Position numbers and translations under genes: made by a program
The notes under the pieces: generated by a model
What the model saw: only the letters and a program-made list of their open reading frames with translations
The model's database searches: none
What the model was told of the DNA's origin: nothing
Source of the DNA: Levilactobacillus brevis ATCC 14869 = DSM 20054
GTDB taxonomy: Bacteria; Bacillota; Bacilli; Lactobacillales; Lactobacillaceae
Reading direction: 5' to 3'
DNA: 64,000 bases
NCBI RefSeq assembly: GCF_001433855.1
Contig: NZ_AZCP01000001.1
Coordinates: 499,187 to 563,186, forward strand
In this document: piece after piece, positions 1-64,000 of the stretch
How positions within the stretch are numbered: position 1 is the stretch's first letter
How the letters are laid out: each line of letters opens with the position of its first letter

Positions 1-1089
1 CAAAATGATCCACCACAAGGCTGTATCACTTTGCAAAAAGCACAATGGCAACGTTCCTAAGGTTAAGCAGGCTAAGCCAATAATCGATAATTCGCGGCCA
101 CCAATCCGATCGACGATTCTCCCGGTAATGGGATTCATCAAAGCAATCACAATAGCCCCCGGTAACAATGTCAATCCTGATATTAATGCCGATTGTCCTC
201 GTACAATTTGTAAATACATGGGTAGAACTAATTCAGCACCCGTCATTGCCGTATTAGCAATGGCTCCCAAAATTGTTGCCACTGTAAACTGCCCCTTGGC
301 AAACACACGTAATTCCAAGAACGGTTCACTAATCGTCAGCTGGCGAACTGCAAATAAGGCCACAAAGATAACGCCAACGGCCAAGGCCGTAATCACAGTT
401 GAATCAGTCCATCCATTTTGTCCAACTGTTGAAAAACCATAGAGCACCGAACCAAATCCAATACTCGATAAAATTAATGATAAAACATCCAAATGAGTCC
501 GCCGATTTTCAATCACTGGCCGCATGAAGAAGAAACTCAGTAGAATAATCACGAACGCAATGGGAATCATAATCCCAAAAATATTACGCCATGACCCGTT
601 ATCAACTACAAATCCCGCTAAGGTCGGGCCAATTGCTGGGCCAACACCAACCGCAATGCCCACCAAGCCCATTGCTGAACCGCGCTGTTCTGGGGGGAAA
701 ATAGAAAACATAATTGTTTGTAGCAGTGGCATAGCCACTCCCACCCCGACCGCTTGAATCAACCGGCCACTAAGCAACATCGCAAATGAAGGAGCTGCCC
801 AACAAAGTATCGTCCCACCGGCAAAAATTGTCATGGCGCTAATCCATAACCACTTACTGTTAAATTGAGTCGACAACCAAGCTGACAATGGAATCATAAT
901 CCCATTGACCAATAAGAAACCGGTTGTTAACCACTGCACTGTCGTGGCATTAATACTGAACGCCTTCATTAAATCTGGGAATGCTGTTGCCAAAACAGTT
1001 TGATTCAAAACGTTTAAGAAAGTACCAATTAATAGAATCGTCACCATCATGGCGCGATTATAAGGTTTATCTGTAATATCAGTTGTCAT
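1..1089 (-). CDS. MFS drug exporter, DHA2 (EmrB/QacA-like) family, partial
   Basis: This reading frame is open from an ATG at 1089 to the window edge (363 codons, no stop), so the C-terminus lies outside. A GGAGG ribosome site at 1096-1100 fixes the start. The translation begins MTTDITDKPYNRAMMVTI and shows successive hydrophobic helices with the DHA2-type motifs NVLNQTVLATAFP (helix 1) and SGRLIQAVGVGVAMPL (motif A/B region). It is probably a 14-helix proton-driven multidrug exporter in the membrane. It is divergent from a MerR-type regulator gene at 1211, which is the usual arrangement for a regulator and its exporter. The substrate cannot be read from sequence. Confidence 0.9.
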   Translation of the reverse strand, partial: MTTDITDKPYNRAMMVTILLIGTFLNVLNQTVLATAFPDLMKAFSINATTVQWLTTGFLLVNGIMIPLSAWLSTQFNSKWLWISAMTIFAGGTILCWAAPSFAMLLSGRLIQAVGVGVAMPLLQTIMFSIFPPEQRGSAMGLVGIAVGVGPAIGPTLAGFVVDNGSWRNIFGIMIPIAFVIILLSFFFMRPVIENRRTHLDVLSLILSSIGFGSVLYGFSTVGQNGWTDSTVITALAVGVIFVALFAVRQLTISEPFLELRVFAKGQFTVATILGAIANTAMTGAELVLPMYLQIVRGQSALISGLTLLPGAIVIALMNPITGRIVDRIGGRELSIIGLACLTLGTLPLCFLQSDTALWWIIL

Positions 1090-1112
1090 TATTTTCCTCC
1101 TTGTTCAAGATG

Positions 1113-1143
1113 CTATTATCACAGTCTGAGAGGATAAAGTCAA
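1113..1143 (-). promoter_or_regulatory. Promoter of the MFS exporter gene
   Basis: Read on the minus strand, TTGACT (1138-1143) is followed after 17 bases by GATAAT (1115-1120). An alternative -10, TAATAG, would give a 19-base spacer, which is the spacing MerR-type activators work on. The spacer has only a weak dyad (TATC...GATA). The promoter itself is well supported; control by the adjacent MerR gene is inferred from position. Confidence 0.55.
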
Positions 1144-1210
1144 TAACTAAGATGAAAAATTTGAAATTTGTGGTAAACTTAGGCTACTAATATGTAAAGG
1201 AGACCTTACT

Positions 1211-1663
1211 GTGACAGTAACCGATAACTTTTCTAATTGGCTCAATTTAATTCAACAGGTTTCACAACCAGAAGGCATCACCTTAGGCACCTCGGACCTG
1301 GTTAAAGCAACAGGTGTACCAGCTAGTCAGCTTCGTTATTGGGTTGAACAAGGGTATATTAAACCAATCGATGTCCCCAATGAACGGAGCCGAAAGTTTA
1401 GCTACCGGGTTGTTTTTCGCGTACGTGCTATTAAATATTTTCTTGATCACGGATATACGCTTTCAGCAGCAATGGATAATGTAAATCAATTTCGTAATCT
1501 GGATATTCAATTGCAACGTATTCTGACCGACCATTTAACAGATTTACAGCTCCACGAGGATGGTCAGATTGATATTTCATTAGGCACCGTTCAGGATGGT
1601 CAAGAGTTATTAGGCCTCACTATTAAGGATGGTTCCTCACAATTTTGGACGAAAAAAGTCTGA
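1211..1663 (+). CDS. MerR-family transcriptional regulator
   Basis: 150 residues with a GTG start at 1211, chosen because AAAGGAGA lies just upstream. Residues about 27-75 form a winged helix-turn-helix of the MerR kind (LVKATGVPASQLRYWVEQGY followed by a conserved wing). The C-terminal half is short and has no cysteine cluster, so a metal sensor is unlikely. It is divergent from the DHA2 exporter at 1-1089 and probably controls that gene. The effector is unknown. Confidence 0.85.
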   Translation: MTVTDNFSNWLNLIQQVSQPEGITLGTSDLVKATGVPASQLRYWVEQGYIKPIDVPNERSRKFSYRVVFRVRAIKYFLDHGYTLSAAMDNVNQFRNLDIQLQRILTDHLTDLQLHEDGQIDISLGTVQDGQELLGLTIKDGSSQFWTKKV

Positions 1664-1686
1664 GTGAAATTGTAAATCTTAACGCT

Positions 1687-1723
1687 AAAAGCCGTGAACC
1701 TATTGAACCAGGTCACGGCTTTT
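1687..1723 (+). terminator. Rho-independent terminator after the MerR gene
   Basis: The hairpin pairs AAAAGCCGTGA.CCT with AGGTCACGGCTTTT (one bulged A) around a loop of about 9 bases. It ends in a T-rich tail downstream of the stop at 1663. Confidence 0.8.
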
Positions 1724-1824
1724 GTTAACCAAATATCCGGTACTAACGACCACATGCTCCGCAGAACTTGCTGCCCCCTGTAAAACTGCGTATGCTGAAC
1801 TTATTAGAAAGGCAGGCGGTAACC

Positions 1825-2271
1825 ATGCACGTAACCTTTAATCTCAAAGCCAGTTTTATTCCCCCCTTCATTACCATTAACGCTCCCGCCGAAACACCGG
1901 AGCTTCAGCACTTGGCGGCTAATATCTCACAGTTGACTAATAGCCAACTAATCGCCGGTATCTCTCCCCGGGGGACTCGCGAGCTAGTTCCAGTGAACCA
2001 AATCATCCGTATTCATACCGACGCTAAACACGTGGTCATGGAAACCAAAATCACCACCTATACACTTCCCCAGCGGATCTACCAGCTCAAACAACTCTTA
2101 CCCAGTGACCTATTTCTACAACTTTCGAGTGGCGAACTGGTCAATCGACAGCACATTCGCCATTTTTCCTTGACCCCTTCTGGTCTATATCAGGTCTTAC
2201 TCTCAACTGGCGCCACCACGTTCGTCTCACGGCGCTGCATGCAACAAATTCGAAAGGAGTTTTTAAAATGA
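1825..2271 (+). CDS. LytTR-domain DNA-binding regulator
   Basis: The start is placed at the ATG at 1825 (148 residues) because an AAAGG site lies upstream. The longer frame from a TTG at 1768 has no ribosome site. The C-terminal about 95 residues match the LytTR fold: IRIHTDAKHVVMET, then the LVNRQHI and VSRRCMQQIR signatures. There is no receiver domain, so this is the stand-alone LytTR type. It overlaps the next gene by four bases (ATGA). In many lactobacilli such a LytTR gene is paired with a DUF3021 membrane protein that restrains it. The target genes are not visible here, though autoregulation is common in the family. Confidence 0.85.
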   Translation: MHVTFNLKASFIPPFITINAPAETPELQHLAANISQLTNSQLIAGISPRGTRELVPVNQIIRIHTDAKHVVMETKITTYTLPQRIYQLKQLLPSDLFLQLSSGELVNRQHIRHFSLTPSGLYQVLLSTGATTFVSRRCMQQIRKEFLK

Positions 2272-2714
2272 AACGACTAGGTATTCTTACTTCTGGTGCC
2301 TTTCTAGGCCTCTCGATTGGATTTCTTTGTGCGCTATTCTTCTCGTTAACCAACCACGCCACGACTTTTATGCCTTCGTCACCAGATTTCGTCGCCCATT
2401 TTAGTTCAAACACGATGGCAACCCTAGCCGCGGCCGGCTTGTGGGCGACGATCGGTTTACTCTTTGGCCTAACCAGCCTTATTTTCTTCAATGAGCATTG
2501 GAGTATCGCTCGTCAGACCATTTGGCATTTTGGGTTGTCCTATCTCGGGTTTACACCATTGGCCATTTTGGCCGGCTGGTTCCCACTGAATGTGACTTGG
2601 TTGCTGCTATACACCCTAATCTTTATTGGGATTTACCTCGTCATTTGGACCTACAGCATGCTGCGCGCCCGCAAAACGGTCCAACACTTAAATGACACAC
2701 TATCCCATCATTAA
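2268..2714 (+). CDS. DUF3021-family membrane protein, partner of the LytTR regulator
   Basis: 148 residues with four predicted transmembrane helices (about 7-27, 48-70, 85-105, 110-130) and a short basic tail. The motif around IARQTIWHFGLSYLGFTPLA fits DUF3021. It is translationally coupled to the LytTR gene by an ATGA overlap, with an AAAGGAG site inside that gene. In comparable two-gene systems the membrane protein is thought to inhibit the regulator and relay an envelope signal; that role is inferred from family context. Confidence 0.8.
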   Translation: MKRLGILTSGAFLGLSIGFLCALFFSLTNHATTFMPSSPDFVAHFSSNTMATLAAAGLWATIGLLFGLTSLIFFNEHWSIARQTIWHFGLSYLGFTPLAILAGWFPLNVTWLLLYTLIFIGIYLVIWTYSMLRARKTVQHLNDTLSHH

Positions 2715-2772
2715 ACCGCCAAAAAATTACCAGTTAGACTAACTACTTCTAACTGGTAATTTTTTGGCGGTT
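2714..2772. terminator. Bidirectional terminator with 25-bp perfect stem
   Basis: The arms 2714-2738 and 2748-2772 are exact reverse complements around a 9-base loop, with A/T runs on both sides. It lies between the convergent DUF3021 and flavin reductase genes and can serve both. Confidence 0.9.
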
Positions 2773-2774
2773 AT

Positions 2775-3368
2775 TTATGACTGCGGAGTAAATGGATTAT
2801 CGGCAAATAGTCGGCTGTAAAAGGCAATCTTTTCAACTGTCTGCTGGAGCTTTTGGTGATAAAAATCTTTGGACGGCGCATTTACGAGGAATTCTCCCGC
2901 CTCGTTGAAATTCTTTTGTACATTTCCAATGCCTACCAGTGGAGGTAACACTGTCATCCCCAATCGTGTCAAATCAACCCCACCAAATTGACCAGCCCGG
3001 GCATTATCCGAATATGACATAATCAATGCCGGCTTCTTAGCTGTCTGAAAGGCCAAATAATCCAACCCATTCTTTAATACTGCTGGAAACGAATGATTGT
3101 ATTCAGGCGTAATAAAGATATACCCTGAAGCTTGTTCCATATCGTCTAACCAGGCCTGTTGTTGCGCAGGTAAGTGTCGATCCTGATTATTCATCGGTGC
3201 TACATCCTCATAGAAGAATGGTAACTGGTAGTCACCAACCGCTATAAAATTCAAGTGCACGGCATTTTGCTGTTCAAAGTCGTTCTGCTGATTTTTAAGG
3301 TAATTAAATACCCGCCGACCCAATGACTTTTCTCGTGAACTCCCTAAAACTAAATTAATTTGCATCAT
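2775..3368 (-). CDS. NAD(P)H-dependent FMN reductase family protein
   Basis: 197 residues of the flavodoxin-like FMN_red fold. The phosphate-binding loop LGSSREKSLGRR is at residues 8-19, and TPEYNHSFPAVLKNGLDY near residues 85-105 is the family signature contacting the flavin ring. The start at 3368 follows a GGAGG nine bases upstream that lies inside the preceding MFS gene, so the two genes overlap by 14 bases and are co-translated. Likely a cytosolic quinone, azo-compound or FMN reductase. Being in one operon with an exporter under a MarR regulator suggests a response to quinone-like or electrophilic compounds (inferred). Confidence 0.85.
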   Translation of the reverse strand: MMQINLVLGSSREKSLGRRVFNYLKNQQNDFEQQNAVHLNFIAVGDYQLPFFYEDVAPMNNQDRHLPAQQQAWLDDMEQASGYIFITPEYNHSFPAVLKNGLDYLAFQTAKKPALIMSYSDNARAGQFGGVDLTRLGMTVLPPLVGIGNVQKNFNEAGEFLVNAPSKDFYHQKLQQTVEKIAFYSRLFADNPFTPQS

Positions 3369-4788
3369 CTGATAATGCCTCCATTTTTTTATTTTTCCAC
3401 GTGTTAAAACTAACTAACCCAATTGCCAGGAGTACCAGTAGGCTACCCAATAAATACACCCAGCTTTGCCCCGTGATAAAGGCCCGCTTGAAGTGACCAT
3501 CAAAATTAGTCACCTTGCTTCGCGTCAACGCGCTCATAATCACAAATAATAGTGAGGTGGCCAAGGCATTACCAAGAACCATGCCAATGTTACGCGATAA
3601 AGCATTAACACTACCGGCAACTCCCAACTGGGTCTGCTCGACCGCCCCCATAATCAAGGCATTATTAGGCGACTGGAATAGCGCATTCCCTAATCCCAAT
3701 AACCCAATTAAGCCCCCCACAAGTGTCAACGGCGTCTGCTGGTTAATCAAAACGAAACCAATTTGTGCGCTTAAGATAATGAGTAAACCCGTCAAACACA
3801 ATTTGAAAGGGCCCTGATTATCTGCAATCCGACCAGCAATTGGTGCCATCAATACCTGGACTACTGGTAAAATCATCATGATTAGACCAGCCACGCTAGC
3901 GCCAATGACTTTCGCATTTTCAAGATAAAATGGTGTCAAAACCATGTAGAAATTATTTGCCACAAACACTAATAAGGCTGTGCCAACACCTACTGTGAAA
4001 TCTGTCTTTCGAAAAATTTTCAAATCTAAGAGTGGCTGTTGACACTTGATTTCGTACAGGATAAAGACCAACGTCGCAATCATTGCCACCGCCAAGAGTC
4101 CCATCAACAGTGGTTGTCCGTACCCCAGTTGCTGACCTGCATAGAGGTAACCAAAGAAGCCACTGATACCAATCCCGATTAAGCCACTGCCCAACCAATC
4201 AAATACTGGCCGGTCATCACTACCAGTCTCTGTCGTCAAAACAGCGTGACCCAATCCCATCAACAACAGGCCGATCGGAACATTGATCCAAAAAATAGAT
4301 TCCCAAGGTAAAAAACTCAAAAGTAATCCACCAATACCAGGACCAGCGATCATTCCCAAGGCCACAAATGAACCGATCCAGCCCAGCGCACGTCCCCGCT
4401 CATTAATCGGGAAACTTTCCGTGATAATCCCGTTATTCGTGCTCATCGTCATTGCCGCACCCAGTCCTTGAATCAATCTACACAGTAATAAACTAATTAT
4501 ATTGGGACTTAAACCACAACCTAGCGACCCCAATACAAATAACCACATTCCCCACTTGAACACACGAACCTTACTAAAGGTGTCACCTAATCTTCCAAAT
4601 GGCAATAAAAAGACACAGATTGTAATTAAATAAACCGAAACAATTAGCTCCGCTACCCCCATATTAATCGCTAGTGCTCGGTTAATGACGGGTAACGCCA
4701 CATTAACTATGCTGGCATCTAAATCATCCATAAAGGTCATGATTCCAATACAAGCCAGTACCCACCATCGGATTGCTTGTGTTTTCAT
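3355..4788 (-). CDS. MFS transporter, DHA2 family (14-helix drug:H+ antiporter type)
   Basis: 477 residues with about 14 hydrophobic helices. Motif C-like and DHA2 signatures are visible: DLDASIVNVALPVIN in helix 1, LCRLIQGLGAAMTMSTNNG, and GWIGSFVALGMIAGPGIGGLL. Full length for the family. It is the first gene of a two-gene operon with the flavin reductase and is divergent from the MarR-type regulator at 4897. Probably exports toxic small molecules across the membrane. The substrate is unknown. Confidence 0.9.
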   Translation of the reverse strand: MKTQAIRWWVLACIGIMTFMDDLDASIVNVALPVINRALAINMGVAELIVSVYLITICVFLLPFGRLGDTFSKVRVFKWGMWLFVLGSLGCGLSPNIISLLLCRLIQGLGAAMTMSTNNGIITESFPINERGRALGWIGSFVALGMIAGPGIGGLLLSFLPWESIFWINVPIGLLLMGLGHAVLTTETGSDDRPVFDWLGSGLIGIGISGFFGYLYAGQQLGYGQPLLMGLLAVAMIATLVFILYEIKCQQPLLDLKIFRKTDFTVGVGTALLVFVANNFYMVLTPFYLENAKVIGASVAGLIMMILPVVQVLMAPIAGRIADNQGPFKLCLTGLLIILSAQIGFVLINQQTPLTLVGGLIGLLGLGNALFQSPNNALIMGAVEQTQLGVAGSVNALSRNIGMVLGNALATSLLFVIMSALTRSKVTNFDGHFKRAFITGQSWVYLLGSLLVLLAIGLVSFNTWKNKKMEALSDDAN

Positions 4789-4827
4789 TTTGTCGCTTCT
4801 TTCATTTTAATTCTAATGAATACATAT

Positions 4828-4880
4828 GCTATAATAGCACTATTAATATAAATGTCTAATTTTAATTCACTTGAATTAAA
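4828..4880 (+). promoter_or_regulatory. Divergent promoter region with MarR operator
   Basis: Plus strand: an extended -10 (TG-C-TATAAT, 4827-4835) serves the MarR gene. Minus strand: TAGACA, a 16-base spacer and TATTAT (complement of 4831-4836) serve the MFS gene, so the two promoters overlap. Downstream, 4861-4880 reads TTTAATTC-ACTT-GAATTAAA, a perfect 8-4-8 palindrome just before the ribosome site. It is a good candidate operator for autorepression. A related half-site TTTTAATTC occurs at about 4805. Confidence 0.65.
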
Positions 4881-4896
4881 AAGAAAGGATTAAAAA

Positions 4897-5382
4897 ATGA
4901 TTTCTTCAGCAAACGCTAAAAATCTAATGGCTTGTATTAGTCAGTTACTCACGCAAGATACAACGGTTGACCAAGAAAAAAAGTGGATGCTCTCACAAGT
5001 CGCCACGGATACGACCCTTACCGCCACAATTAAGGCCCTTAGAACGGCCGATTTTCACACGATCGCAACGATTAGTACCCTCACACCAGCGTATTTAAAA
5101 TCCCTTCCCGAAAAAACGGGCCTATCGCAGCCGACCATATCTCGTATGATGACCCGTCTAAGCCACCATGACTTGGTGGAAAAATATCGCACCGTTACTA
5201 ATAGTAAAGACATCTTGGTACGGCTCACCCCTAAGGGTACCCAAATTGCTGAGATTCACGCACAACTTGACCAGCGTATTTTAAACAACGTGGCCCAAGT
5301 TCTAGAGCCCTATTCACAAACAGAAGTAACCACCACCATTCAAATCTTACAAGAAATTGCTAAGATTGATGTCAATCGCTAA
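4897..5382 (+). CDS. MarR-family transcriptional regulator
   Basis: 161 residues. The winged helix-turn-helix is at about residues 60-115 (LPEKTGLSQPTISRMMTRL, then the wing ending in LVRLTPKG) and is flanked by helices that form the dimer interface. The start at 4897 follows AGAAAGGAT. Divergent from the MFS/flavin reductase operon, with a strong palindrome immediately upstream of its own ribosome site. Most likely a repressor released by a small molecule, controlling itself and the divergent operon. Confidence 0.85.
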   Translation: MISSANAKNLMACISQLLTQDTTVDQEKKWMLSQVATDTTLTATIKALRTADFHTIATISTLTPAYLKSLPEKTGLSQPTISRMMTRLSHHDLVEKYRTVTNSKDILVRLTPKGTQIAEIHAQLDQRILNNVAQVLEPYSQTEVTTTIQILQEIAKIDVNR

Positions 5383-5471
5383 CTTAGAGAGTCATCCACA
5401 AAGATTCTCCTCAATAAACGCGTATACTAGTCGAGAATACGAGCGACTAATTAAATAAAGGAGTCCTGAAT

Positions 5472-5876
5472 ATGGAATATACTATGAGTGATGTTTGTCA
5501 AAAATTCAATCTCTCCGAATATACCTTACGTTACTACGACAAAATCAACCTCATTCCTGGCGTTTACCGCAACGAACAAAATCGACGCGTTTTTACTGAG
5601 GACGCAGTTGGTTGGTTGCAGTTTGTTATCGCTCTCAGAAGTACGGGGATGCCGATTGCGGATGTCAAAAAATATATTGCCCTCACCACAACCACTGATG
5701 ATTCGACCATTCAAGCTCGGCTAACTATGTTGCAAAAGCAAGCGGCTAAGGTCGACTCGCAAATTGCCGACATGCACAAGCAACGGCAAATTATTGCCGA
5801 CAAAATTAATCATTACCAACAAGCTATGAAAACGGCCCCAGATCCAACAAAAAAGTCATACCAACGATGGGTATGA
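5472..5876 (+). CDS. MerR-family transcriptional regulator
   Basis: 134 residues with an ATG at 5472 after AAAGGAG. The N-terminal MerR winged helix is at residues 1-70 (SEYTLRYYDKINLIPGV, RVFTEDAVGWLQFV), followed by a dimerising coiled coil (about 80-120). No effector-domain cysteines. It is convergent with a short-chain dehydrogenase gene whose promoter has the 19-base spacer and centred dyad typical of MerR targets, so that gene is its likely target. Its stop codon lies inside the right arm of the shared terminator. Confidence 0.85.
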   Translation: MEYTMSDVCQKFNLSEYTLRYYDKINLIPGVYRNEQNRRVFTEDAVGWLQFVIALRSTGMPIADVKKYIALTTTTDDSTIQARLTMLQKQAAKVDSQIADMHKQRQIIADKINHYQQAMKTAPDPTKKSYQRWV

Positions 5877-5883
5877 CTTTTTT
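5849..5883. terminator. Bidirectional terminator between MerR and SDR genes
   Basis: The arms AAAAAAGTCATACC (5849-5862) and GGTATGACTTTTTT (5870-5883) pair perfectly around 7 bases. It ends both convergent transcripts and overlaps the last codons of the MerR gene. Confidence 0.9.
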
Positions 5884-5884
5884 T

Positions 5885-6721
5885 CTACCGATTTCCGGTT
5901 GATTCTGTTAATGACCGATTGGCCATATCATTTTTAGCCAATGTCTCGGCATTTTGTTGGGCTGCTTGCTCAGCATCCTTCCCAATCAATAGATGAACTG
6001 GTGCTTGTGGCATTTCGCTTAATGTATGAATAGCTGCTGCGACCTTGTCAGGTTCGCTCACGTAGCGATCACCCGCATGATGCCATTGATCATGAATCAT
6101 GCTGATGGCTTGACCAACACTATCTTTGTACAGATCACTTGAAGCGGCTTTCATTGAATCGCCTCCCCATTCAGTTCGCATACCACCAGGCTCAACAGTT
6201 GTCACTTGAATACCAAATGATTGAACTTCATGAGCCAATACTTCACTTAGGCCATTAACCGCAAACTTGGCACTTTGATAAGCGCTCAAGCCAGCGCCAC
6301 CGATCCGACCGCCAATTGAACTAATGTTAATGATCCGTCCGGACTTGGCTTCCCGCATCGTTGGTAGAACCGCTCTAATCGTATATAGCGTCCCATAGAA
6401 ATCCGTATCCATTTGCGCTTTAAAGGTGGCTAAAGGCATCTCCTCAACTGAATCCATATCTGCGAAACCCGCATTATTAACCAAGACGTCAATCGTGCCA
6501 AAGTGCTGAATAGCCATTTGAATTGCGGCGTCAACTGCGTCAACATCCGTAACATCTAATGAAAGTGGATAGATGTGCTCACCATACTCAGTAGCCAGAT
6601 CCGCAAGACTAGCCGTATTTCTGGCGGTTGCTACCACGTTATCACCATTACTTAAACTGTTTTCTACGATTGCTCGACCTAACCCGCGAGAACTTCCCGT
6701 GACGAACCAAGTTTTTGTCAT
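5885..6721 (-). CDS. Short-chain dehydrogenase/reductase (SDR)
   Basis: 278 residues of the classical SDR Rossmann fold: TGSSRGLG cofactor loop at residues 8-15, NNAG at 82-85, active-site serines at 134-135 and YQSAK with Tyr148/Lys152. The extended substrate region is typical of oxidoreductases acting on aldehydes or ketones; the exact substrate is not evident. GGAGG just upstream supports the start. Expression is probably controlled by the MerR-type protein encoded at 5472-5876 (see the promoter entry). Confidence 0.9.
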   Translation of the reverse strand: MTKTWFVTGSSRGLGRAIVENSLSNGDNVVATARNTASLADLATEYGEHIYPLSLDVTDVDAVDAAIQMAIQHFGTIDVLVNNAGFADMDSVEEMPLATFKAQMDTDFYGTLYTIRAVLPTMREAKSGRIINISSIGGRIGGAGLSAYQSAKFAVNGLSEVLAHEVQSFGIQVTTVEPGGMRTEWGGDSMKAASSDLYKDSVGQAISMIHDQWHHAGDRYVSEPDKVAAAIHTLSEMPQAPVHLLIGKDAEQAAQQNAETLAKNDMANRSLTESTGNR

Positions 6722-6754
6722 TAAAAAAACCTCCTAATTTTTAACTCAAAAAGC

Positions 6755-6785
6755 AGTATAGTTTCCTAGAGTTACTCTAGGTCAA
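6755..6785 (-). promoter_or_regulatory. MerR-type promoter and operator of the SDR gene
   Basis: On the minus strand the -35 TTGACC (6780-6785) and -10 TATACT (6755-6760) are separated by 19 bases. The spacer region holds the dyad CCTAGAGT-T-ACTCTAGG (6765-6781). An overlong spacer with a centred palindrome is the established hallmark of promoters that MerR-family activators untwist. That the regulator is the neighbouring MerR protein is inferred. Confidence 0.85.
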
Positions 6786-6815
6786 GCGAAAACTCTTTTA
6801 TTTTTGATAACTATT

Positions 6816-6862
6816 AAAAAGTCAGCGTTCCAGAATAACGTGTTCTGAGACGCTGACTTTTT
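6816..6862 (-). terminator. Terminator after the isochorismatase-like gene
   Basis: AAAAAGTCAGCGT (6816-6828) pairs with ACGCTGACTTTTT (6850-6862), with an inner CAGAA/TTCTG stem. T runs are present on both sides. It ends minus-strand transcription coming from 7045. Confidence 0.8.
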
Positions 6863-7044
6863 AAATCGACCTAAACTACCATTTAAACCGTAGCCCAAGA
6901 CCAATATGATTAGGCCAAAGATAATGGTTGCTCCTATGGTGCCCAACAATGTACTGATTGCGAAACTTTAGCTAAAGTTTTGGGACGATATTAATTAGCA
7001 ATGGTTTTTGTTCATTTAGACCCAAATTTCATGTAACAGACTTT
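6863..7044 (-). other. Intergenic stretch with a possible membrane-protein remnant
   Basis: Together with the SDR promoter and terminator this makes 323 bases without a convincing gene. On the minus strand a frame without an ATG runs from about 6964 to 6782. It encodes one strongly hydrophobic helix (TIGATIIFGLIILVLGYGLN) followed by a basic residue cluster, then reads through the terminator. It looks like the end of a decayed membrane protein, or chance. Confidence 0.25.
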
Positions 7045-7560
7045 CTATTTTTGATACTCCCCATCTAAATCCGTGTCCGCCGTTACAAACTCTGCAAATC
7101 GATGTTCCCAGATATGAGCATGATGCTGTTTAATTTGCGTCGCCGTCAAGAGATCGCTATCAAGCGTCGAAATTCCGGCCATCAATAACTCAATCTGAAA
7201 CCCTAGATGATAGGCAACCCGGATTGTCGTATCCACGCAATACTCAACTTGGGCCCCACAAATTTCAATCGTCCTTAGCTGATTCATCTTTAAAAAGGCC
7301 TCTAGTCCGGTTTGATAAAATGAATCCGGTCGAGTCTTGTTATAGTAGACATCCGATCCTGCAGCATGTAAATCCGGAAATAACTGCCAACCAGCACTAG
7401 CAACTTCCATCCCCGGTTCCGTATGTTGGATAAAAATAATCGGTCGCTGGGCCTCCCGATAGCGATCAATTCGCTGGTTGATTGTTGCCACCACCTGATT
7501 ACGGCGATCAATCTTCGCCAATGCCTGTTGCATGTCAATGACAATTAATGCCTGAGCCAT
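7045..7560 (-). CDS. Isochorismatase-like cysteine hydrolase
   Basis: 171 residues of the cysteine hydrolase (isochorismatase-like) fold. The expected catalytic triad is present: Asp in VIDMQ near residue 9, Lys in NKTRPDSF (about residue 94) and Cys in GAQVEYCVDTTIR (about residue 128). Related enzymes hydrolyse amide bonds (nicotinamidase, N-carbamoylsarcosine amidase) or isochorismate; the substrate here is not clear and no nicotinamidase metal site is evident. It is a single-gene unit with its own terminator. Confidence 0.88.
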   Translation of the reverse strand: MAQALIVIDMQQALAKIDRRNQVVATINQRIDRYREAQRPIIFIQHTEPGMEVASAGWQLFPDLHAAGSDVYYNKTRPDSFYQTGLEAFLKMNQLRTIEICGAQVEYCVDTTIRVAYHLGFQIELLMAGISTLDSDLLTATQIKQHHAHIWEHRFAEFVTADTDLDGEYQK

Positions 7561-7871
7561 AAAATCACATCATTTCTATTAGGTTAGGGAATCTGTGTCA
7601 CAAACTAAGCTTAGTACTACAGTAGTCGTTCAATTAGTCATTAACAATAAGAATATCCATGCTCAACCAACAGCCCTTTAGTACGTCTGTATATTACAAT
7701 AAAGCAAGCATGCTTCACCAAGTAATCAAGCCAAATCTCCTGATATAATAGTCTTTGTACAATACATTATCCAACTATCTTTATAACAGCATAGTTTTTA
7801 CATATTAACTGATTTAGCCAGAACTAGTCATTTACCACAAAAGGTATGCCAGAATCCACATCGCCTTTTCA
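7561..7871. other. 311-base intergenic stretch, nothing clear
   Basis: AT-rich, between the isochorismatase-like and MazG-like genes. I see no supported gene, no strong hairpin and only weak -10-like sequences. It probably holds the promoter of the isochorismatase-like gene. Confidence 0.4.
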
Positions 7872-8192
7872 TTATCTTTGCTTAAATCGCTGGGTCAGCT
7901 TTTGTTCACTCGCCGTTAGTAAGTCAGCCGCATCAATATCATACAAACTACTAATCACCAGCACCTGATCCAAGGCGTCTGCCAACTCTTCTTTGAGATT
8001 TGCGCGTTTTTCAGCCGTCGTTGCTGGGCGTTCCCCTGGGTGGTCACGGCCAATTTCTTCGGCGCGAATTGCACGCGATACTTCACCGACTTCTTCAGTT
8101 AAAAAGTTCAGGTGAACAAAGGGCGAATATTGGTACCAGTTGCGTTGTCGATAAAAATCTACTAACCACTGCTGATGATCACTGATTGACAT
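7872..8192 (-). CDS. MazG-like nucleotide pyrophosphohydrolase
   Basis: 106 residues of the all-alpha NTP pyrophosphohydrolase (MazG) family. The two metal-binding acidic motifs are seen: EEVGE near residue 33 and EELAD near residue 69. Single-domain proteins of this sort hydrolyse non-canonical nucleoside triphosphates to monophosphates and pyrophosphate. The start follows GGAGG. It stands alone, with no toxin-antitoxin partner next to it. Confidence 0.8.
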   Translation of the reverse strand: MSISDHQQWLVDFYRQRNWYQYSPFVHLNFLTEEVGEVSRAIRAEEIGRDHPGERPATTAEKRANLKEELADALDQVLVISSLYDIDAADLLTASEQKLTQRFKQR

Positions 8193-8280
8193 GTGTCTGC
8201 CTCCTTCATCTCTACTCTCAACTGTACCAGATACTGGTCCATTTACAACGACTAATGGCTCACAATCTTCTTAATAGCTG

Positions 8281-8322
8281 AAAAAAAACGCTCGCCATTC
8301 CTACGAATGGGCGAGCGTTTTT
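8281..8322 (-). terminator. Terminator of the fab-birA-bioY operon
   Basis: The hairpin AAAACGCTCGCC / GGCGAGCGTTTT has a short loop and, read on the minus strand, an eight-T tail. It lies about 120 bases downstream of the bioY stop and is also able to act on the plus strand. Confidence 0.8.
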
Positions 8323-8438
8323 CAAATCTAAGAAACTCCGGCTTGCTAATCAATCTCTCTGAATCACTTTATTAGCATCTCTTAAACTCTAATTAGTAAC
8401 TATACAGGAGTTTGCTTAAAAAGTCAAGGATTTTTTAA

Positions 8439-8960
8439 TTATATCATTTTTGGTGCCCATTTTCGTAACCGCTGAGCCAGCCACCACGCGCCAACCGCTT
8501 TGAGCGAATCACCGGGGATAAAGGCCAATGTGGCGACTAGCGCTTGTGGCAGGGACATCGTTGTAACTGTACTCAGCCACACCGCACCCAAAATATCAAC
8601 ACCCATCGCACTAAGCAGAATGGCAACTAACCGTGGTACTCGACCATAAGTTAATCCTTGCAGCATAAGCGGCATGATTAGCCACCCCACTAAATATCCC
8701 CCGTTAGGCCCCAGAAATACGGCTGGACCGGCTTGACGGCTAGCCAATACTGGTAGGCCAACCAGTACCAGAAGTAAAAACAGACCAATTGCAGCCAGAC
8801 TTTGACGCGTTGGCAATAATAATGTGACAACCATCACACCCATATTTTGTAAAACCAAGGGAACCGGACTAATTGCCAGTGGGATTGCTGGAAAAAAACC
8901 AAATATAACAATAATAGCAATAAATAATCCCACTAAGGGAATTGACTGACGCTCTTGCAT
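8439..8960 (-). CDS. bioY: Biotin transporter BioY (ECF substrate-binding component)
   Basis: The start is set at the ATG at 8960 (173 residues), which has GGAGG seven bases upstream; the longer frame overlaps birA without a ribosome site. About six transmembrane helices, with the BioY signatures NMGVMVVTLLLP, GPNGGYLVGWL and the late FIPGDSLKAV. BioY is the membrane S component that binds biotin and docks on the shared ECF energy-coupling module, which is not in this window. Being the last gene after birA in the fatty-acid operon, it secures the cofactor for AccB. Confidence 0.93.
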   Translation of the reverse strand: MQERQSIPLVGLFIAIIVIFGFFPAIPLAISPVPLVLQNMGVMVVTLLLPTRQSLAAIGLFLLLVLVGLPVLASRQAGPAVFLGPNGGYLVGWLIMPLMLQGLTYGRVPRLVAILLSAMGVDILGAVWLSTVTTMSLPQALVATLAFIPGDSLKAVGAWWLAQRLRKWAPKMI

Positions 8961-8970
8961 AGCGTTCCTC

Positions 8971-9762
8971 CTATCCACGATAATCACCGACCGGGGTCAT
9001 CACCTTAATCGCTTCGCTACTCGCAACGATTCGCCGCTCACCCGACGCGAGTTGAATCACTAACGCTCCTTGATCAGTCAGGGTAACCGCAACTCCTTGT
9101 ACCCAGTCCGGTCCAACTTGAACACGCACTGCTTGTCCCAACGTGGTGCATAGCTGTTGGTAATCCGCCAAGAACTGTGCATCTTGATAATGTGGTAATC
9201 CCATAACCAGCTCATCCAGCAGTCCGGCAACCAACACATTTCGATCAACCCAATTGCCCCCAACGATTGAGGTGGCCTTATTCGCCAATTCTGTTGAAAA
9301 CCGCGTGGTCACGTTTAAACCAATTCCGATAAGAACCTCTTGCCGATCCAGCAAATTTTCAATTAGAATGCCGCCACACTTTCGTTGATGCAACAAAATA
9401 TCATTGACCCATTTTAACTGAAAGGTCTGTTTGGGGTAGGTAGCCGCTAGACATCTAACCACCATGATCCCCACTGCCGTTGTCAATCGCCCTGGATTCA
9501 CTGGTGCAGTGACCGCAGTACGAACGGTCAAATAAACACCTTGAAAGGCTGGCGAAAAAAAGGCACGCTGACGTTTCCCATAACCAGCTGTTTGCTGCTC
9601 CGCCAAAAAGGCTTGCATTGGCGAGTCACTTGCCGCCGGTACTCGTTTCGCCCAGGCATTGGTCGAATCAACCGTTGAACGAAGCTGAATCGCGATGGGG
9701 CACGTCGTTTGGCGCAGTTCCCTAATCCGATCCACCGCTAATTGATTGCCCTTTGGCTGCAT
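8971..9762 (-). CDS. birA: Biotin--[acetyl-CoA-carboxylase] ligase, monofunctional (no HTH)
   Basis: 263 residues comprising the catalytic domain (biotinyl-AMP loop GYGKRQRAFFSP near residue 60, KWVNDILL near 117, CGGILIE) and a short SH3-like C-terminal domain. The N-terminal winged helix of repressor-type BirA is absent, so this enzyme should not bind DNA. It attaches biotin to the AccB lysine (Lys105 in this operon). It sits between fabI and bioY in the same transcript. Confidence 0.93.
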   Translation of the reverse strand: MQPKGNQLAVDRIRELRQTTCPIAIQLRSTVDSTNAWAKRVPAASDSPMQAFLAEQQTAGYGKRQRAFFSPAFQGVYLTVRTAVTAPVNPGRLTTAVGIMVVRCLAATYPKQTFQLKWVNDILLHQRKCGGILIENLLDRQEVLIGIGLNVTTRFSTELANKATSIVGGNWVDRNVLVAGLLDELVMGLPHYQDAQFLADYQQLCTTLGQAVRVQVGPDWVQGVAVTLTDQGALVIQLASGERRIVASSEAIKVMTPVGDYRG

Positions 9763-9774
9763 AGAAGTTCCCCC

Positions 9775-10533
9775 TTACATTAAATGCACACCTTTATCGA
9801 CGTACAGGATGTCCCCCGTCATCCCCGTAGATAAATCACTCAATAGGAAAGCAGCAACGTTACCAATTTCCGAAGTGGTCACGCTCTGTTGATCGACTGT
9901 CAGGCTGGTTGACATCTTCAGTAAGTCGCCATGACCCTTAATCCCCGCGACCGCTAATGTTTTAACCGCACCGGCAGAGATCGCGTTCACTCGAATCTGA
10001 TCCGTGCCCAGATCCGTTGCCAAATACCGCACACTAGATTCTAGGGCCGCTTTAGCAACGCCCATCATGTTGTAATTAGGAATTGCTCGAGTTGCCCCAA
10101 AATAAGTCAACGTGATTAGACTGGCTGGCTTCGTCAACCATGGTCGCGCATATCTGGCAACCGCAATGAATGAGTAGGCACTGATTTCCTGTGCCAAGTT
10201 ATACCCTGTCCGCCGTGTTTCAACCAGTCCTTGTTTCAACGTTTCGGGATCAGCATAGGCAATCGCATGGATTACACCATCTATTTTTCCATAGCGCTCG
10301 CCAATTTGTTGAAAGGCTTGCTGGATAGCTGAATCTTCAGCAACGTCACACGCTACTAACTGAATATCTTCCGGAACGAACCGTTGAATACTCTTTTTTA
10401 GTCGTTCATTTTGGTAGGTCAAAACGGGGGTGCCACCTTGTGCTAGGATGGCTTGGACACACCCCCACGCAATACTTCGCTGATTGGCGACGCCCATCAC
10501 GACAATCACTTTGTCCGTCAAGATTCCGTTCAT
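9775..10533 (-). CDS. fabI: Enoyl-[acyl-carrier-protein] reductase (NADH), FabI type
   Basis: The start is placed at the ATG at 10533 (252 residues) because GGAGG lies nine bases upstream, inside the longer frame. Catalytic residues of FabI are visible: Tyr144 (in LTYFGA), Tyr154 and Lys161 (the Y-x6-K pair in PNYNMMGVAK). The divergent glycine motif GVANQRSIAWG is the FabI form. It performs the last reduction of each elongation cycle. FabI is the target of triclosan-class inhibitors; FabK is not seen here. Follows accA by 30 bases. Confidence 0.95.
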   Translation of the reverse strand: MNGILTDKVIVVMGVANQRSIAWGCVQAILAQGGTPVLTYQNERLKKSIQRFVPEDIQLVACDVAEDSAIQQAFQQIGERYGKIDGVIHAIAYADPETLKQGLVETRRTGYNLAQEISAYSFIAVARYARPWLTKPASLITLTYFGATRAIPNYNMMGVAKAALESSVRYLATDLGTDQIRVNAISAGAVKTLAVAGIKGHGDLLKMSTSLTVDQQSVTTSEIGNVAAFLLSDLSTGMTGDILYVDKGVHLM

Positions 10534-10563
10534 TCTGTCATCCTCCATTTTTTCATCATGTTC

Positions 10564-11331
10564 TTAATACTGGTCAAATCGGGTTTGTCGTTGATCGATT
10601 AAGGTCGATATTGGTAACTTACCCAGTATTTTAAATTGCTCATGTAAGAAATCGGCCAATTGCGATAACTCAGCGGCCGTGTGCACCTCCGGCAAGATAT
10701 CATCAATGACTTTTTCACGTTTCAAATCCTGCGGAGTTAATGCCAAGGCCGCTGCCGCTTCTCGCACTCGGCTCGCATCTTTCCACATGATACTGGCATA
10801 CCCTTCTGGTGACAACACACTGTAAATACTATCTACCGTCATATACACCCGATCACCACAAGCCAAAGCCAGTGCGCCACCACTGCCCCCTTCGCCAAAG
10901 ATCAGACTGATGTAAGGAACCTTTAATTGCATCCCCTGATAAAGGCATTGGGCGATTGCTTCTCCTTGACCATGAAACTCAGAGGCCACATCGGGGTACG
11001 CTCCAGGGGTGTTAATGAGCGTCAAAACAGGTCGGCCAAACTTTTCGGCTTGCTGCAATAACCGCTGAACTTTTCGATAGCCTTGGGGCATCGGGCTTCC
11101 AAAATGGCGCGCTACATTCTCCGTTAGATTTCGTCCTTTACGGGTACCAATCACTGTAATTGGTTGACCATTCAGCCGACCGATACCACCAATGATTGTC
11201 GGATCATCACCATCTACCCGGTCACCATGGCATTCAAAAAAGTCCGTCACGAGCCCGTCAATCAGGGCTTCAGTCGTGATTTTATCTTGACTACGGGCTG
11301 CCTGCACCGTCTGATAGGCTGATTTAACCAT
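10564..11331 (-). CDS. accA: Acetyl-CoA carboxylase, carboxyltransferase subunit alpha
   Basis: 255 residues, a little short for AccA because the N-terminal extension is reduced. The crotonase-fold core is intact: FFECHGDR, GTRKGRN, MPQGYRKVQRL, NTPGAYPD and the oxyanion motif FGEGGSGGALAL. It starts at 11331 in a TAATG overlap with the accD stop, so the two carboxyltransferase subunits are translated together. With AccD it moves carboxyl from biotin to acetyl-CoA, giving malonyl-CoA. Confidence 0.95.
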   Translation of the reverse strand: MVKSAYQTVQAARSQDKITTEALIDGLVTDFFECHGDRVDGDDPTIIGGIGRLNGQPITVIGTRKGRNLTENVARHFGSPMPQGYRKVQRLLQQAEKFGRPVLTLINTPGAYPDVASEFHGQGEAIAQCLYQGMQLKVPYISLIFGEGGSGGALALACGDRVYMTVDSIYSVLSPEGYASIMWKDASRVREAAAALALTPQDLKREKVIDDILPEVHTAAELSQLADFLHEQFKILGKLPISTLIDQRQTRFDQY

Positions 11332-12164
11332 TAAGATTCCCCCTTATGAAGTCGTAGCAGATCTGCTAATCGCTGTTTTAATTGTGGACGGGCCACAATA
11401 GCATCGATAAACCCGTGCTGTAGAACAGTCTCAGCTCGTTGGAAGTCTGCCGGCGGTGTTTGATGAATAGTTTGTTCAATCACCCGGCGACCAGCAAATC
11501 CCACTAAGGCATGGGGTTCGGCCAAGATGAGATCGCCTTGCATCGCAAAGCTTGCCGTCACACCACCAGTAGTTGGATCGCATAAAACAACGATATACAA
11601 TAAACCAGCTTGACTGTGGCGCGCCACTGCCGCAGAAACTTTAGCCATTTGCATCAGTGAGTGGATGCCCTCTTGCATTCGCGCACCGCCGGAGGACGTG
11701 AATAAAATAACCGGCAACTGTTTAGCCGTCGCTTCATCAAATAAGCGGGTTATTTTTTCTCCCGTCGCCGTTCCCAAACTGCCCATCACAAAAAACGCAT
11801 CCATGACGCCAATCGCTGTCGATTGGTGATCGATTGTGCCAAAACCAGTCAACACACTCTCGTTTAAGCCGGTTAGCTGACGGCCTCTAGCAATCTTGGC
11901 CTGATAAGCAGCATCCGTATAACGGTCTGGTACCGTCAATTGCGCATTTGTTTCTTGGAAGGTATCCATCGTTAATTTGATCCGCTGCATTGCCGTTAAC
12001 CGAAACCCATAGCCACAGGCAGGACATAACCGCGCAGGCTCCCAATGGTCGGTCAAAAAGGTCGTATGACAAACAGGACACCGCCTAACCAATCCATCGG
12101 GAATACTTGCCATCCGTCGGTTAAGGCTCTTCTGACTGGGCGTTTTGAACTTCGCTGGTAACAT
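11331..12164 (-). CDS. accD: Acetyl-CoA carboxylase, carboxyltransferase subunit beta
   Basis: The start is set at the ATG at 12164 (277 residues) because AAAGGAG precedes it by nine bases; it overlaps the accC end by 44 bases. The N-terminal zinc ribbon has four cysteines (CPVC and CPAC pairs), followed by the crotonase-like carboxyltransferase core (SSGGARMQEGI, PTTGGVTASF, GFAGRRVIEQT). It forms the heterotetramer with AccA. Confidence 0.95.
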   Translation of the reverse strand: MLPAKFKTPSQKSLNRRMASIPDGLVRRCPVCHTTFLTDHWEPARLCPACGYGFRLTAMQRIKLTMDTFQETNAQLTVPDRYTDAAYQAKIARGRQLTGLNESVLTGFGTIDHQSTAIGVMDAFFVMGSLGTATGEKITRLFDEATAKQLPVILFTSSGGARMQEGIHSLMQMAKVSAAVARHSQAGLLYIVVLCDPTTGGVTASFAMQGDLILAEPHALVGFAGRRVIEQTIHQTPPADFQRAETVLQHGFIDAIVARPQLKQRLADLLRLHKGES

Positions 12165-13521
12165 CCGCTTCATCTCCTTTTTGCCGCATCTCGGCAATAA
12201 ACGTCGTGGTAAACGTTCCGGCCTGTACGGCCCTTTGCGTTAACAACTGCCGCAAAAATTGGCGATTCGTTTTAATCCCCTCAATCTGCATTTCACCTAA
12301 AATTCGGTCCATCTTGGCTAATGCCGTTGTCCGCTGTTGGGAACTAACGATTAGCTTGGCAATCATGGCGTCATAATAAGGTGAGATCACACTACCGGCA
12401 ATGACGCCCGAATCAATTCGAACGCCCAGTGAACCAGCTGGCAAATAAAGCGCCGTAATTTTACCTGGACAGGGCGCAAACTGGTGCTGTGGATCTTCTG
12501 CATTCAACCGACATTCGATGGCATAGCCGTTCAATTTGACATCTGCTTGGGTAAACCCCAGTGGCTGATTAGCAGCCACTCTAATCTGGGCCTTAACCAA
12601 TTCAATGCCTGTAACTGCTTCCGTAATCGTATGTTCCACCTGCAACCGCGTATTCATTTCGATGAAATAAAAGTGGTGATCCTTATCCATTAAGAATTCA
12701 AAGGTTCCCGTGTTGGTATACCCCAATTTCCGGGTAGCTCGGGCAACCGTTTGGCCCAACCACTGCCGTTGCTTAGCATCAATCATGCCACAAGGACTTT
12801 CTTCGATAACTTTCTGATGATGTCGTTGTAGCGAACAATCTCGCTCTGGCAAATACACCACTTCGCCAAAGTTATCGGCAATCACCTGCATTTCAATATG
12901 TTTGGCTTGGCCAATACATTTTTCCAAATATACGGCCGCGTCCCCATAAGAAAGTTTGGCTTCCTGCTGAACTTGCTCAAATGCTGCTGGTAGCTCTGCT
13001 GCCGTCTGTACCTCACGAATTCCTTTGCCACCACCGCCTGCTGCTGACTTTAAGAGTACCGGATACCCAATTTCTTGAGCAATCTGAACCGCTTGGTCGG
13101 CAGAATCCAGTACCCCATCGCTTCCTGGAATGACCGGTACTTGATTAGCCTGCATAGCCGCACGGGCGTGAGCTTTATCTCCCATTAAATCAATTAAATC
13201 AGCATTGGGACCAATAAAAGTTATCTGACACTGTTGGCATAACCGCGCAAAGGTGGCATTCTCCGAGAGAAAACCATACCCCGGATGAATGGCCTGACAG
13301 CCGAGTAGCTTAGCCGTACTGATAATTTGTGTCATATTGAGATAAGAATCAGCGGGTTGCGGGCCACCAATGCACACGGCTTCATCAGCCAGCTTGACAA
13401 ATAAACTCTCTCGATCAGCTTGCGAATAAACCGCAACGGCTGAGATCTGCATATCATGCAATGCGCGGATAATCTGCACCGCAATCTCACCACGATTAGC
13501 GACTAATACTTTCGTAAACAT
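12121..13521 (-). CDS. accC: Biotin carboxylase subunit of acetyl-CoA carboxylase
   Basis: The start at the ATG at 13521 gives MFTKVLVANRGEIAVQII and 466 residues, the usual family length; a longer frame overlaps fabZ2 (ATGA at 13539) but its extra residues are not family-like. The ATP-grasp core is complete: SAAGGGGKGI glycine loop, catalytic EMNTRLQVEHTITE. It carboxylates the biotin on AccB using ATP and bicarbonate. The C-terminal about 20 residues are acidic and extend past the fold. Confidence 0.94.
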   Translation of the reverse strand: MFTKVLVANRGEIAVQIIRALHDMQISAVAVYSQADRESLFVKLADEAVCIGGPQPADSYLNMTQIISTAKLLGCQAIHPGYGFLSENATFARLCQQCQITFIGPNADLIDLMGDKAHARAAMQANQVPVIPGSDGVLDSADQAVQIAQEIGYPVLLKSAAGGGGKGIREVQTAAELPAAFEQVQQEAKLSYGDAAVYLEKCIGQAKHIEMQVIADNFGEVVYLPERDCSLQRHHQKVIEESPCGMIDAKQRQWLGQTVARATRKLGYTNTGTFEFLMDKDHHFYFIEMNTRLQVEHTITEAVTGIELVKAQIRVAANQPLGFTQADVKLNGYAIECRLNAEDPQHQFAPCPGKITALYLPAGSLGVRIDSGVIAGSVISPYYDAMIAKLIVSSQQRTTALAKMDRILGEMQIEGIKTNRQFLRQLLTQRAVQAGTFTTTFIAEMRQKGDEADVTSEVQNAQSEEP

Positions 13522-13538
13522 CTCATCACTCACTTTCA

Positions 13539-13949
13539 TCATGAAATCGCAAAGATTAATTCTGCTTGGCAAATCGTCTCATGGTTACGTACAATTTGGC
13601 CCGTTCCCACTCCCATATTGCGCTTCATTTTTGTCAACGCGACATGGAGCGTTAGATCATCTCCCGGGTAAAAATCTGACATAAATTCAGCTGAGCGAAT
13701 TCCGCCAAAGAAGACATTACGATCCTGATAGGCTGGTAGCGACAGAATTGCCGCCACGCCCGTTTGTGCAAGTGACTCAATCAAGATTGGTCGGGGAACG
13801 ACTGGATTGGCGGTTGCCTGACCCGCGAAGTACCACTCATGAATCGTAATTAGTTTCTGAGCAATCGCCTGCTTGCCTGGCTCAACCTCAAGTAATCGAT
13901 CGATCAACTGAAACGGATATCGTTGCGGAATAATCTCTTGCACATCCAT
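13539..13949 (-). CDS. FabZ-like hotdog-fold protein lacking the catalytic histidine
   Basis: 136 residues homologous to 3-hydroxyacyl-ACP dehydratase FabZ. The glutamate of the active site is kept (Glu58 in PILIESLAQ). The catalytic histidine position of the usual GHFPxxP motif reads GQATANP, so Gln44 replaces His. The fabZ gene at the head of the same operon has His50 and Glu64. This copy is therefore unlikely to dehydrate in the standard way. It may be a structural partner, an isomerase-like variant or an acyl-binding subunit. It lies between accB and accC, which is the fabZ2 position in plantarum-group operons. Confidence 0.85.
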   Translation of the reverse strand: MDVQEIIPQRYPFQLIDRLLEVEPGKQAIAQKLITIHEWYFAGQATANPVVPRPILIESLAQTGVAAILSLPAYQDRNVFFGGIRSAEFMSDFYPGDDLTLHVALTKMKRNMGVGTGQIVRNHETICQAELIFAIS

Positions 13950-13963
13950 ACGTTTAACGCCTC

Positions 13964-14389
13964 TTAATCTGGTTTAATTTGTAATAATGGTTCATCGTAT
14001 TCCACCATGCTCCCATCAGTCACCAATACTTTCGTTAAGGTGCCGGTCAGGTCACTCTTCACTTCATTAATCATTTTCATTGCTTCAACCACACACACGA
14101 CGTCCCCTTTTTCCACGTGATCCCCAATTTGTTTGAACACGGGTTTTTCCGGTGCCGGTGCTAAATACACGACGCCAACTAATGGCGCCGTGATGGTCGG
14201 TTCTACAGATTCCTTCGCTGTTTCACCCGCTGGCTCAGGCGTAGGTTGGTCAATCGTTGCCGGTGTTGGAACGTTGGTGTCTTCTCGCTTACTCAACGAC
14301 AACTGAAAATCATCTTGAACCAAGTGGAAGTCCTTTAACGACGAGTGATCAAATTTTTCTAATAGGTGCTCAATATCTTCGTTTTTCAT
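13964..14389 (-). CDS. accB: Biotin carboxyl carrier protein of acetyl-CoA carboxylase
   Basis: 141 residues: N-terminal helical segment, Pro/Thr/Glu-rich linker (about 38-65) and C-terminal biotinyl domain with the EAMKM motif, biotinylated lysine at residue 105. It carries carboxybiotin between AccC and AccA-AccD. It follows the fabF stop by five bases, and BirA is encoded downstream in the same operon. Confidence 0.95.
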   Translation of the reverse strand: MKNEDIEHLLEKFDHSSLKDFHLVQDDFQLSLSKREDTNVPTPATIDQPTPEPAGETAKESVEPTITAPLVGVVYLAPAPEKPVFKQIGDHVEKGDVVCVVEAMKMINEVKSDLTGTLTKVLVTDGSMVEYDEPLLQIKPD

Positions 14390-14394
14390 TCACG

Positions 14395-15621
14395 TTACAC
14401 CCCTTTAATGGCCAGTACAGCATTGTGCCCACCAAAGCCAAATGAATTACTAATCGCATAGTGAACGGGCATCTCACGATTCTGGGACGTTACTAGGGTC
14501 ACTGGGCAAGCGTCATCTTGATGACGAACACCAACGTTGACGGGTAACTGTTGTCGTTGCAAAGCGCCAATCGTTGCGACGGCTTCAATGGCACCAGCCG
14601 CCCCTAACAAATGTCCTGTCATCCCTTTGGTGCTGCTAACCTTAATGTGCGTGTTATGGGCAAACACGTTGGCAATGGCCTGGGCCTCTGCACTATCGTT
14701 GGCCATTGTACTGGTCCCGTGTGCGTTCACATAATCCACCTGGCTAGGATCTAGTTCGGCTTCGTCTATGGCTTGCTGCATCGCTCGTTGCGCCCCTCTT
14801 CCAGTTGGATCAGGTGCTGTCATATGATACGCGTCACTAGTGGTCCCATACCCCACAATTTCTGCCAAAATATTGGCGCCGCGTTCTTGTGCATGCGTCA
14901 GCGTCTCTAGCACAAGAGTGGCACCACCTTCACCTAAAACAAAGCCATGTCGATCCCGGTCAAATGGCATTGACGCCATCTGAGCGTCGCTAGCTGTACT
15001 TAACGCGGTTAAGGCCGCAAATCCAGCAATCCCGATCTCGTTAACACTCGCTTCAGAACCACCGGTAATCATGACCTGGGCTTTGCCCTGCTTTAAATAC
15101 TCGAAAGCATTTCCGATTGCATTCGTTCCGGATGAACAGGCTGTCACAATCCCTTGACTCGTGTTCTGTGCATTGAATTCAATGGCTATATCTCCGGCGG
15201 CCATATTAACAATGGAATTAGGCACAAATAATGGTGATACTCGTTTAGGCCCTTTATCATGCATCTTAATAACCTGTTCTTCAATCGTGGTCAAGCCACC
15301 GATCCCAGAACCATAAATGACTCCCAAATCTTCTGGTTTAACGGTTGTCTCATCTAACCCCGCCATCGTCATTGCTTCATGAGCCGAATATAAGGCGTAA
15401 TTAGTAAAGAGATCATTTCGCTTAGCCGCTTTTTTAGTCAGTCGCTGTTGCGCATCGAAATCTTTGACTTCACCCGCCACATAGATACCGGTATCGGCTG
15501 AAAATTTCGTAATCGGCCCAATACCAACAGCGCCGGTAAATAGGTTATCCAAATAACTTTTTACATCATTTCCGATAGGCGTAACAGCCCCCATACCGGT
15601 TACCACAACTCGATTATTCAT
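14395..15621 (-). CDS. fabF: 3-oxoacyl-[acyl-carrier-protein] synthase II
   Basis: 408 residues of thiolase fold. Catalytic Cys162 in TACSSGTNAIG, the two histidines in VNAHGTSTMAND and KGMTGHLLGAAG. Condenses malonyl-ACP with acyl-ACP during elongation, and in FabF enzymes this includes the palmitoleate to vaccenate step. The start at 15621 follows AGGAGG. Only one elongating ketosynthase is present in the operon (no fabB). Confidence 0.96.
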   Translation of the reverse strand: MNNRVVVTGMGAVTPIGNDVKSYLDNLFTGAVGIGPITKFSADTGIYVAGEVKDFDAQQRLTKKAAKRNDLFTNYALYSAHEAMTMAGLDETTVKPEDLGVIYGSGIGGLTTIEEQVIKMHDKGPKRVSPLFVPNSIVNMAAGDIAIEFNAQNTSQGIVTACSSGTNAIGNAFEYLKQGKAQVMITGGSEASVNEIGIAGFAALTALSTASDAQMASMPFDRDRHGFVLGEGGATLVLETLTHAQERGANILAEIVGYGTTSDAYHMTAPDPTGRGAQRAMQQAIDEAELDPSQVDYVNAHGTSTMANDSAEAQAIANVFAHNTHIKVSSTKGMTGHLLGAAGAIEAVATIGALQRQQLPVNVGVRHQDDACPVTLVTSQNREMPVHYAISNSFGFGGHNAVLAIKGV

Positions 15622-15637
15622 TTAAGATTTTCCTCCT

Positions 15638-16363
15638 CTAAATGGTTAATCCGCCATCAACCGTGATCACTTGACCGGTAATATAAGCATTGTTCACTAA
15701 AAAGAGTGCTGTCGTCGCAATTTCAGCGACTGTTCCAAACCGTTTTAATGGAATGACCTCGCGAGCTGCTGCTTGTCTTTTCTCGCTCATTGCACCGGTC
15801 ATTGCCGTTGCAATCATCCCGGGCGCAATCGCATTAACGCGAATTTGCCGCAACGCGCCTTCCTTGGCACTGGCCTTCGTCAAACCAACGATTGCCGCTT
15901 TACTGGCTGCATAATTCGCCTGACCAATATTACCGTGTAAGCCAGAGATACTGGATAGATTAACGATGGCACCTTGTCGCGCTTTTTGCATCACTTTCAT
16001 GGCCGCCTTGGTTAAATTAAATGCCCCAAAAACATTGGTTGTCATCACCGCTGTGAAGTCAGCAGCTGCCATTCTCGTTAATAACTTATCGCGAGTAATT
16101 CCCGCGTTATTAATCAGAATGTCTAACCGGCCAAAGTGATTCATGGCTTGCGTGACCAATTCATCAGCTGTCGTTTCCTGAGTCACATCGCCCGTCACAA
16201 CAATTGCCGTCGAGTATTGGTCAATGATGGTCTGCTCAGCAGGCGCCAATTCATGATGGCTATTCAAAATGACGCGGATACCAACCTTTAGGAATTGCTC
16301 AGCAATAGCGAAGCCAATCCCCGTTCCGGCACCCGTGACAATTGCCACACGTTGTTCTGTCAT
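15638..16363 (-). CDS. fabG: 3-oxoacyl-[acyl-carrier-protein] reductase
   Basis: 241 residues of SDR fold: TGAGTGIG at 10-17, NNAG at 85-88, serines at 137-138, Tyr151/Lys155 (YAASK). NADPH-dependent reduction of 3-ketoacyl-ACP, the first reduction in the cycle. The start codon overlaps the fabD stop (TAATG). Confidence 0.95.
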   Translation of the reverse strand: MTEQRVAIVTGAGTGIGFAIAEQFLKVGIRVILNSHHELAPAEQTIIDQYSTAIVVTGDVTQETTADELVTQAMNHFGRLDILINNAGITRDKLLTRMAAADFTAVMTTNVFGAFNLTKAAMKVMQKARQGAIVNLSSISGLHGNIGQANYAASKAAIVGLTKASAKEGALRQIRVNAIAPGMIATAMTGAMSEKRQAAAREVIPLKRFGTVAEIATTALFLVNNAYITGQVITVDGGLTI

Positions 16364-17277
16364 TACTTTCCCACCTTTTGTCGAACTTCATTTAGTGTCT
16401 CTAGACTGTCAATATGCCAAGCCGTAACATCCGGCAATGTCTTCTTCGCAAATCCGGTCAAGGCATGCCCCGGTCCCAATTCAATCGTTGTCGTCACCCC
16501 CAACGCCGCTAGCTGCTGTAAACAGTCGCGAAAATACGTCGGCTGAACGAGTTGCTGGCAGAGTGTCTGTGGCAATGTTTCAGGGGTGAAGGGCATCTTA
16601 GTTGTATTGCTAATCACCGGAAAGGCTGCCGAATGGCTGACAACTGACGCTAATCGCTTCTTCAACAGCTCACTGGCTGGTGCCATTAATGGCGTGTGTG
16701 ACGCAGCATTAACATCTAACGGGATTATACGTTTGGTCCCGTTATCCTTCAAAAAAGCGCTAGCCGCATCAACACCGGCAATGGTTCCCCCAATAACAAC
16801 CTGCTTACGCGTATTATAGTTTGCCACCGTGACAATGCCCTGTTGTTGACCTACTTTTAACGCCTGGTCTAGTAAAGCCATATCCGTCATCTTGGGCAAG
16901 GCCACTAGCTTTCCTGGTTGTTGAGTACCCGCTAACGTCATATAACGTGACCGATCATCAACCAGTCTAATGCCCGCTTCAAGAGAGAGCATCTGGCTCG
17001 CAATTAAGCCGCTGTATTCACCTAAACTCAGTCCACTGACTGCTAGTGGCAGTGGCAACTCGGCAGTCAAAATGTTAAAAATTCCGGTACTCATGGCAAC
17101 AATACTAGCTTGCAAGTAACGGGGATCATTACTGATTTGCGGATCTGCTAAGTCAACTGATAACGCCGAACTGGCCGCTGAAATGGCCTGACGATAACGC
17201 GGCTCCTGGCGATATAAGTCTTGGCCCATATCGGGGAATTGACCACCCTGACCACTAAATAGATACCCTAATTGCAC
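16363..17277 (-). CDS. fabD: Malonyl-CoA:ACP transacylase
   Basis: 304 residues with a GTG start preceded by AGGGTGAG. The catalytic nucleophile is Ser84 in GLSLGEYSGL, the partner histidine lies in NAASHTPLM, and the N-terminal glutamine motif FSGQGGQFPDMG is present. Loads malonate from malonyl-CoA onto ACP. Nine bases separate it from acpP. Confidence 0.95.
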   Translation of the reverse strand: MQLGYLFSGQGGQFPDMGQDLYRQEPRYRQAISAASSALSVDLADPQISNDPRYLQASIVAMSTGIFNILTAELPLPLAVSGLSLGEYSGLIASQMLSLEAGIRLVDDRSRYMTLAGTQQPGKLVALPKMTDMALLDQALKVGQQQGIVTVANYNTRKQVVIGGTIAGVDAASAFLKDNGTKRIIPLDVNAASHTPLMAPASELLKKRLASVVSHSAAFPVISNTTKMPFTPETLPQTLCQQLVQPTYFRDCLQQLAALGVTTTIELGPGHALTGFAKKTLPDVTAWHIDSLETLNEVRQKVGK

Positions 17278-17286
17278 AGTCTCACC

Positions 17287-17535
17287 CTACTTTGCTGTTG
17301 CTTTCAAAATATAGTCAACCAGTCCGCCAACCGTTTCTAAGCCACTATCCGTATCCGCATCAATTTCGATATCATAAGTATCTTCGATATGGTCAATGAC
17401 TTCAAACACATCCAAACTATCTAATTCCAAATCATTCTTAAAATTGGTTGCCAGCGTAATCTTATCTACGTCCACATCCAGTTGATCGACCAAAATTTCC
17501 TTTAATTGATTAAAAACTTCTGCTTGTGTTGTCAT
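17287..17535 (-). CDS. acpP: Acyl carrier protein (fatty-acid operon copy)
   Basis: 82 residues, acidic, four-helix ACP. Phosphopantetheine is attached to Ser40 in the DLELDSLDVFEV motif. It carries the growing chain for FabH/D/G/F/Z/I encoded around it. The start follows GGAGG. A second ACP gene occurs at 37718 next to plsX and differs in motif (DADSIDFVEF). Confidence 0.95.
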   Translation of the reverse strand: MTTQAEVFNQLKEILVDQLDVDVDKITLATNFKNDLELDSLDVFEVIDHIEDTYDIEIDADTDSGLETVGGLVDYILKATAK

Positions 17536-17557
17536 TGTATTGCCTCCAAATTTTAAA

Positions 17558-18541
17558 TTAATAGCGTAAAATCATTGTCCCAATCGTCAAGCCACCACCG
17601 AATCCAGAAAGCGCCAGTACATCGCCACGTTTAATCACGTGTGAGGTGACGAGTTGGTTCAATAGCAACGGTTCGCTGGCCGCTGCTGTATTCCCATACT
17701 GGCCGATATTAACGGGGAATTGCGCCATTGATCCCGTTAAGTCCTCAGCAATCCGCTCAATGATTCGTTGGTTGGCTTGATGTAAGATAAAATAATCAAC
17801 ATCAGTAACTGCTAAATGGCCTTGGTCCAGCGCTCGTCGCAGCGATGCTGGAACCTGTTTGATCGCAAAATTATAAACCCGACGACCATTCATTTTAAAG
17901 AACGGGAGCACCGGTTGCGGATCACTGGCAAATGGCGAATCAATGCCATTAGCACCAGCGGTCAAATAACGGCCTTGTTCACCCATGGTTCGATAGTCAG
18001 CGGCAATAAATGCCCCATCTTGGGCTAACGCACTGGTCAACACGACACCACCGGCACCGTCCCCAAACAAAACAGCGGTTGAACGATCTTGCCAATCGAC
18101 TAATCGGCTCAATGTTTCACCACCGATCAATAACGCCGTCTTAGGTGAATCGCCCATTAACAACCGGTGAACGACTTGTAAGCCGTAAACAAAGCCGGAG
18201 CACGCCGCATTGACATCTAGGGCAACCGCCTTAGTCGCCCCAATATTGCCTTGCACTTGAGCGCTAACCGCCGGCGTTTGATAATCAGGTGACATGGTTG
18301 CCACCACAATATAATCAATGTCCGTAGCCTGTAAACCACTTCGCTGCAAAAGTTGCTGGGCGACGCGTGTGCAGAGATCACTGGTCCGTTCCGCCGTAAC
18401 GACATGCCGTTGATGGATACCGGTTCGTTGAACAATCCACTCATCAGAAGTTGTCATCATCGTTGTTAACTCTGAATTCGGCACAACCCGTTCAGGTGTA
18501 TAACCAGCCGTTGCCAAAATGTTAAAATTCTCAAATTTCAT
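17558..18541 (-). CDS. fabH: 3-oxoacyl-[acyl-carrier-protein] synthase III
   Basis: 327 residues; Cys114 in NAACSGFVYG, His in LHQANQRI (about 253) and Asn in QYGNTAAAS (about 283) form the catalytic triad. Starts chains by condensing acyl-CoA with malonyl-ACP. It overlaps the fabT stop by four bases (ATGA), so regulator and initiating enzyme are co-translated. Confidence 0.95.
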   Translation of the reverse strand: MKFENFNILATAGYTPERVVPNSELTTMMTTSDEWIVQRTGIHQRHVVTAERTSDLCTRVAQQLLQRSGLQATDIDYIVVATMSPDYQTPAVSAQVQGNIGATKAVALDVNAACSGFVYGLQVVHRLLMGDSPKTALLIGGETLSRLVDWQDRSTAVLFGDGAGGVVLTSALAQDGAFIAADYRTMGEQGRYLTAGANGIDSPFASDPQPVLPFFKMNGRRVYNFAIKQVPASLRRALDQGHLAVTDVDYFILHQANQRIIERIAEDLTGSMAQFPVNIGQYGNTAAASEPLLLNQLVTSHVIKRGDVLALSGFGGGLTIGTMILRY

Positions 18542-19005
18542 TTCAATGAAACCTCATCAATAAATGTTTGTAGGTTAACCATCGCTTGCTTAATCAATTG
18601 CACCTCATCTTGGTCAAAACCCTTTAAAAAGCCTTCGACTAGTTGACGATGAAAGGCATCATGGGCACGATATAGCAAACGTCCTTTACTTGTCAGTCCC
18701 AGATTAATGATGCGTCGGTCCTGTTGATTTGTCGTTCGGACAATATAACCCTTGCGTTCCAAAACATTCAAGTTAGCTGTCAATGTTCCTTTACTCAGAT
18801 TCAGTGTCTTCGCAACTTCTGAAGTTGTTTTGTGAGAATGTAGTCCAATCGCGTGAACCAAATGTAACTCCTTAGCAGTAATATCTTTAAACCGACTTTG
18901 CTTAATCGACCCCTCTTCAATACGCATGATATTATCATAAATATCGACTAGGGCGTCGTTAATAAAGCGGTAATCTGCTCGTTTGTTTTCTGGTTTAGCT
19001 TGCAT
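18538..19005 (-). CDS. fabT: MarR-family repressor of fatty-acid synthesis
   Basis: 155 residues with a winged helix-turn-helix (SEVAKTLNLSKGTLTANLNV, wing with QQDRRIINLGLTSKG). In Firmicutes, FabT sits second in fab operons and, with long-chain acyl-ACP as corepressor, represses them by binding TTTGA-N3-TCAAA palindromes. Two such palindromes occur upstream of this operon (19517-19529 and 19668-19680). Gene order and operators together identify it. Confidence 0.93.
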   Translation of the reverse strand: MQAKPENKRADYRFINDALVDIYDNIMRIEEGSIKQSRFKDITAKELHLVHAIGLHSHKTTSEVAKTLNLSKGTLTANLNVLERKGYIVRTTNQQDRRIINLGLTSKGRLLYRAHDAFHRQLVEGFLKGFDQDEVQLIKQAMVNLQTFIDEVSLK

Positions 19006-19029
19006 TGGACTATTTCCTCTTCTTCTGAA

Positions 19030-19476
19030 TTAAATTTTATCGTCAGCAGCTGCTACGATAAAGGTTAAGTCAGCCGAACACGCGACCTTCTCGCCGACGC
19101 TTGCGGTACACTTAACCGTTCCCATATTACTCCGTTGCTTGACCATTTCAACATATAATGACAAAACATCCCCTGGACGGACAACTTTTCTGAACTTAGC
19201 CTGTTTAATGGCGCCCAGATAAGCTGTCTTTCCTTGAAATTGTTCCGACTTTAAAATCAAAATAGATGCGGCTTGGGCCAGCGACTCAATGATCAAGACG
19301 CCTGGCATAACCGGATTACCGGGAAAATGGCCTTGAAAAAATTCTTCGTTGATCGTGACATTTTTCGTACACGTAATGGATTCTCCCGGATTCAATTCGT
19401 CCACCCGATCCATGAATAAAATAGGGTAACGATTGGGAATCAACGTCATAATTTCGGCAGCCGTCAAAACACTCAT
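19030..19476 (-). CDS. fabZ: 3-hydroxyacyl-[acyl-carrier-protein] dehydratase
   Basis: The start is set at the ATG at 19476 (148 residues, normal FabZ length) because AGAAGG precedes it; a longer frame reaches 19512 and would run up to an operator. The catalytic pair is His50 (GHFPGNPVMPG) and Glu64 (IIESLAQ). Dehydrates 3-hydroxyacyl-ACP. It is the first gene of the operon and the catalytically complete one of the two fabZ-type genes. Confidence 0.95.
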   Translation of the reverse strand: MSVLTAAEIMTLIPNRYPILFMDRVDELNPGESITCTKNVTINEEFFQGHFPGNPVMPGVLIIESLAQAASILILKSEQFQGKTAYLGAIKQAKFRKVVRPGDVLSLYVEMVKQRSNMGTVKCTASVGEKVACSADLTFIVAAADDKI

Positions 19477-19514
19477 AACCATCCTTCTTTCTTTAGCGAA
19501 AGTTCCACCCATTT

Positions 19515-19531
19515 AATTTGATGTTCAAACT
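19515..19531 (-). promoter_or_regulatory. FabT-type box near the fabZ translation start
   Basis: TTTGA-TGT-TCAAA (19517-19529) with flanking A/T matches the FabT-box form. It lies about 40 bases upstream of the fabZ start and downstream of the main promoter, where it could block elongation. Confidence 0.7.
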
Positions 19532-19650
19532 ATTAGTCTAAAAAAAGCTAATGACTACGTACCCCGCTATACCAAGGTATATCGATTCATAATATTAGTC
19601 GTAATATCAAACTATTAATTCAAAACTAACCAAATTTTTTGAGCAAAGTC

Positions 19651-19680
19651 ATCATATCGCATATTAATTTGAATATCAAA
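19651..19680 (-). promoter_or_regulatory. fab operon promoter with FabT-type box over the -35
   Basis: Minus strand: -35 TTGATA (19674-19679), 17-base spacer, -10 TATGAT (19651-19656). The palindrome TTTGA-ATA-TCAAA (19668-19680) covers the -35, as expected for repression. A third half-site is at about 19606-19612. The leader from the predicted start to fabZ is about 165 bases. The stretch 19681-19800 also holds an imperfect palindrome TACCGT...ACGGTA (19727-19755) of unknown role. Confidence 0.75.
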
Positions 19681-19816
19681 CCATTACGCAAAAAATAAAT
19701 CTTAGGCGTTACGGAAAATAACCAAATACCGTGATTTAAACCGAAATTTACGGTAAATATTAAGATTTTCTTACGCCGGTTCAATTCCCCTCACTTTAAT
19801 CGTAATGCCGACAAAA

Positions 19817-19852
19817 AAACTGTGTCTGCGCCAAACGCGCCAGACACAGTTT
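19817..19852 (-). terminator. Terminator of the membrane glycosyltransferase-like gene
   Basis: AAACTGTGTCTG pairs with CAGACACAGTTT around a GC-rich loop, followed on the minus strand by a seven-T run. It abuts the stop at 19854. Confidence 0.85.
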
Positions 19853-19853
19853 A

Positions 19854-21446
19854 TCATTTTTCTTGTTCCAAGTTATCCGCTGCTATCGCAGCTACCACTC
19901 GCCGGTGATACCCGGCATACAATTGGCGGACATTGGCCACTGCCCGTTCAAACGAGAGAGTGGCTAGTAATAACAAGCATGGTAAATATTGGATCAAATA
20001 CCGACTTCGGCCGCCTTCAAACAACAGCAAAAACATGAACCCACCAATCAACGATAGCCGTAAAATTTGAATCAGGTTATCCTGAGGTCCAAACCCAATC
20101 GCAATTATAACCAACAGGCTAATCCACCACAATTGTGCCGCAAAGCGGAAATCGGCAATGTGTCGGCCGTATAGGTAAATAAAATTCTTTAGCTTATTCG
20201 TGATGCCCCGATTATTAGGCTTTTGATTTTCCAAAAAGAAGTGCCCCTCTTTTAGCCAACCAAACGTACCATCTGCCGTATTATTCCGTTGCTTCATCAC
20301 TAGAAACTTCAAATAACCAACCGGTCCCAACTGTTTGAGTCGTTGCTTGAGTAATTTGATCGAATAGGCCGCTTTGTCCTGCTTACGTGGAATAAAGGTC
20401 ATTGCTTGGGCCTGTTGCCAACTATAACCTCCCTGACCATAAACACCCATGGCCATGAAGTGAATAGCCGGAATCGCGCGGGTTTTATCCACCTGAATAT
20501 AGGTCTGATGATCAACCTGCGTGTTCACATAGCGGTAAGTGTAAAAAGCACTTTCACCAGCAAATAGGATAAATGCAAATGCCAAAAATAAATTTTCTGG
20601 TCGTAAGTGCTTATGCTGCACCAAAGCCACCAAACTTTCAATCATGACGATTGCAATAACGGGAATGATCGCTGAGGGTTTTGTAAAGTAAGTTATGGCA
20701 ACACAAAGCCCAAAACCATTGGCCGCGGTCGCCCGAACTAACGGATGTAGTGTCTGATGTCGCATAGCAAAGTAACACAAAAAGTAGCCCGAAACCAGTG
20801 GTAACGCCCATGCATCCGTATATGGCATAATAATGCTGGGAAAAACCGCTAACCAAGCGGCTTGAATGTACATCGCGATCCCCAACGCTTGTCTTTTAAC
20901 CAGTCGCACACTAATCAAATTAAAAATAGCCGATAAATCAACAAAAATCAGTGTCACAAAGTCAAAAAACTCCCAAGTGGTCTGGTGAAAAGTCGTGGAT
21001 AACCAGTGCATAAACAGCATGATAGGTAAGTTATTAACGTTTAGGCTAAAGTAAGCCGTACTGTCCGGATCGTGCACACTACTTGGATCGGTTGCCGTAT
21101 GCAGTAACATACCGGAATCAAACCCACTGTTGGGATGAACGAAGGTGATGAAAAAAATCTGACCGACTAACACGATGACAAGTAAAATCGTTCCCGTCCG
21201 CAACTGCTCTGTTACCAATACCCGATACAACCACGCATGAATGGTTGGATACGCATAATTCATCACCAATACAGCGACGATTCCGATGACCAAACCTGTC
21301 GTCAACATCGTCGTACTTGTTCCGAAAGTTGCATTATCTCCTAGAATAATATTGGGTGACGTTACCGCAAAATATAGGGTCAAAAGGAAGAAACATCGCC
21401 AAAATAAATTAATAATGGTTTGACTAAAATTAAAAAAATGACGCAT
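19854..21446 (-). CDS. Multi-pass membrane protein, glycosyltransferase (GT-C) type
   Basis: 530 residues with about 11-13 hydrophobic helices and a soluble segment at about 300-400. An early extracytoplasmic acidic loop (SGFDSGMLLH, about residues 107-116) resembles the catalytic-loop position of GT-C/PMT-type transferases that use lipid-linked sugars. A role in cell-wall or protein glycosylation is inferred from this layout only. It is a single gene between two operons with its own terminator, so context does not name the substrate. Confidence 0.65.
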   Translation of the reverse strand: MRHFFNFSQTIINLFWRCFFLLTLYFAVTSPNIILGDNATFGTSTTMLTTGLVIGIVAVLVMNYAYPTIHAWLYRVLVTEQLRTGTILLVIVLVGQIFFITFVHPNSGFDSGMLLHTATDPSSVHDPDSTAYFSLNVNNLPIMLFMHWLSTTFHQTTWEFFDFVTLIFVDLSAIFNLISVRLVKRQALGIAMYIQAAWLAVFPSIIMPYTDAWALPLVSGYFLCYFAMRHQTLHPLVRATAANGFGLCVAITYFTKPSAIIPVIAIVMIESLVALVQHKHLRPENLFLAFAFILFAGESAFYTYRYVNTQVDHQTYIQVDKTRAIPAIHFMAMGVYGQGGYSWQQAQAMTFIPRKQDKAAYSIKLLKQRLKQLGPVGYLKFLVMKQRNNTADGTFGWLKEGHFFLENQKPNNRGITNKLKNFIYLYGRHIADFRFAAQLWWISLLVIIAIGFGPQDNLIQILRLSLIGGFMFLLLFEGGRSRYLIQYLPCLLLLATLSFERAVANVRQLYAGYHRRVVAAIAADNLEQEK

Positions 21447-21585
21447 CTCGCTTCTCCTTCTCTCACCTTAGTTCCGATTGTTTCCACATGTCTCTATGAT
21501 ACTGACTCAATCATCGCCATTCAACACCTATTTAGCCCTTTTCGTGCAACCCAACCGACCGATTGTCTAATTCACACTTACAAAA

Positions 21586-21635
21586 AAAGTATCCGCAAAA
21601 CCAAAGCAAAATTGCTTTGGACTTGCGGATACTTC
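21586..21635 (-). terminator. Terminator of the rpsP-trmD-rplS cluster
   Basis: AGTATCCGCA (21588-21597) and TGCGGATACT (21624-21633) form the outer stem, with an inner CCAAAGCAA/TTGCTTTGG stem. On the minus strand a seven-T run follows. Confidence 0.9.
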
Positions 21636-21646
21636 TAGTAGTGAAA

Positions 21647-22003
21647 CTAGTTGCGACGGCGTTCTGGAATCCGCGCTGCCTTACCGTTAAGTTCACGGAG
21701 GTAGTACAGCTTAGCACGACGTACACGACCTTGACGAATAACGTCAATCTTAGCAACACGTGGGGAGTGTAATGGGAAAATCCGTTCCACACCGACACCG
21801 TTACTGATCTTACGTACCGTGTAAGTTGCTTGGATGCCAGCACCCTTACGCTTGATTACGACACCTTCGAACAACTGAATCCGTTCGCGGGAACCTTCAA
21901 CGATCCGGGCGTGAACCCGAACAGTATCCCCGGCACGGAATTCTGGAACATCGTCCCGTAATTGTTCTTGGTTGATCTTAGCAATTAAATTGTTTTGGCG
22001 CAT
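21647..22003 (-). CDS. rplS: 50S ribosomal protein L19
   Basis: 118 residues, full length, with the L19 signature [26 protein letters not shown] large-subunit protein at the 30S-50S interface. The start at 22003 follows AAAGGATAGG. Last gene of the rpsP-khpA-rimM-trmD-rplS cluster; a leader RNA structure precedes it. Confidence 0.97.
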
Positions 22004-22009
22004 AATATA

Positions 22010-22075
22010 TTCCTATCCTTTCGCCAACATTCATCCTCAGGTTCGACAGCGGAATGTTGTTGCTGTGGCTAAATA
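22010..22075 (-). ncRNA. L19 leader (rplS autoregulatory leader)
   Basis: On the minus strand CAACATTC (complement of 22052-22059) pairs with GAATGTTG (complement of 22025-22032), and the segment runs on as GCGAAAGGAT into the ribosome site. This agrees with the L19 leader class found before rplS in Firmicutes, where excess L19 is thought to repress its own gene. Recognised by eye, not by a covariance model. Confidence 0.6.
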
Positions 22076-22116
22076 GCCAAAAACAAGTGTACCATATTCG
22101 CAAATACCTGTAAAGG

Positions 22117-22881
22117 TTAGTTTCTTGACGCGCGTTCTTCCTCTTCAATTCGAACATCCGCCAATAACCGCTTCTGTTCCGCTGTCAGTTGGTCATGGTC
22201 AATCAAGTCAGGCCGTCGTTGATACGTCCGGCGCAAGGCCTCTTTTTGCCGCCATTCCTCAATCTTACCGTGATTGCCGCTGATAAGAACATCTGGCACA
22301 GTCATCCCCCGAAAGTCCGCTGGTCGCGTATATTGGGGGTACTCTAACAAGCCAGAGGAAAATGAATCACCAGGTGCCGATTCAGCATTCCCCAGTACAC
22401 CGGGTAATAAGCGCACCGTAGCATCAATCATCACCATCGACGCTAATTCGCCACCGGTGAGAACAAAATCTCCCAACGAGACTTCATCAGTCACTAAGGT
22501 GCGAATCCGTTCGTCATAGCCCTCATAGTGGCCACATAAGAAGGTTAAATGGTCTTCATGGGCAAACTCCTCAGCAACGTGTTGATTAAACGTCACGCCA
22601 GCGGGATCAAGCAAAATGACTCGTCCCTTGGGGAGCCCCTCTGCCGCAGCTTGTTCTTCGGTCGCTTTGAGCGCATCAAAGATTGGCTGTGGCTGAAGCA
22701 GCATACCAGCGCCGCCCCCGAAAGGATAATCATCAACATTGCCATGTTTATTGGTTGAATAATCTCGGAAATTCGTTACCGGCATAGTCAAATGACCGTT
22801 TTCAATCGCCTTACCCACAATTGAATCGTGCATGGGACCAGAAAACATATCCGGAAATAGACTTAAAACATCAATCCGCAT
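22117..22881 (-). CDS. trmD: tRNA (guanine37-N1)-methyltransferase
   Basis: 254 residues of the SPOUT knot fold: [25 protein letters not shown] and [13 protein letters not shown] form the SAM and tRNA sites. Methylates G37 in tRNAs reading CNN codons and so prevents frameshifting. Overlaps rimM by one base. Confidence 0.97.
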
Positions 22882-23399
22882 TAATCTAATCCCTCCATTA
22901 ATTCAACGATTACCTCACCTTGATCGAGGTCAACGCGCTTGATAACCTGATCAATCTTCGGCAATAGCAGATCACTCTTGCCAGGCCGAGCCACTACCCA
23001 GACATCATTGGCTCCTGGGGACAAAATCTCTTTGATTTTACCCAAATTTTCACCATCAACCGTCACGGCATCCAACCCAACAATCTGGTGGTAGTAATAC
23101 TCGCCTGGTCGCAAGTCATTGCTCTCTAATTCGTTATCAGTTACCTTCAACGTACTTTGCTTGAAGATTTCAACGTCATTAATGGATGGTTTACCTTCAA
23201 AACTCAACAAATAAAAATTTTTATGTTGGCGAACCGATGCTACCGTTAAGGTAACCGGCGTCGCTTGATCCTTTTGAAATGCGTACAACGTGGACCCCAC
23301 CGCAAACCGGCTTTCTGGAAAGTCAGTGGTGGCGATTACTCGAACCTCGCCCTTAATACCGTGTGTATTCACGATGGTTCCTACCGTATAATAAGCCAT
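22881..23399 (-). CDS. rimM: Ribosome maturation factor RimM
   Basis: 172 residues with an N-terminal RimM beta-barrel ([16 protein letters not shown]) and a C-terminal PRC-barrel ([17 protein letters not shown]). Binds S19 and aids 30S head assembly. Co-transcribed with trmD. Overlap with the trmD start suggests coupled translation. Confidence 0.96.
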
Positions 23400-23463
23400 C
23401 CTAACGGCCTCCTCATTTCACTTAATTTTTTTGATTAGTCATTATCTACGTCAATTTTTTTAG

Positions 23464-23505
23464 ACAAAAAAACTCGAGGAAACGTTACCGCCTCACTCGA
23501 GAGTC
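23464..23505 (-). terminator. Possible terminator or attenuator after khpA
   Basis: CTCGAG...CTCGAG arms with GAGG/CCTC inside, followed on the minus strand by seven Ts. It overlaps the last codons of khpA and may reduce read-through into rimM. Confidence 0.6.
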
Positions 23506-23753
23506 TTTGCTGGGCGATCATCAATGATGAGTCGTACCCGTTTATTGCCTTGGACCCGCACGCTATAGACGATCGTACGAATCGCCTGTGCGACGCGGCC
23601 CTGTTTACCGATCACCCGTCCGATATCATCAGGGTTTACGGCCAACCGATATTCGTAGAACCGTTCCGTCTCAACTGGTGTAATCACCAGATCTTCCGGA
23701 TGTTCAACAAGTGGGCTAACAATTGCGAGAATTAATCCCTTAAAATCGGTCAT
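23493..23753 (-). CDS. khpA: KH-domain RNA-binding protein KhpA
   Basis: 86 residues: a single KH domain with the GxxG loop (IGKQGRVAQAIRTIV). In Firmicutes, KhpA pairs with KhpB (EloR) to bind RNAs and control cell elongation. It sits after rpsP as usual for this cluster. Confidence 0.93.
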   Translation of the reverse strand: MTDFKGLILAIVSPLVEHPEDLVITPVETERFYEYRLAVNPDDIGRVIGKQGRVAQAIRTIVYSVRVQGNKRVRLIIDDRPAKTLE

Positions 23754-23762
23754 GGCTAATCA

Positions 23763-24038
23763 CTACTTTTTAGTGTACTTAGCTTCATGGTATTGCTTCA
23801 TGATCCCGGCGTTTGAAAGCAAGGTCTTAACCGTATCTGAAGGCTGAGCACCATTGTTCAACCAGTTCAAGATACTTTCTTCCTTCAACGTCACTTGGGC
23901 TGGTTCCGTAACTGGGTTGTAAGTCCCAACTTGTTCGATGAAGCGGCCGTCACGAGGGCTTCGTGAATCGGCAACTACGACCCGGTAAAATGGGCGCTTC
24001 TTTGAACCCATCCGCTTAAGACGAATCTTTACTGACAT
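23763..24038 (-). CDS. rpsP: 30S ribosomal protein S16
   Basis: 91 residues, full length, with the opening [20 protein letters not shown] typical of S16. Needed early in 30S assembly. First gene of the cluster, with a clear promoter at 24073-24101 and GGAGG before the start. Confidence 0.97.
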
Positions 24039-24072
24039 GTAGACACCTCCTGTATTTCTTTCAACGTGTAAT

Positions 24073-24117
24073 AATATACCAGTTTCTTGATATGATGTAA
24101 AGAGGTTTTTCTTTACA
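24073..24117 (-). promoter_or_regulatory. rpsP promoter overlapping an inverted repeat
   Basis: Minus strand: TTTACA (24096-24101), 17-base spacer, TATATT (24073-24078). The inverted repeat TGTAAAGA...TCTTTACA (24096-24117) covers the -35. It could be a weak terminator for the upstream 97-residue gene or a regulatory site. Confidence 0.65.
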
Positions 24118-24125
24118 CCTTGAAA

Positions 24126-24419
24126 TTATTCGCAATTTTGTTGCAACCAGGCAATATCATCTGCTGTTAATGAGGGCCGATTAATCGCAATCCATTGCTG
24201 AACAGCCGCATAATTCGTAAAATCGGGACCCATTTGACTAACCCCTGCTAATTGCAAATCGCGAGCAAACTTTAAATCTGCCACCGTCATTGGGGCTTGA
24301 AAGAGTGGATTCTCTGCGGCTTGAGCCGCCCACTCATCATTCAAAATTGCTTGGGCATTGCGATATGCCGGCGTTTGCTGAATCAACGCCCGTAATTCTG
24401 TTGCGGTTAAGTAACTCAT
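24126..24419 (-). CDS. Uncharacterised 97-residue protein coupled to the VWA gene
   Basis: No family recognised. The protein is mostly helical, acidic and lacks signal peptide or membrane helix; it contains several Trp residues (near 29, 72 and 92) and ends QQNCE. Its ATG overlaps the VWA gene stop (ATGA), so it is translated with that protein and is probably a small partner of the MoxR/VWA pair. Function unknown. Confidence 0.75.
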   Translation of the reverse strand: MSYLTATELRALIQQTPAYRNAQAILNDEWAAQAAENPLFQAPMTVADLKFARDLQLAGVSQMGPDFTNYAAVQQWIAINRPSLTADDIAWLQQNCE

Positions 24420-25729
24420 GACGACCTCCTAAGTGCTTGCCATTGCGGATCATTTGCCAAACTAATGCAGCTTCCCGGCGCTTCTTTAACCGAAAACGCG
24501 GTAATCGGGCTGGTTAGTAACCAGACTATCGTCGCCGGTAGGGTTGGTTGCACCTGATTTTCGCCATAACCATCCGTTAAAATAATAACTAAGCTACCGG
24601 CCTGACCAGCTAGGACCCGGGGTAAGGCGTCAAAAACCGCTTGGAATCGGGTACCACCACCCCCAGTCCGTCTTAAATCCTGGGGATGTCGTTCCAGTTG
24701 AAACCGTTGATCTTCATGAACTTGCGTATCAAACGGATACACGGTAACTTGGGTTGGATACACGGTCAATAAGGCCGCGAGTTGCCCCAATAGATAACGC
24801 ACTTCGTTATTCCCCATAGAACCAGATTCATCAACAAAAACCGCAATTTTTTGCCACGTTTGGACAATGCTCCCGGGCAGTTCCATTCGTGCGGGTTGCC
24901 GCCGATTAAAGCGCCCATATGCTGCTTGTCGTCCCGCTGGAACCTGTCCCAGCCCCCGCTGAATTAACGCACGCCAATCTAGCGGCCGCGTTGCCACAAG
25001 TGGCGTGAGTGCCGCCTGAATTGCTCCTGGTAACGTTCCCCGTTGTTTATCGCTCATGGCTGCTGCCACCGTCGTAAAGAGCTGAGAGCGCCACTGCTCA
25101 CGGTTAGCAGCCGTCTCTGGGTCAGCCAATTGCCAGGTGGCATGACCATCCACTGGCAACTGGCCAGTATTTGTCATCGGTCCAGCCTGTGACAATGGTC
25201 GCGCCTGCTGTTCAGGGGTGGCCTGCCATTTTTGCAAGAGCCGCCAATAAACGGCTGAGTCCTGCCAAGGTGATACCCGCTGCTTCAATACCGTCGCAAT
25301 CTGACGACTTGTCAGGGCTTCTTCGGGTAAATCCGTTAAATAATCGTTAATCGCTGCATCTGTCGCCCAGCAAACCAGTGCCGCTTGCTTAGGCGTTTGC
25401 AAAGCCGTGGCATAACGTTGCGGATGATCCCATAGCAGATGTAAAACCGTATGCCGTAACATCGCCAACCAGTTAGCCCCTGTCCAGGTGGTCGCTTGTA
25501 GGGCAGCTGGATTAACCGCTAACTGCCATTCATCAGCAACTGGCCGTAACTGTAGCGGGGCCCGATCGTCAGTGATAGTTAAAGTCAGTTGGCTCAAAAC
25601 GCGCCCATAAAACGCATCATGTTGTAATAGCCACATCACGGCATCCTGATATAAAATGCGTGTCTGCTTAACCCGAGCAGTGTCGCTCGCCGTTTTGACC
25701 CGGTGAAGATCTTGCGTCAAACTTACCAT
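24416..25729 (-). CDS. VWA-like domain protein (DUF2201 type)
   Basis: 437 residues. The C-terminal about 150 residues form a VWA-like domain with the metal-site motif VFVDESGSM (about residues 292-300). The N-terminal half resembles the putative metallopeptidase region of DUF2201 proteins, but the expected HExxH reads HTVLH (residues 93-97), so the catalytic glutamate is missing. It follows the MoxR-type ATPase gene by two bases. MoxR and VWA proteins usually cooperate as a chaperone or metal-insertion pair; the client here is unknown. Confidence 0.8.
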   Translation of the reverse strand: MVSLTQDLHRVKTASDTARVKQTRILYQDAVMWLLQHDAFYGRVLSQLTLTITDDRAPLQLRPVADEWQLAVNPAALQATTWTGANWLAMLRHTVLHLLWDHPQRYATALQTPKQAALVCWATDAAINDYLTDLPEEALTSRQIATVLKQRVSPWQDSAVYWRLLQKWQATPEQQARPLSQAGPMTNTGQLPVDGHATWQLADPETAANREQWRSQLFTTVAAAMSDKQRGTLPGAIQAALTPLVATRPLDWRALIQRGLGQVPAGRQAAYGRFNRRQPARMELPGSIVQTWQKIAVFVDESGSMGNNEVRYLLGQLAALLTVYPTQVTVYPFDTQVHEDQRFQLERHPQDLRRTGGGGTRFQAVFDALPRVLAGQAGSLVIILTDGYGENQVQPTLPATIVWLLTSPITAFSVKEAPGSCISLANDPQWQALRRSS

Positions 25730-25731
25730 GG

Positions 25732-26904
25732 CTACACCTCGATTTGGCTACCACGTTGTCCGATGGTCGTCAGTAACTGATACAGTGTGGCAACTCCCGG
25801 CTGGTCCGTAGCAGCTGACAAGTGTTCAAAAACATCTGGTTGCGCGGCCAACTCACGGGCAATCGCAAACTGACCATCAGCTGGACAAACAGCTAATAAC
25901 TCACTGAATCGCTGGGCATTGGCATCAGTTGTCAGGGGCCAATCTGAATCCGTCGCGCATTGCCGGAGCACCTGCTGTTGTTGGGCCGCCGGTAACCCGG
26001 TTAGCGTTGTGACCGCATCTGCTTGCGTGAACGCCTGAGTGACTGTCAGACCCGGGCGACGCTGCGCCAAATAACTCGCGAACGTCGTCCCAACGGCCAT
26101 GCCTAGATTTCCCTGCATAATAGCGGCCGTAATCGCGGCATTTTGCAATAATTCCTGACGTTGCAACTCAGTAATTGCTCGGGAGACCCGTTCCCACGCT
26201 CGCGGCGTTGGCTGCAAATCATCGTCACTCAGACCATCAGTGCCCACAACGTGCAAATCTTGGGGATGCTCACTTAAATAATCCGTCACTAGCTCATTAA
26301 TCCGGGGATGACCATCAACAGTGGCTGTCGCCCACGACAGCCACGAACGAATGCCCGCTTCTAAAACCAGTCGTGTTGTCCGATCAGCAATTGCGGCGTC
26401 CCCCGGGGTTACCCCGTAATGACTACGGGAAAACCCCGCCATCGTCGCGTCTGGATTCTCTGCCAACACCAAGTGAACTTGCGCTGGTAACTTCAGCGTA
26501 TTAATTTGACGTTGTAATACCAAGTTCATTAATTCGCTTTGGACCGCTTGACTGCCCCGATTAAACTCATCTAAGAACCAAATAATTTCCTGATCTGGAT
26601 GCGCTTCAGCATACCGGATCATGGCAACTAGCGTATGCGAGTAGCCAAACTGCACATCCGCCAGCGAACCGTAGGCCTCAGTTTGAATAAAGGAATCCGT
26701 CGTTAATGGCGGCACGGGAATAACTAAATCCCCCTTTTCAACTAAACTGACAACGGTGGTGAATAATTTAGCGTGACGCTGCGCAGCTAATTCCGCCACT
26801 AACGCCGATTTACCAATTCCTGCTTCACCAACAATAGTGGGCACAGCGCCACTTGCCAATACCACCTGGGTGGCTTCTAAACAAGCCTGATACGTTAACG
26901 CCAT
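25732..26904 (-). CDS. MoxR-type AAA+ ATPase
   Basis: 390 residues. Walker A GEAGIGKSALV near residue 25, Walker B IIWFLDEFNRG near 108, sensor region with LAENPDATM, arginine-rich segment RSHYG/DRTTRLVL. The C-terminal 150 residues are helical. First gene of a three-gene operon with the VWA-like protein and a 97-residue protein. Probably remodels a client protein bound by its VWA partner. Confidence 0.88.
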   Translation of the reverse strand: MALTYQACLEATQVVLASGAVPTIVGEAGIGKSALVAELAAQRHAKLFTTVVSLVEKGDLVIPVPPLTTDSFIQTEAYGSLADVQFGYSHTLVAMIRYAEAHPDQEIIWFLDEFNRGSQAVQSELMNLVLQRQINTLKLPAQVHLVLAENPDATMAGFSRSHYGVTPGDAAIADRTTRLVLEAGIRSWLSWATATVDGHPRINELVTDYLSEHPQDLHVVGTDGLSDDDLQPTPRAWERVSRAITELQRQELLQNAAITAAIMQGNLGMAVGTTFASYLAQRRPGLTVTQAFTQADAVTTLTGLPAAQQQQVLRQCATDSDWPLTTDANAQRFSELLAVCPADGQFAIARELAAQPDVFEHLSAATDQPGVATLYQLLTTIGQRGSQIEV

Positions 26905-27054
26905 CTAATCCCTCCAATTTTACATTACTTTAAACAAAACAACGCCCAACTCAGTCGCTGCTACTCACTAAATTGTGAGATGGCAATGATCGAGCAAGGC
27001 GCTGCAACTTTCAGTTAATCTTTTATACCAACACGCCTCATGATAAACTTGACG

Positions 27055-29703
27055 CTATTTTACCACGCGACGCTGGAAAAACTTAACGATTTCCACAATG
27101 ACAATCATCATGAAGGAAGCCAACAAGACAATTCCCCATTGATAAGCATCTAAGTGAGCAACGTGGAACAGGTCATTTAGGCCCGGTACCAAGATCGTCA
27201 TCGCTAACAGTGCAAAGGCGATCAGAATTGCCCAATTAAAGAATCGGTTTTTGAACAAGCCGACCGTAAAGATTGATCCATGAATCGACTTTGAGTTAAA
27301 GGCGTGGAACAGTTGAATTAGCCCCAATGTGGCAAAGGCCATGGTTAACGCATCAGCGTGCGCCAAATCAGTAGCTGCGTGAACCGGATAAGTTAGCGCT
27401 AACCAGTAAACAAACAGCGTGATGCCACCCTCTAAGAGTCCCTGGTAGATAATGCCACCAAAGACGCCACCAGAGAAGAAATTCGACTGACGCCCACGCG
27501 GTGGCTGTTTCATAATATTACGTTCCATAGGTTCAATTCCTAACGCAATGGCGGGCAACGTATCCGTCACCAAGTTAATCCAAAGAATGTGCACTGGGGC
27601 CAAAATCTGCCAACCAAGCATCGTCATCATGAACAGGGTTAGGACTTCCCCCAAGTTGGCTGATAACAAGTACTGAATGGCTTTTTGAATGTTAGCAAAA
27701 ACCTTCCGCCCTTCTTCAACCGCAACCACGATGGTTGAAAAGTTATCGTCAGCTAACACCATGTCACTGGCCCCCTTGGAGACTTCGGTCCCAGTAATCC
27801 CCATTCCAATCCCAATATCAGCAGCCTTCAAGGCTGGCGCATCATTGACACCATCACCCGTCATAGCAACTACCTTGCCTTGCTTCTGCCAAGCATTGAC
27901 GATGCGGACTTTATGCTCTGGTGCCACCCGCGCATAAACGGCATAATTCTTTACCTGTTTGGCAAAGGTATCATCGTCGAGTTCATCTAACTCAGCTCCG
28001 GTGATAACCGCCTGTTGATCACCCGCGTCAATAATTCCCAGCCGCGCCGCAATTGCTGCGGCCGTGTCTTTGTGATCTCCCGTAATCATCAGCGGCCGAA
28101 TCCCAGCCGACTTCGCATCAGCAACCGCTTGGGCGACCTCTGGCCGTTCAGGATCAATCATCCCGACCATTCCGGCTAGAGTCAACCCTTGCTCCACTGT
28201 TTCACTGGTCAAAGTTGTTGGGACAGCATCTACAAGTCGATACGCAAATGCCAATACCCGCAACGCCTGCGTTGCCAGTTCATGATTGGTGGTCAAAATG
28301 CGCTCTTTAATTTCAGCCGTAAAGGGCACAACGTCCGTTTCTGTTGCCACCTGTGTCACCCGTTTAAGCAATTCATCTGGCGCCCCTTTAACCGCAATGA
28401 GGAACTGACCATTAGCCAACGGATGAATCGTTGACATTAATTTTCGTTCCGAATCAAAGGGAATTTCTGCCACTCGGGGATGATCCGCCAGAACCTGTTC
28501 AACTGGATACTTTTGATCTAACTGATACTGAACCAGTGCTGTTTCAGTGGGATCACCGACTAGTCCATCGGCTGTCATTTTGGTATCATTACTCAAAATC
28601 ATCGTTTGAGCCAATCGATCGTCCGTGCTAAAGGTTAACTGATGGGCATCTTGCAACTGCCCGAATTGATAGACCCGCTCCACCGTCATTTTATTTTGCG
28701 TCAATGTTCCAGTCTTATCAGACGCAATAATGTCGGTACTTCCTAAAGTCTCAACGGCTGGTAACTTACGAACAATGGCATGGCGCTTGGCCATCCGCTG
28801 GGTACCCAAGGCTAACGTAATCGTCACAATTGCCGGGAGGCCTTCTGGGATAGCGGCTACTGCCAAGGAAATTGCCGTAAGCAACATGTCAATCCAGGTT
28901 TCTGTTTGGCGCCACATACCCATCACGAAAACAATCGCGGCAATTACCAAAATCAGAATCGTTAGTGACTTCCCTAATTGTGTCAGATTTTCCTGTAACG
29001 GTGTGGTCGTTTCGTCTGCAGCTTCGATCATCCCGGCAATCCGGCCAACTTCCGTCTGCATACCGGTCGCCACAACGACCCCCGTTGCCCGCCCGTATGT
29101 GACATTGCTGTTCATGAAGGCCATATTGGCCCGGTCACCAATCGCCAAGTCATCAGCAGTGAGAACGGCACTCGCCTTTTCCACCGGTACTGATTCACCG
29201 GTTAGCGCGGCCTCTTCCACCTTCAAGGTGGCCACATCCGTTAACCGCAAATCAGCTGGGACAATATCGCCGGCTTCTAGCAACACAATATCCCCGACAA
29301 CCAATTCATCACTCTTAACCGTCATAACGGCACCATCTCGCCGGACCGTCGCATTTGGTGCCGACATCTCCTTTAGGGCATTAATGGCCTCTTCGGCTTT
29401 GGCCTCTTGAAAGACACCAAAAATTGCATTTAACACGACCACAATCAAGATGATCACGGCGTCCACGACTTCACCCGTCAAGCCCGCAATCAGAGCGGCG
29501 ACCAATAGTACAATAATCATAAAATCCTTGAATTGGGCAATAAACTTTTGAACGAGCGTTGTCCGTCGTTGTTGATTCAACGCATTATGCCCATCGCGGG
29601 CTAAGCGTTCTTGTGCCTGAGCGGTACTTAGGCCAGCATCGGTCGTTTGTAAATCTTGAAAAAGCGTTGCGACAGTTTGTTGATAAAACGGTGGTTTAGC
29701 CAT
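27055..29703 (-). CDS. P-type ATPase (P2A), probably Mn2+/Ca2+ export
   Basis: The start is set at the ATG at 29703 (882 residues), seven bases after GAGGAGGA. All P-type landmarks are visible: LTGESVPV, PEGL in helix M4, phosphorylated Asp in DKTGTLTQNK, TGDHKDTA and TGDGVNDAPALK. The PEGLPAI and late-helix NLVTD motifs are those of calcium/manganese pumps of type P2A. Sequence alone would say Ca2+ pump, but a manganese riboswitch in its leader (29745-29885) points to Mn2+ efflux, which fits the Mn-rich physiology of the plantarum group. It is monocistronic. Confidence 0.93.
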   Translation of the reverse strand: MAKPPFYQQTVATLFQDLQTTDAGLSTAQAQERLARDGHNALNQQRRTTLVQKFIAQFKDFMIIVLLVAALIAGLTGEVVDAVIILIVVVLNAIFGVFQEAKAEEAINALKEMSAPNATVRRDGAVMTVKSDELVVGDIVLLEAGDIVPADLRLTDVATLKVEEAALTGESVPVEKASAVLTADDLAIGDRANMAFMNSNVTYGRATGVVVATGMQTEVGRIAGMIEAADETTTPLQENLTQLGKSLTILILVIAAIVFVMGMWRQTETWIDMLLTAISLAVAAIPEGLPAIVTITLALGTQRMAKRHAIVRKLPAVETLGSTDIIASDKTGTLTQNKMTVERVYQFGQLQDAHQLTFSTDDRLAQTMILSNDTKMTADGLVGDPTETALVQYQLDQKYPVEQVLADHPRVAEIPFDSERKLMSTIHPLANGQFLIAVKGAPDELLKRVTQVATETDVVPFTAEIKERILTTNHELATQALRVLAFAYRLVDAVPTTLTSETVEQGLTLAGMVGMIDPERPEVAQAVADAKSAGIRPLMITGDHKDTAAAIAARLGIIDAGDQQAVITGAELDELDDDTFAKQVKNYAVYARVAPEHKVRIVNAWQKQGKVVAMTGDGVNDAPALKAADIGIGMGITGTEVSKGASDMVLADDNFSTIVVAVEEGRKVFANIQKAIQYLLSANLGEVLTLFMMTMLGWQILAPVHILWINLVTDTLPAIALGIEPMERNIMKQPPRGRQSNFFSGGVFGGIIYQGLLEGGITLFVYWLALTYPVHAATDLAHADALTMAFATLGLIQLFHAFNSKSIHGSIFTVGLFKNRFFNWAILIAFALLAMTILVPGLNDLFHVAHLDAYQWGIVLLASFMMIVIVEIVKFFQRRVVK

Positions 29704-29741
29704 CGTCATTCCTCCTCAGTGTGTGCATCGATCCTTTTCTG

Positions 29742-29801
29742 TAAAAGAAAATGAGACCCATGCATGCACACAAATAATTGTGAACACACATAAGTCTCAC
29801 T
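29742..29801 (-). terminator. Riboswitch expression-platform terminator
   Basis: GTGAGAC (complement of about 29794-29800) pairs with GTCTCAT near 29751-29757, with TGTGTG/CACACA elements extending the stem. A U-rich tail, TTTTCTTTT, follows on the minus strand. The left arm is also the last conserved strand of the aptamer, so ligand binding and termination exclude each other. Confidence 0.75.
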
Positions 29802-29885
29802 ATTTAAGGCAATCCCGGATTGGCTTCTTGCTGACGGAATTGCCGCAGAAACGTTCTGCTAGTTACTCCCTTATGTTGCTGTAGG
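29785..29885 (-). ncRNA. yybP-ykoY manganese riboswitch
   Basis: Read on the minus strand, the leader shows the conserved elements of this class in order: GGGAGTA (near 29865-29871), a variable hairpin, CGTCAGCA, CCGGG within a stem, and GTGAGAC. Mn2+ binding is expected to free the terminator strand and turn the pump on. Matched by eye; a covariance-model search would confirm it. Confidence 0.85.
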
Positions 29886-29888
29886 GAC

Positions 29889-29917
29889 AGTATAGCGAAA
29901 AACAACTCACCTGTCCA
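29889..29917 (-). promoter_or_regulatory. Promoter of the riboswitch-P-type ATPase transcript
   Basis: Minus strand: TGGACA (29912-29917), 17-base spacer, TATACT (29889-29894). Start predicted near 29882, just ahead of the aptamer, which supports the riboswitch boundaries. Confidence 0.8.
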
Positions 29918-29934
29918 CTAAAACTCATTAGACG

Positions 29935-31383
29935 TTACTTGCGCTTCTTACGCTTCAATCGTTTCTTTTTGTTTTTCTTCATTTGCCGGCTCATCCGGTT
30001 CAAGGCCATCTTTTGCATCCGGCCACCGATACCGCCACCACCCATGCCCGTGTTGCCCATGAGTTGTTCCATCCCGGACATATTGCCCTTGGACATCTGG
30101 TTCATCATTTTCTTCATTTGGTTAAACTGTTTAATCATCCGGTTAACCTCATGAATCGGTCGTCCAGCACCAGCTGCAATCCGCCGCCGCCGTGATGGAT
30201 TCAGCAAATCAGGATTCGTCCGTTCAGCAGGCGTCATCGAATACACGACCGCCTTCAAATGATTCATGTCTTTGGGATCAACCTGAACATTCTTCATTGC
30301 TGGATTGTTAGCCATTCCTGGAATCATCTTCATCAGTTCATCCATTGGCCCCATCTTTTGAATCTGCTCCAGTTGGTCCAAAAAGTCATTGAAATCAAAT
30401 GAATTTTCTTGAATCTTTTCCGTTAAGGCTTGGGCTTGCTTCTCATCGTATTCCTTTTGCGTCTTTTCAATCAGAGACAGCATATCGCCCATCCCTAAGA
30501 TCCGTGACGCCATCCGGTCTGGATGGAAGACATCTAAGTCGGTCAGCTTTTCACCTTGCCCAATAAACTTAATGGGTTTACCCGTTACGGCTCGAATTGA
30601 AAGTGCCGCCCCACCACGGGTGTCACCGTCTAACTTGGTCAAAACAACCCCGGTCACATCAAGCTTATCATTAAAGCCTTCAGCCGTAGCTACCGCATTT
30701 TGCCCAGTCATGGCATCGACGGTCAGCAAAATTTCATCTGGATGCGCAAGATCTTTGATCTCAGCCAATTCGTTCATCAACTGTTCATCAATTTGCAACC
30801 GCCCAGCCGTATCAATAATGATGTAGTCATTATGATTATCCGCTGCTTGGGCGAGTCCCTGACGTACAATTTCAACTGGATTGACGTCCGTTCCCAATTC
30901 AAAAACCGGTACGTCAATACTACCAGCAACTTGAACCAATTGCTCAATGGCGGCTGGTCGATAAACGTCGGCCGCAATCATCAGTGGTCGCGCATTTTCG
31001 TCTTCTTTTAGCTTGCGTGCCAGCTTACCCGCTGTAGTCGTTTTACCGGCCCCTTGTAGCCCGACCATCATGATGATTGTCGGGATCTTAGCGGATTTAT
31101 TCAGGGGAACGGCTTCTTCCCCCATCGTCTTGGTTAATTCCTCATCAACAATCTTCACAATTTGTTGTGCAGGATTCAGCCCTTCGAGCACATCAGCGCC
31201 CATGGCCCGGTCCCGAACTTGCTTGACGAAGTCCTTAACCACCGTAAAGTTAACATCGGCTTCCAGTAATGCCAGCCGAATCTCACGCATCGTTTCTCGC
31301 AGGTCACTTTCGGAGACTTTACCTTTCCCACGTAACTTGCGCATTGCGTTTTGTAATCGTTCAGTTAGTCCTTCAAACGCCAT
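29935..31383 (-). CDS. ffh: Signal recognition particle protein Ffh (SRP54)
   Basis: 482 residues from the ATG at 31383, which has AGGTGG eight bases upstream (a GTG four codons earlier overlaps that site). N domain, G domain (GLQGAGKTTTAGKLA, DTAGRL, TKLDGDTRGGAAL) and C-terminal methionine-rich M domain with the ARRR-like RNA-binding segment (NPSRRRRIAAGAG). GTPase that carries signal peptides to FtsY, encoded two genes upstream. Confidence 0.97.
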   Translation of the reverse strand: MAFEGLTERLQNAMRKLRGKGKVSESDLRETMREIRLALLEADVNFTVVKDFVKQVRDRAMGADVLEGLNPAQQIVKIVDEELTKTMGEEAVPLNKSAKIPTIIMMVGLQGAGKTTTAGKLARKLKEDENARPLMIAADVYRPAAIEQLVQVAGSIDVPVFELGTDVNPVEIVRQGLAQAADNHNDYIIIDTAGRLQIDEQLMNELAEIKDLAHPDEILLTVDAMTGQNAVATAEGFNDKLDVTGVVLTKLDGDTRGGAALSIRAVTGKPIKFIGQGEKLTDLDVFHPDRMASRILGMGDMLSLIEKTQKEYDEKQAQALTEKIQENSFDFNDFLDQLEQIQKMGPMDELMKMIPGMANNPAMKNVQVDPKDMNHLKAVVYSMTPAERTNPDLLNPSRRRRIAAGAGRPIHEVNRMIKQFNQMKKMMNQMSKGNMSGMEQLMGNTGMGGGGIGGRMQKMALNRMSRQMKKNKKKRLKRKKRK

Positions 31384-31402
31384 TCGTTTTGCCACCTAAC
31401 TT

Positions 31403-31744
31403 TCATTGTTCTTCTAGATTTTCAAGTCCCGCAACTAGCCGATTCAACCGACTATCATGCGGATAAGTCGTCGCAACGTAAGCCTGAATCTCATCAGCTT
31501 GCCGGTTACGAGCAGTAAATTCTTGGTAGAGGTGCAATTTTTCTTCGTAGTCTTCCAGAATTTTTTCCGTGCGCCGGAGGTTATCATAGACTGCCTGGCG
31601 GCTCACGTTGAATTCCTCCGCAATTTCGCCTAATGAATAATCATCACCATAATATAATTGCATATAATTATTCTGCTTAGCGGTCAATAGCGGCTGGTAG
31701 AACGCAAATAGGGAATTAATTCGATAATTTTTTTCGATTTCCAT
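31403..31744 (-). CDS. YlxM-family DNA-binding-like protein (SRP operon)
   Basis: 113 residues from the ATG at 31744, chosen for the GGAGG just upstream. A sigma-70 region 4-like helix-turn-helix ([20 protein letters not shown]) followed by a coiled segment. YlxM proteins accompany ffh in Firmicutes and have been reported to modulate SRP; the helix-turn-helix may not bind DNA. Confidence 0.9.
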
Positions 31745-31869
31745 GCTGGGTCCTCCCACTTTAGTCACACTCTATTAGAGTACCGATTTTTAGCGGGTAC
31801 GTCAATTTTTTTCACTGATTATTGGCTAACTCCTGTCAAATATTTGACCAACTATCGCTCACAGTTTAA

Positions 31870-31909
31870 CAAAAAAAACGTACCAATCGCCAGCTAGGCA
31901 ATTAGCACG
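31870..31909 (-). terminator. Terminator after ftsY
   Basis: ACGTGCTAATTGCC pairs imperfectly with GGCGATTGGTACGT, followed on the minus strand by eight Ts. It lies between ftsY and ylxM-ffh. Confidence 0.75.
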
Positions 31910-31917
31910 TCTGCGCT

Positions 31918-33381
31918 TTATTTATTATCTAAAGCCTTCACATCAATCAACCCTTTAAATAACCCATAAACAAACTCGTTCGGGTCAAATGGCCGCAAGT
32001 CAGAAATCTGCTCACCTAAACCAATGAACTTGACTGGCACGTGTAACTCGTTACGAATGGCCAGAACAATTCCCCCCCGAGCCGTCCCATCAAGCTTGGT
32101 CAAGACAATCCCTGTTACTGCCGTGGACTCCTTAAACAGCTTAGCTTGTGTTAACGCGTTTTGACCCGTTGTGGCATCTAACACCAACAAGACCTCATGT
32201 GGGGCACTTGGAATTTCTCGCGTAATGATCCGCTTCATCTTTTCCAATTCATTCATCAAGTTGACCTTGTTTTGTAGCCGACCAGCCGTATCAACAAACA
32301 AAATGTCATAATCATCTTGCTTAGCCTTTTGAACAGCATCAAAAACAACCGCTGCGGGATCTGACTGTGGCTTTCCCGTCACAATATCAACATCCGCGCG
32401 TTTAGCCCACACATCAAGTTGTTCAGTTGCACCAGCTCTAAACGTATCCGCCGCCGCCAGTAAGACTTTCTTGCCCGCCTGATGATAACGATTGGCCATT
32501 TTGCCGATGGTGGTCGTCTTCCCCACGCCATTGACCCCAACGAATAGGATCACCGTTGGCCCGGTTTCTGCCATATTGATAGCCGTAGTTTCATGATTAC
32601 CGGCTGCCTCATAAATCTCCACCAGCTTTTCAACCACTACGTTTTGAACATCCTGTGACTTTTTCGCGTTTTGTAACTTAACCTCGTCACGCAACTCATC
32701 GCTGAGTTTAACCGCCATATCAAACCCGACATCGGCTCCGATTAACGTCTCTTCCAAGTCATCAAAGAAACTCTCGTCAACGTGCCGGAAATTAGCCAAT
32801 AAGGCATTCAGTCGTTGGCCAAAAGTCGTCCGGGTTTTTTCCAACCCTTTGTCATAAAGTTGCTCATCACTTGCTTCTGGTGCCGAGGCGTCAGTTGTCG
32901 AAGACTCTTCGACGGTTGTTGTAGGCGTCTCTACCTCAGCAGATGTTGATGAGACCGGCGGTGTTGACTGTGGCGCTTCGGTTGGCGTATCAACCGTCGC
33001 TGCTGCGCTAGTTGCCGATGCCACACTATCTAAGACATCAGCTGTTACTGATGCCGAATCTGCACGAGACGTTTCGCTCGTTTCAGTTTCACCCGCTTCA
33101 ACCGCTGCATCGCTAGTAGCGGTCGCTGCCAGTGATGCATTAGTATCTGCTGAATCGCTGTTAGCAACCGGTACTGAACCAGCTACTGTTGATTCAGCAA
33201 CCCCGCTGGTTTCTGCTGCGGCAGATGCTTCACTAGCAACTGACGTAGCGTTATCAGCTGCCGATTCGCTCGCTTCACTGGCGGCAGTAGACGTTGTTGC
33301 GGTCGACTCAACTGGTGTTTCTTCCGCTTGGCTAGCTGGTGTTTCTTTCGCTCGCCGCCGGAAAATATCAAATAATCCCAT
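31918..33381 (-). CDS. ftsY: SRP receptor GTPase FtsY
   Basis: 487 residues. The C-terminal NG domains are standard (GVNGVGKTTTIGKMA, DTAGRLQNKVNLM, TKLDGTARGGIVL). The first about 185 residues form a low-complexity Ala/Ser/Thr/Glu/Val-rich extension, resembling the acidic A domain of E. coli FtsY rather than the short B. subtilis form; it probably mediates membrane contact. Receives Ffh-ribosome complexes at the membrane. Six bases after smc. Confidence 0.96.
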   Translation of the reverse strand: MGLFDIFRRRAKETPASQAEETPVESTATTSTAASEASESAADNATSVASEASAAAETSGVAESTVAGSVPVANSDSADTNASLAATATSDAAVEAGETETSETSRADSASVTADVLDSVASATSAAATVDTPTEAPQSTPPVSSTSAEVETPTTTVEESSTTDASAPEASDEQLYDKGLEKTRTTFGQRLNALLANFRHVDESFFDDLEETLIGADVGFDMAVKLSDELRDEVKLQNAKKSQDVQNVVVEKLVEIYEAAGNHETTAINMAETGPTVILFVGVNGVGKTTTIGKMANRYHQAGKKVLLAAADTFRAGATEQLDVWAKRADVDIVTGKPQSDPAAVVFDAVQKAKQDDYDILFVDTAGRLQNKVNLMNELEKMKRIITREIPSAPHEVLLVLDATTGQNALTQAKLFKESTAVTGIVLTKLDGTARGGIVLAIRNELHVPVKFIGLGEQISDLRPFDPNEFVYGLFKGLIDVKALDNK

Positions 33382-33386
33382 ACGAT

Positions 33387-36300
33387 TTACTTCCCTTCTG
33401 TACGCGTTTCTTCGTGATCAAGATCCACAGCGACCATTTTAGAGACGCCGGATTCTTGCATCGTTACCCCATAAAGAATATCCGCTTGAACCATCGTTTC
33501 TTTTCGATGCGTGATGACAATAAATTGCGTTTGATCTTGGAACTGATGAATGTACCGGGCAAAACGCGTCACATTAGCCGGATCCAGCGCTGCCTCAACC
33601 TCATCTAAAATGCAAAACGGTACTGGTTGAACTTGCAAGATTGCAAACAACAAGGTGATAGCCGTCAACGCCCGTTCACCCCCAGAGAGAAGTCCCATAT
33701 TCTGGAACTTCTTTCCAGGCGGCTGCGCCATAATATCAATGCCCGTCGTCAATAGATCATCCGGATTGGTCAATACCAATTCAGCCGTCCCGCCGCCAAA
33801 CATATGCCGAAAGGTAGCCGTAAATTTCGCGGCAATTTGATCAAAGCTAGCCTTAAAGCGAGTTTTGACTTGACCATCCAGTTCGGTCATGGTCGTCATT
33901 AATTGCGCCTTGGCGGTCAATAAATCATCCCGTTGCTGTGTCAAAAAGTCATAGCGTTCCTTAACTTCTCGATACTCGTCAATCGCATTAAGATTAACTG
34001 TCCCGATTTCATCCAATCCGCGCTTTAATAATTTTAACTGTACCGCTAAGTCATCAGCTGGAAGATCACTGACATCTTTTTCAGCAGCGGCTAAACTCAA
34101 TTGATATTTTTCTGACAACTGATTTTGCTGCTGATCAATCAGTGCCGCTAACTGAGTTTGACTGACTTGAGCCTGTTGCAGCTCATCATTAGCTAATTGT
34201 AGCAAGCCGCTCGTACGCTGATTAGCTGTTTCTGCGGCTGCTAGATCGTCATTGACCGTTGTTAGCTGCTCATTGGTTGTGGCAAGTTTCTGTTCGATTG
34301 TTTGCCGATCAGCTTGGGCCTGAGCCAACTGCGCCTGGGCATCAGCGGGCGTTAACGCCTGCTGACGCTCAAGCTCTGCCAGCTTAGTTGTGGCAGTTGC
34401 TTGATCCGTTTGCGCCGCAGCTATATCTGCTTGCAATTGCTTAACCGTTGCCCGCTGTTGTTGCTGACGCTCTTTAGCTCCTGCCAACCAAGTCTGTTTG
34501 GACGTCAGCTCACTTTGCTGTTGGGCCTGAGCGGTCGTTACTTGCTTAATCTTAGCTTGAAGTGTCTTAACCGCTGCCTCAGTTTCAGTGATTTGCGCTT
34601 CACCTTGAACAATTTGTTCTGCCAATTGATCCGCTTGTTCATCGGTTTCACCCGCATGGGCCTGTTGGATTTCCAACTCAGCCGCCTTAACGCGCCGGTT
34701 AGCTTGCTCCAACGTTGTCTGGGCGTTAGCCAACTGATCGTCTAACTGCCGACACTGCGGTTGAAGCTCATTGATCGTTGCTTGAAGCGCTTGGCTGCGC
34801 TGTTCACTGGCCTGTAAGGCTACACGTTGGGCCTTAATCTTAGTCTCTTGGTCCGTCAACTGTTGCTGCATCGTGGCAATAGACGCCTGTAATTGCTGTA
34901 ACTCTTGTTGTTGCCGTAACACACTGCTATGGCTTTGTGTAGACTGACCACCCGTGATCGCACCGCTTGCACTAACCACGTCCCCGGCCAAGCTCACCAC
35001 TCGATACCGATGATGAATCCGCTGGCTAATGGCGACAGCTGTATCTAAATTAGCCGCAAAAATCGTTGTTCCTAACAGATACTGGAGAATCACTTGGGCT
35101 TGGTCATTGATGGTCAAAAGCTCACTACCAACCCCCAAATAGCCCGTCATACTGTGCAACAGCTGCAGCGTTTGTCGGTCAATCTGGCGGCCCCGAACGG
35201 TACTTAAAGGTAAAAAGGTGGCCCGACCGGCTCGGTGATCCCGCAGATACCCGACCGCCGCCTTCGCGGTCGTTTCATCGTCAACGACAACTTGTTGGAG
35301 CTGACCACCCAAAGCATACTCAACGGCTGTGGTATAACGTTGGGGGACGTCAAGTAATTCAGATACCGCTCCCAGTAACCCACGAAAATGTTGCCGTTGC
35401 TTCAAAATAGCCCGAACACCTTGATAAAAACCGCCATATTCAGCCGATGAAGCTTGTTGATTAGCCACTTTCGTTTGCGCTCGCTGATAGACTTCTAATG
35501 CGGCCTGCCAGTTGTGCTGCAATGCTTGGTATTGTTTTTGATGTTGCTGATACTGACCCGCTTCTGCATCTAATGCCTGTTCCGCTTCGTTCAACTGAGC
35601 TTTATGAGCCGTCGCTTTAGCCTGAATCTCAGTGACCGCTGTCTGCGCGGATTGGGCCGTTGCTTGTAATTGCGTCAACTGTTGGGCGACCCGCTGCCCT
35701 TGTTGCTGTAATCGCTGCTGATCCTGTTGACGATATTGCCGTTGATTGCGCCAATTGGCCACTTGCTGTTTCTGGTCAAAATAAGCGGTCCGCTGGTCTT
35801 CCAACTGTTGACGCAAATCAGTTACCACTTGAGGATCCGTTGCCGCTGTTAGCTGGCGAATCGCATCTTGGGCATCCTTCATTGTAGTCGCAAGCTGGTC
35901 AGATTCAGCCTGGACTGCTGCCAAATCGGTCTGGTTAGTTGTTAACTGCTGGGATAGCATCGTGAGCTGCGCTTGTAACTGCTGTCGCTGTTCATCTTGG
36001 TGCCGTTGTTGCTCACCCGATAAGTTAACTTGTCCCTGACTGTGCTCCACTTGCTGTGTCGCCGTAACCAATTTTTCTTGTAAAGCATCCTTTTGGGCCA
36101 ATAGCTCAGTTTGTTGCTGCTTTAACGCTTGCACCGTTGCTGCTTGCTCTTGTGCTGCCGCCTGATGCGCTGCTACCTGCGCCTGTTTGGCAACAACTTG
36201 TGTGTCGGCCGTTTGCTTCTGCGCCATTTCCGTATGCAATTGCCGCACTAACTGTGTTCGATCAAGCAACGCAAATTTTTGCTGTTGATCCAGGTAATCT

Positions 36301-36938
36301 TGGGCCAGGTTACTCTGTTCTTCTAGGGGCTCAACGCGCCCTTCCAGTTCAGCAATAATGTCTTCGACCCGGTGTAGATAGGCCATGGTGTCGTCTAACT
36401 CGCGTTGCGCTTTTTCCTTATGTTTGCGGTACTTGTAGACTCCCGCAACCTCTTCAATAATATTTCGCCGATCTTCAGGCTTGCTGTTGAAGATGGCCTC
36501 AACGCGCCCTTGTGAAATAATTGAAAACGAGTCTTGTCCCATACCAGAATCCATCAATAGCTCGGTAATATCCTTTAACCGGCAACTCTGACCGTTTAAT
36601 TGATACTCTGAGTCACCCGATCGATATAATAGTCGGCTGATGGTTAACTCTGTATAGTCGCTTTTTAAATAATGATCGCTATTGTCCAAGGTAATTGACA
36701 CCGCCGCACGATTTAACGGGTGGCGATCTGCCGATCCAGCAAAAATCACGTCTGGCATTTTACTTCCCCGCAAGCTTTTGGCGGACTGCTCCCCCAACAC
36801 CCAGCGAACGGCCTCGGAAATGTTACTCTTCCCACTACCGTTAGGGCCGACGATGCCAGTCATTCCGGGCAAGAAGTCAATTCGAGTTTTATCCGCAAAG
36901 GATTTAAACCCACTAATTTCTAATGTCTTTAACCGCAT
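33387..36938 (-). CDS. smc: Chromosome partition/condensin protein SMC
   Basis: 1,183 residues: Walker A GPNGSGKSNISEAV near 32, long Gln/Ala-rich coiled coils, hinge at about 505-660 (YTTAVEYALGGQLQQVVV, GDVVSASGAITGG), then C-motif LLSGGERALTAI and Walker B FCILDEVEAALD. Folds and condenses the chromosome with ScpA/ScpB (encoded elsewhere). Usual position between rnc and ftsY. Confidence 0.97.
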   Translation of the reverse strand: MRLKTLEISGFKSFADKTRIDFLPGMTGIVGPNGSGKSNISEAVRWVLGEQSAKSLRGSKMPDVIFAGSADRHPLNRAAVSITLDNSDHYLKSDYTELTISRLLYRSGDSEYQLNGQSCRLKDITELLMDSGMGQDSFSIISQGRVEAIFNSKPEDRRNIIEEVAGVYKYRKHKEKAQRELDDTMAYLHRVEDIIAELEGRVEPLEEQSNLAQDYLDQQQKFALLDRTQLVRQLHTEMAQKQTADTQVVAKQAQVAAHQAAAQEQAATVQALKQQQTELLAQKDALQEKLVTATQQVEHSQGQVNLSGEQQRHQDEQRQQLQAQLTMLSQQLTTNQTDLAAVQAESDQLATTMKDAQDAIRQLTAATDPQVVTDLRQQLEDQRTAYFDQKQQVANWRNQRQYRQQDQQRLQQQGQRVAQQLTQLQATAQSAQTAVTEIQAKATAHKAQLNEAEQALDAEAGQYQQHQKQYQALQHNWQAALEVYQRAQTKVANQQASSAEYGGFYQGVRAILKQRQHFRGLLGAVSELLDVPQRYTTAVEYALGGQLQQVVVDDETTAKAAVGYLRDHRAGRATFLPLSTVRGRQIDRQTLQLLHSMTGYLGVGSELLTINDQAQVILQYLLGTTIFAANLDTAVAISQRIHHRYRVVSLAGDVVSASGAITGGQSTQSHSSVLRQQQELQQLQASIATMQQQLTDQETKIKAQRVALQASEQRSQALQATINELQPQCRQLDDQLANAQTTLEQANRRVKAAELEIQQAHAGETDEQADQLAEQIVQGEAQITETEAAVKTLQAKIKQVTTAQAQQQSELTSKQTWLAGAKERQQQQRATVKQLQADIAAAQTDQATATTKLAELERQQALTPADAQAQLAQAQADRQTIEQKLATTNEQLTTVNDDLAAAETANQRTSGLLQLANDELQQAQVSQTQLAALIDQQQNQLSEKYQLSLAAAEKDVSDLPADDLAVQLKLLKRGLDEIGTVNLNAIDEYREVKERYDFLTQQRDDLLTAKAQLMTTMTELDGQVKTRFKASFDQIAAKFTATFRHMFGGGTAELVLTNPDDLLTTGIDIMAQPPGKKFQNMGLLSGGERALTAITLLFAILQVQPVPFCILDEVEAALDPANVTRFARYIHQFQDQTQFIVITHRKETMVQADILYGVTMQESGVSKMVAVDLDHEETRTEGK

Positions 36939-36951
36939 CGTTTGTTCATCC

Positions 36952-37641
36952 TTACTTCAAGTTCTCTAACGCATGTCGCGCCGCATTTTGTTCCGCATGT
37001 TTCTTAGAATGACCATGCCCCTCGCCTAACAGTTTGTCATCCACGTAAACCGCTACCTTAAAGGCCCGATCATTATCAGGGCCTTCCTCATCCAATAACC
37101 GGTAGTCAATATCAACTGGTCCATTTTTTTGAACCAATTCTTGGAGCTCCGTTTTATGATCAAAGAACTCATCAAATCGGCCCTCATCCAACTTAGGAAA
37201 AACCACCGTTGTCACAAATTCAACAACTTTATCCAGGCCCTGATCCATGTATAGGGCCCCGATAAATGATTCAAAAATATCGCATAACAGCGAGTCACGT
37301 TGCCGGGCTTGCGCCTTTTCCTCACCACGACCTAACCGAATATACTGATCGAAGTGACACTCACGAGCAAAACTGGCAAAACTTTGTTCGTTAACCATCG
37401 CTGCCCGTAGTCGGGTCAACCGACCTTGAGGCATAGCCGGGTAACGGCGAAAAATATAATTAGAAACAACTAACTGCATCACTGCATCCCCTAAGAACTC
37501 AATCCGTTCATAGAACTTTAAGCCCTGGTGGGGATGTTCATTCACATAAGACGCTTGGGTAAACGCCTCGTCAAGTAATGATTGATCCTTAAAATGAATA
37601 TCGAACCGATCCTTTAATTCCTGATTTAATCCAGCAATCAC
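36952..37641 (-). CDS. rnc: Ribonuclease III
   Basis: 229 residues: the RNase III signature ERIEFLGDAVMQLVV near residue 44 and DIFESFIGALYMD near 118 supply the metal-binding acids. A dsRNA-binding domain fills residues about 155-228 (HGHSKKHAEQNAARHAL). Cleaves rRNA precursors and structured mRNAs. Sits between acpP and smc as in Bacillus. Confidence 0.97.
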   Translation of the reverse strand: MIAGLNQELKDRFDIHFKDQSLLDEAFTQASYVNEHPHQGLKFYERIEFLGDAVMQLVVSNYIFRRYPAMPQGRLTRLRAAMVNEQSFASFARECHFDQYIRLGRGEEKAQARQRDSLLCDIFESFIGALYMDQGLDKVVEFVTTVVFPKLDEGRFDEFFDHKTELQELVQKNGPVDIDYRLLDEEGPDNDRAFKVAVYVDDKLLGEGHGHSKKHAEQNAARHALENLK

Positions 37642-37673
37642 GTCTGATCCCTCATTTCTGTATACTTAGATTG

Positions 37674-37707
37674 AAAAAGCCCGGGACGACAGGTTGCGGC
37701 CCGGACT
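37674..37707 (-). terminator. Terminator after acpP (plsX-linked copy)
   Basis: AGTCCGGG pairs with CCCGGGCT (one G-U) around a 13-base loop, with a five-T tail on the minus strand. Confidence 0.75.
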
Positions 37708-37717
37708 CGCTCAATGT

Positions 37718-37969
37718 TTACTTGTCACCTGGCTGATGCGCATTGATATAATCAACCACTTCACCAATTGTGTTTAACTTTTCAGCGTCTTCATCCGAAA
37801 TTTCTGCGCTGAATGTATCTTCCAATTCCAAAACAAACTCAACAAAATCAATTGAATCAGCATCCAGATCTTGTTTGAAGTTCAATTGATCATTGATAGC
37901 GTCTCTGTCGACTTCAAATCGGTCGGCAATAATATCCGCAATTTTATCAAAAATTTCTGCTTTAGTCAT
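37718..37969 (-). CDS. acpP: Acyl carrier protein (plsX-linked copy)
   Basis: 83 residues; phosphopantetheine serine is Ser39 in the DLDADSIDFVEF motif. Acidic four-helix ACP. Encoded directly after plsX, as in Bacillus, which suggests supply of acyl chains to phospholipid synthesis, in contrast to the fab-operon ACP at 17287. The two share fold but differ through most of the helices. Confidence 0.94.
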   Translation of the reverse strand: MTKAEIFDKIADIIADRFEVDRDAINDQLNFKQDLDADSIDFVEFVLELEDTFSAEISDEDAEKLNTIGEVVDYINAHQPGDK

Positions 37970-38056
37970 TCTTATCCCTCACTCACAGTATTCAATAAGT
38001 AGTCTAACCGTTTTAGTCCACCATGTCTAGCGTTTCAACGAAAACATCCCCGTCAA

Positions 38057-39094
38057 TTAGGCCTTTAGGTTCTCCTTCAAAGCCGCCATTTCATCACTAT
38101 GTTCGGCAAAATAAGTCCCTAACTGATCGGCACTGTGACTCGCCAGCAATTCCTGAATCTGGCCAATCGTATTCTTAACGGTTTCCGCTTTGGTGGAACC
38201 GTGAGTTTTGACAACTGGTGCTTTTAATCCTAATAAAACAGCGCCGCCATACTGTGAATAGTCCATCGCACTTCGCACCTGACGGAAGACGGGCTTCAAC
38301 ATGCTGGCTCCAATTTTACCGCCTAGGCCGCCGCTCATAATCTCGCCTTTAATTAGCTTTAACATGGATAAGGCTGTGCCTTCAACTGCTTTTAGCGTCG
38401 CATTTCCGGTAAAGCCATCCGTTACCACCACATCAGCAGCCCCATTTAACAATTCACGTGACTCGACGTTACCCACGAAATTAATTTCCGCCATATTAGC
38501 CAAGGCGTCATGAATCGCACGGTGCGCCATATCACCCTTATCGGCTTCCGTCCCATTATTTAATAGACCGATCCGCGGGTTGTCAACGTGCATGACTGAC
38601 TGCGCGTAATACTGGCCCATGATCGCGTATTGCACGACATTAAATGGCTTCGTGTCCGCATTAGCACCGACATCGAGCATGACAAAACTAGATTGATCTG
38701 GCTGTTGCAAAACAGGTAGCGTCGTCGTCAACCCTGGTCGTTCAATTCCCTTGATCCGCCCAATGATTAACAACCCGGCTGCTAACACTGCCCCCGTATT
38801 GCCGGCAGAGAAAAACGCATCTGCTTGGCCCTCACGAACCGCCGTTGCAGCTAACACAATACTTGATTGCTTTTTTCGTCGAACCGCACGTACCGGTTCA
38901 TCCTCCATAGCAATCACTTCAGGAGCATCAACGAGTTCAATCCGCGTTGTATTCTGTAACAGCGGTTGCACCTTTGCCGTTTGCCCATACAATAAAAATT
39001 CCAAATCTGGATAAGCATCGCGTGCTAATTCAATCCCTTTGACAATTTCATCAGGGGCGTAGTCGCCACCCATTGCGTCTACTGCAATCTTCAT
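38057..39094 (-). CDS. plsX: Phosphate acyltransferase PlsX
   Basis: 345 residues with the opening MKIAVDAMGGDYAP and the FVMLDVGANADTKP and GNVESRELLNGAADVVVTDGFTGN-like blocks of PlsX. Converts acyl-ACP to acyl-phosphate for PlsY, and can run in reverse to feed exogenous acyl-phosphate made by FakA/FakB into ACP. Downstream of recG. Confidence 0.96.
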   Translation of the reverse strand: MKIAVDAMGGDYAPDEIVKGIELARDAYPDLEFLLYGQTAKVQPLLQNTTRIELVDAPEVIAMEDEPVRAVRRKKQSSIVLAATAVREGQADAFFSAGNTGAVLAAGLLIIGRIKGIERPGLTTTLPVLQQPDQSSFVMLDVGANADTKPFNVVQYAIMGQYYAQSVMHVDNPRIGLLNNGTEADKGDMAHRAIHDALANMAEINFVGNVESRELLNGAADVVVTDGFTGNATLKAVEGTALSMLKLIKGEIMSGGLGGKIGASMLKPVFRQVRSAMDYSQYGGAVLLGLKAPVVKTHGSTKAETVKNTIGQIQELLASHSADQLGTYFAEHSDEMAALKENLKA

Positions 39095-39106
39095 TTTCCG
39101 TCTCCT

Positions 39107-41140
39107 TTAATCCATCGTTGTTGTCTGGTGCGCTGTCGTGCTCAAGAAGGCTGCTAAAGCCAAATTCGCATCCTTTTCCGCCCAATTTGGGGCAGCCACG
39201 GTCTCTTTAGCTGCCTGTTGAGCCGCACTCAAGATATTAAGATCAGCCACTGGGTCACCGACCTTAAAATCCGGTACACCAGATTGCTTTCTTCCCAGAA
39301 TATCACCTGGGCCTCGTAACTCCAAATCTTTTTGCGATAAAACAAACCCATCATTGGTACTGGTCATCGTGGTCATCCGTTCAATCGCCAACTGATTCTT
39401 CGGATCAGCAATCAAAATACAGGCAGAGGCCCGAGTGCCTCGACCAACCCGTCCTCGTAATTGGTGAAGCTGAGCGAGTCCAAAATGATCGGCATCATAA
39501 ATCATCATCAATGTGGCATTAGGAACATCCACGCCAACTTCAATGACAGTTGTCGCTACCAGCACTTGGAATTCATTAGCCTTAAAGGCGGCCATAATCG
39601 CATTTTTCTCGTCATCTTTCATCCGACCATGTAAAAGACCCACTTTATAAGTCGGTTCAAATTCGGTTTTAAAGCGCTCATAAATTGCTTCGGCATTTTT
39701 CATATCGACCGCTTCGGACTCCTCAATCAGCGGTGTGACAACGTACGCCTGTGAACCCGTGCTCAATTCTGCCTTAACCTGACGCAACGTGGCGTCAACT
39801 TGGTTACTTCGAATCCAGGTCGTCTTGATCGGCTGACGACCAGCCGGCAACTCATTAATGACTGACACATCCATCTCACCATAAGCTGTAATGGCCAAGG
39901 TTCGTGGAATAGGTGTCGCGGTCATTGCCAGCACATCGGGCTGCTGACCTTTCTCACGCAGTGCTTGACGCTGATTAACCCCAAAACGATGTTGCTCATC
40001 AATCACGGCCAGTCCCAGCTGATGATACGTTACCTCCGGCTGGATTAACGCATGGGTCCCAATTAACAGGTCAACGCCGCCCTGAGCAATCTGTGGGAGT
40101 AGCGTTTTTCTAGCGGCCGCCTTTGTCGCCCCCGTTAACAGCGCCACATTAACGGGAAAGTCTGCAAACAATTTCGCTAAGTTATTCGCATGTTGTTCCG
40201 CTAAAATTTCCGTTGGGGCCATCAGTGCAGCTTGAGCTCCCGCCGTAATGGCCGCATACATCGCAATTGCCGCAACGACCGTCTTACCACTCCCGACATC
40301 CCCTTGCAGCAAACGGTTCATATGAATCGGCCGCTTTAGATCAAAACAGATTTCGTTAACCACGCGTTTTTGCGCGGTTGTTAATTCATATGGCAATGAC
40401 GCGATAAACGCTTTGAGCTTCGACAAATCATACGCCAAAGGTTGCCCGTGCAACGTGTGATCTTGCAACTTAACGATCTGTAACCGCAGTTCGAACAGAT
40501 AGAACTCCTCAAACTTAGCCGTCCGTCGTGCTGCTTGCGCCGCCGTCTCGTCAGCTGGGAAATGCATGTCATGAATCATTTCGCGCCGATGTAACAGCCG
40601 GTAGTGTTCTCGTAAGGTTTCCGGTATTAAATCAACAATCACTGGCGCATACTGCTCATACGCCTCGGCCACTAATTTTTTAACGGTTCCTTGTCGAATC
40701 TCCTTGTTGGCTGGGTAAATGGACCCCATCCCACTATCTGCGCTAGCCAAAATCTTCATCCCCGCCAGGCTTTGTCGTTTCGCATCAAACCGCCCATAAA
40801 CGACAATTTCATTCCCCACTTCTAATTGATCTTTCAACCAAGGCTGGTTAAAAAACGTGACGGGCATCGCAGTATGTTCATCGACGAGTAGCCGAAAGTT
40901 CAATCGATTTTTCTTGCGCCCGAAACGGGTGAGTACTGGTGCTCCGGCAACTGTCCCCTTTAACGTCACTTTCGCTTGGTCAGTCAACTCTGCTGGATCT
41001 TTTGCCTGTAGGTCTTCATAACGGAAGGGAAAATAAGTCAACAGATCATTCATATTCTCAATTCCTAGACTTTGTAGTGCTTGAACCCGCTTGGGGCCAA
41101 CGCCTGCTAGCTGACTGACTGCATCACTTAAACTTGCCAT
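39107..41140 (-). CDS. recG: ATP-dependent DNA helicase RecG
   Basis: 677 residues: N-terminal wedge/OB domain, then helicase motifs (LLQGDVGSGKTVVA, DEQHRFGVNQR as the DExH box, TATPIPRTL, VATTVIEVGVDVPNAT, QLRGRVGRG). Reverses stalled replication forks. Between fakA and plsX, a common Firmicutes neighbourhood. Confidence 0.97.
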   Translation of the reverse strand: MASLSDAVSQLAGVGPKRVQALQSLGIENMNDLLTYFPFRYEDLQAKDPAELTDQAKVTLKGTVAGAPVLTRFGRKKNRLNFRLLVDEHTAMPVTFFNQPWLKDQLEVGNEIVVYGRFDAKRQSLAGMKILASADSGMGSIYPANKEIRQGTVKKLVAEAYEQYAPVIVDLIPETLREHYRLLHRREMIHDMHFPADETAAQAARRTAKFEEFYLFELRLQIVKLQDHTLHGQPLAYDLSKLKAFIASLPYELTTAQKRVVNEICFDLKRPIHMNRLLQGDVGSGKTVVAAIAMYAAITAGAQAALMAPTEILAEQHANNLAKLFADFPVNVALLTGATKAAARKTLLPQIAQGGVDLLIGTHALIQPEVTYHQLGLAVIDEQHRFGVNQRQALREKGQQPDVLAMTATPIPRTLAITAYGEMDVSVINELPAGRQPIKTTWIRSNQVDATLRQVKAELSTGSQAYVVTPLIEESEAVDMKNAEAIYERFKTEFEPTYKVGLLHGRMKDDEKNAIMAAFKANEFQVLVATTVIEVGVDVPNATLMMIYDADHFGLAQLHQLRGRVGRGTRASACILIADPKNQLAIERMTTMTSTNDGFVLSQKDLELRGPGDILGRKQSGVPDFKVGDPVADLNILSAAQQAAKETVAAPNWAEKDANLALAAFLSTTAHQTTTMD

Positions 41141-41170
41141 CTTATCGTCTCCCTCCCGTCATAAAAAGCG

Positions 41171-41199
41171 AAAAAAGACTGGACAAGTGCCCAATCTTT
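41171..41199 (-). terminator. Terminator after asp23-fakA
   Basis: AAAGATTGG and CCAGTCTTT pair (one mismatch) around an 8-base loop, followed by a T run on the minus strand. Confidence 0.7.
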
Positions 41200-41215
41200 C
41201 TTCGTTAAGTGACCG

Positions 41216-42913
41216 TTATTCTACCGAAATCAAGAATGGGTAAACCGGTTGGTCCCCTTCATGAACTTCCGTTTCTAGGTCATCATCTAATGATTCAACC
41301 GCTTGTTGAAGTTGTTCTGCAACATCAGCCGTCGTATCAGCGCCATAAATAATTGTAATAATTTCACTATCATCATCCAACATGGCCTTAACCGTTGCAA
41401 CAGCTGTCTGCAAGAGGTCTGCATCAGTTACTTTGATGGTGCCATCCACGATTCCCATGAAGTTGCCTTCCTTGATGTCAAAACCATCTAGTTGGGTATC
41501 ACGAATCGCGTGCGTCACTTGACCACTCTTAACAGCACTCAAGTTTTCTTCCATTGACGCTTGATTATCTTCTAATTCAGCATCCGGATTGTAGCCCAAC
41601 ATGGCCGTCATCCCTTGAGAAACGGTCTTAGAATGAACAATGACACTTGGAATATCCGCAACCTTAGCAGCCTGTTCAGCAGCTAAGAAAATATTCTTGT
41701 TGTTAGGTAGCACAATCGCCCGTTTAGCTTGGCTTTGATTAATAGCATCCACAATATCTTGTGTGCTTGGATTCATCGTTTGTCCACCGTTAACCACATG
41801 TGTCACACCTAGGCTCTTAAAGAGCGTCGCTAAACCATCACCGGCAGCAATCGCAATGATCGCCGTATCCGCTGGTGCCTCGTCAGCAGTCGCCGTGGCC
41901 ACACCAGCATCCGCAGCTGCTTCTTCATCATGTTCCATGATGGTTTCTTGTTGCATCCGCATGTTGTCCACTTTAACTTTTGCGAGATCACCAAATTCCT
42001 GGCCCCAAGCAATCACTTTTCCAGGGTGTTCCGTATGCACGTGGACTTTAACAATTTCATCATCGTTGACCACTAACAGAGAATCCCCTAAATCAGCAAG
42101 GTATTTGTAAAATTCATCATAATCAAAGTCATGATCGACTTGCTTACCGCGACCAATACGCACCATGATTTCTGTACAATATCCATACTTGATACTGTTA
42201 GGATCAAGCTTTCCTTGCACACTTTGGTGGTGGGCTGCGTCGATCATTTCGTCCATTTCAGCATCATCTGGCTTGTATTCGCCATCTTCGGCAACCCGAC
42301 CATTCAATGAGTCATTAAAGGCCTCTAAGACAAAGGTCAATCCTTGACCACCAGAATCGACAACGCCAACTTGTTTCAAAACCGGTAACAGGTCGGGCGT
42401 GGTGGCTAGTGCTGCCTTGGCAGCCTCATAAATAGCGTCCATGACAGCTAAGACATCATCAGATGATTTAGCTGTGTTTAATCCCGCCTGAGCCCCCTCA
42501 CGAACTACCGTTAAGATAGTTCCTTCAGTGGGCTTCATAACGGCTTTATACGCCGTTTCTGCCCCGGCTGCAAAGCCATCGGCCAAATCCTGGGCCGTCA
42601 ACGTTTGCTTATCCGCCAGCTTTTTGGAAAATCCCCGAAAAATCTGCGACAAAATCACTCCAGAATTTCCCCGGGCCCCCATCAATAGACCTTTGGCTAA
42701 AGCAGTCGCTAGAACACCAACGGCGGTACCATCGGCATCACGTTCATACTTAGCACCACTAGCTAAGGACAAGCTCATATTCGTCCCCGTATCCCCATCA
42801 GGCACTGGGAACACATTCAATGAGTTGATAAAATCAGCGTTTTGGTTTAGTTTTTGCGAGGCGGCCTGAACCATCTTACCAAACTCAAGATTAGTAATTT
42901 CTGTTACTTTCAA
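41216..42913 (-). CDS. fakA: Fatty acid kinase, catalytic subunit FakA (DAK2/YloV family)
   Basis: 565 residues. N-terminal DhaL-like kinase domain with the phosphate-binding FPVPDGDTGTNMSLSL (about residues 34-49) and ARGNSGVILSQ, a middle domain and a C-terminal DegV-like region. FakA phosphorylates FakB-bound exogenous fatty acids; FakB genes are not in this window. Co-transcribed with an Asp23 gene, as is usual. Confidence 0.92.
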   Translation of the reverse strand: MKVTEITNLEFGKMVQAASQKLNQNADFINSLNVFPVPDGDTGTNMSLSLASGAKYERDADGTAVGVLATALAKGLLMGARGNSGVILSQIFRGFSKKLADKQTLTAQDLADGFAAGAETAYKAVMKPTEGTILTVVREGAQAGLNTAKSSDDVLAVMDAIYEAAKAALATTPDLLPVLKQVGVVDSGGQGLTFVLEAFNDSLNGRVAEDGEYKPDDAEMDEMIDAAHHQSVQGKLDPNSIKYGYCTEIMVRIGRGKQVDHDFDYDEFYKYLADLGDSLLVVNDDEIVKVHVHTEHPGKVIAWGQEFGDLAKVKVDNMRMQQETIMEHDEEAAADAGVATATADEAPADTAIIAIAAGDGLATLFKSLGVTHVVNGGQTMNPSTQDIVDAINQSQAKRAIVLPNNKNIFLAAEQAAKVADIPSVIVHSKTVSQGMTAMLGYNPDAELEDNQASMEENLSAVKSGQVTHAIRDTQLDGFDIKEGNFMGIVDGTIKVTDADLLQTAVATVKAMLDDDSEIITIIYGADTTADVAEQLQQAVESLDDDLETEVHEGDQPVYPFLISVE

Positions 42914-42945
42914 CTAAGTATCCTCCTTGATTTCAGTACGTCTGG

Positions 42946-43308
42946 CTAATCAGCCAACACCCGCACCCCTTGAACAATGACATTAACTGAGTTTGCAGTA
43001 ACTCCCAGCATCGTTTCTAGGTTGTATTTAACTTTAGATTGCACGTTACGTGACACTTCAGAAATCTTCGTGCCATAGCTAACAATGACATAAACATCGA
43101 TTGCCACACCATTTTCTTCTTGGCGAACAACTACGCCACGGGCATAATTCTCCCGTCGCAAAATATCATTGACGTTATCTCGGATTTGATTCTTACTTGC
43201 CATGCCCACGACACCATAATTATCAGTCGCGGCACCCCCAACTACGGTCGCAATCACATCATTGGTGATATCAATTGTTCCGTACTGAGTCTTAATCTTT
43301 ACGGCCAT
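42946..43308 (-). CDS. Asp23/Gls24-family envelope stress protein
   Basis: 120 residues from the ATG at 43308, which has GGAGG upstream; the longer frame to 43401 lacks family residues. MAVKIKTQYGTIDITNDVIATVV is the typical Asp23 start. Precedes fakA in most Firmicutes; thought to be membrane-associated and linked to alkaline or envelope stress. An extended -10 (TGG-TAAGAT) lies at about 43353-43360. Confidence 0.9.
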   Translation of the reverse strand: MAVKIKTQYGTIDITNDVIATVVGGAATDNYGVVGMASKNQIRDNVNDILRRENYARGVVVRQEENGVAIDVYVIVSYGTKISEVSRNVQSKVKYNLETMLGVTANSVNVIVQGVRVLAD

Positions 43309-43448
43309 GGAAATAGCCTCCTTATCTGGATATAGAATCTTAACAGAGATTAATCTTACCACAACCCACGCAAAAATAGAAATAGGAACTCCGAAATGCA
43401 CGCCCTAGCGGTAAATAAGTGTCAAGTAAATTTCCTTGAAAGAAACCA

Positions 43449-43477
43449 TTGCGTTCAGCAAAAGAGTATGGTAAATT
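43449..43477 (+). promoter_or_regulatory. rpmB promoter
   Basis: TTGCGT (43449-43454), 17-base spacer, extended -10 TGG-TAAATT (43472-43477). An inverted repeat AAAAAGCA-CT-GCTTTTTT lies downstream at 43494-43511, ahead of the ribosome site, and might act in control. Confidence 0.6.
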
Positions 43478-43542
43478 AGTCAGGTGAGTAAAAAGCACTG
43501 CTTTTTTAAAAAGTAACGAAACCACAAAGGAGGGTTTACGCC

Positions 43543-43728
43543 ATGGCAAAGGATTTTCTCAACGGCAAGCGGACGCACTTCGGTAACAAGCGTTCTCACG
43601 CTTTGAATTCAAGTCGTCGCGCTTGGAAGCCGAACTTACAAAAGGTTCGCATCTTAGTGGACGGTAAGCCAAAGAAGGTTTGGATTTCCGCTCGGACTTT
43701 GAAATCAGGTAAAGTAACCCGCGTCTAG
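43543..43728 (+). CDS. rpmB: 50S ribosomal protein L28
   Basis: 61 residues, full length, basic, with the L28 signatures [14 protein letters not shown] and [10 protein letters not shown]. No cysteine zinc pair. It is the only plus-strand housekeeping gene in a long minus-strand region. AAAGGAGGG precedes the start and a strong terminator follows. Confidence 0.96.
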
Positions 43729-43747
43729 TTAACGGACCCGGTTATAT

Positions 43748-43785
43748 AAAAAACACGAACCCAGCATGCTGGTTCGTGTTTTTTT
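43748..43785 (+). terminator. Terminator of rpmB
   Basis: AAAAAACACGAACC pairs with GGTTCGTGTTTTTT around a short self-complementary loop. A long T run follows on the plus strand. Confidence 0.9.
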
Positions 43786-43819
43786 GTGTCCTGCTGTAAT
43801 CATTTGAAATTTTTGATGC

Positions 43820-43848
43820 AAAAAAGCCCGGGAACTTTATCCCAGGCT
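43820..43848 (-). terminator. Terminator of the gmk-to-thiN gene block
   Basis: AGCCTGGGA and TCCCGGGCT (43825-43833 and 43840-43848) pair with one wobble around 6 bases. A T run follows on the minus strand, just after thiN. Confidence 0.85.
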
Positions 43849-43854
43849 CTTAAT

Positions 43855-44529
43855 TTATTCATGACGCGCCTCATACGTGTCACGACTCTGGATCACACCG
43901 AGTAGTCCTGTATCGAATTGAAAGGTTCCCGTCTCCCCAACAAATTCATTGCTGGCAAAGGAAATCGGATACGGAATTGGCTCATTGTGCAATTGATACT
44001 TTTCATCTAGCAAACTTAAATGGTCAATTGGCGTTAACGGAACAAATGCCAAATACTTTTTGTCTGCCTCTTTTTGAATCGTATGGCGCCCAGGCAAATA
44101 AAAACTGACTGTATTTTGACGGTCAATCAACCGAATCTGCCCCGCATAACGCTTAAACCGCGGTTCCAGCACCAAAAAAAGATTGGCTAAAAAGTGGTCT
44201 AACCGGCCGCCTGTTGCTCCGTAAATGTCTACCCGTTCGGCCCCGTAGTCATTAAACGCCACAGACACCGCCATTTGCGTATCCGTAAAGTCCTTTTCAA
44301 CTTGCGCCTGACGAATATCCTTTACATTGCGACGAACGCGCTGCAACTCGGGCGCTGCCAACGAGTCAAAATCACCAATTGCTGCGACGGGCTGAATGTT
44401 AAGATCGATCAAACGTAACGTTCCCCGATCAACCCCAATCCAAGATCCATCAGTTTCTGCGGCAAAGTCTTCCGGCCAGTTGGCCTTCGGACCACCAACT
44501 AATAAATTAAACGTCCCGCCGCGTGGCAT
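43855..44529 (-). CDS. thiN: Thiamine pyrophosphokinase
   Basis: 224 residues: GVDRGTLRLIDLNIQPVAAIGDFDS and VEKDFTDTQMAV carry the ATP and thiamine sites, and GATGGRLDHFLANL is the family signature. Converts thiamine plus ATP to thiamine pyrophosphate. Its ATG overlaps the rpe stop. End of the rsgA-rpe-thiN run common in Firmicutes. Confidence 0.95.
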   Translation of the reverse strand: MPRGGTFNLLVGGPKANWPEDFAAETDGSWIGVDRGTLRLIDLNIQPVAAIGDFDSLAAPELQRVRRNVKDIRQAQVEKDFTDTQMAVSVAFNDYGAERVDIYGATGGRLDHFLANLFLVLEPRFKRYAGQIRLIDRQNTVSFYLPGRHTIQKEADKKYLAFVPLTPIDHLSLLDEKYQLHNEPIPYPISFASNEFVGETGTFQFDTGLLGVIQSRDTYEARHE

Positions 44530-45182
44530 TATTTCGTCGCGTCCTTTAAGGCGTTGATTCGTGACACTGGATCATCAGCATTGAAGACGTATGAGCCAGC
44601 AACGGCTACTGTTGCCCCAGCATTGGCACAATCAACAACCGTTTGGTCATTCACACCACCATCAACTTCGATATCAAAGTCGTAGCCCTTTGCCTTTTTA
44701 ATGGCATCTAACTCAGCAATCTTTGCAACCGTGCTGTGTAGGAACTTTTGACCACCAAAGCCAGGGTTAACCGTCATTACTAAGACTTGGCCGACCATGT
44801 CAAGAACTGGTTCGATTGCGGAAACAGGTGTCCCAGGGTTAATCACAACTTCTGGTGTCACACCAGCATTTTGAATCATCTGTAAGGCCCGGTGAATATG
44901 TGGTGTCGCTTCAACATGCACCCCAATAATATCAGCGCCAGCCTTGGCGAAGTCTTCAACGTACCGTTCTGGGTTTTGAACCATCATGTGGACATCTAAG
45001 ACCATCTTGGTAATGGGCCGAATAGCTTTAACCCAGCCTGGACCATAAGATAAGGCGGGCACAAAATTACCGTCCATAATATCAATGTGTAAAACTTCAG
45101 CTCCGGCCTTATCAACCATTTCGATGTCTGGCTGAAGGTTCACATAATCTGCACTTAAAATTGAAGGCGCTACTTTAATCAT
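44529..45182 (-). CDS. rpe: Ribulose-phosphate 3-epimerase
   Basis: 217 residues, TIM barrel, with LHIDIMDGNFVP, DVHMMVQNPERY and MTVNPGFGGQKF motifs holding the metal and catalytic residues. Interconverts ribulose- and xylulose-5-phosphate, which feed the phosphoketolase route in this kind of lactobacillus. Between rsgA and thiN. Confidence 0.97.
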   Translation of the reverse strand: MIKVAPSILSADYVNLQPDIEMVDKAGAEVLHIDIMDGNFVPALSYGPGWVKAIRPITKMVLDVHMMVQNPERYVEDFAKAGADIIGVHVEATPHIHRALQMIQNAGVTPEVVINPGTPVSAIEPVLDMVGQVLVMTVNPGFGGQKFLHSTVAKIAELDAIKKAKGYDFDIEVDGGVNDQTVVDCANAGATVAVAGSYVFNADDPVSRINALKDATK

Positions 45183-45194
45183 AAATTCTCTTCC

Positions 45195-46091
45195 TCATTT
45201 CTTCTTGTTATAAATTGGTTTTTGGTTCTTTAACAATGTCAGCAACTGGAGGTAGTTGTCATATCGACTTTGCATAAACTCACCCGCAGCTAGCCGATCT
45301 TTAACGGCACATCCCGGCTCGTTCACGTGCACACAGCCACGAAAACGGCATTCACTCGCAACATTTAGGAATTCTGGGAAATATTGTCCCAATTCCCGAT
45401 AGTCAATGGTGAGCGTATCATACGAAGAAAATCCCGGTGTATCAGCTACTAGACCATTTGCTACCGGCATCAAACTGACTTTTCTCGTCGTATGACGACC
45501 CCGGTTCAAGGCCGTCGAGATTTCACCAGTTGCTAACGTTAATTCTGGTGACAAATGATTCAATAACGTTGATTTTCCGGCACCCGTTTGACCCATAATA
45601 ACGGTTTCTTTACCCGCTAATGTGTCGCGTAACTGATCCAAGCCAGTTGATGCAAAAGGTTCTCGCGTCAAACACACGGGATAACCAATTTTGCGGTAAC
45701 CGGCAGCCAATGTTTCAAACGTCTGATAACGATCATCATCGATAAGATCAGTTTTCGTGAAGTAAATGACCGGGGCAATGTGACTCACCTCTAACGCAAT
45801 CAATTGTCGATCCAGTAGATTAGTTGAAAATTCTGGCGCCGCGACCGCTGTCACGACCACTCCTTGATCAATGTTAGCTACTGGTGGTCGGGTTAACGCA
45901 TTATCCCGCGGTAAGATCTCTAAAATGTAGCCCTCTTTGGGTGATGAACTATCAAATTTGACGCGGTCACCTACTAACGGCGTAATCTTCCGTTTACGAA
46001 AGTTCCCCCGGGCGCGGGTTCGATACATTTTACCTTCACTATAAATGTCATAAAACCCACTGAGTGATTGTCGAATCTGTCCTTCCGCCAT
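45195..46091 (-). CDS. rsgA: Small-subunit ribosome biogenesis GTPase RsgA
   Basis: 298 residues with an N-terminal OB fold, then a circularly permuted GTPase (TKTD as G4 before the P-loop GQTGAGKSTLLNHL and DTPGFSS as G3), and a C-terminal zinc finger with Cys-x4-Cys-x-His-x5-Cys (CRFRGCVHVNEPGC). Checks 30S maturation. Follows prkC after a terminator. Confidence 0.97.
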   Translation of the reverse strand: MAEGQIRQSLSGFYDIYSEGKMYRTRARGNFRKRKITPLVGDRVKFDSSSPKEGYILEILPRDNALTRPPVANIDQGVVVTAVAAPEFSTNLLDRQLIALEVSHIAPVIYFTKTDLIDDDRYQTFETLAAGYRKIGYPVCLTREPFASTGLDQLRDTLAGKETVIMGQTGAGKSTLLNHLSPELTLATGEISTALNRGRHTTRKVSLMPVANGLVADTPGFSSYDTLTIDYRELGQYFPEFLNVASECRFRGCVHVNEPGCAVKDRLAAGEFMQSRYDNYLQLLTLLKNQKPIYNKKK

Positions 46092-46149
46092 GCAGCACCT
46101 CCCTTACAAGATTAGTTGAGCCAATCTAGCCCATTTGCTCGTCACCATT

Positions 46150-46187
46150 AAAAAACTCAGTTCCCCTTTATTATAAAAGAACTGAGT
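46150..46187 (-). terminator. Terminator between prkC and rsgA
   Basis: ACTCAGTTC (complement of 46179-46187) and GAACTGAGT pair around an AT-rich loop, with six Ts on the minus strand. rsgA probably has some transcription of its own. Confidence 0.8.
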
Positions 46188-46207
46188 CAGAATTGCAGGT
46201 GTTTTCC

Positions 46208-48217
46208 TTAATTTTTCGTCACATGACTATCAGATGCAATCACGTGGCCGTCACGAACCACTTTATAAGCTCCTGCTTTCCCTGATACGACCGTAAACGG
46301 TAACGTCACTGTTGTATCAGCGGTAATCGTCATTTGCTTATAAACGGTGTTTAGCGAATGATCCTGATCCTTTAAATAAATCTGAACCAGGTTGGACGTC
46401 GATGAGCTTGACGTGCTGTCATCAGTGCTATCACTACTACTGTCCGAGTCCCCCTCATCAAAAGGAATTTTTAGGGTGACGTTGAACTGATCCGTACTAG
46501 AACTGCTATCGGTCTGTTCACCACGTGACATAGTTAAGGTGACCTCATCACCCTCTTGAACGACGGCACCTTCACCCGGTGACTGGCGAATGACATGGCC
46601 CTTGGTCACATCACTGGAATACGTGTATTGAAAGGCCAAATTCAAGTTGTGCGCCGTTGCATAGTTTTGCGCTTGAACCTTAGTTTTATCCGTTAAGTCA
46701 GCCAATGTGACCGTTGCCGATCCCGTTGAAACCGTTAGCGTTATCGAGGTCCGTGAGGGTACCACCTGTTTACCAGCAGTCACGCTCTGCTGCATGATCT
46801 TTCCTGCTGGCACACTTGTTGAGTGCACAGACTCGCGATGAACGGTGAAGCCCAACGCTTCTAGTTTAGCTGCGGTACTGGCATACGAATCGCCTTGATA
46901 ATTTGCTAGCTTATAGCGCTTAGGTCCCGTACTGATCCACAGATCCACGATGGTCTGCCGTTTCAACTGCGTCCCAAATCGCGGTTCGGTTTTCACGGCC
47001 CGGTTTACTTTGACCTTGGCACTTGCAGTCTTATGAACCGTTCCGACAGTCAAGTAAGCATCCCGCAAACGGCTCTTGGCTACCGCTTCCGTTTTTCCAG
47101 TGATGTTTGGCACATTGGTCATTTGCGGACGAAAAAGTCCCACACCAATCAAGACACCTAACAAAACCAATAACACCACTAGCCCAGCTAGTAAAAATTT
47201 TCGCCGGCGCGGGTGCCGCGTCTTCTTTCGCCCCTTGGGGGTTACCTTATGCTCAGTTGCCGGCGTGGCCGGAGCCGATTGGGTTGTCGTTGCTTGCTCA
47301 GTATCTGGCGCAACCGAGCTTAATGCATTGGCTGGCAAAACCTTGGTCTCCCCATCCTCTTCAACCGCTGGTGTAAATCGTACTTCACCCGCACGTTTAG
47401 GCGATAGTGCTGTCCGCAAGTCATCCGCCATGCTTAAGCTATCCGTATATCGATCGCTAGGACGCTTGGCAGTCGCTTTGAGCACCACATTCTCCAATGC
47501 TTGAGGAATCCGCGGATCAAGATCACGAACTGACGGGATTTCTGACTGGAAATGTTTCAAGGCAATGGACACGGCGGTCTCGCCTTCAAATGGCACCGTT
47601 CCGGTCAAAAGTTCATATAGAATAATTCCCAGCGAATAGATGTCAGATTGCTTCGTCACCATTCCGCCACGAGCTTGTTCTGGAGATAAATAGTGCACTG
47701 AGCCTAAAACCGTATTGGTCTGTGTCAGGTTATGCTCCGACAAGGCCACCGCGATCCCAAAATCGGTAATTTTAGCGACTTGATTCCGGTCAATCAAAAT
47801 ATTTTGCGGTTTCAGATCCCGATGAATAATATTATGCTCGTGAGCCGTTTTCACCGCACTTAGAATCTGCTCCATAATTTGAATGACTTCTTGATACGGA
47901 ATTGGAAAGTGTTGCTTGATATATGCCTTGAGGTCAGTTCCTTCAACATATTCCATCACCAAATACTGCATCCCATTTTCTTCGCCCACATCGTAGACTT
48001 GTACAATATTGGGACTAACCAATTCGGTTGCCGCGAGTGCTTCACGCTGGAAACGCCGGATTGTGCCCGGATCATCCCGTAAGTCTAACCGCAACAATTT
48101 GACAGAAACATCCCGATTCAAAATAAGGTCGCGTGCTAAATAGACATTTGCCATGCCCCCCTCGCCCAGTGCTCGGACAATTCGGTAACGGCCATTTAAT
48201 GTGTACCCCGTCCGCAT
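46208..48217 (-). CDS. prkC: PASTA-domain serine/threonine protein kinase
   Basis: 669 residues. The N-terminal kinase domain (GEGGMANVYLA, HRDLKPQNILID, DFGIAVAL, GSVHYLSPEQARGG) spans about 10-275. A basic stretch and single transmembrane helix lie at about 335-362. Three PASTA repeats follow (about 366-570) and an extracellular Ser/Asp-rich segment ends the protein. Senses wall fragments or lipid II outside and phosphorylates division and metabolic proteins inside. Start codon overlaps the prpC stop, so kinase and phosphatase are produced together. Confidence 0.96.
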   Translation of the reverse strand: MRTGYTLNGRYRIVRALGEGGMANVYLARDLILNRDVSVKLLRLDLRDDPGTIRRFQREALAATELVSPNIVQVYDVGEENGMQYLVMEYVEGTDLKAYIKQHFPIPYQEVIQIMEQILSAVKTAHEHNIIHRDLKPQNILIDRNQVAKITDFGIAVALSEHNLTQTNTVLGSVHYLSPEQARGGMVTKQSDIYSLGIILYELLTGTVPFEGETAVSIALKHFQSEIPSVRDLDPRIPQALENVVLKATAKRPSDRYTDSLSMADDLRTALSPKRAGEVRFTPAVEEDGETKVLPANALSSVAPDTEQATTTQSAPATPATEHKVTPKGRKKTRHPRRRKFLLAGLVVLLVLLGVLIGVGLFRPQMTNVPNITGKTEAVAKSRLRDAYLTVGTVHKTASAKVKVNRAVKTEPRFGTQLKRQTIVDLWISTGPKRYKLANYQGDSYASTAAKLEALGFTVHRESVHSTSVPAGKIMQQSVTAGKQVVPSRTSITLTVSTGSATVTLADLTDKTKVQAQNYATAHNLNLAFQYTYSSDVTKGHVIRQSPGEGAVVQEGDEVTLTMSRGEQTDSSSSTDQFNVTLKIPFDEGDSDSSSDSTDDSTSSSSTSNLVQIYLKDQDHSLNTVYKQMTITADTTVTLPFTVVSGKAGAYKVVRDGHVIASDSHVTKN

Positions 48218-48963
48218 TAGTCCACCACCTCCTGAGAGATGTTGGCAATGATTAAGACGGTGATGTTATCTAACCCGCCGGCTGCATTGGCTAATTCAAT
48301 TAAGCGATCGCATTTTTCTGCCACCGACAGTGAACTCGTCAAGACTGCTTTAATCTGTTGGTCTTCTACCATGTTCGTCAGACCATCTGTACATAAAACC
48401 AATTGATCATCTAAGACCAAGGGGTAGGTTTTAAGATCAAACCGCGCATCATCAGAGATCCCCAAAGACCGAATAATCACATTTTTTTGTGGATGGTGGC
48501 GTGCCGCCTGTCGGCTAATTTCGCCGCGTTTTACCAGCTCATTGACCAACGAGTGGTCTTCTGTTAATTGACGCAGTTGGTCATCGCGGAGAAGATAGGC
48601 CCGTGAATCACCGATACTGGCAATCACCACTTCCTCAGCAAAATAAAGTGCCGCAACCAGTGTCGTTCCCATCCCATTGAGGTCAGCAAATTGATTAGAT
48701 TTATCAATAATCGACTGATTTTCTGCCGTAATCTCTTTTGAAATCCACGTTCGAGCCGCTTCAGGAGTCGTTAAATCAGTCTGGACAAACTCATGGCCCA
48801 AGTGAGAAACCGCCATCGCACTAGCGACGTCGCCCCCTTGGTGCCCACCAATGCCATCGGCAACAATTGCCAGATGTTGTCCCGCCTGATTGGTAAAAAC
48901 ATCCACATAATCCTCGTTATCTGCCCGTTGCTGACCAATAGACGTTCGATACGCCACTTCCAT
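48217..48963 (-). CDS. prpC: PP2C-type protein phosphatase
   Basis: 248 residues from the ATG at 48963, nine bases after AGGAG (a GTG three codons earlier lies over that site). PP2C metal motifs: QQRADNEDYVDV, VADGIGGHQGGDVAS, GDSRAYLLRD, CTDGLTNMV. Removes phosphate from PrkC targets and PrkC itself. Follows rsmB by 11 bases. Confidence 0.95.
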   Translation of the reverse strand: MEVAYRTSIGQQRADNEDYVDVFTNQAGQHLAIVADGIGGHQGGDVASAMAVSHLGHEFVQTDLTTPEAARTWISKEITAENQSIIDKSNQFADLNGMGTTLVAALYFAEEVVIASIGDSRAYLLRDDQLRQLTEDHSLVNELVKRGEISRQAARHHPQKNVIIRSLGISDDARFDLKTYPLVLDDQLVLCTDGLTNMVEDQQIKAVLTSSLSVAEKCDRLIELANAAGGLDNITVLIIANISQEVVD

Positions 48964-48974
48964 TGTTGTCACTC

Positions 48975-50318
48975 CTATTTTTGCCGCCGAAAGGCACTGA
49001 CAAAGAACCCGTCCGAATCAAAGTCATCTGGGTAAATCTTTAGCGTGTCAGTCGACCGATCGCTCTTAATATTCTGGGCAGTCGTCACCCGCATAGGCGA
49101 AAACTCTGGGTGGGTGGCTAGAAATTGGGCCACAACCTCATCGTTTTCAGTGTTCAGGATCGTACACGTGCTATAAACCAAAATACCATTGGGTTTTAAC
49201 TTCTTGCTGACCGCGTTCAAAATATCCAATTGAACCCGTTGTAACTGCTGAATATCTTGGGGCGTTTTTTCATACCGGATTTCTGGTTTACGCCGGATCA
49301 ATCCCAATCCAGAACAGGGCGCATCAACCAGAATACGATCAAATTGCTTCTTTGGAAATTGGTCATCAATCTTACGGGCATCCAAAGCTACGGCATCCAC
49401 GCGATCAGTCACATGTAACCGTTCGGCGTTGGTCTCAATCAGCTTAACTTTCTTTTCATGCAGATCCAGGGCTGTCACCTTACCCCCGGAATGCGCATCC
49501 AGTTGTGCCGCAATTTGGGTGGTCTTACCACCTGGTGCCGCACACGCATCTAGGACCTGATCACCCGGGCGTAACTGTAAAGCCTCCACAGGCAACATAG
49601 CACTTTCATCTTGAATCGTAATGGCCCCATCAGCGAACAATGCACTCTGGTTAGCCGCTTTGTCGTCCAAACGAAAGGCATTGGCCGCTACCTGACTAGG
49701 CGTGACCTGATACCCTTCCGCTGCTAATGCAGCTTGTACCGCTTCAGCCGTGGTCACAGCCACGTTGGCGCGAATGGATTGGGCGGCAGGTTGATTGATC
49801 GTTGCTAAAATTTGCATCGTTTTGTCTTCGCCAACCTGTTCTTGAAGGGCTGTGATTAGCCAGGTTGGTACTGAATACTGCAAGCTCAGCCGTTCAATTG
49901 GGTCTTTAATTTGTGCCAAGTCTGGTAATCCCTGTCGATCAATGGCATGCAATACCCCGGTGACAAACCGACGGATACCTTCGTGTCCGCGATCCTTAGC
50001 TAATTGAATTGCTTCGTTAAAGATGGCGCGCTTGGGCACACGATCTAAATACAGTTCCTGATAGAGGGCCACCATTAGCGTCATCTTGACCCATGGCAAA
50101 ACCTTTTGCTGAGGCTTAATAAATTTTGATAAATAGTATTCTAACGTTAATTGATGCTGGATCGTACCATACACCAAATTCGTCACGAACCGCCGATCAA
50201 CATCACTTAATCGGTGGCTTTCCAAGGTTTGTTCGAGTTGCAAGTTAGAGTAAGCCCCACCGGCAACTCGCGTTAAAGCTTCTACTGCTAACGCTCTGGG
50301 CGTTTGATTTTTAGTCAT
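48975..50318 (-). CDS. rsmB: 16S rRNA (cytosine967-C5)-methyltransferase
   Basis: 447 residues: N-terminal NusB-like RNA-binding domain, then a SAM methyltransferase domain (LDACAAPGGKTTQIA), the PCSGLG and YSTCTI motifs holding the two catalytic cysteines. Overlaps the fmt stop by one base. Confidence 0.96.
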   Translation of the reverse strand: MTKNQTPRALAVEALTRVAGGAYSNLQLEQTLESHRLSDVDRRFVTNLVYGTIQHQLTLEYYLSKFIKPQQKVLPWVKMTLMVALYQELYLDRVPKRAIFNEAIQLAKDRGHEGIRRFVTGVLHAIDRQGLPDLAQIKDPIERLSLQYSVPTWLITALQEQVGEDKTMQILATINQPAAQSIRANVAVTTAEAVQAALAAEGYQVTPSQVAANAFRLDDKAANQSALFADGAITIQDESAMLPVEALQLRPGDQVLDACAAPGGKTTQIAAQLDAHSGGKVTALDLHEKKVKLIETNAERLHVTDRVDAVALDARKIDDQFPKKQFDRILVDAPCSGLGLIRRKPEIRYEKTPQDIQQLQRVQLDILNAVSKKLKPNGILVYSTCTILNTENDEVVAQFLATHPEFSPMRVTTAQNIKSDRSTDTLKIYPDDFDSDGFFVSAFRRQK

Positions 50319-51262
50319 TATTCTGCCACCTGTTCGCCGACGGTCAATGCGTCGGTCGTCCCATTCAAATAATCCGTAATACTGAGCTTAGGCTTTCCCG
50401 CTGGTTGGAGTTCATCTAAGCTTAAAACACCCTGTTCGCCAGTTGCAATTGCCAAATGATGCTTATCACGACTAACGACTGCGCCGGGCTGTAAGTCCGT
50501 TTTTTGGTCCAAAACGGTCACGTGCCAAAGTTTGGTCCGCACACCATTTAGATAAATATGTGCCGTTGGAAATGGACGTAAAGCCCGTACTTTACAGTCA
50601 ATCATCCAGGCACTCAGGTTAATATCAACTCGCTCTTCTTCTGGTTTGATAGTCGGTGAAAAGCTCACTTGTGACTCGTCTTGTGGGACGGGGGTCAATT
50701 CACCAGCCAGTAGCTTAGGTAACGTTTCTAACAGTAAGTCACGGCCTAAATCACTAAGCTTGGCAAACATCGTCCCCACATCATCTTGATCCGTAATTGG
50801 GATGGCCCGTTGTGCCAGCACCGCCCCGGCATCCATTTTCTTTTCCATAAACATAATGGAAACCCCGGTCTCAGAATCGCCATTCATAATAGCATAATGC
50901 ACCGGCGCACCACCGCGATACTTGGGTAACAAAGAGGCATGCACATTCACTGCCGCCACCTTAGCTGCTTTTAGCAATTTAGTCGGTAAGAATTGTCCAA
51001 AAGCGGCCGTCACGATTAAATCGGGAGCCAGCTCAATTGCCCGCGCCATTTCGGGACTACCGGAAATTTTTTCCGGTTGTAACACCTCAATGTCATGAGC
51101 GACGGCCACCTGTTTAACCGGAGAAGCCGTTAAAACGTGTTTTCTCCCAACACGACGATCGGGTTGGGTTACAACCGCTAACACATCATAACCGTTATCA
51201 ATTAAGCTACTTAAAATGGGCGCCGAAAACTGAGGCGTTCCCATAAAAATTACTGAAGTCAT
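50318..51262 (-). CDS. fmt: Methionyl-tRNA formyltransferase
   Basis: 314 residues: formyltransferase core with the Asn-His-Asp site (NVHASLLPKYRGGAPVHYAI and later D in EKKMDAGAVL) and a C-terminal OB-type tRNA-binding domain. Formylates initiator Met-tRNA. Between priA and rsmB, with no def gene here. Confidence 0.97.
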   Translation of the reverse strand: MTSVIFMGTPQFSAPILSSLIDNGYDVLAVVTQPDRRVGRKHVLTASPVKQVAVAHDIEVLQPEKISGSPEMARAIELAPDLIVTAAFGQFLPTKLLKAAKVAAVNVHASLLPKYRGGAPVHYAIMNGDSETGVSIMFMEKKMDAGAVLAQRAIPITDQDDVGTMFAKLSDLGRDLLLETLPKLLAGELTPVPQDESQVSFSPTIKPEEERVDINLSAWMIDCKVRALRPFPTAHIYLNGVRTKLWHVTVLDQKTDLQPGAVVSRDKHHLAIATGEQGVLSLDELQPAGKPKLSITDYLNGTTDALTVGEQVAE

Positions 51263-51284
51263 CGTTCCACCATACTTTCTATCT

Positions 51285-53702
51285 TTACATAAAATTCATT
51301 GGTTCTGGATCAATTGTGACCGATAAGCCGTGACGGGCCGGAATCTGGGCCGCCTGACGAATCTGTTCCAAAACCGATTTTAATTGTGGTTCGTGTTTAT
51401 ACTTGATTACCACTTGATAATAATACTTCCGTTTAACCCGCGCAATTGCCTTAGGTGTTGGCCCTAGAACAATCGCGTTGGCACTGAGCCCCTTTTTAAC
51501 CGCCGCCACAATTTGATACATCGCTTTAGCCGCCGTCGCTTCATCTTCATGACTAGCCGTGACCTGTACCGCAAAGTAATACGGCGGATAATTGCCCTGA
51601 TGGCGCATATGCATTTCCGTGACAAAAAAGCGCTCGTAATCCTGGTCCTTGGCTAATTCAATGGCATAATGATCCGGATTAAATGTCTGAATGTAGACCT
51701 CTCCGGGTTTATCTGCACGACCGGCGCGGCCACTAACTTGCGTCAATAGCTGAAAGGTACGTTCACTCGCCCGGAAGTCCGGTAACCCCAATGCCGTATC
51801 GGCATTCAAAACACCAACGAGCGTAACATCCGGGAAGTCAAGTCCCTTGGCAATCATCTGCGTGCCCAACAAAATATCGGCCTCATGCTGGCCAAACTGC
51901 CGGAGAATCTTCTCATGAGCCCCTTTGCGACGCGTAGAATCAACATCCATTCGTAAAATCCGTGCAGTTGGTACCAACTGCTGTAAGGCCTGTTCCACTT
52001 TCTGTGTCCCGGTCCCATAATAACGAATTTTTCGGCTGTGACAGTTGGGACAGACGTGAGGAATCGCCTCTTCATGCCCACAGTAATGACACTTCATCGT
52101 GTGTGTATCCATGTGTAGCGTGAGTGAAATATCACAGTTAGGACATTTCAACACAAAGCCACAATCTCGACACATTACAAACGACGAGTAACCACGGCGA
52201 TTTAGCATCAAGACCACTTGCTCATGCCGGTCTAATCGGGCTTGAATTGCGGTGAGTAGCGGTTCTGAAAAATCACTTTCTCCTTGTTGCTTTAGCGCCT
52301 CTCGCATGTCCACAACGTGCACCGTCGATAAGGGATGGTCATTGACCCGCTTAGCTAGCAATAGGCGCGTATACAACCCCTTAGAAGCCCGCGCTCGCGT
52401 TTCTAAAGAAGGGGTCGCACTTCCCAATACAACCGGGCAATGATGATAACGTCCCCGCCATAAAGCCACGTCGCGGGCATGGTAACGTGGATTTTCATCT
52501 TGCTTATAACTACTCTCATGTTCCTCGTCCATAATGATAATACCCAAATTCTTAACGGGCGCAAATACCGCCGATCGGGCACCAACAACAACTGTGGCTT
52601 CGCCGCGGTCAATCCGGCGCCATTCATCATACTGTTCGCCCTTTGATAGACCACTGTGTAAGACCGCCACTCGATGACCAAATCGGGCTTTAACCCGATT
52701 AACCATCTGCGGGGTTAACGCAATCTCAGGCACCAGCATGAGTGCCGTTCGGCCTTGATCTAAGGCTACCGCAATGCTTTGCAAATAAACTTCAGTTTTA
52801 CCGCTGCCAGTGACACCTTCCACTAAAAAGTTTTGCGACTGTTGTTCATCAATTGCCTGCGTAATCGCCGTCACTGCAGTCTGTTGTGCCGTATTTAACG
52901 TTAATGGTGCCGTTGGGGTTACTGGCCGTTGGAATGGATCGCGGTACACCTCGATCGGTTGTTTGACCAACCAGCCCTTTGCTTCTGCTGCCGTAATCAC
53001 GGCAGCACTCACGCCCGTATCATGACTCACACGACTTTGCGCGACTGGCGTCGTTGGCGACAGGGTTTGCAGGTAGGCCAACAGTTTAGCTTGCTTAGGG
53101 GCGCGTTTAACTACCGCGTCCTGATGGGCTTTCAGTTCATCAATTGACTGGGCCGGTAAAATGCCAGTCACCGTCTTAGCGGTTGCCTTGCTAGTCACTT
53201 GATACGTAACCTCAACCTTTCCAGCACGCTGCAACCGCAATAATCCAGCCATCGTCTTATCATCTAATTTACTCGTATCAAATTCGCGAGGAGCACCATC
53301 CGGAAAATACTGCGCCATCTCGGCCGGACTGAGTTCAGTTGTCGGCTTAATCTCGCGCGCCGTTTGGGCCTTGAGTAGATTCGGAAGCATCGTTTGAATA
53401 CACGTGATTCGAAAGGCATACGTCTGGTCCGCCAACCAGTCCGCTAGTTGACGCAATTCCTCATTTAAAACCGGAGCTAGGTCTAAGACCGATGCAATCG
53501 GTTTTAACTGCCCATCAAAGTTCGTCCCATCACTAAGGCCAACCACAACCCCCGAAACAACCCGGTGTCCGCGACCAAATGGCACGGTTACGCGCATCCC
53601 TAATTGGACTTGTTGTTCCAATTCTGCCGGAATGGCATATGAATAAGGGTCGTTGGTCTGCATGGTGGGCACATCAACTAATACTTGACCAATTTGAGCC
53701 AC
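51285..53702 (-). CDS. priA: Primosomal protein N' (replication restart helicase PriA)
   Basis: 805 residues: N-terminal 3'-end binding domain, helicase motifs (LLVEGVTGSGKTEVYL-type Walker A, MDEEHESSYKQ as the DEEH box) and a cysteine-rich zinc region near 520-570 with eight cysteines (CRDCGF, CPNC, CHYCG, CPNC). Restarts collapsed forks. Between coaBC and fmt as in Bacillus. Confidence 0.96.
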   Translation of the reverse strand: MAQIGQVLVDVPTMQTNDPYSYAIPAELEQQVQLGMRVTVPFGRGHRVVSGVVVGLSDGTNFDGQLKPIASVLDLAPVLNEELRQLADWLADQTYAFRITCIQTMLPNLLKAQTAREIKPTTELSPAEMAQYFPDGAPREFDTSKLDDKTMAGLLRLQRAGKVEVTYQVTSKATAKTVTGILPAQSIDELKAHQDAVVKRAPKQAKLLAYLQTLSPTTPVAQSRVSHDTGVSAAVITAAEAKGWLVKQPIEVYRDPFQRPVTPTAPLTLNTAQQTAVTAITQAIDEQQSQNFLVEGVTGSGKTEVYLQSIAVALDQGRTALMLVPEIALTPQMVNRVKARFGHRVAVLHSGLSKGEQYDEWRRIDRGEATVVVGARSAVFAPVKNLGIIIMDEEHESSYKQDENPRYHARDVALWRGRYHHCPVVLGSATPSLETRARASKGLYTRLLLAKRVNDHPLSTVHVVDMREALKQQGESDFSEPLLTAIQARLDRHEQVVLMLNRRGYSSFVMCRDCGFVLKCPNCDISLTLHMDTHTMKCHYCGHEEAIPHVCPNCHSRKIRYYGTGTQKVEQALQQLVPTARILRMDVDSTRRKGAHEKILRQFGQHEADILLGTQMIAKGLDFPDVTLVGVLNADTALGLPDFRASERTFQLLTQVSGRAGRADKPGEVYIQTFNPDHYAIELAKDQDYERFFVTEMHMRHQGNYPPYYFAVQVTASHEDEATAAKAMYQIVAAVKKGLSANAIVLGPTPKAIARVKRKYYYQVVIKYKHEPQLKSVLEQIRQAAQIPARHGLSVTIDPEPMNFM

Positions 53703-53713
53703 GCGTTGTCACC

Positions 53714-54925
53714 TCACTTTGCTGCTAAAATAGTTGCGACCCGTGACACTAAGGCTTGGGCAATCACTCGTTTGCTGGTCTTAGGTGTTTGGTCCGTTAC
53801 GCCGTCTGGCATGATGAAGGTCACCTGATTATCGTCACTGTTAAATCCAATATCTTGGCGAGAGACATCATTGGCAGCCAAAAGATCTAATTGCTTATCA
53901 GCCAGTTTCTTTTGACCATTAGCTAAAACCGCTTGGGTCTCAGCGGCAAAGCCCACGGTCACTTGATGTGGTTGTTTAATCGCCGCCACTTGCTTTAAAA
54001 TATCAGGCGTCTTTTTTAACGTTAAAACCATCTCATCATTATCGGCCGTCTTCTTAATCTTCTGATCGGCTACCGTGACTGGCTGAAAATCAGCCACGGC
54101 AGCTGCCATGACTAATACATCCGCATTAGGAAACCGATCCAGTACAGCCGTCGCTAGTTCCGTTGTGCTTTGAATGTTTACGATGTCAACACCACTGGGA
54201 GCCGACAGTCCCGTTGGCGCTGTAATTAATGTGACTTTTGCGCCCGCCTGCTGGGCGGCAGCAGCCACAGCATAGCCCATCTTACCAGAAGAGTCATTCG
54301 TTAAGAACCGAACTGGATCTAATCGCTCGCGCGTCCCACCAGCAGTCACGATCACCCGCTTGCCAGCCAAGGTCTGGGGAGTAAATAGCGGTAGATCCGC
54401 TAGTTGCCGCACAATCTCAGCCGGGGCTAAAAATCGCCCTTGCCCAGAATAGCCTTCCGCTAACACACCAGTTGCTGGCGTTAATACGTGAACCCCATCT
54501 GTCATTAATTGCTGCCGATTCCGTTGTGTCGCTGGCGCTTGCCACATATGGGTGTTCATTGCCGGAACCACCACTTTCGGTGCCGCTGTAGCCAGCCACG
54601 TTGCACTCGCAGCATCATTCGCCAATCCATTCGCCAATTGAGCCATCAAATTGGCCGAAGCAGGTGCCGCAATCAGTAAATCTGTCCAATCGGCCCACTC
54701 AATATGCCGAATCTGACCATCCGCTTGCCACCAATTATCATCCGTCAACACGGTAGTTTTCGTCAGTGCCGCAAATGTTGCTGCCGTGACAAACTGGGCC
54801 GCCCCAGTCGTCAAAATCACACGCACCTGGGCACCAGCTCGTTGCAACTCTCGGGCCAGCGTTGCCGCCTTATAACTTGCCACACTCCCACTTACAATTA
54901 GTGTTATATGCTTACCTTCAAACAT
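53714..54925 (-). CDS. coaBC: CoaBC bifunctional protein lacking the decarboxylase catalytic cysteine
   Basis: 403 residues. The N-terminal flavin-dependent decarboxylase domain has His74 and the PAMN motif (Asn124), but the loop that reads LACG in E. coli-type enzymes reads LAEG here, putting Glu157 where the catalytic cysteine is expected; this domain contains no cysteine at all. The C-terminal phosphopantothenoylcysteine synthetase domain is intact (TAGGTRERLDPVRFLTN). Together they would make phosphopantetheine for CoA. Either a variant mechanism or a separate decarboxylase is implied. Confidence 0.93.
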   Translation of the reverse strand: MFEGKHITLIVSGSVASYKAATLARELQRAGAQVRVILTTGAAQFVTAATFAALTKTTVLTDDNWWQADGQIRHIEWADWTDLLIAAPASANLMAQLANGLANDAASATWLATAAPKVVVPAMNTHMWQAPATQRNRQQLMTDGVHVLTPATGVLAEGYSGQGRFLAPAEIVRQLADLPLFTPQTLAGKRVIVTAGGTRERLDPVRFLTNDSSGKMGYAVAAAAQQAGAKVTLITAPTGLSAPSGVDIVNIQSTTELATAVLDRFPNADVLVMAAAVADFQPVTVADQKIKKTADNDEMVLTLKKTPDILKQVAAIKQPHQVTVGFAAETQAVLANGQKKLADKQLDLLAANDVSRQDIGFNSDDNQVTFIMPDGVTDQTPKTSKRVIAQALVSRVATILAAK

Positions 54926-54968
54926 CGCGTTCCCTCCTACTACTCTGCTGACTATCTAGTGTCTTGAT

Positions 54969-55005
54969 AAAAAAAGCCAGATTACCCAATGGCAACCTGG
55001 TCTTT
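54969..55005 (-). terminator. Terminator between rpoZ and coaBC
   Basis: AGACCAGGTT and AATCTGGCTT pair with a bulge around GCC/GGG, followed on the minus strand by seven Ts. Partial termination is likely since coaBC follows closely. Confidence 0.75.
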
Positions 55006-55019
55006 ACCGAACGCTTAAA

Positions 55020-55235
55020 TTAAGCGTCTAAATCCTTTTCATCCGGATCAATCATCAATGCACCGGCCGCAATTTCTTCAAGCGCCCGACCAATTGTCTT
55101 GGGCGACTTGTAGTCGGTCAATAATGGCTTCGAACCAGCATCTAATTCATGTGCCCGTTTGCTAGCCAACATAATCAATGAATACCGTGAATCCACTTGT
55201 GCTAATAAATCATCAACTGAGGGATATAGTAACAT
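55020..55235 (-). CDS. rpoZ: RNA polymerase omega subunit
   Basis: 71 residues with the omega motif [16 protein letters not shown] and the [15 protein letters not shown] segment. Stabilises beta' folding. Three bases after gmk, the standard pairing. Confidence 0.96.
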
Positions 55236-55238
55236 TTT

Positions 55239-55853
55239 TTATTCGTCTCCAATCATTTGTTCATAATCTGGCATCACCCGTGTCACCCGCAGTCGTTCAC
55301 TCCGGATGATCATTTGAATCCGTTCAACGGCCTGACTAACCTCATCATTGACAACGGCATAGTCATAGTTGCGCATCATTTGAATTTCACCAACCGCTTT
55401 TTTAATGCGCTTGTTGATGACATCCATTGCGTCCGTTCCCCGACCAATTAGACGATGTTTTAATTCCATCAAATCCGGTGGCGTCAAGAACACAAAAACA
55501 GCATCGGGACAATTAGCCCGCACCTGCATCGCACCGTTAACTTCGATCTCCAAAAAAACATCTTTGCCTTGGTCGAGAGTCTCATTAACATATTTTAACG
55601 GGGTACCATAGTAGTTGTCAACATACTTGGCATCCTCCAACATCTGTCCAGTCCGAATATTTTCTTCAAACTCTTCTTTCGAGACAAAGTAGTAGTCAAC
55701 CCCGTTGACCTCGCCCTCGCGCGGTTGCCGCGTCGTCATCGAAATCGAATAGGAAAAATCCGTTGCTCCCGTATCGAACAAAGCCTTTCGCACCGTTCCT
55801 TTACCTACACCGGAAGGACCAGAAAGCACAATGAGCATTCCACGTTTAGCCAT
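55239..55853 (-). CDS. gmk: Guanylate kinase
   Basis: 204 residues: P-loop [12 protein letters not shown] at 9-20, [20 protein letters not shown] for GMP binding, and the lid region with RLIGRGTD. Converts GMP to GDP. First gene of the block that runs to thiN. Confidence 0.97.
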
Positions 55854-56058
55854 CGTTTAAAAATCCCTTCATCATAAAAATTAATTAAGTGTGTGATTGG
55901 AAATGACTCATCAGTCAAACCTACCACACCTATGTAACCGAAATAATCACGCAAACTTTAATCTATAGGATACTATATTACCACTATTTGTTAATAATTA
56001 CTGCATCTCCTTCCCCATTTTCGTAAAAAACTGTTAAAAAGTTTTTACGGAAAAAGGC

Positions 56059-56108
56059 TTGCATTTACAAACGTGTGTTCGTATAATAAAAATACAAACA
56101 AATGTTCG
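56059..56108 (+). promoter_or_regulatory. Promoter with two LexA-like (SOS) boxes
   Basis: TTGCAT (56059-56064), 17-base spacer, TATAAT (56082-56087): close to consensus. CAAAC-GTGT-GTTCG (56068-56081) fills the spacer and CAAAC-AAAT-GTTCG (56095-56108) lies just downstream. Both have the form of the Gram-positive LexA/DinR box (CGAAC-N4-GTTYG/C), off by one or two bases. Two near-identical boxes placed over one strong promoter suggest tight SOS control. Confidence 0.75.
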
Positions 56109-56119
56109 AGGTGATCAAC

Positions 56120-56443
56120 ATGCAAAATCCAATCGTTAATCGGCCCACCCTCTCTGATCGGGTCGCCACTGTTTATCAAGAAATGTTTAGTGCTTTGCCC
56201 GTCATTAATGGGCAGCTCGTTTATCCACAAATGCCAATGACTCAGCTTAGTTACTTTTCTCAACAGGCGATTACTCGCCACTATTTGGTGCAGTTGCAAT
56301 TTAAAGCGGCTACCAACGTGGCACCCACAACCGTTGTTGGTCACTTACAACAGGATGCTTTCGGTCATCTCATTTTAAGACAAACCAATCAGGTCACTAC
56401 AATTGTCACCCTTGAGCTATTGCGCTCGATTCAACGGTGTTAA
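56120..56443 (+). CDS. Uncharacterised small protein, probably SOS-induced
   Basis: 107 residues from the ATG at 56120, chosen for GAGGTG seven bases upstream (an earlier ATG at 56102 lies inside a LexA-like box). No family recognised: no signal peptide, LysM or transmembrane segment such as YneA-type division inhibitors have. The C-terminal half looks like beta strands. It is alone on the plus strand, with a strong promoter, two LexA-like boxes and a terminator. Confidence 0.75.
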   Translation: MQNPIVNRPTLSDRVATVYQEMFSALPVINGQLVYPQMPMTQLSYFSQQAITRHYLVQLQFKAATNVAPTTVVGHLQQDAFGHLILRQTNQVTTIVTLELLRSIQRC

Positions 56444-56446
56444 CCC

Positions 56447-56486
56447 AAATTGGCAGCTAAGCCCCGTGAGACTTAGCTGCCAATTT
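56447..56486. terminator. Bidirectional terminator
   Basis: AAATTGGCAGCTAAG pairs with CTTAGCTGCCAATTT around a short GC-rich loop, between the convergent plus-strand orphan gene and the minus-strand secreted protein gene. Confidence 0.9.
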
Positions 56487-56492
56487 TTGGTT

Positions 56493-56954
56493 CTAATGAA
56501 CATCCCCCGACAACACCTGAGCAGCGTGAGGAATCTGGTCAAACGTTAAATCATAGCCGTTGATGTCATGGCCTTGACGAATTTGTTTAACAAACAGGGT
56601 CCCTCGATTCTCCTTCACATAGAAGATACCACCCCGCACTTTGACGCTGTGATATCCTTGTGCGTTTCGTTTTCCCCAGGTAAAAGTTCCTGCTGTTACG
56701 TGGGAACTTAGTCGATAAGTCACCTGGTTGTGTGGCTGCCAATGTTCGTGTTCGTAGTATCCACCACCAAAAGTGAACGTGGTTGCTGTCATTTTAACGC
56801 GGTACTGTAAGGCCTCCGGTTGAAACCAGCTTCCACGATAGACATTCGGTATGACGGTCGTCTGCGATTGTGCAGTTACCCCAATTGACAACGCCGATAT
56901 CCAAATCAGGCCCACCATCAAGAGTAATCCCAAGCTTAGTTTACGCCACTTCAT
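56493..56954 (-). CDS. Small secreted protein of unknown function
   Basis: 153 residues from the ATG at 56954, nine bases after GGGGGATG. An N-terminal signal peptide (basic KWRK, then a hydrophobic stretch to about residue 27, ending SIGVTAQSQ) predicts export. The mature part has repeated Tyr/His/Gly-rich beta-type segments and no cysteine, cell-wall anchor or catalytic motif I recognise. Probably released or surface-bound. Confidence 0.7.
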   Translation of the reverse strand: MKWRKLSLGLLLMVGLIWISALSIGVTAQSQTTVIPNVYRGSWFQPEALQYRVKMTATTFTFGGGYYEHEHWQPHNQVTYRLSSHVTAGTFTWGKRNAQGYHSVKVRGGIFYVKENRGTLFVKQIRQGHDINGYDLTFDQIPHAAQVLSGDVH

Positions 56955-57024
56955 TATTAACATCCCCCAATGCTTTATCATTCATATAATGAAGTGTACT
57001 CGTCATTGTGGGGTACCATAGACT

Positions 57025-57065
57025 AAAGGCTGCTGGTTCGATAAATAACCGAACCAGCAGCCTTT
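57025..57065. terminator. Terminator after the surface adhesin gene
   Basis: AAAGGCTGCTGGTTCG and CGAACCAGCAGCCTTT (57025-57040, 57050-57065) pair perfectly around 9 bases. It serves the minus-strand adhesin. Confidence 0.9.
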
Positions 57066-57073
57066 TTTGTTAG

Positions 57074-59146
57074 TTATCCGTTATGTGTCCGCCGCCATTG
57101 CCAAATGCTTAAGCTGATTCCAAAAAGGCCTAATCCAATTAACATCACAAATAGGCTCTGTTCTTCATTAGTCTGTGGTAAAGACCGATTGGTGGAACGT
57201 CTCTTTTGAGGCGCAGTCCTGGTTAACCTAGTTGCTGAAGAACTAGATGTGCTAGTGCTCGACAACGCATCTGCCGCTAAACCTGACTGAAGTAATGCCG
57301 CCCGCTCACTAGGTGTCGTTGAGCTAATTTTCGCAACCGATTTAGAACTAGTAGATGAGTTGGCTACTGATCCCGACTCGAACGAGCTAGAAGATACTGA
57401 GCTCAGTTCTGAGCTAGAAGTTGAGCTGATATTTGAATTGGAAGTCGAACTCGGTTCAGAACTAGATATCGAACTGACACTTGAGCTCGAAGTCGAGCTT
57501 GGTTCCGAGCTAGATGATGAGCTAACGCTCGAACTCGGCTCCGAGCTAGACGATGAGCCAGCGTTTGAACTTGAAGTTAATTCCGAGCTGTTTGAAGAAC
57601 TACTGGAAGTCACCGCTCCGTTGGTTACATCTGTCTGACCCACCGTAATCGGTTCAGTCTCATTTCCAGTCACTGTGAACGAGACGGGATCAGTGTTAAC
57701 CGCATATCCGTTAGGCGCGGTATCTTCCAAGAATTTATAGGTACCTGGTGCCAAGTTGCTAACCGTGATCTGGCCATTACTATCCGTGCTCAACGGCCCC
57801 TGATATAAGGAACCATCATTATTTAGTAGGTTATAGCTAGCCCCCGCCAATACTTCTCCAGAAGTTGCATCCGTCTTGGTTAAAATCACCGAATTTTTCT
57901 GGTCACTTTGTGTCACAGCATGGTTAGTCTCAAGATCCGAAGTCGCAATCGAAAATTGAACGGGGTTTTGATTTATCAAATAACCGCTAGGTGCTTTCGT
58001 TTCCACAAACTGATAATCGCCGGTCTCCAACCCAATCGCCTTGATTTGCCCGTTACTATCCGTGGTTAACCCAGTCTGATAATCTTCAAACACCCCAACA
58101 CTATTCTTCTTTTGTAATGTATAAACAGCACCACTCAACATCTTGGCTGTGTCCGTAGCATCTGTCTTGGTTAACGTCGCACTGCCAATATAACTCCCGT
58201 CTACTGTGGCACTGCCGCCCCATTGAACATTCTTTTGGGCATCTCCGGTCGTTCCAGTCGTCGTTCCAGAACCACCGCTACTTGCATTACCACTATCTCC
58301 ACTCGTTGCATTTAAGCCAACGTAATTGCTAAAGTTACCCTGCGTTAATCCCGCTAAGTTAGCCGTATTCACTGAAACTGGATACGTGAGTGAAATCTCA
58401 CTGGTCACATTTTTAAAGACCATTGTAACCTCTGAACCATTAACTGTCACCGTTGGCGTAACCGTCTTCCCCGCTGCATCAGTAGCACTCACTGGTCCAA
58501 CGTATGTCTGATTGCCACCAATATCATCAGTCAACGTAACCGTACCTAGATCCTTGTTCTCAGAATTAAACGCGATATTCCATATGACTTCTTCTGGTAT
58601 TCCGTCACTATTGTAGTTAGTAACCCACCCATTCTTCGTTATGATCGGTGTACTGCCACTATTATCGTTGGTGCTGTCGCCAGTTCCTGTAACCTGAAAG
58701 GTCATTTCACCAGAACGACCAACGTTCGTACTTGCCAGTTTATTGTTAAAGGTGATAGTCCCCGCTGAACTTTTATCCTTTTGGAGTTCGAAATTACCAA
58801 CGGTCGTCGGTAATGTCTTGGTTTTCACCGGAAAACCCACATAACCATGTGCCGCAGTGGTTGGCAACGTCACACTAGCCGTATCCCCATCCGTAACCAT
58901 CACATTATCATCGATCGACCACGTATAAGTTAACCGATAATTTTGTCCCTCTTCAAGCTTGCTATCAAGCGCAATTTTGGTCCACACATTGTCGCCCGTT
59001 TGTTCTTCAATTTTACTTGGCGCATTTAGCCCCGTTGTTTGATCAGTAATATTAGTTGCTGCTTTAGCGGCTGGCAATTGCCCACTAAAGAGTATCAAAA
59101 AGGCTAAGACAAGTCCCAGTCCGCCTAGTCCCAATTTTTTCCACAT
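57074..59146 (-). CDS. LPQTxE-anchored surface protein with Cna_B domains
   Basis: 690 residues: signal peptide 1-30, adhesin-type beta domains (about 40-310) and two SpaA/Cna_B-type repeats (about 320-415 and 418-500), each with the E-box form YxFxExxAPxGY that makes an internal isopeptide bond. A Ser-rich stalk (about 510-610) follows, then LPQTN at 656-660, a hydrophobic helix and a basic tail. LPQTNE fits the LPQTxE sortase motif of the plantarum group. Displayed on the cell wall and probably binds a host or matrix ligand. No sortase or pilin genes beside it, so a stand-alone adhesin rather than a pilus subunit. Confidence 0.92.
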   Translation of the reverse strand: MWKKLGLGGLGLVLAFLILFSGQLPAAKAATNITDQTTGLNAPSKIEEQTGDNVWTKIALDSKLEEGQNYRLTYTWSIDDNVMVTDGDTASVTLPTTAAHGYVGFPVKTKTLPTTVGNFELQKDKSSAGTITFNNKLASTNVGRSGEMTFQVTGTGDSTNDNSGSTPIITKNGWVTNYNSDGIPEEVIWNIAFNSENKDLGTVTLTDDIGGNQTYVGPVSATDAAGKTVTPTVTVNGSEVTMVFKNVTSEISLTYPVSVNTANLAGLTQGNFSNYVGLNATSGDSGNASSGGSGTTTGTTGDAQKNVQWGGSATVDGSYIGSATLTKTDATDTAKMLSGAVYTLQKKNSVGVFEDYQTGLTTDSNGQIKAIGLETGDYQFVETKAPSGYLINQNPVQFSIATSDLETNHAVTQSDQKNSVILTKTDATSGEVLAGASYNLLNNDGSLYQGPLSTDSNGQITVSNLAPGTYKFLEDTAPNGYAVNTDPVSFTVTGNETEPITVGQTDVTNGAVTSSSSSNSSELTSSSNAGSSSSSEPSSSVSSSSSSEPSSTSSSSVSSISSSEPSSTSNSNISSTSSSELSSVSSSSFESGSVANSSTSSKSVAKISSTTPSERAALLQSGLAADALSSTSTSSSSATRLTRTAPQKRRSTNRSLPQTNEEQSLFVMLIGLGLFGISLSIWQWRRTHNG
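57355..57615 (-). repeat. Ser-rich stalk repeats
   Basis: The stalk of the surface protein is coded by imperfect tandem units of the type SSSSEPSS (codons AGCTCnGAn and TCnAGn alternate). Such low-complexity repeats vary in copy number by slippage. The antisense frame across it (rich in Glu/Leu) is an artefact of the repeat. Confidence 0.7.
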
Positions 59147-59274
59147 ATTTTACACCTCTCACTCAATCTGTCACACACATTAATTCTAGTATAACTCAAA
59201 TAACGAATAAATCGACGTAAATTATAAGATTACTTTTACATGCTGTGAACTAACAAAAAACGAATCCACGAAAA

Positions 59275-59300
59275 GGGTCTGAGACTAGTATCTCAGGCCC
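59275..59300 (-). terminator. Terminator of recN
   Basis: GGGCCTGAGA and TCTCAGACCC pair around a short loop, with four Ts on the minus strand. Located 87 bases beyond the recN stop. Confidence 0.65.
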
Positions 59301-59386
59301 TCAACTAGCATATCTAATTTCTAGGCAACATCTGTTGCTCCCACAACGACAGGTCTTTGATAAGCGAGTCAATTGTTTATAACCCT

Positions 59387-61087
59387 TTAACCATCTGCTT
59401 GCTGTTTCGTTTCTGCGGCCAATGCCAACAATTCATTAGCATGCTCCAAAGCGAGCTTAGTGACTTGGGTCCCCGCTGACATCCGTGCTAGCTCGTGAAC
59501 GCGATCGGCTTCATTTAGCCGCGCTAATTTCGTTTCAGTCCGATCACCCACGATTTCCTTAGCAATAAAGTAATGATGGTCCGCCATTGCGGCCACTTGT
59601 GGCAGGTGCGTAATACATAGAACTTGTGACGCCCGCGCAATACCGCTAATTTTTTCGGCAATCGCCTGCGCAACACGGCCACTTACCCCAGTATCTACTT
59701 CGTCAAAGATAATGCTGGTGATTCCTTGTGACTCGGAAAAGATGGTCTTAAGGGCCAACATAATCCGTGACAATTCCCCACCGGATGCAATCTTGGCCAG
59801 TGGCCGCATAGCTTCTCCCGGATTGGTTTGCAGATAAAATTCCACATGATCCAACCCCGTACTCAAAATGGACTTTGATCGCGTAAAGTGAACAGTAAAC
59901 ACCGTCTTATCCATATAAAGATCCGCTAATTCACCATGAATGGCGGTTTCCAATTGTTCCGCAGCTCGCTGGCGTCCTTGACTCAACTGTTCGCCCAGCT
60001 TTAATAGCGACGATTGTTGAGCAGCCACTTGACTCTCCAAACCATCAGCCGTTTCATCAGTCGCCTGCATTTGCTTCAATTCAGCAGCAATTTTATCATA
60101 ATATCGCAAAACTTGGTCCTCAGAATCGCCATACTTACGTTTTAGCTGATTGATAACATCTAATCGCCGTTCAATTTCATCAAGGCGTCCCTCATCCCAC
60201 TCCAATAAGTCTAACTGAGAAGAAACGTCGCCCACGGCATCGCTTAGCGCATAATACGCGGTTTCTAAGCTACTAGCAATCTGATTAAAGGCCGGATCAA
60301 AATCCGCAATGCCTTGCATCGCCTGCATGGCTTCACCAATCTGATCATTGGCACCCGGTGCCGCGTCCTCACCGGTCAAGATGACCTGAGAACGCTGCAA
60401 GGCATCATTGATTTTTTGAAAGTTATCTAATCGGTCTCGTTCAGCAACTAACTCATCTTCTTCACCAGAACGTAACTGCGCAGCCGCAATTTCTTTAACC
60501 TGAAATTGGAGCATGTCTAAATGCTGGGCCCACTCTTTTTCGTTGGCTCGCTTGTGTTCAAGCGTCGCCTGCAGTTGTGTGTAGTGTTGATAGATTTTCT
60601 GATATTGGGTTCGTAATTTGGCAACGTTGGCCCCCGCAAACTCATCCAACATCCCCAAATGCTTTTCTGGTTGCATCAGTTCCTGATGTTCATTTTGACC
60701 ATGAATATCCACCACGGTCTCGCCAATTCGTTTCAACGTATTCGTATTGACTAACATGCCATTCACTCGACACGTATTGCGCCCGTTTTGATGAATCTCG
60801 CGTTGTAAGATGACATTACCATCATCATGGTCAATTCCCAGTTCATCTAAGACCTGGTAAGTTGTCCCATCAGCCGGAAAAACAAAGCTCCCTTGAATCA
60901 CTGCCTTATCAGTGCCCGTCCGTACAAAATTCGCCGAACCGCGACCACCGGCTAATAAACCAACTGCATCAATAATAATGGACTTACCAGCCCCCGTTTC
61001 ACCGGTCAGTACCGTCATGCCATTCTTAAAAGTCACATCTAAATGGTCAATAATGGCAAAATTCTTAATGGACAATTCTTGTAACAC
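59387..61087 (-). CDS. recN: DNA repair protein RecN
   Basis: 566 residues from a GTG at 61087 preceded by AGGAGGGCG; a longer frame reaches 61225 but runs through a terminator and adds non-family residues. SMC-like ATPase: GETGAGKSIIIDAVGLL at about 30, coiled coils, LASGGELSRIMLAL signature and Walker B IIFDEVDTGVSG. Acts at double-strand breaks. After argR, as in Bacillus. Confidence 0.96.
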   Translation of the reverse strand: MLQELSIKNFAIIDHLDVTFKNGMTVLTGETGAGKSIIIDAVGLLAGGRGSANFVRTGTDKAVIQGSFVFPADGTTYQVLDELGIDHDDGNVILQREIHQNGRNTCRVNGMLVNTNTLKRIGETVVDIHGQNEHQELMQPEKHLGMLDEFAGANVAKLRTQYQKIYQHYTQLQATLEHKRANEKEWAQHLDMLQFQVKEIAAAQLRSGEEDELVAERDRLDNFQKINDALQRSQVILTGEDAAPGANDQIGEAMQAMQGIADFDPAFNQIASSLETAYYALSDAVGDVSSQLDLLEWDEGRLDEIERRLDVINQLKRKYGDSEDQVLRYYDKIAAELKQMQATDETADGLESQVAAQQSSLLKLGEQLSQGRQRAAEQLETAIHGELADLYMDKTVFTVHFTRSKSILSTGLDHVEFYLQTNPGEAMRPLAKIASGGELSRIMLALKTIFSESQGITSIIFDEVDTGVSGRVAQAIAEKISGIARASQVLCITHLPQVAAMADHHYFIAKEIVGDRTETKLARLNEADRVHELARMSAGTQVTKLALEHANELLALAAETKQQADG

Positions 61088-61105
61088 GTTTCGCCCTCCT
61101 AGAAT

Positions 61106-61156
61106 AAAAGACCACAACTGCTTCGTCAGCATGTGCTGGTCAGTCAGTCGTGGTCT
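61106..61156 (-). terminator. Terminator between argR and recN
   Basis: AGACCACGACTG and CAGTTGTGGTCT (one G-U) pair, followed by TTTTATT on the minus strand. The inner arm also pairs partly. Confidence 0.75.
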
Positions 61157-61163
61157 CAAATCA

Positions 61164-61619
61164 TCAATCCGCAAGCATACGGTCGATTGTCTTTTCCAAT
61201 TGTAAAGCACCTTGATGAGAAACACAAATCGTCAGAACCGAGCTATCGTCACCCACCGTTCCAAATACAAACTCGTACCGCATCTGATCAAGTAAAGACG
61301 CAATGACCGGACCGTTACCTGGTAACACCTTCAAAATCGTAAACTGATCTTGCACAGCAAAGGATATGTAGGCATTTTGGAGTGTTCGCTGTAATTTCTT
61401 TTGTGTATCAATCTTTTTCTGGACGGGTAAGCTGTAACGGTACCCACCTGATTCGGCTGGCAGTTTAACCAGCTGCATCTCTTTGATATCCCGTGAAATT
61501 GTGGCCTGCGTGACGTGAATACCATCTTCACTTAATAAGCGCACAAAATCCTCTTGGCGTTCAATTTCCCGTGATGTTAATAATCGTTTGAGTAGCTGCT
61601 GGCGTTCTTGCTTCTTCAT
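61164..61619 (-). CDS. argR: Arginine repressor ArgR
   Basis: 151 residues: N-terminal winged helix (GIHVTQATISRDIKEMQLVKL), C-terminal hexamerisation/arginine-binding domain with the conserved GDDSSVLTICV. Controls arginine synthesis and breakdown when arginine is bound. In the tlyA-argR-recN order of Firmicutes; a plantarum-group genome is expected to carry a second argR copy elsewhere. Confidence 0.94.
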   Translation of the reverse strand: MKKQERQQLLKRLLTSREIERQEDFVRLLSEDGIHVTQATISRDIKEMQLVKLPAESGGYRYSLPVQKKIDTQKKLQRTLQNAYISFAVQDQFTILKVLPGNGPVIASLLDQMRYEFVFGTVGDDSSVLTICVSHQGALQLEKTIDRMLAD

Positions 61620-61711
61620 ACCTAGCCCCCCTTATGTGATAAAAATGCATAATCTTATCATATACCAGAGCTTAGGTTTTGGAAAGTAAATTCTCATAAA
61701 TTTCTCATAAT

Positions 61712-62527
61712 CTAGTGTTTTAGGTCTTTATATGCTGCATCAATGGTCGCAGCCACCGAGACTGTATTTGCACAAACTGCATGTTTATCAACTGATTGTA
61801 AGTGAACCAAGAATTCAATATTACCTTCGCCACCACGAATCGGCGAAAAGTCTAAGCCCAATACGCTATATCCCGTTGCTACTGCAAAATCAATGATCGT
61901 TTGGACCACCTGCTCATGCACCGCGCGGTCACGTACAATTCCATGGTTCCCGACATCCTCACGACTAGCCTCAAATTGTGGCTTAATCAAGGCCACGACA
62001 TCGCCGCCCACCGCTAAAATTTGTTTTAATGGTGGCAGAATAAGCTTGAGTGAGATAAAGGAAACGTCAATTGAGGCAAAGGTCGGTTGACCTTTCGTAA
62101 AATCAGCTAACTGACTATACCGAAAATTAGTATGTTCCATCACAATGACCCGTGGGTCCTGCCGTAACTTCCAAACTAACTGATTACTGCCCACATCGAG
62201 CGCGTAACTCAATTGCGCACCGTTCTGTAACATGACATCGGTAAACCCACCCGTTGAAGAACCGATATCCAAAACAGTTCGGTCAGTGACGTCAATTTTA
62301 AAGACTTCTAAGGCCTTAGCTAACTTAAAGCCACCGCGAGACACATAGGGCAATGGGTGACCCTTTAAATGTAGTTCCGTATCAATTGGGATTAATGAGC
62401 CTGGTTTATCCAACCGTTCTTCATTTTTTCCTAGAATCTCACCGGCCATAACCGCCCGTTTAGCTTCATCTAATGACGTGAATAGGCCCTGTTCTAATAA
62501 GAGATCCGCAACCCGCTTTTTTTTCAT
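61712..62527 (-). CDS. tlyA: TlyA-family rRNA methyltransferase (S4/FtsJ)
   Basis: 271 residues: N-terminal S4 RNA-binding domain (about 3-65), then FtsJ-like SAM domain with LDIGSSTGGFTDVMLQNGA and a KPQFEASRED block. Proposed 2'-O-methylation of rRNA; annotated historically as hemolysin. The start abuts the ispA stop. Confidence 0.93.
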   Translation of the reverse strand: MKKKRVADLLLEQGLFTSLDEAKRAVMAGEILGKNEERLDKPGSLIPIDTELHLKGHPLPYVSRGGFKLAKALEVFKIDVTDRTVLDIGSSTGGFTDVMLQNGAQLSYALDVGSNQLVWKLRQDPRVIVMEHTNFRYSQLADFTKGQPTFASIDVSFISLKLILPPLKQILAVGGDVVALIKPQFEASREDVGNHGIVRDRAVHEQVVQTIIDFAVATGYSVLGLDFSPIRGGEGNIEFLVHLQSVDKHAVCANTVSVAATIDAAYKDLKH

Positions 62528-63430
62528 TTAGTTCACCCGTTCCGTATCAAAATAACTGAAGAAAGCCGATAAATCATCCCGCTGAGTTGACGTGGGTAAG
62601 CCTTGTAACGCGGCTTGACCACTGTGGATCGTATCAATTAGTGCCTGATTGGCGCCAATCAATCCCAGCTTACCAGGATACGTATTCTTAGCTTCATCCG
62701 CATCCTTTTGCGTTGCCTTACCCATTTCAGCAGGTGAACTGACCACATCTAAAATGTCGTCATAGATTTGAAAAGCTAGGCCGAATGCATCCGCAAATTG
62801 TAAATAGGCGGGCCACTGCGCTTCAGGTGCTTGACCTAGAATCAAGCCGGCTTGCACCGCATAGTGTAAAAGCGCACCCGTCTTTTCCTTGTGCAAAACA
62901 CGCAATTGGGATAAAGGCAAATTAACGTGCTCAGATTGAATATCTTTGGCTTGTCCAGCAACCATCCCACTAGGACCAGCAGCTGTCGCTAAGGCTTGTA
63001 CCAAAGCCGCCTGCATTGTCGCCGGTAGGTCAGTAGCCGTCAACCACTGAAACGCTAGCGTCAACAAACCATCACCCGCTAAAGTCGCCATACCAGCTCC
63101 AAATTTAACGTGATTAGTTGGCTCTCCTCTGCGTAATGCATCATTGTCCATCGCAGGTAAATCATCGTGGATCAACGAATACGTATGCAACAACTCTAGT
63201 GCCATCACTGGTCGCCAATGGCGTTCTGGCACAAAGGTCACGCCCAACGACCGCATCGTTGCCACGGTTAGTAACGGTCGCAGCCGTTTGCCCCCAGCTA
63301 AAACTGAATAGGTCATTGCCGCCGCTAATTGGGCATCCTGGCTATCGGCCAAGATGGCCTGCTTTAACGGTGCATTTAATGCTGGCACCCATTGATCTTC
63401 AAATGCGGTTAACCGTGCATTAATCGGCAT
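62528..63430 (-). CDS. ispA: Polyprenyl (farnesyl/geranyl) diphosphate synthase
   Basis: 300 residues from the ATG at 63430, after GGAGG in the xseB end (11-base overlap). First Asp-rich motif DDLPAMDND and second YDDILD bind Mg and the diphosphate; GGKRLRP is the entry loop. Makes the C15 prenyl diphosphate used for longer carriers. Precedes tlyA. Confidence 0.95.
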
Positions 63431-63665
63431 CACCCGTGCCTCCTTGTGGCGTTTCAAAAGCCACCTCTTGATCGGAATCATTCATCATCGTCGTTAACGT
63501 CTTCTCGGCATCCTGCAAGGTTGTTTGTAACTCCTTACTCAGAGCCACGCCCTTTTGAAATTGGGTTAAGGCCTGTTCCAACGGGATATCACCTTGTTCC
63601 AACTGAGCGACAATCGTTTCTAACGTAGCTAAATTTTCTTCAAAGGTTGGTTGTTCTTCACTCAT
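63420..63665 (-). CDS. xseB: Exodeoxyribonuclease VII small subunit
   Basis: 81 residues from the ATG at 63665 (GGAGG upstream). Typical three-helix form ([33 protein letters not shown]). Regulates the XseA nuclease. Overlaps xseA and ispA, so translation is chained. Confidence 0.95.
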
Positions 63666-64000
63666 GTGTCTTTTCCTCCGATGCTGGTGTAATCGTCTTA
63701 ATCTCTGCGCTGGCCGTTCCATCGCTTAGATGGACCATTGCCGGCCCCGGCTGTAATTGCTGAACGGATCGGACCACGTGGTCATCTTGTGTCACATAAC
63801 TATAACCCCGGCCCATGATTTTTAACGGACTCAAATAATCCAAGCCATTGATCAGCTGACCCACGTGTTCTTGTTTAGCGGTCACATACCGTCGAGCCTC
63901 CGTTGCTAACCGCGTTGCCGTTTGTTGCACCACTAGTTGATTGCGTTGAACCCGAGCCAACGGTGATCGGCTAGCTAAGGCCTGCTGAGCTAACTGGAAC
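63658..64000 (-). CDS. xseA: Exodeoxyribonuclease VII large subunit, C-terminal part
   Basis: Reading frame open to the window edge (the frame continues beyond 64000), so only the last about 114 residues are seen. Coiled-coil arginine-rich stretch, then the C-terminal [20 protein letters not shown] block typical of XseA and the XseB-contacting tail. Degrades single-stranded DNA with XseB. Confidence 0.92.

Follow-up and report, generated by a model that had tools for sequence, protein, structure and literature searches.

A stand-alone YolD-barrel-like protein under paired LexA-type boxes in Levilactobacillus brevis: a candidate modulator of translesion synthesis

Two questions are raised by a gene of unusual promoter design in Levilactobacillus brevis ATCC 14869 = DSM 20054: is it controlled by LexA, and what might its small product contribute to the SOS response? 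The gene lies in a window of 64,000 nucleotides, the whole stretch of DNA that was analysed, to which all positions given here refer unless a locus is named. A preliminary description, made from the letters of this DNA, proposed a near-consensus promoter, two LexA-like boxes, an orphan protein that could not be assigned and, on these grounds, a new SOS gene induced by DNA damage. The features of the locus are collected in Table 1.

Table 1. Coordinates of the gene, its control elements and its neighbours in the window.
Feature	Position	Strand	Basis or remark
Gene for a stand-alone, YolD-barrel-like protein of 107 aa (barrel predicted from homology)	56120..56443	+	ORF from ATG 56120
-35-like hexamer TTGCAT	56059..56064	+	Sequence; absent from promoter scanner's list
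LexA-type box 1, CAAACGTGTGTTCG	56068..56081	+	In promoter spacer, touching -10
-10 hexamer TATAAT	56082..56087	+	Sequence, 6/6
LexA-type box 2, CAAACAAATGTTCG	56095..56108	+	Over expected transcript start (predicted), beside Shine-Dalgarno
Shine-Dalgarno-like GAGGTGA	56108..56114	+	By eye
gmk, guanylate kinase, divergent neighbour	55239..55853	-	Neighbour of the 56120-56443 gene
recN	59387..61225	-	Two further genes between recN and the 56120-56443 gene

The 107-residue translation agrees with the preliminary description, and both boxes are present where it placed them, one in the promoter spacer and the second 27 bases downstream. The spacer between TTGCAT and TATAAT measures 17 bases and is mostly filled by box 1; the starts of the two boxes are 27 bp apart and both sequences are exact LexA-type sites. 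The term near-consensus is true of the -10 element only, since TTGCAT shares just three of six bases with TTGACA and was missed by the promoter scanner. Box 2 contains an alternative in-frame start, ATG 56102, from which translation would give 113 residues (MFEVINM...); because an ATG is possible within box 2, starts of the MFEV/MFGV type recur in other genera. Downstream, between 56493 and 59146, the gene is separated from recN by an ORF of 162 aa that matches nothing in Pfam and by a serine-rich surface-type protein of 690 aa with a SpaA domain; in many other genera recN follows directly.

Exact copies of the box pattern CRAACNNNNGTTYG occur at 7 places in the genome of 2,474,438 bases, compared with 17 for a reversed control pattern. 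Three of these sites precede lexA (46 bp; the LexA gene matches PF01726 with E 8.2e-22), a DinB-like gene (24 bp) and a UmuC-like gene (36 bp), the latter two names being ours and given on PF00817 matches. Two more precede the 56120-56443 gene and the remaining two fall inside long ORFs. With five of the seven exact sites intergenic and placed before lexA, dinB, umuC and the gene under study, all intergenic exact sites stand at SOS-type genes. The box type CRAACN4GTTYG is thus common to lexA, dinB and umuC, with one copy each, and to the 56120-56443 gene, with two; its promoter holds the only exact pair in the genome. When one mismatch is allowed, 255 sites are found against 322 for the control, so that the relaxed pattern is uninformative by number. 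Fourteen one-mismatch sites were picked by eye among the matches listed on contig C1, as a chosen set and not a tally: four are inside long ORFs, some precede genes for a DNA polymerase III alpha/PHP (dnaE-like) protein, a ParE/GyrB-type protein and two integrase-family proteins, and others precede SpoU methylase and DJ-1/PfpI genes. On the same contig (L195-L203), a one-mismatch box was also observed before a small ORF that resembles a single-strand-binding protein by eye and has no Pfam match. As described in passages of PMC3616900, 13 LexA operons are known in Lactobacillaceae, with parEC, addBA and nrnA as novel functions. In the window alone at least two box matches arise in 10 of 100 shuffles, i.e. 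the pair count as such is not rare; the placing and conservation of the boxes are not chance.

This conservation begins within the genus, where the protein was found in all 35 genomes (the own one counted; the frame is broken in G022). All 35 loci have two boxes with at most one mismatch, both exact in 28, spaced by 27 in 34 loci and by 29 in one. With a profile of 12 sequences (A1), 135 of the 301 genomes in the taxonomic family were seen to carry the gene; they are distributed over 19 of 40 genera. Ninety-six loci from 19 other genera were fetched, namely 95 of the 120 family hits outside the own genus, 25 being left out, and one (L046) from another family. In the 150 bp upstream, every one of them carries at least one box with at most one mismatch; a second box is seen in 88 and at least one exact box in 81, although the counts for L078, L093 and L159 are lowered by a doubtful automatic start or a broken frame. 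Among random windows of the same loci two boxes were met in 12 of 17,080. The spacing is 27 in 63 of the 88 two-box loci and 28 in 17, and a box stands between -35-like and -10-like elements in 35/35 same-genus and 91/96 other loci. The boxes are therefore kept upstream of orthologues, a point on which the preliminary description had made its proposal depend. Two broken frames, a frame change in L045 (G022) and an in-frame stop in L078 (G353), reflect decay or assembly error. As to its surroundings, gmk is present in all 35 same-genus loci (scored for presence only) and lies divergently upstream in 92/96 of the others, and recN is the convergent downstream gene in 56/96, which marks the gene as long established next to gmk, in many cases with recN on its other side. 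Mobile elements yielded no relative: a tblastn search of phages and plasmids with the window protein gave no match at E ≤ 0.01, and a scan of viral contigs covered 11 stretches in which no relative was seen. The one match in a scan of genome contigs, in a Caulobacteraceae MAG, covered 26 residues and was taken as spurious.

Across the order, a larger profile of 61 sequences (A2) matched 217 of 395 genomes, with at least one true YolD among the matches, which are not all necessarily orthologues. Thirty further loci were inspected with a pattern in which the core AAC-N4-GTT is exact and the outer bases are freer, and 22 of them have at least one box within 200 bp. The two-box layout recurs in families f2 and f5 and in one sampled f7 genome; at three f7 loci the boxes deviate (CGAATGTATGTTCG and a half-site). 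No box lies within this distance in five of the 30, namely the umuC-operon locus L278, two from f4, one from f9 and one from f3. LexA was sought in 44 genomes. Among nine f4 genomes, three are without a LexA match and six have matches only near E 1e-5, some just above the Pfam cut-off and mostly in frames of about 350 aa, whereas strong LexA was found in all eight f3 and f9 genomes tested. Box loss therefore fits the distribution of LexA in f4, where both sampled homologues are boxless, and does not fit it in f3 and f9, where two of two are. The boxless homologues fall outside the main group of a 68-sequence tree and may represent a different branch.

Taken with the exact genome sites, these conserved operators strongly support LexA control and hence the proposed induction by DNA damage; with high confidence, we predict that the 56120-56443 gene belongs to the SOS regulon. 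Bound to a pair of operators, the first lying between the -35 and -10 elements and the second at the transcript start, LexA would keep the gene off, until RecA-driven cleavage of LexA would turn it on strongly. Both binding and induction in L. brevis are predictions from sequence. Membership of the SOS response thus stands by this measure, but novelty does not, as a LexA motif and induction have been published for lp_1611 of L. plantarum WCFS1. In 2007 this gene, which lies opposite opu genes, was described as having a LexA/DinR motif and being raised about 32-fold by hydrogen peroxide; the passages of that article at hand give it no family and suggest a possible regulator of transcription (PMC2174512). 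The likeness extends from LexA-type control to the side of the opu transporter, for 14 g113 loci combine the double box with two convergent transporter clusters downstream, for which BPD_transp was confirmed on a g113 member, and the OpuAC match comes from a g80 protein in the same cluster. Since the g113 loci show the opu arrangement, lp_1611 is very probably the same gene, orthology being judged by position alone. Control by damage has therefore been partly known since 2007, and the new part is the kinship of the family and its probable role.

The preliminary description proposed a comparison with profile libraries. Searches of Pfam, NCBIfam and PHROGs gave no match to the window protein at E ≤ 1, and the Pfam YolD model (PF08863) was likewise not matched. 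When 61 family members were compared with Pfam, 46 names were touched, mostly at chance level: one member matches YolD (E 0.0034), and the best score belongs to an implausible HEAT_SCC3-SA match in two members (E 2.8e-4). A profile search of the PDB returned no credible match (best E 0.087), and a single-sequence structure model of the window protein is poor, with a mean pLDDT of 43.6.

It is by comparison of profile with profile that the protein ceases to be an orphan. Alignment by hhalign of the 61-sequence family with 35 YolD proteins fetched by PF08863 scores 30.6 (probability 67%, E 5.2e-5), and 32.9 (83%, E 8.9e-6) when gappy columns are removed; by comparison, 300 column shuffles reach 17.1 at most and the reversed control gives 16.4. 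The score rises to 39.5 (92%, E 6.8e-7) with 24 YolDs from umuC operons, the best of 300 shuffles reaching 22.8, and to 46.2 (95%, E 3.3e-8) with both sets merged, a value that has no shuffle control. Run over 1,085 ORFs of YolD loci, the family HMM ranks YolD best in 26/28 umuC loci and 27/35 classical loci; single E-values are modest, the best being 2.7e-7 for umuC YolDs and 0.0019 for classical YolDs, and one non-YolD ORF is placed fourth. A bridge between the two families is provided by L278 (G649), directly after a umuC that has its own box: this protein joins an arm motif, DRRFGMKW, to the barrel sequence of the 56120-56443 family, and it matches the family profile with E 2.0e-10 over positions 8-81 in the order-wide whole-genome search and with E 2.7e-10 by hhalign. 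Such a bridge makes homology to YolD hard to dispute. The term orphan was thus wrong, and the gene represents a lineage-wide family whose homology to the barrel part of YolD, as judged by profile comparison, we regard as likely. The window protein would accordingly be predicted to adopt an Sm/SH3-like barrel fold. Near the end of another umuC locus (L239, from G183), on the minus strand, a small protein beginning MQAKIVPGDFF matches the family profile with E 1.1e-5 and has no LexA-type box by eye in the preceding 100 bases; there are hints that it is another branch of barrel-only relatives.

The family resembles YolD/YqjX (PF08863) in its barrel region and in SOS control, and differs from it in an absent N-terminal motif, in being missed by the Pfam model and in having its own locus beside gmk. 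An RG-x-KW-like motif, defined as R[GR], 0-2 residues and [KR]W within the first 60 residues, is found in none of 131 family proteins over that region. The fetched umuC loci, the 30 best-scoring of 240 genomes, contain a YolD-like ORF with this motif in 28 cases; the 24 umuC-operon YolDs used above all have it by construction, because they were selected by an RG-x-KW search. The motif appears, from passages of PMC12926913 and PMC6511836 read with the sequences, to belong to the N-terminal arm of YolD. Seen in this light, the family would have kept the barrel and dispensed with the arm motif, which makes it the apparent complement of published variants. In the YqjW-type mutasome small-subunit variants arm and barrel are also separated, but there the arm is retained and the barrel lost or replaced (described in part of PMC12926913), whereas the present family has the barrel without the arm motif.

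Is the protein, then, a dedicated subunit of UmuC? A close UmuC homologue is present in 121 of 135 genomes with the gene and in 119 of 166 without it (Fisher p 1.5e-4, uncorrected for relatedness), in a table that is based on profile A1 and counts as lacking some genomes with distant relatives matched by A2. Fourteen of the 135 gene-bearing genomes have no UmuC homologue at E ≤ 1e-50, and umuC is not among the neighbour ORFs in any of the 96 other-genus or 35 same-genus loci, and the protein is hence no obligate subunit of UmuC. In the set of 30 further loci a position next to umuC is seen once, for L278, which is a YolD with the arm. The idea that the 56120-56443 protein is the missing YolD of a YolD-less umuC operon was discarded, because the umuC operon of the own genome carries its own YolD-like gene (L211 3018-3458). 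This operon, at L211 1462-3458 on contig C5, consists of a LexA-boxed umuC-like gene, a 107-aa ORF that overlaps the end of this gene, and the YolD-like ORF, which has a DRGMLKW motif and is missed by the Pfam YolD model.

Our main reading, held tentatively and at a probability of about 0.45, is that an armless YolD barrel is made in the SOS response and modulates translesion synthesis. The product would consist of a short N-terminal region and an Sm/SH3-like YolD barrel, lacking the N-terminal motif of the region through which YolD is modelled to enter its polymerase. Possible targets of the free barrel are a Y-family polymerase (UvrX/UmuC or DinB type), the YolD partner of such a polymerase, and RecA; binding could alter the access or activity of the polymerase without supplying an arm; the partner, and a helping or restraining effect on mutagenesis, are conjectured from this homology. 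A more specific version, in which lactic acid bacteria have a dedicated SOS-induced free barrel that acts as a brake on, or as an alternative subunit of, Y-family polymerases and so forms the mirror image of arm-only variants, is speculative and in our opinion doubtful. The literature at hand leaves room for debate. In passages of PMC6511836, YolD is proposed as the UmuD counterpart of Gram-positive Y-family polymerases, with an SH3/Sm-like core, and 3 of 207 polymerase-bearing genomes are reported to have none. In the model described in part of PMC12926913 (2026), the C-terminal tail of the polymerase does not touch YqjX; the arm is hence the described contact, which speaks against docking of a barrel alone on the polymerase. 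PMC13335488 mentions, in the passages available, that an interaction of PolY2 with YqjX was undetected, which is given there as unpublished data, and refers to work that saw no significant effect of YqjX loss on mutagenesis. The role of YolD itself is disputed.

The main rival, which we consider unlikely, sees in the protein a free barrel of the Sm-like type whose targets during SOS would be nucleic acid or the transcription machinery, comparable to Hfq or to the Rho inhibitor ROF/YaeO. Pfam ROF gives a weak match to one of the 61 members (E 0.0084) and an Hfq chain appears in the PDB search at E 1.2; moreover, YaeO and an Hfq homologue are among the closest structural matches of YolD according to passages of PMC6511836, and a role away from polymerases would suit the 14 genomes in which no close UmuC homologue accompanies the gene. 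These ROF and Hfq matches are weak and unscored against controls, however, whereas the YolD matches stand well above shuffles, and one umuC-operon YolD (L278) is inside the family by profile.

Homology to YolD could also be read as the sign of an ordinary stand-alone YolD that performs exactly the job of the operonic one, and a precedent exists in the stand-alone LexA-controlled yolD of Staphylococcus aureus cited in PMC6511836. This small gene of YolD type, SACOL1986, likewise lies apart from the polymerase and has a LexA site and SOS induction; it differs in that the article assigns it, as a YolD homologue, to the uvrX system, and it is set beside our family by its description in part of that article only. 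We judge the ordinary-subunit explanation improbable too. The arm motif that marks nearly all of the best-scoring umuC loci is missing throughout the family, and the own genome also has the operonic YolD-like gene. Furthermore, the 68-sequence tree, built in quick mode on few columns, unites 39 stand-alone members with L278 at 98% SH-aLRT and sets this group off from the remaining 25 YolDs.

Control by a double box would also become a checkpoint protein, for example a division inhibitor that functionally replaces YneA, and inspection by eye of the ORFs in 4 kb around lexA revealed no LysM gene. The preliminary description had noted that the protein lacks the LysM layout of YneA-type inhibitors, and this was borne out: with no Pfam match of the window protein at E ≤ 1, a LysM-bearing YneA type is not indicated. 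The same result and the homology to a polymerase accessory family weigh against a checkpoint function, which we regard as very unlikely. Finally, a chance origin of the boxes, or their use by a different regulator, would leave the gene outside SOS control; we find this barely credible: one-mismatch sites are no commoner than the control genome-wide and the f3 and f9 homologues are boxless despite LexA, but position, spacing and sequence are kept over 35 and 96 loci, the same box type precedes lexA, dinB and umuC, and induction of the probable orthologue lp_1611 is published (PMC2174512, in the part consulted).

In the literature searched, with supplementary regulon tables outside its scope, the kinship of the lp_1611-type family with YolD is stated nowhere. 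Among the matches listed in a full-text search for lp_1611, only PMC2174512 concerns L. plantarum by title, and among those listed for Lactobacillus, YolD and SOS none bears on the family by title. The existence of a UmuD-like subunit in Gram-positive bacteria is itself debated, as the models described in passages of PMC6511836 and PMC12926913 favour one and the part of PMC13335488 on B. subtilis leaves the matter unclear. A conserved, apparently strongly LexA-controlled protein that consists of the barrel only would offer a clean handle on the barrel apart from the arm, and this handle comes in genetically tractable food bacteria. The gene lp_1611, singled out in 2007 as a strongly peroxide-induced unknown (PMC2174512, seen in part), gains a family and a testable role. 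If the reading as a brake or alternative subunit were true, these bacteria would carry their own limiter of mutagenesis, one that can be separated from the polymerase operon and that persists even in certain genomes lacking a close UmuC.
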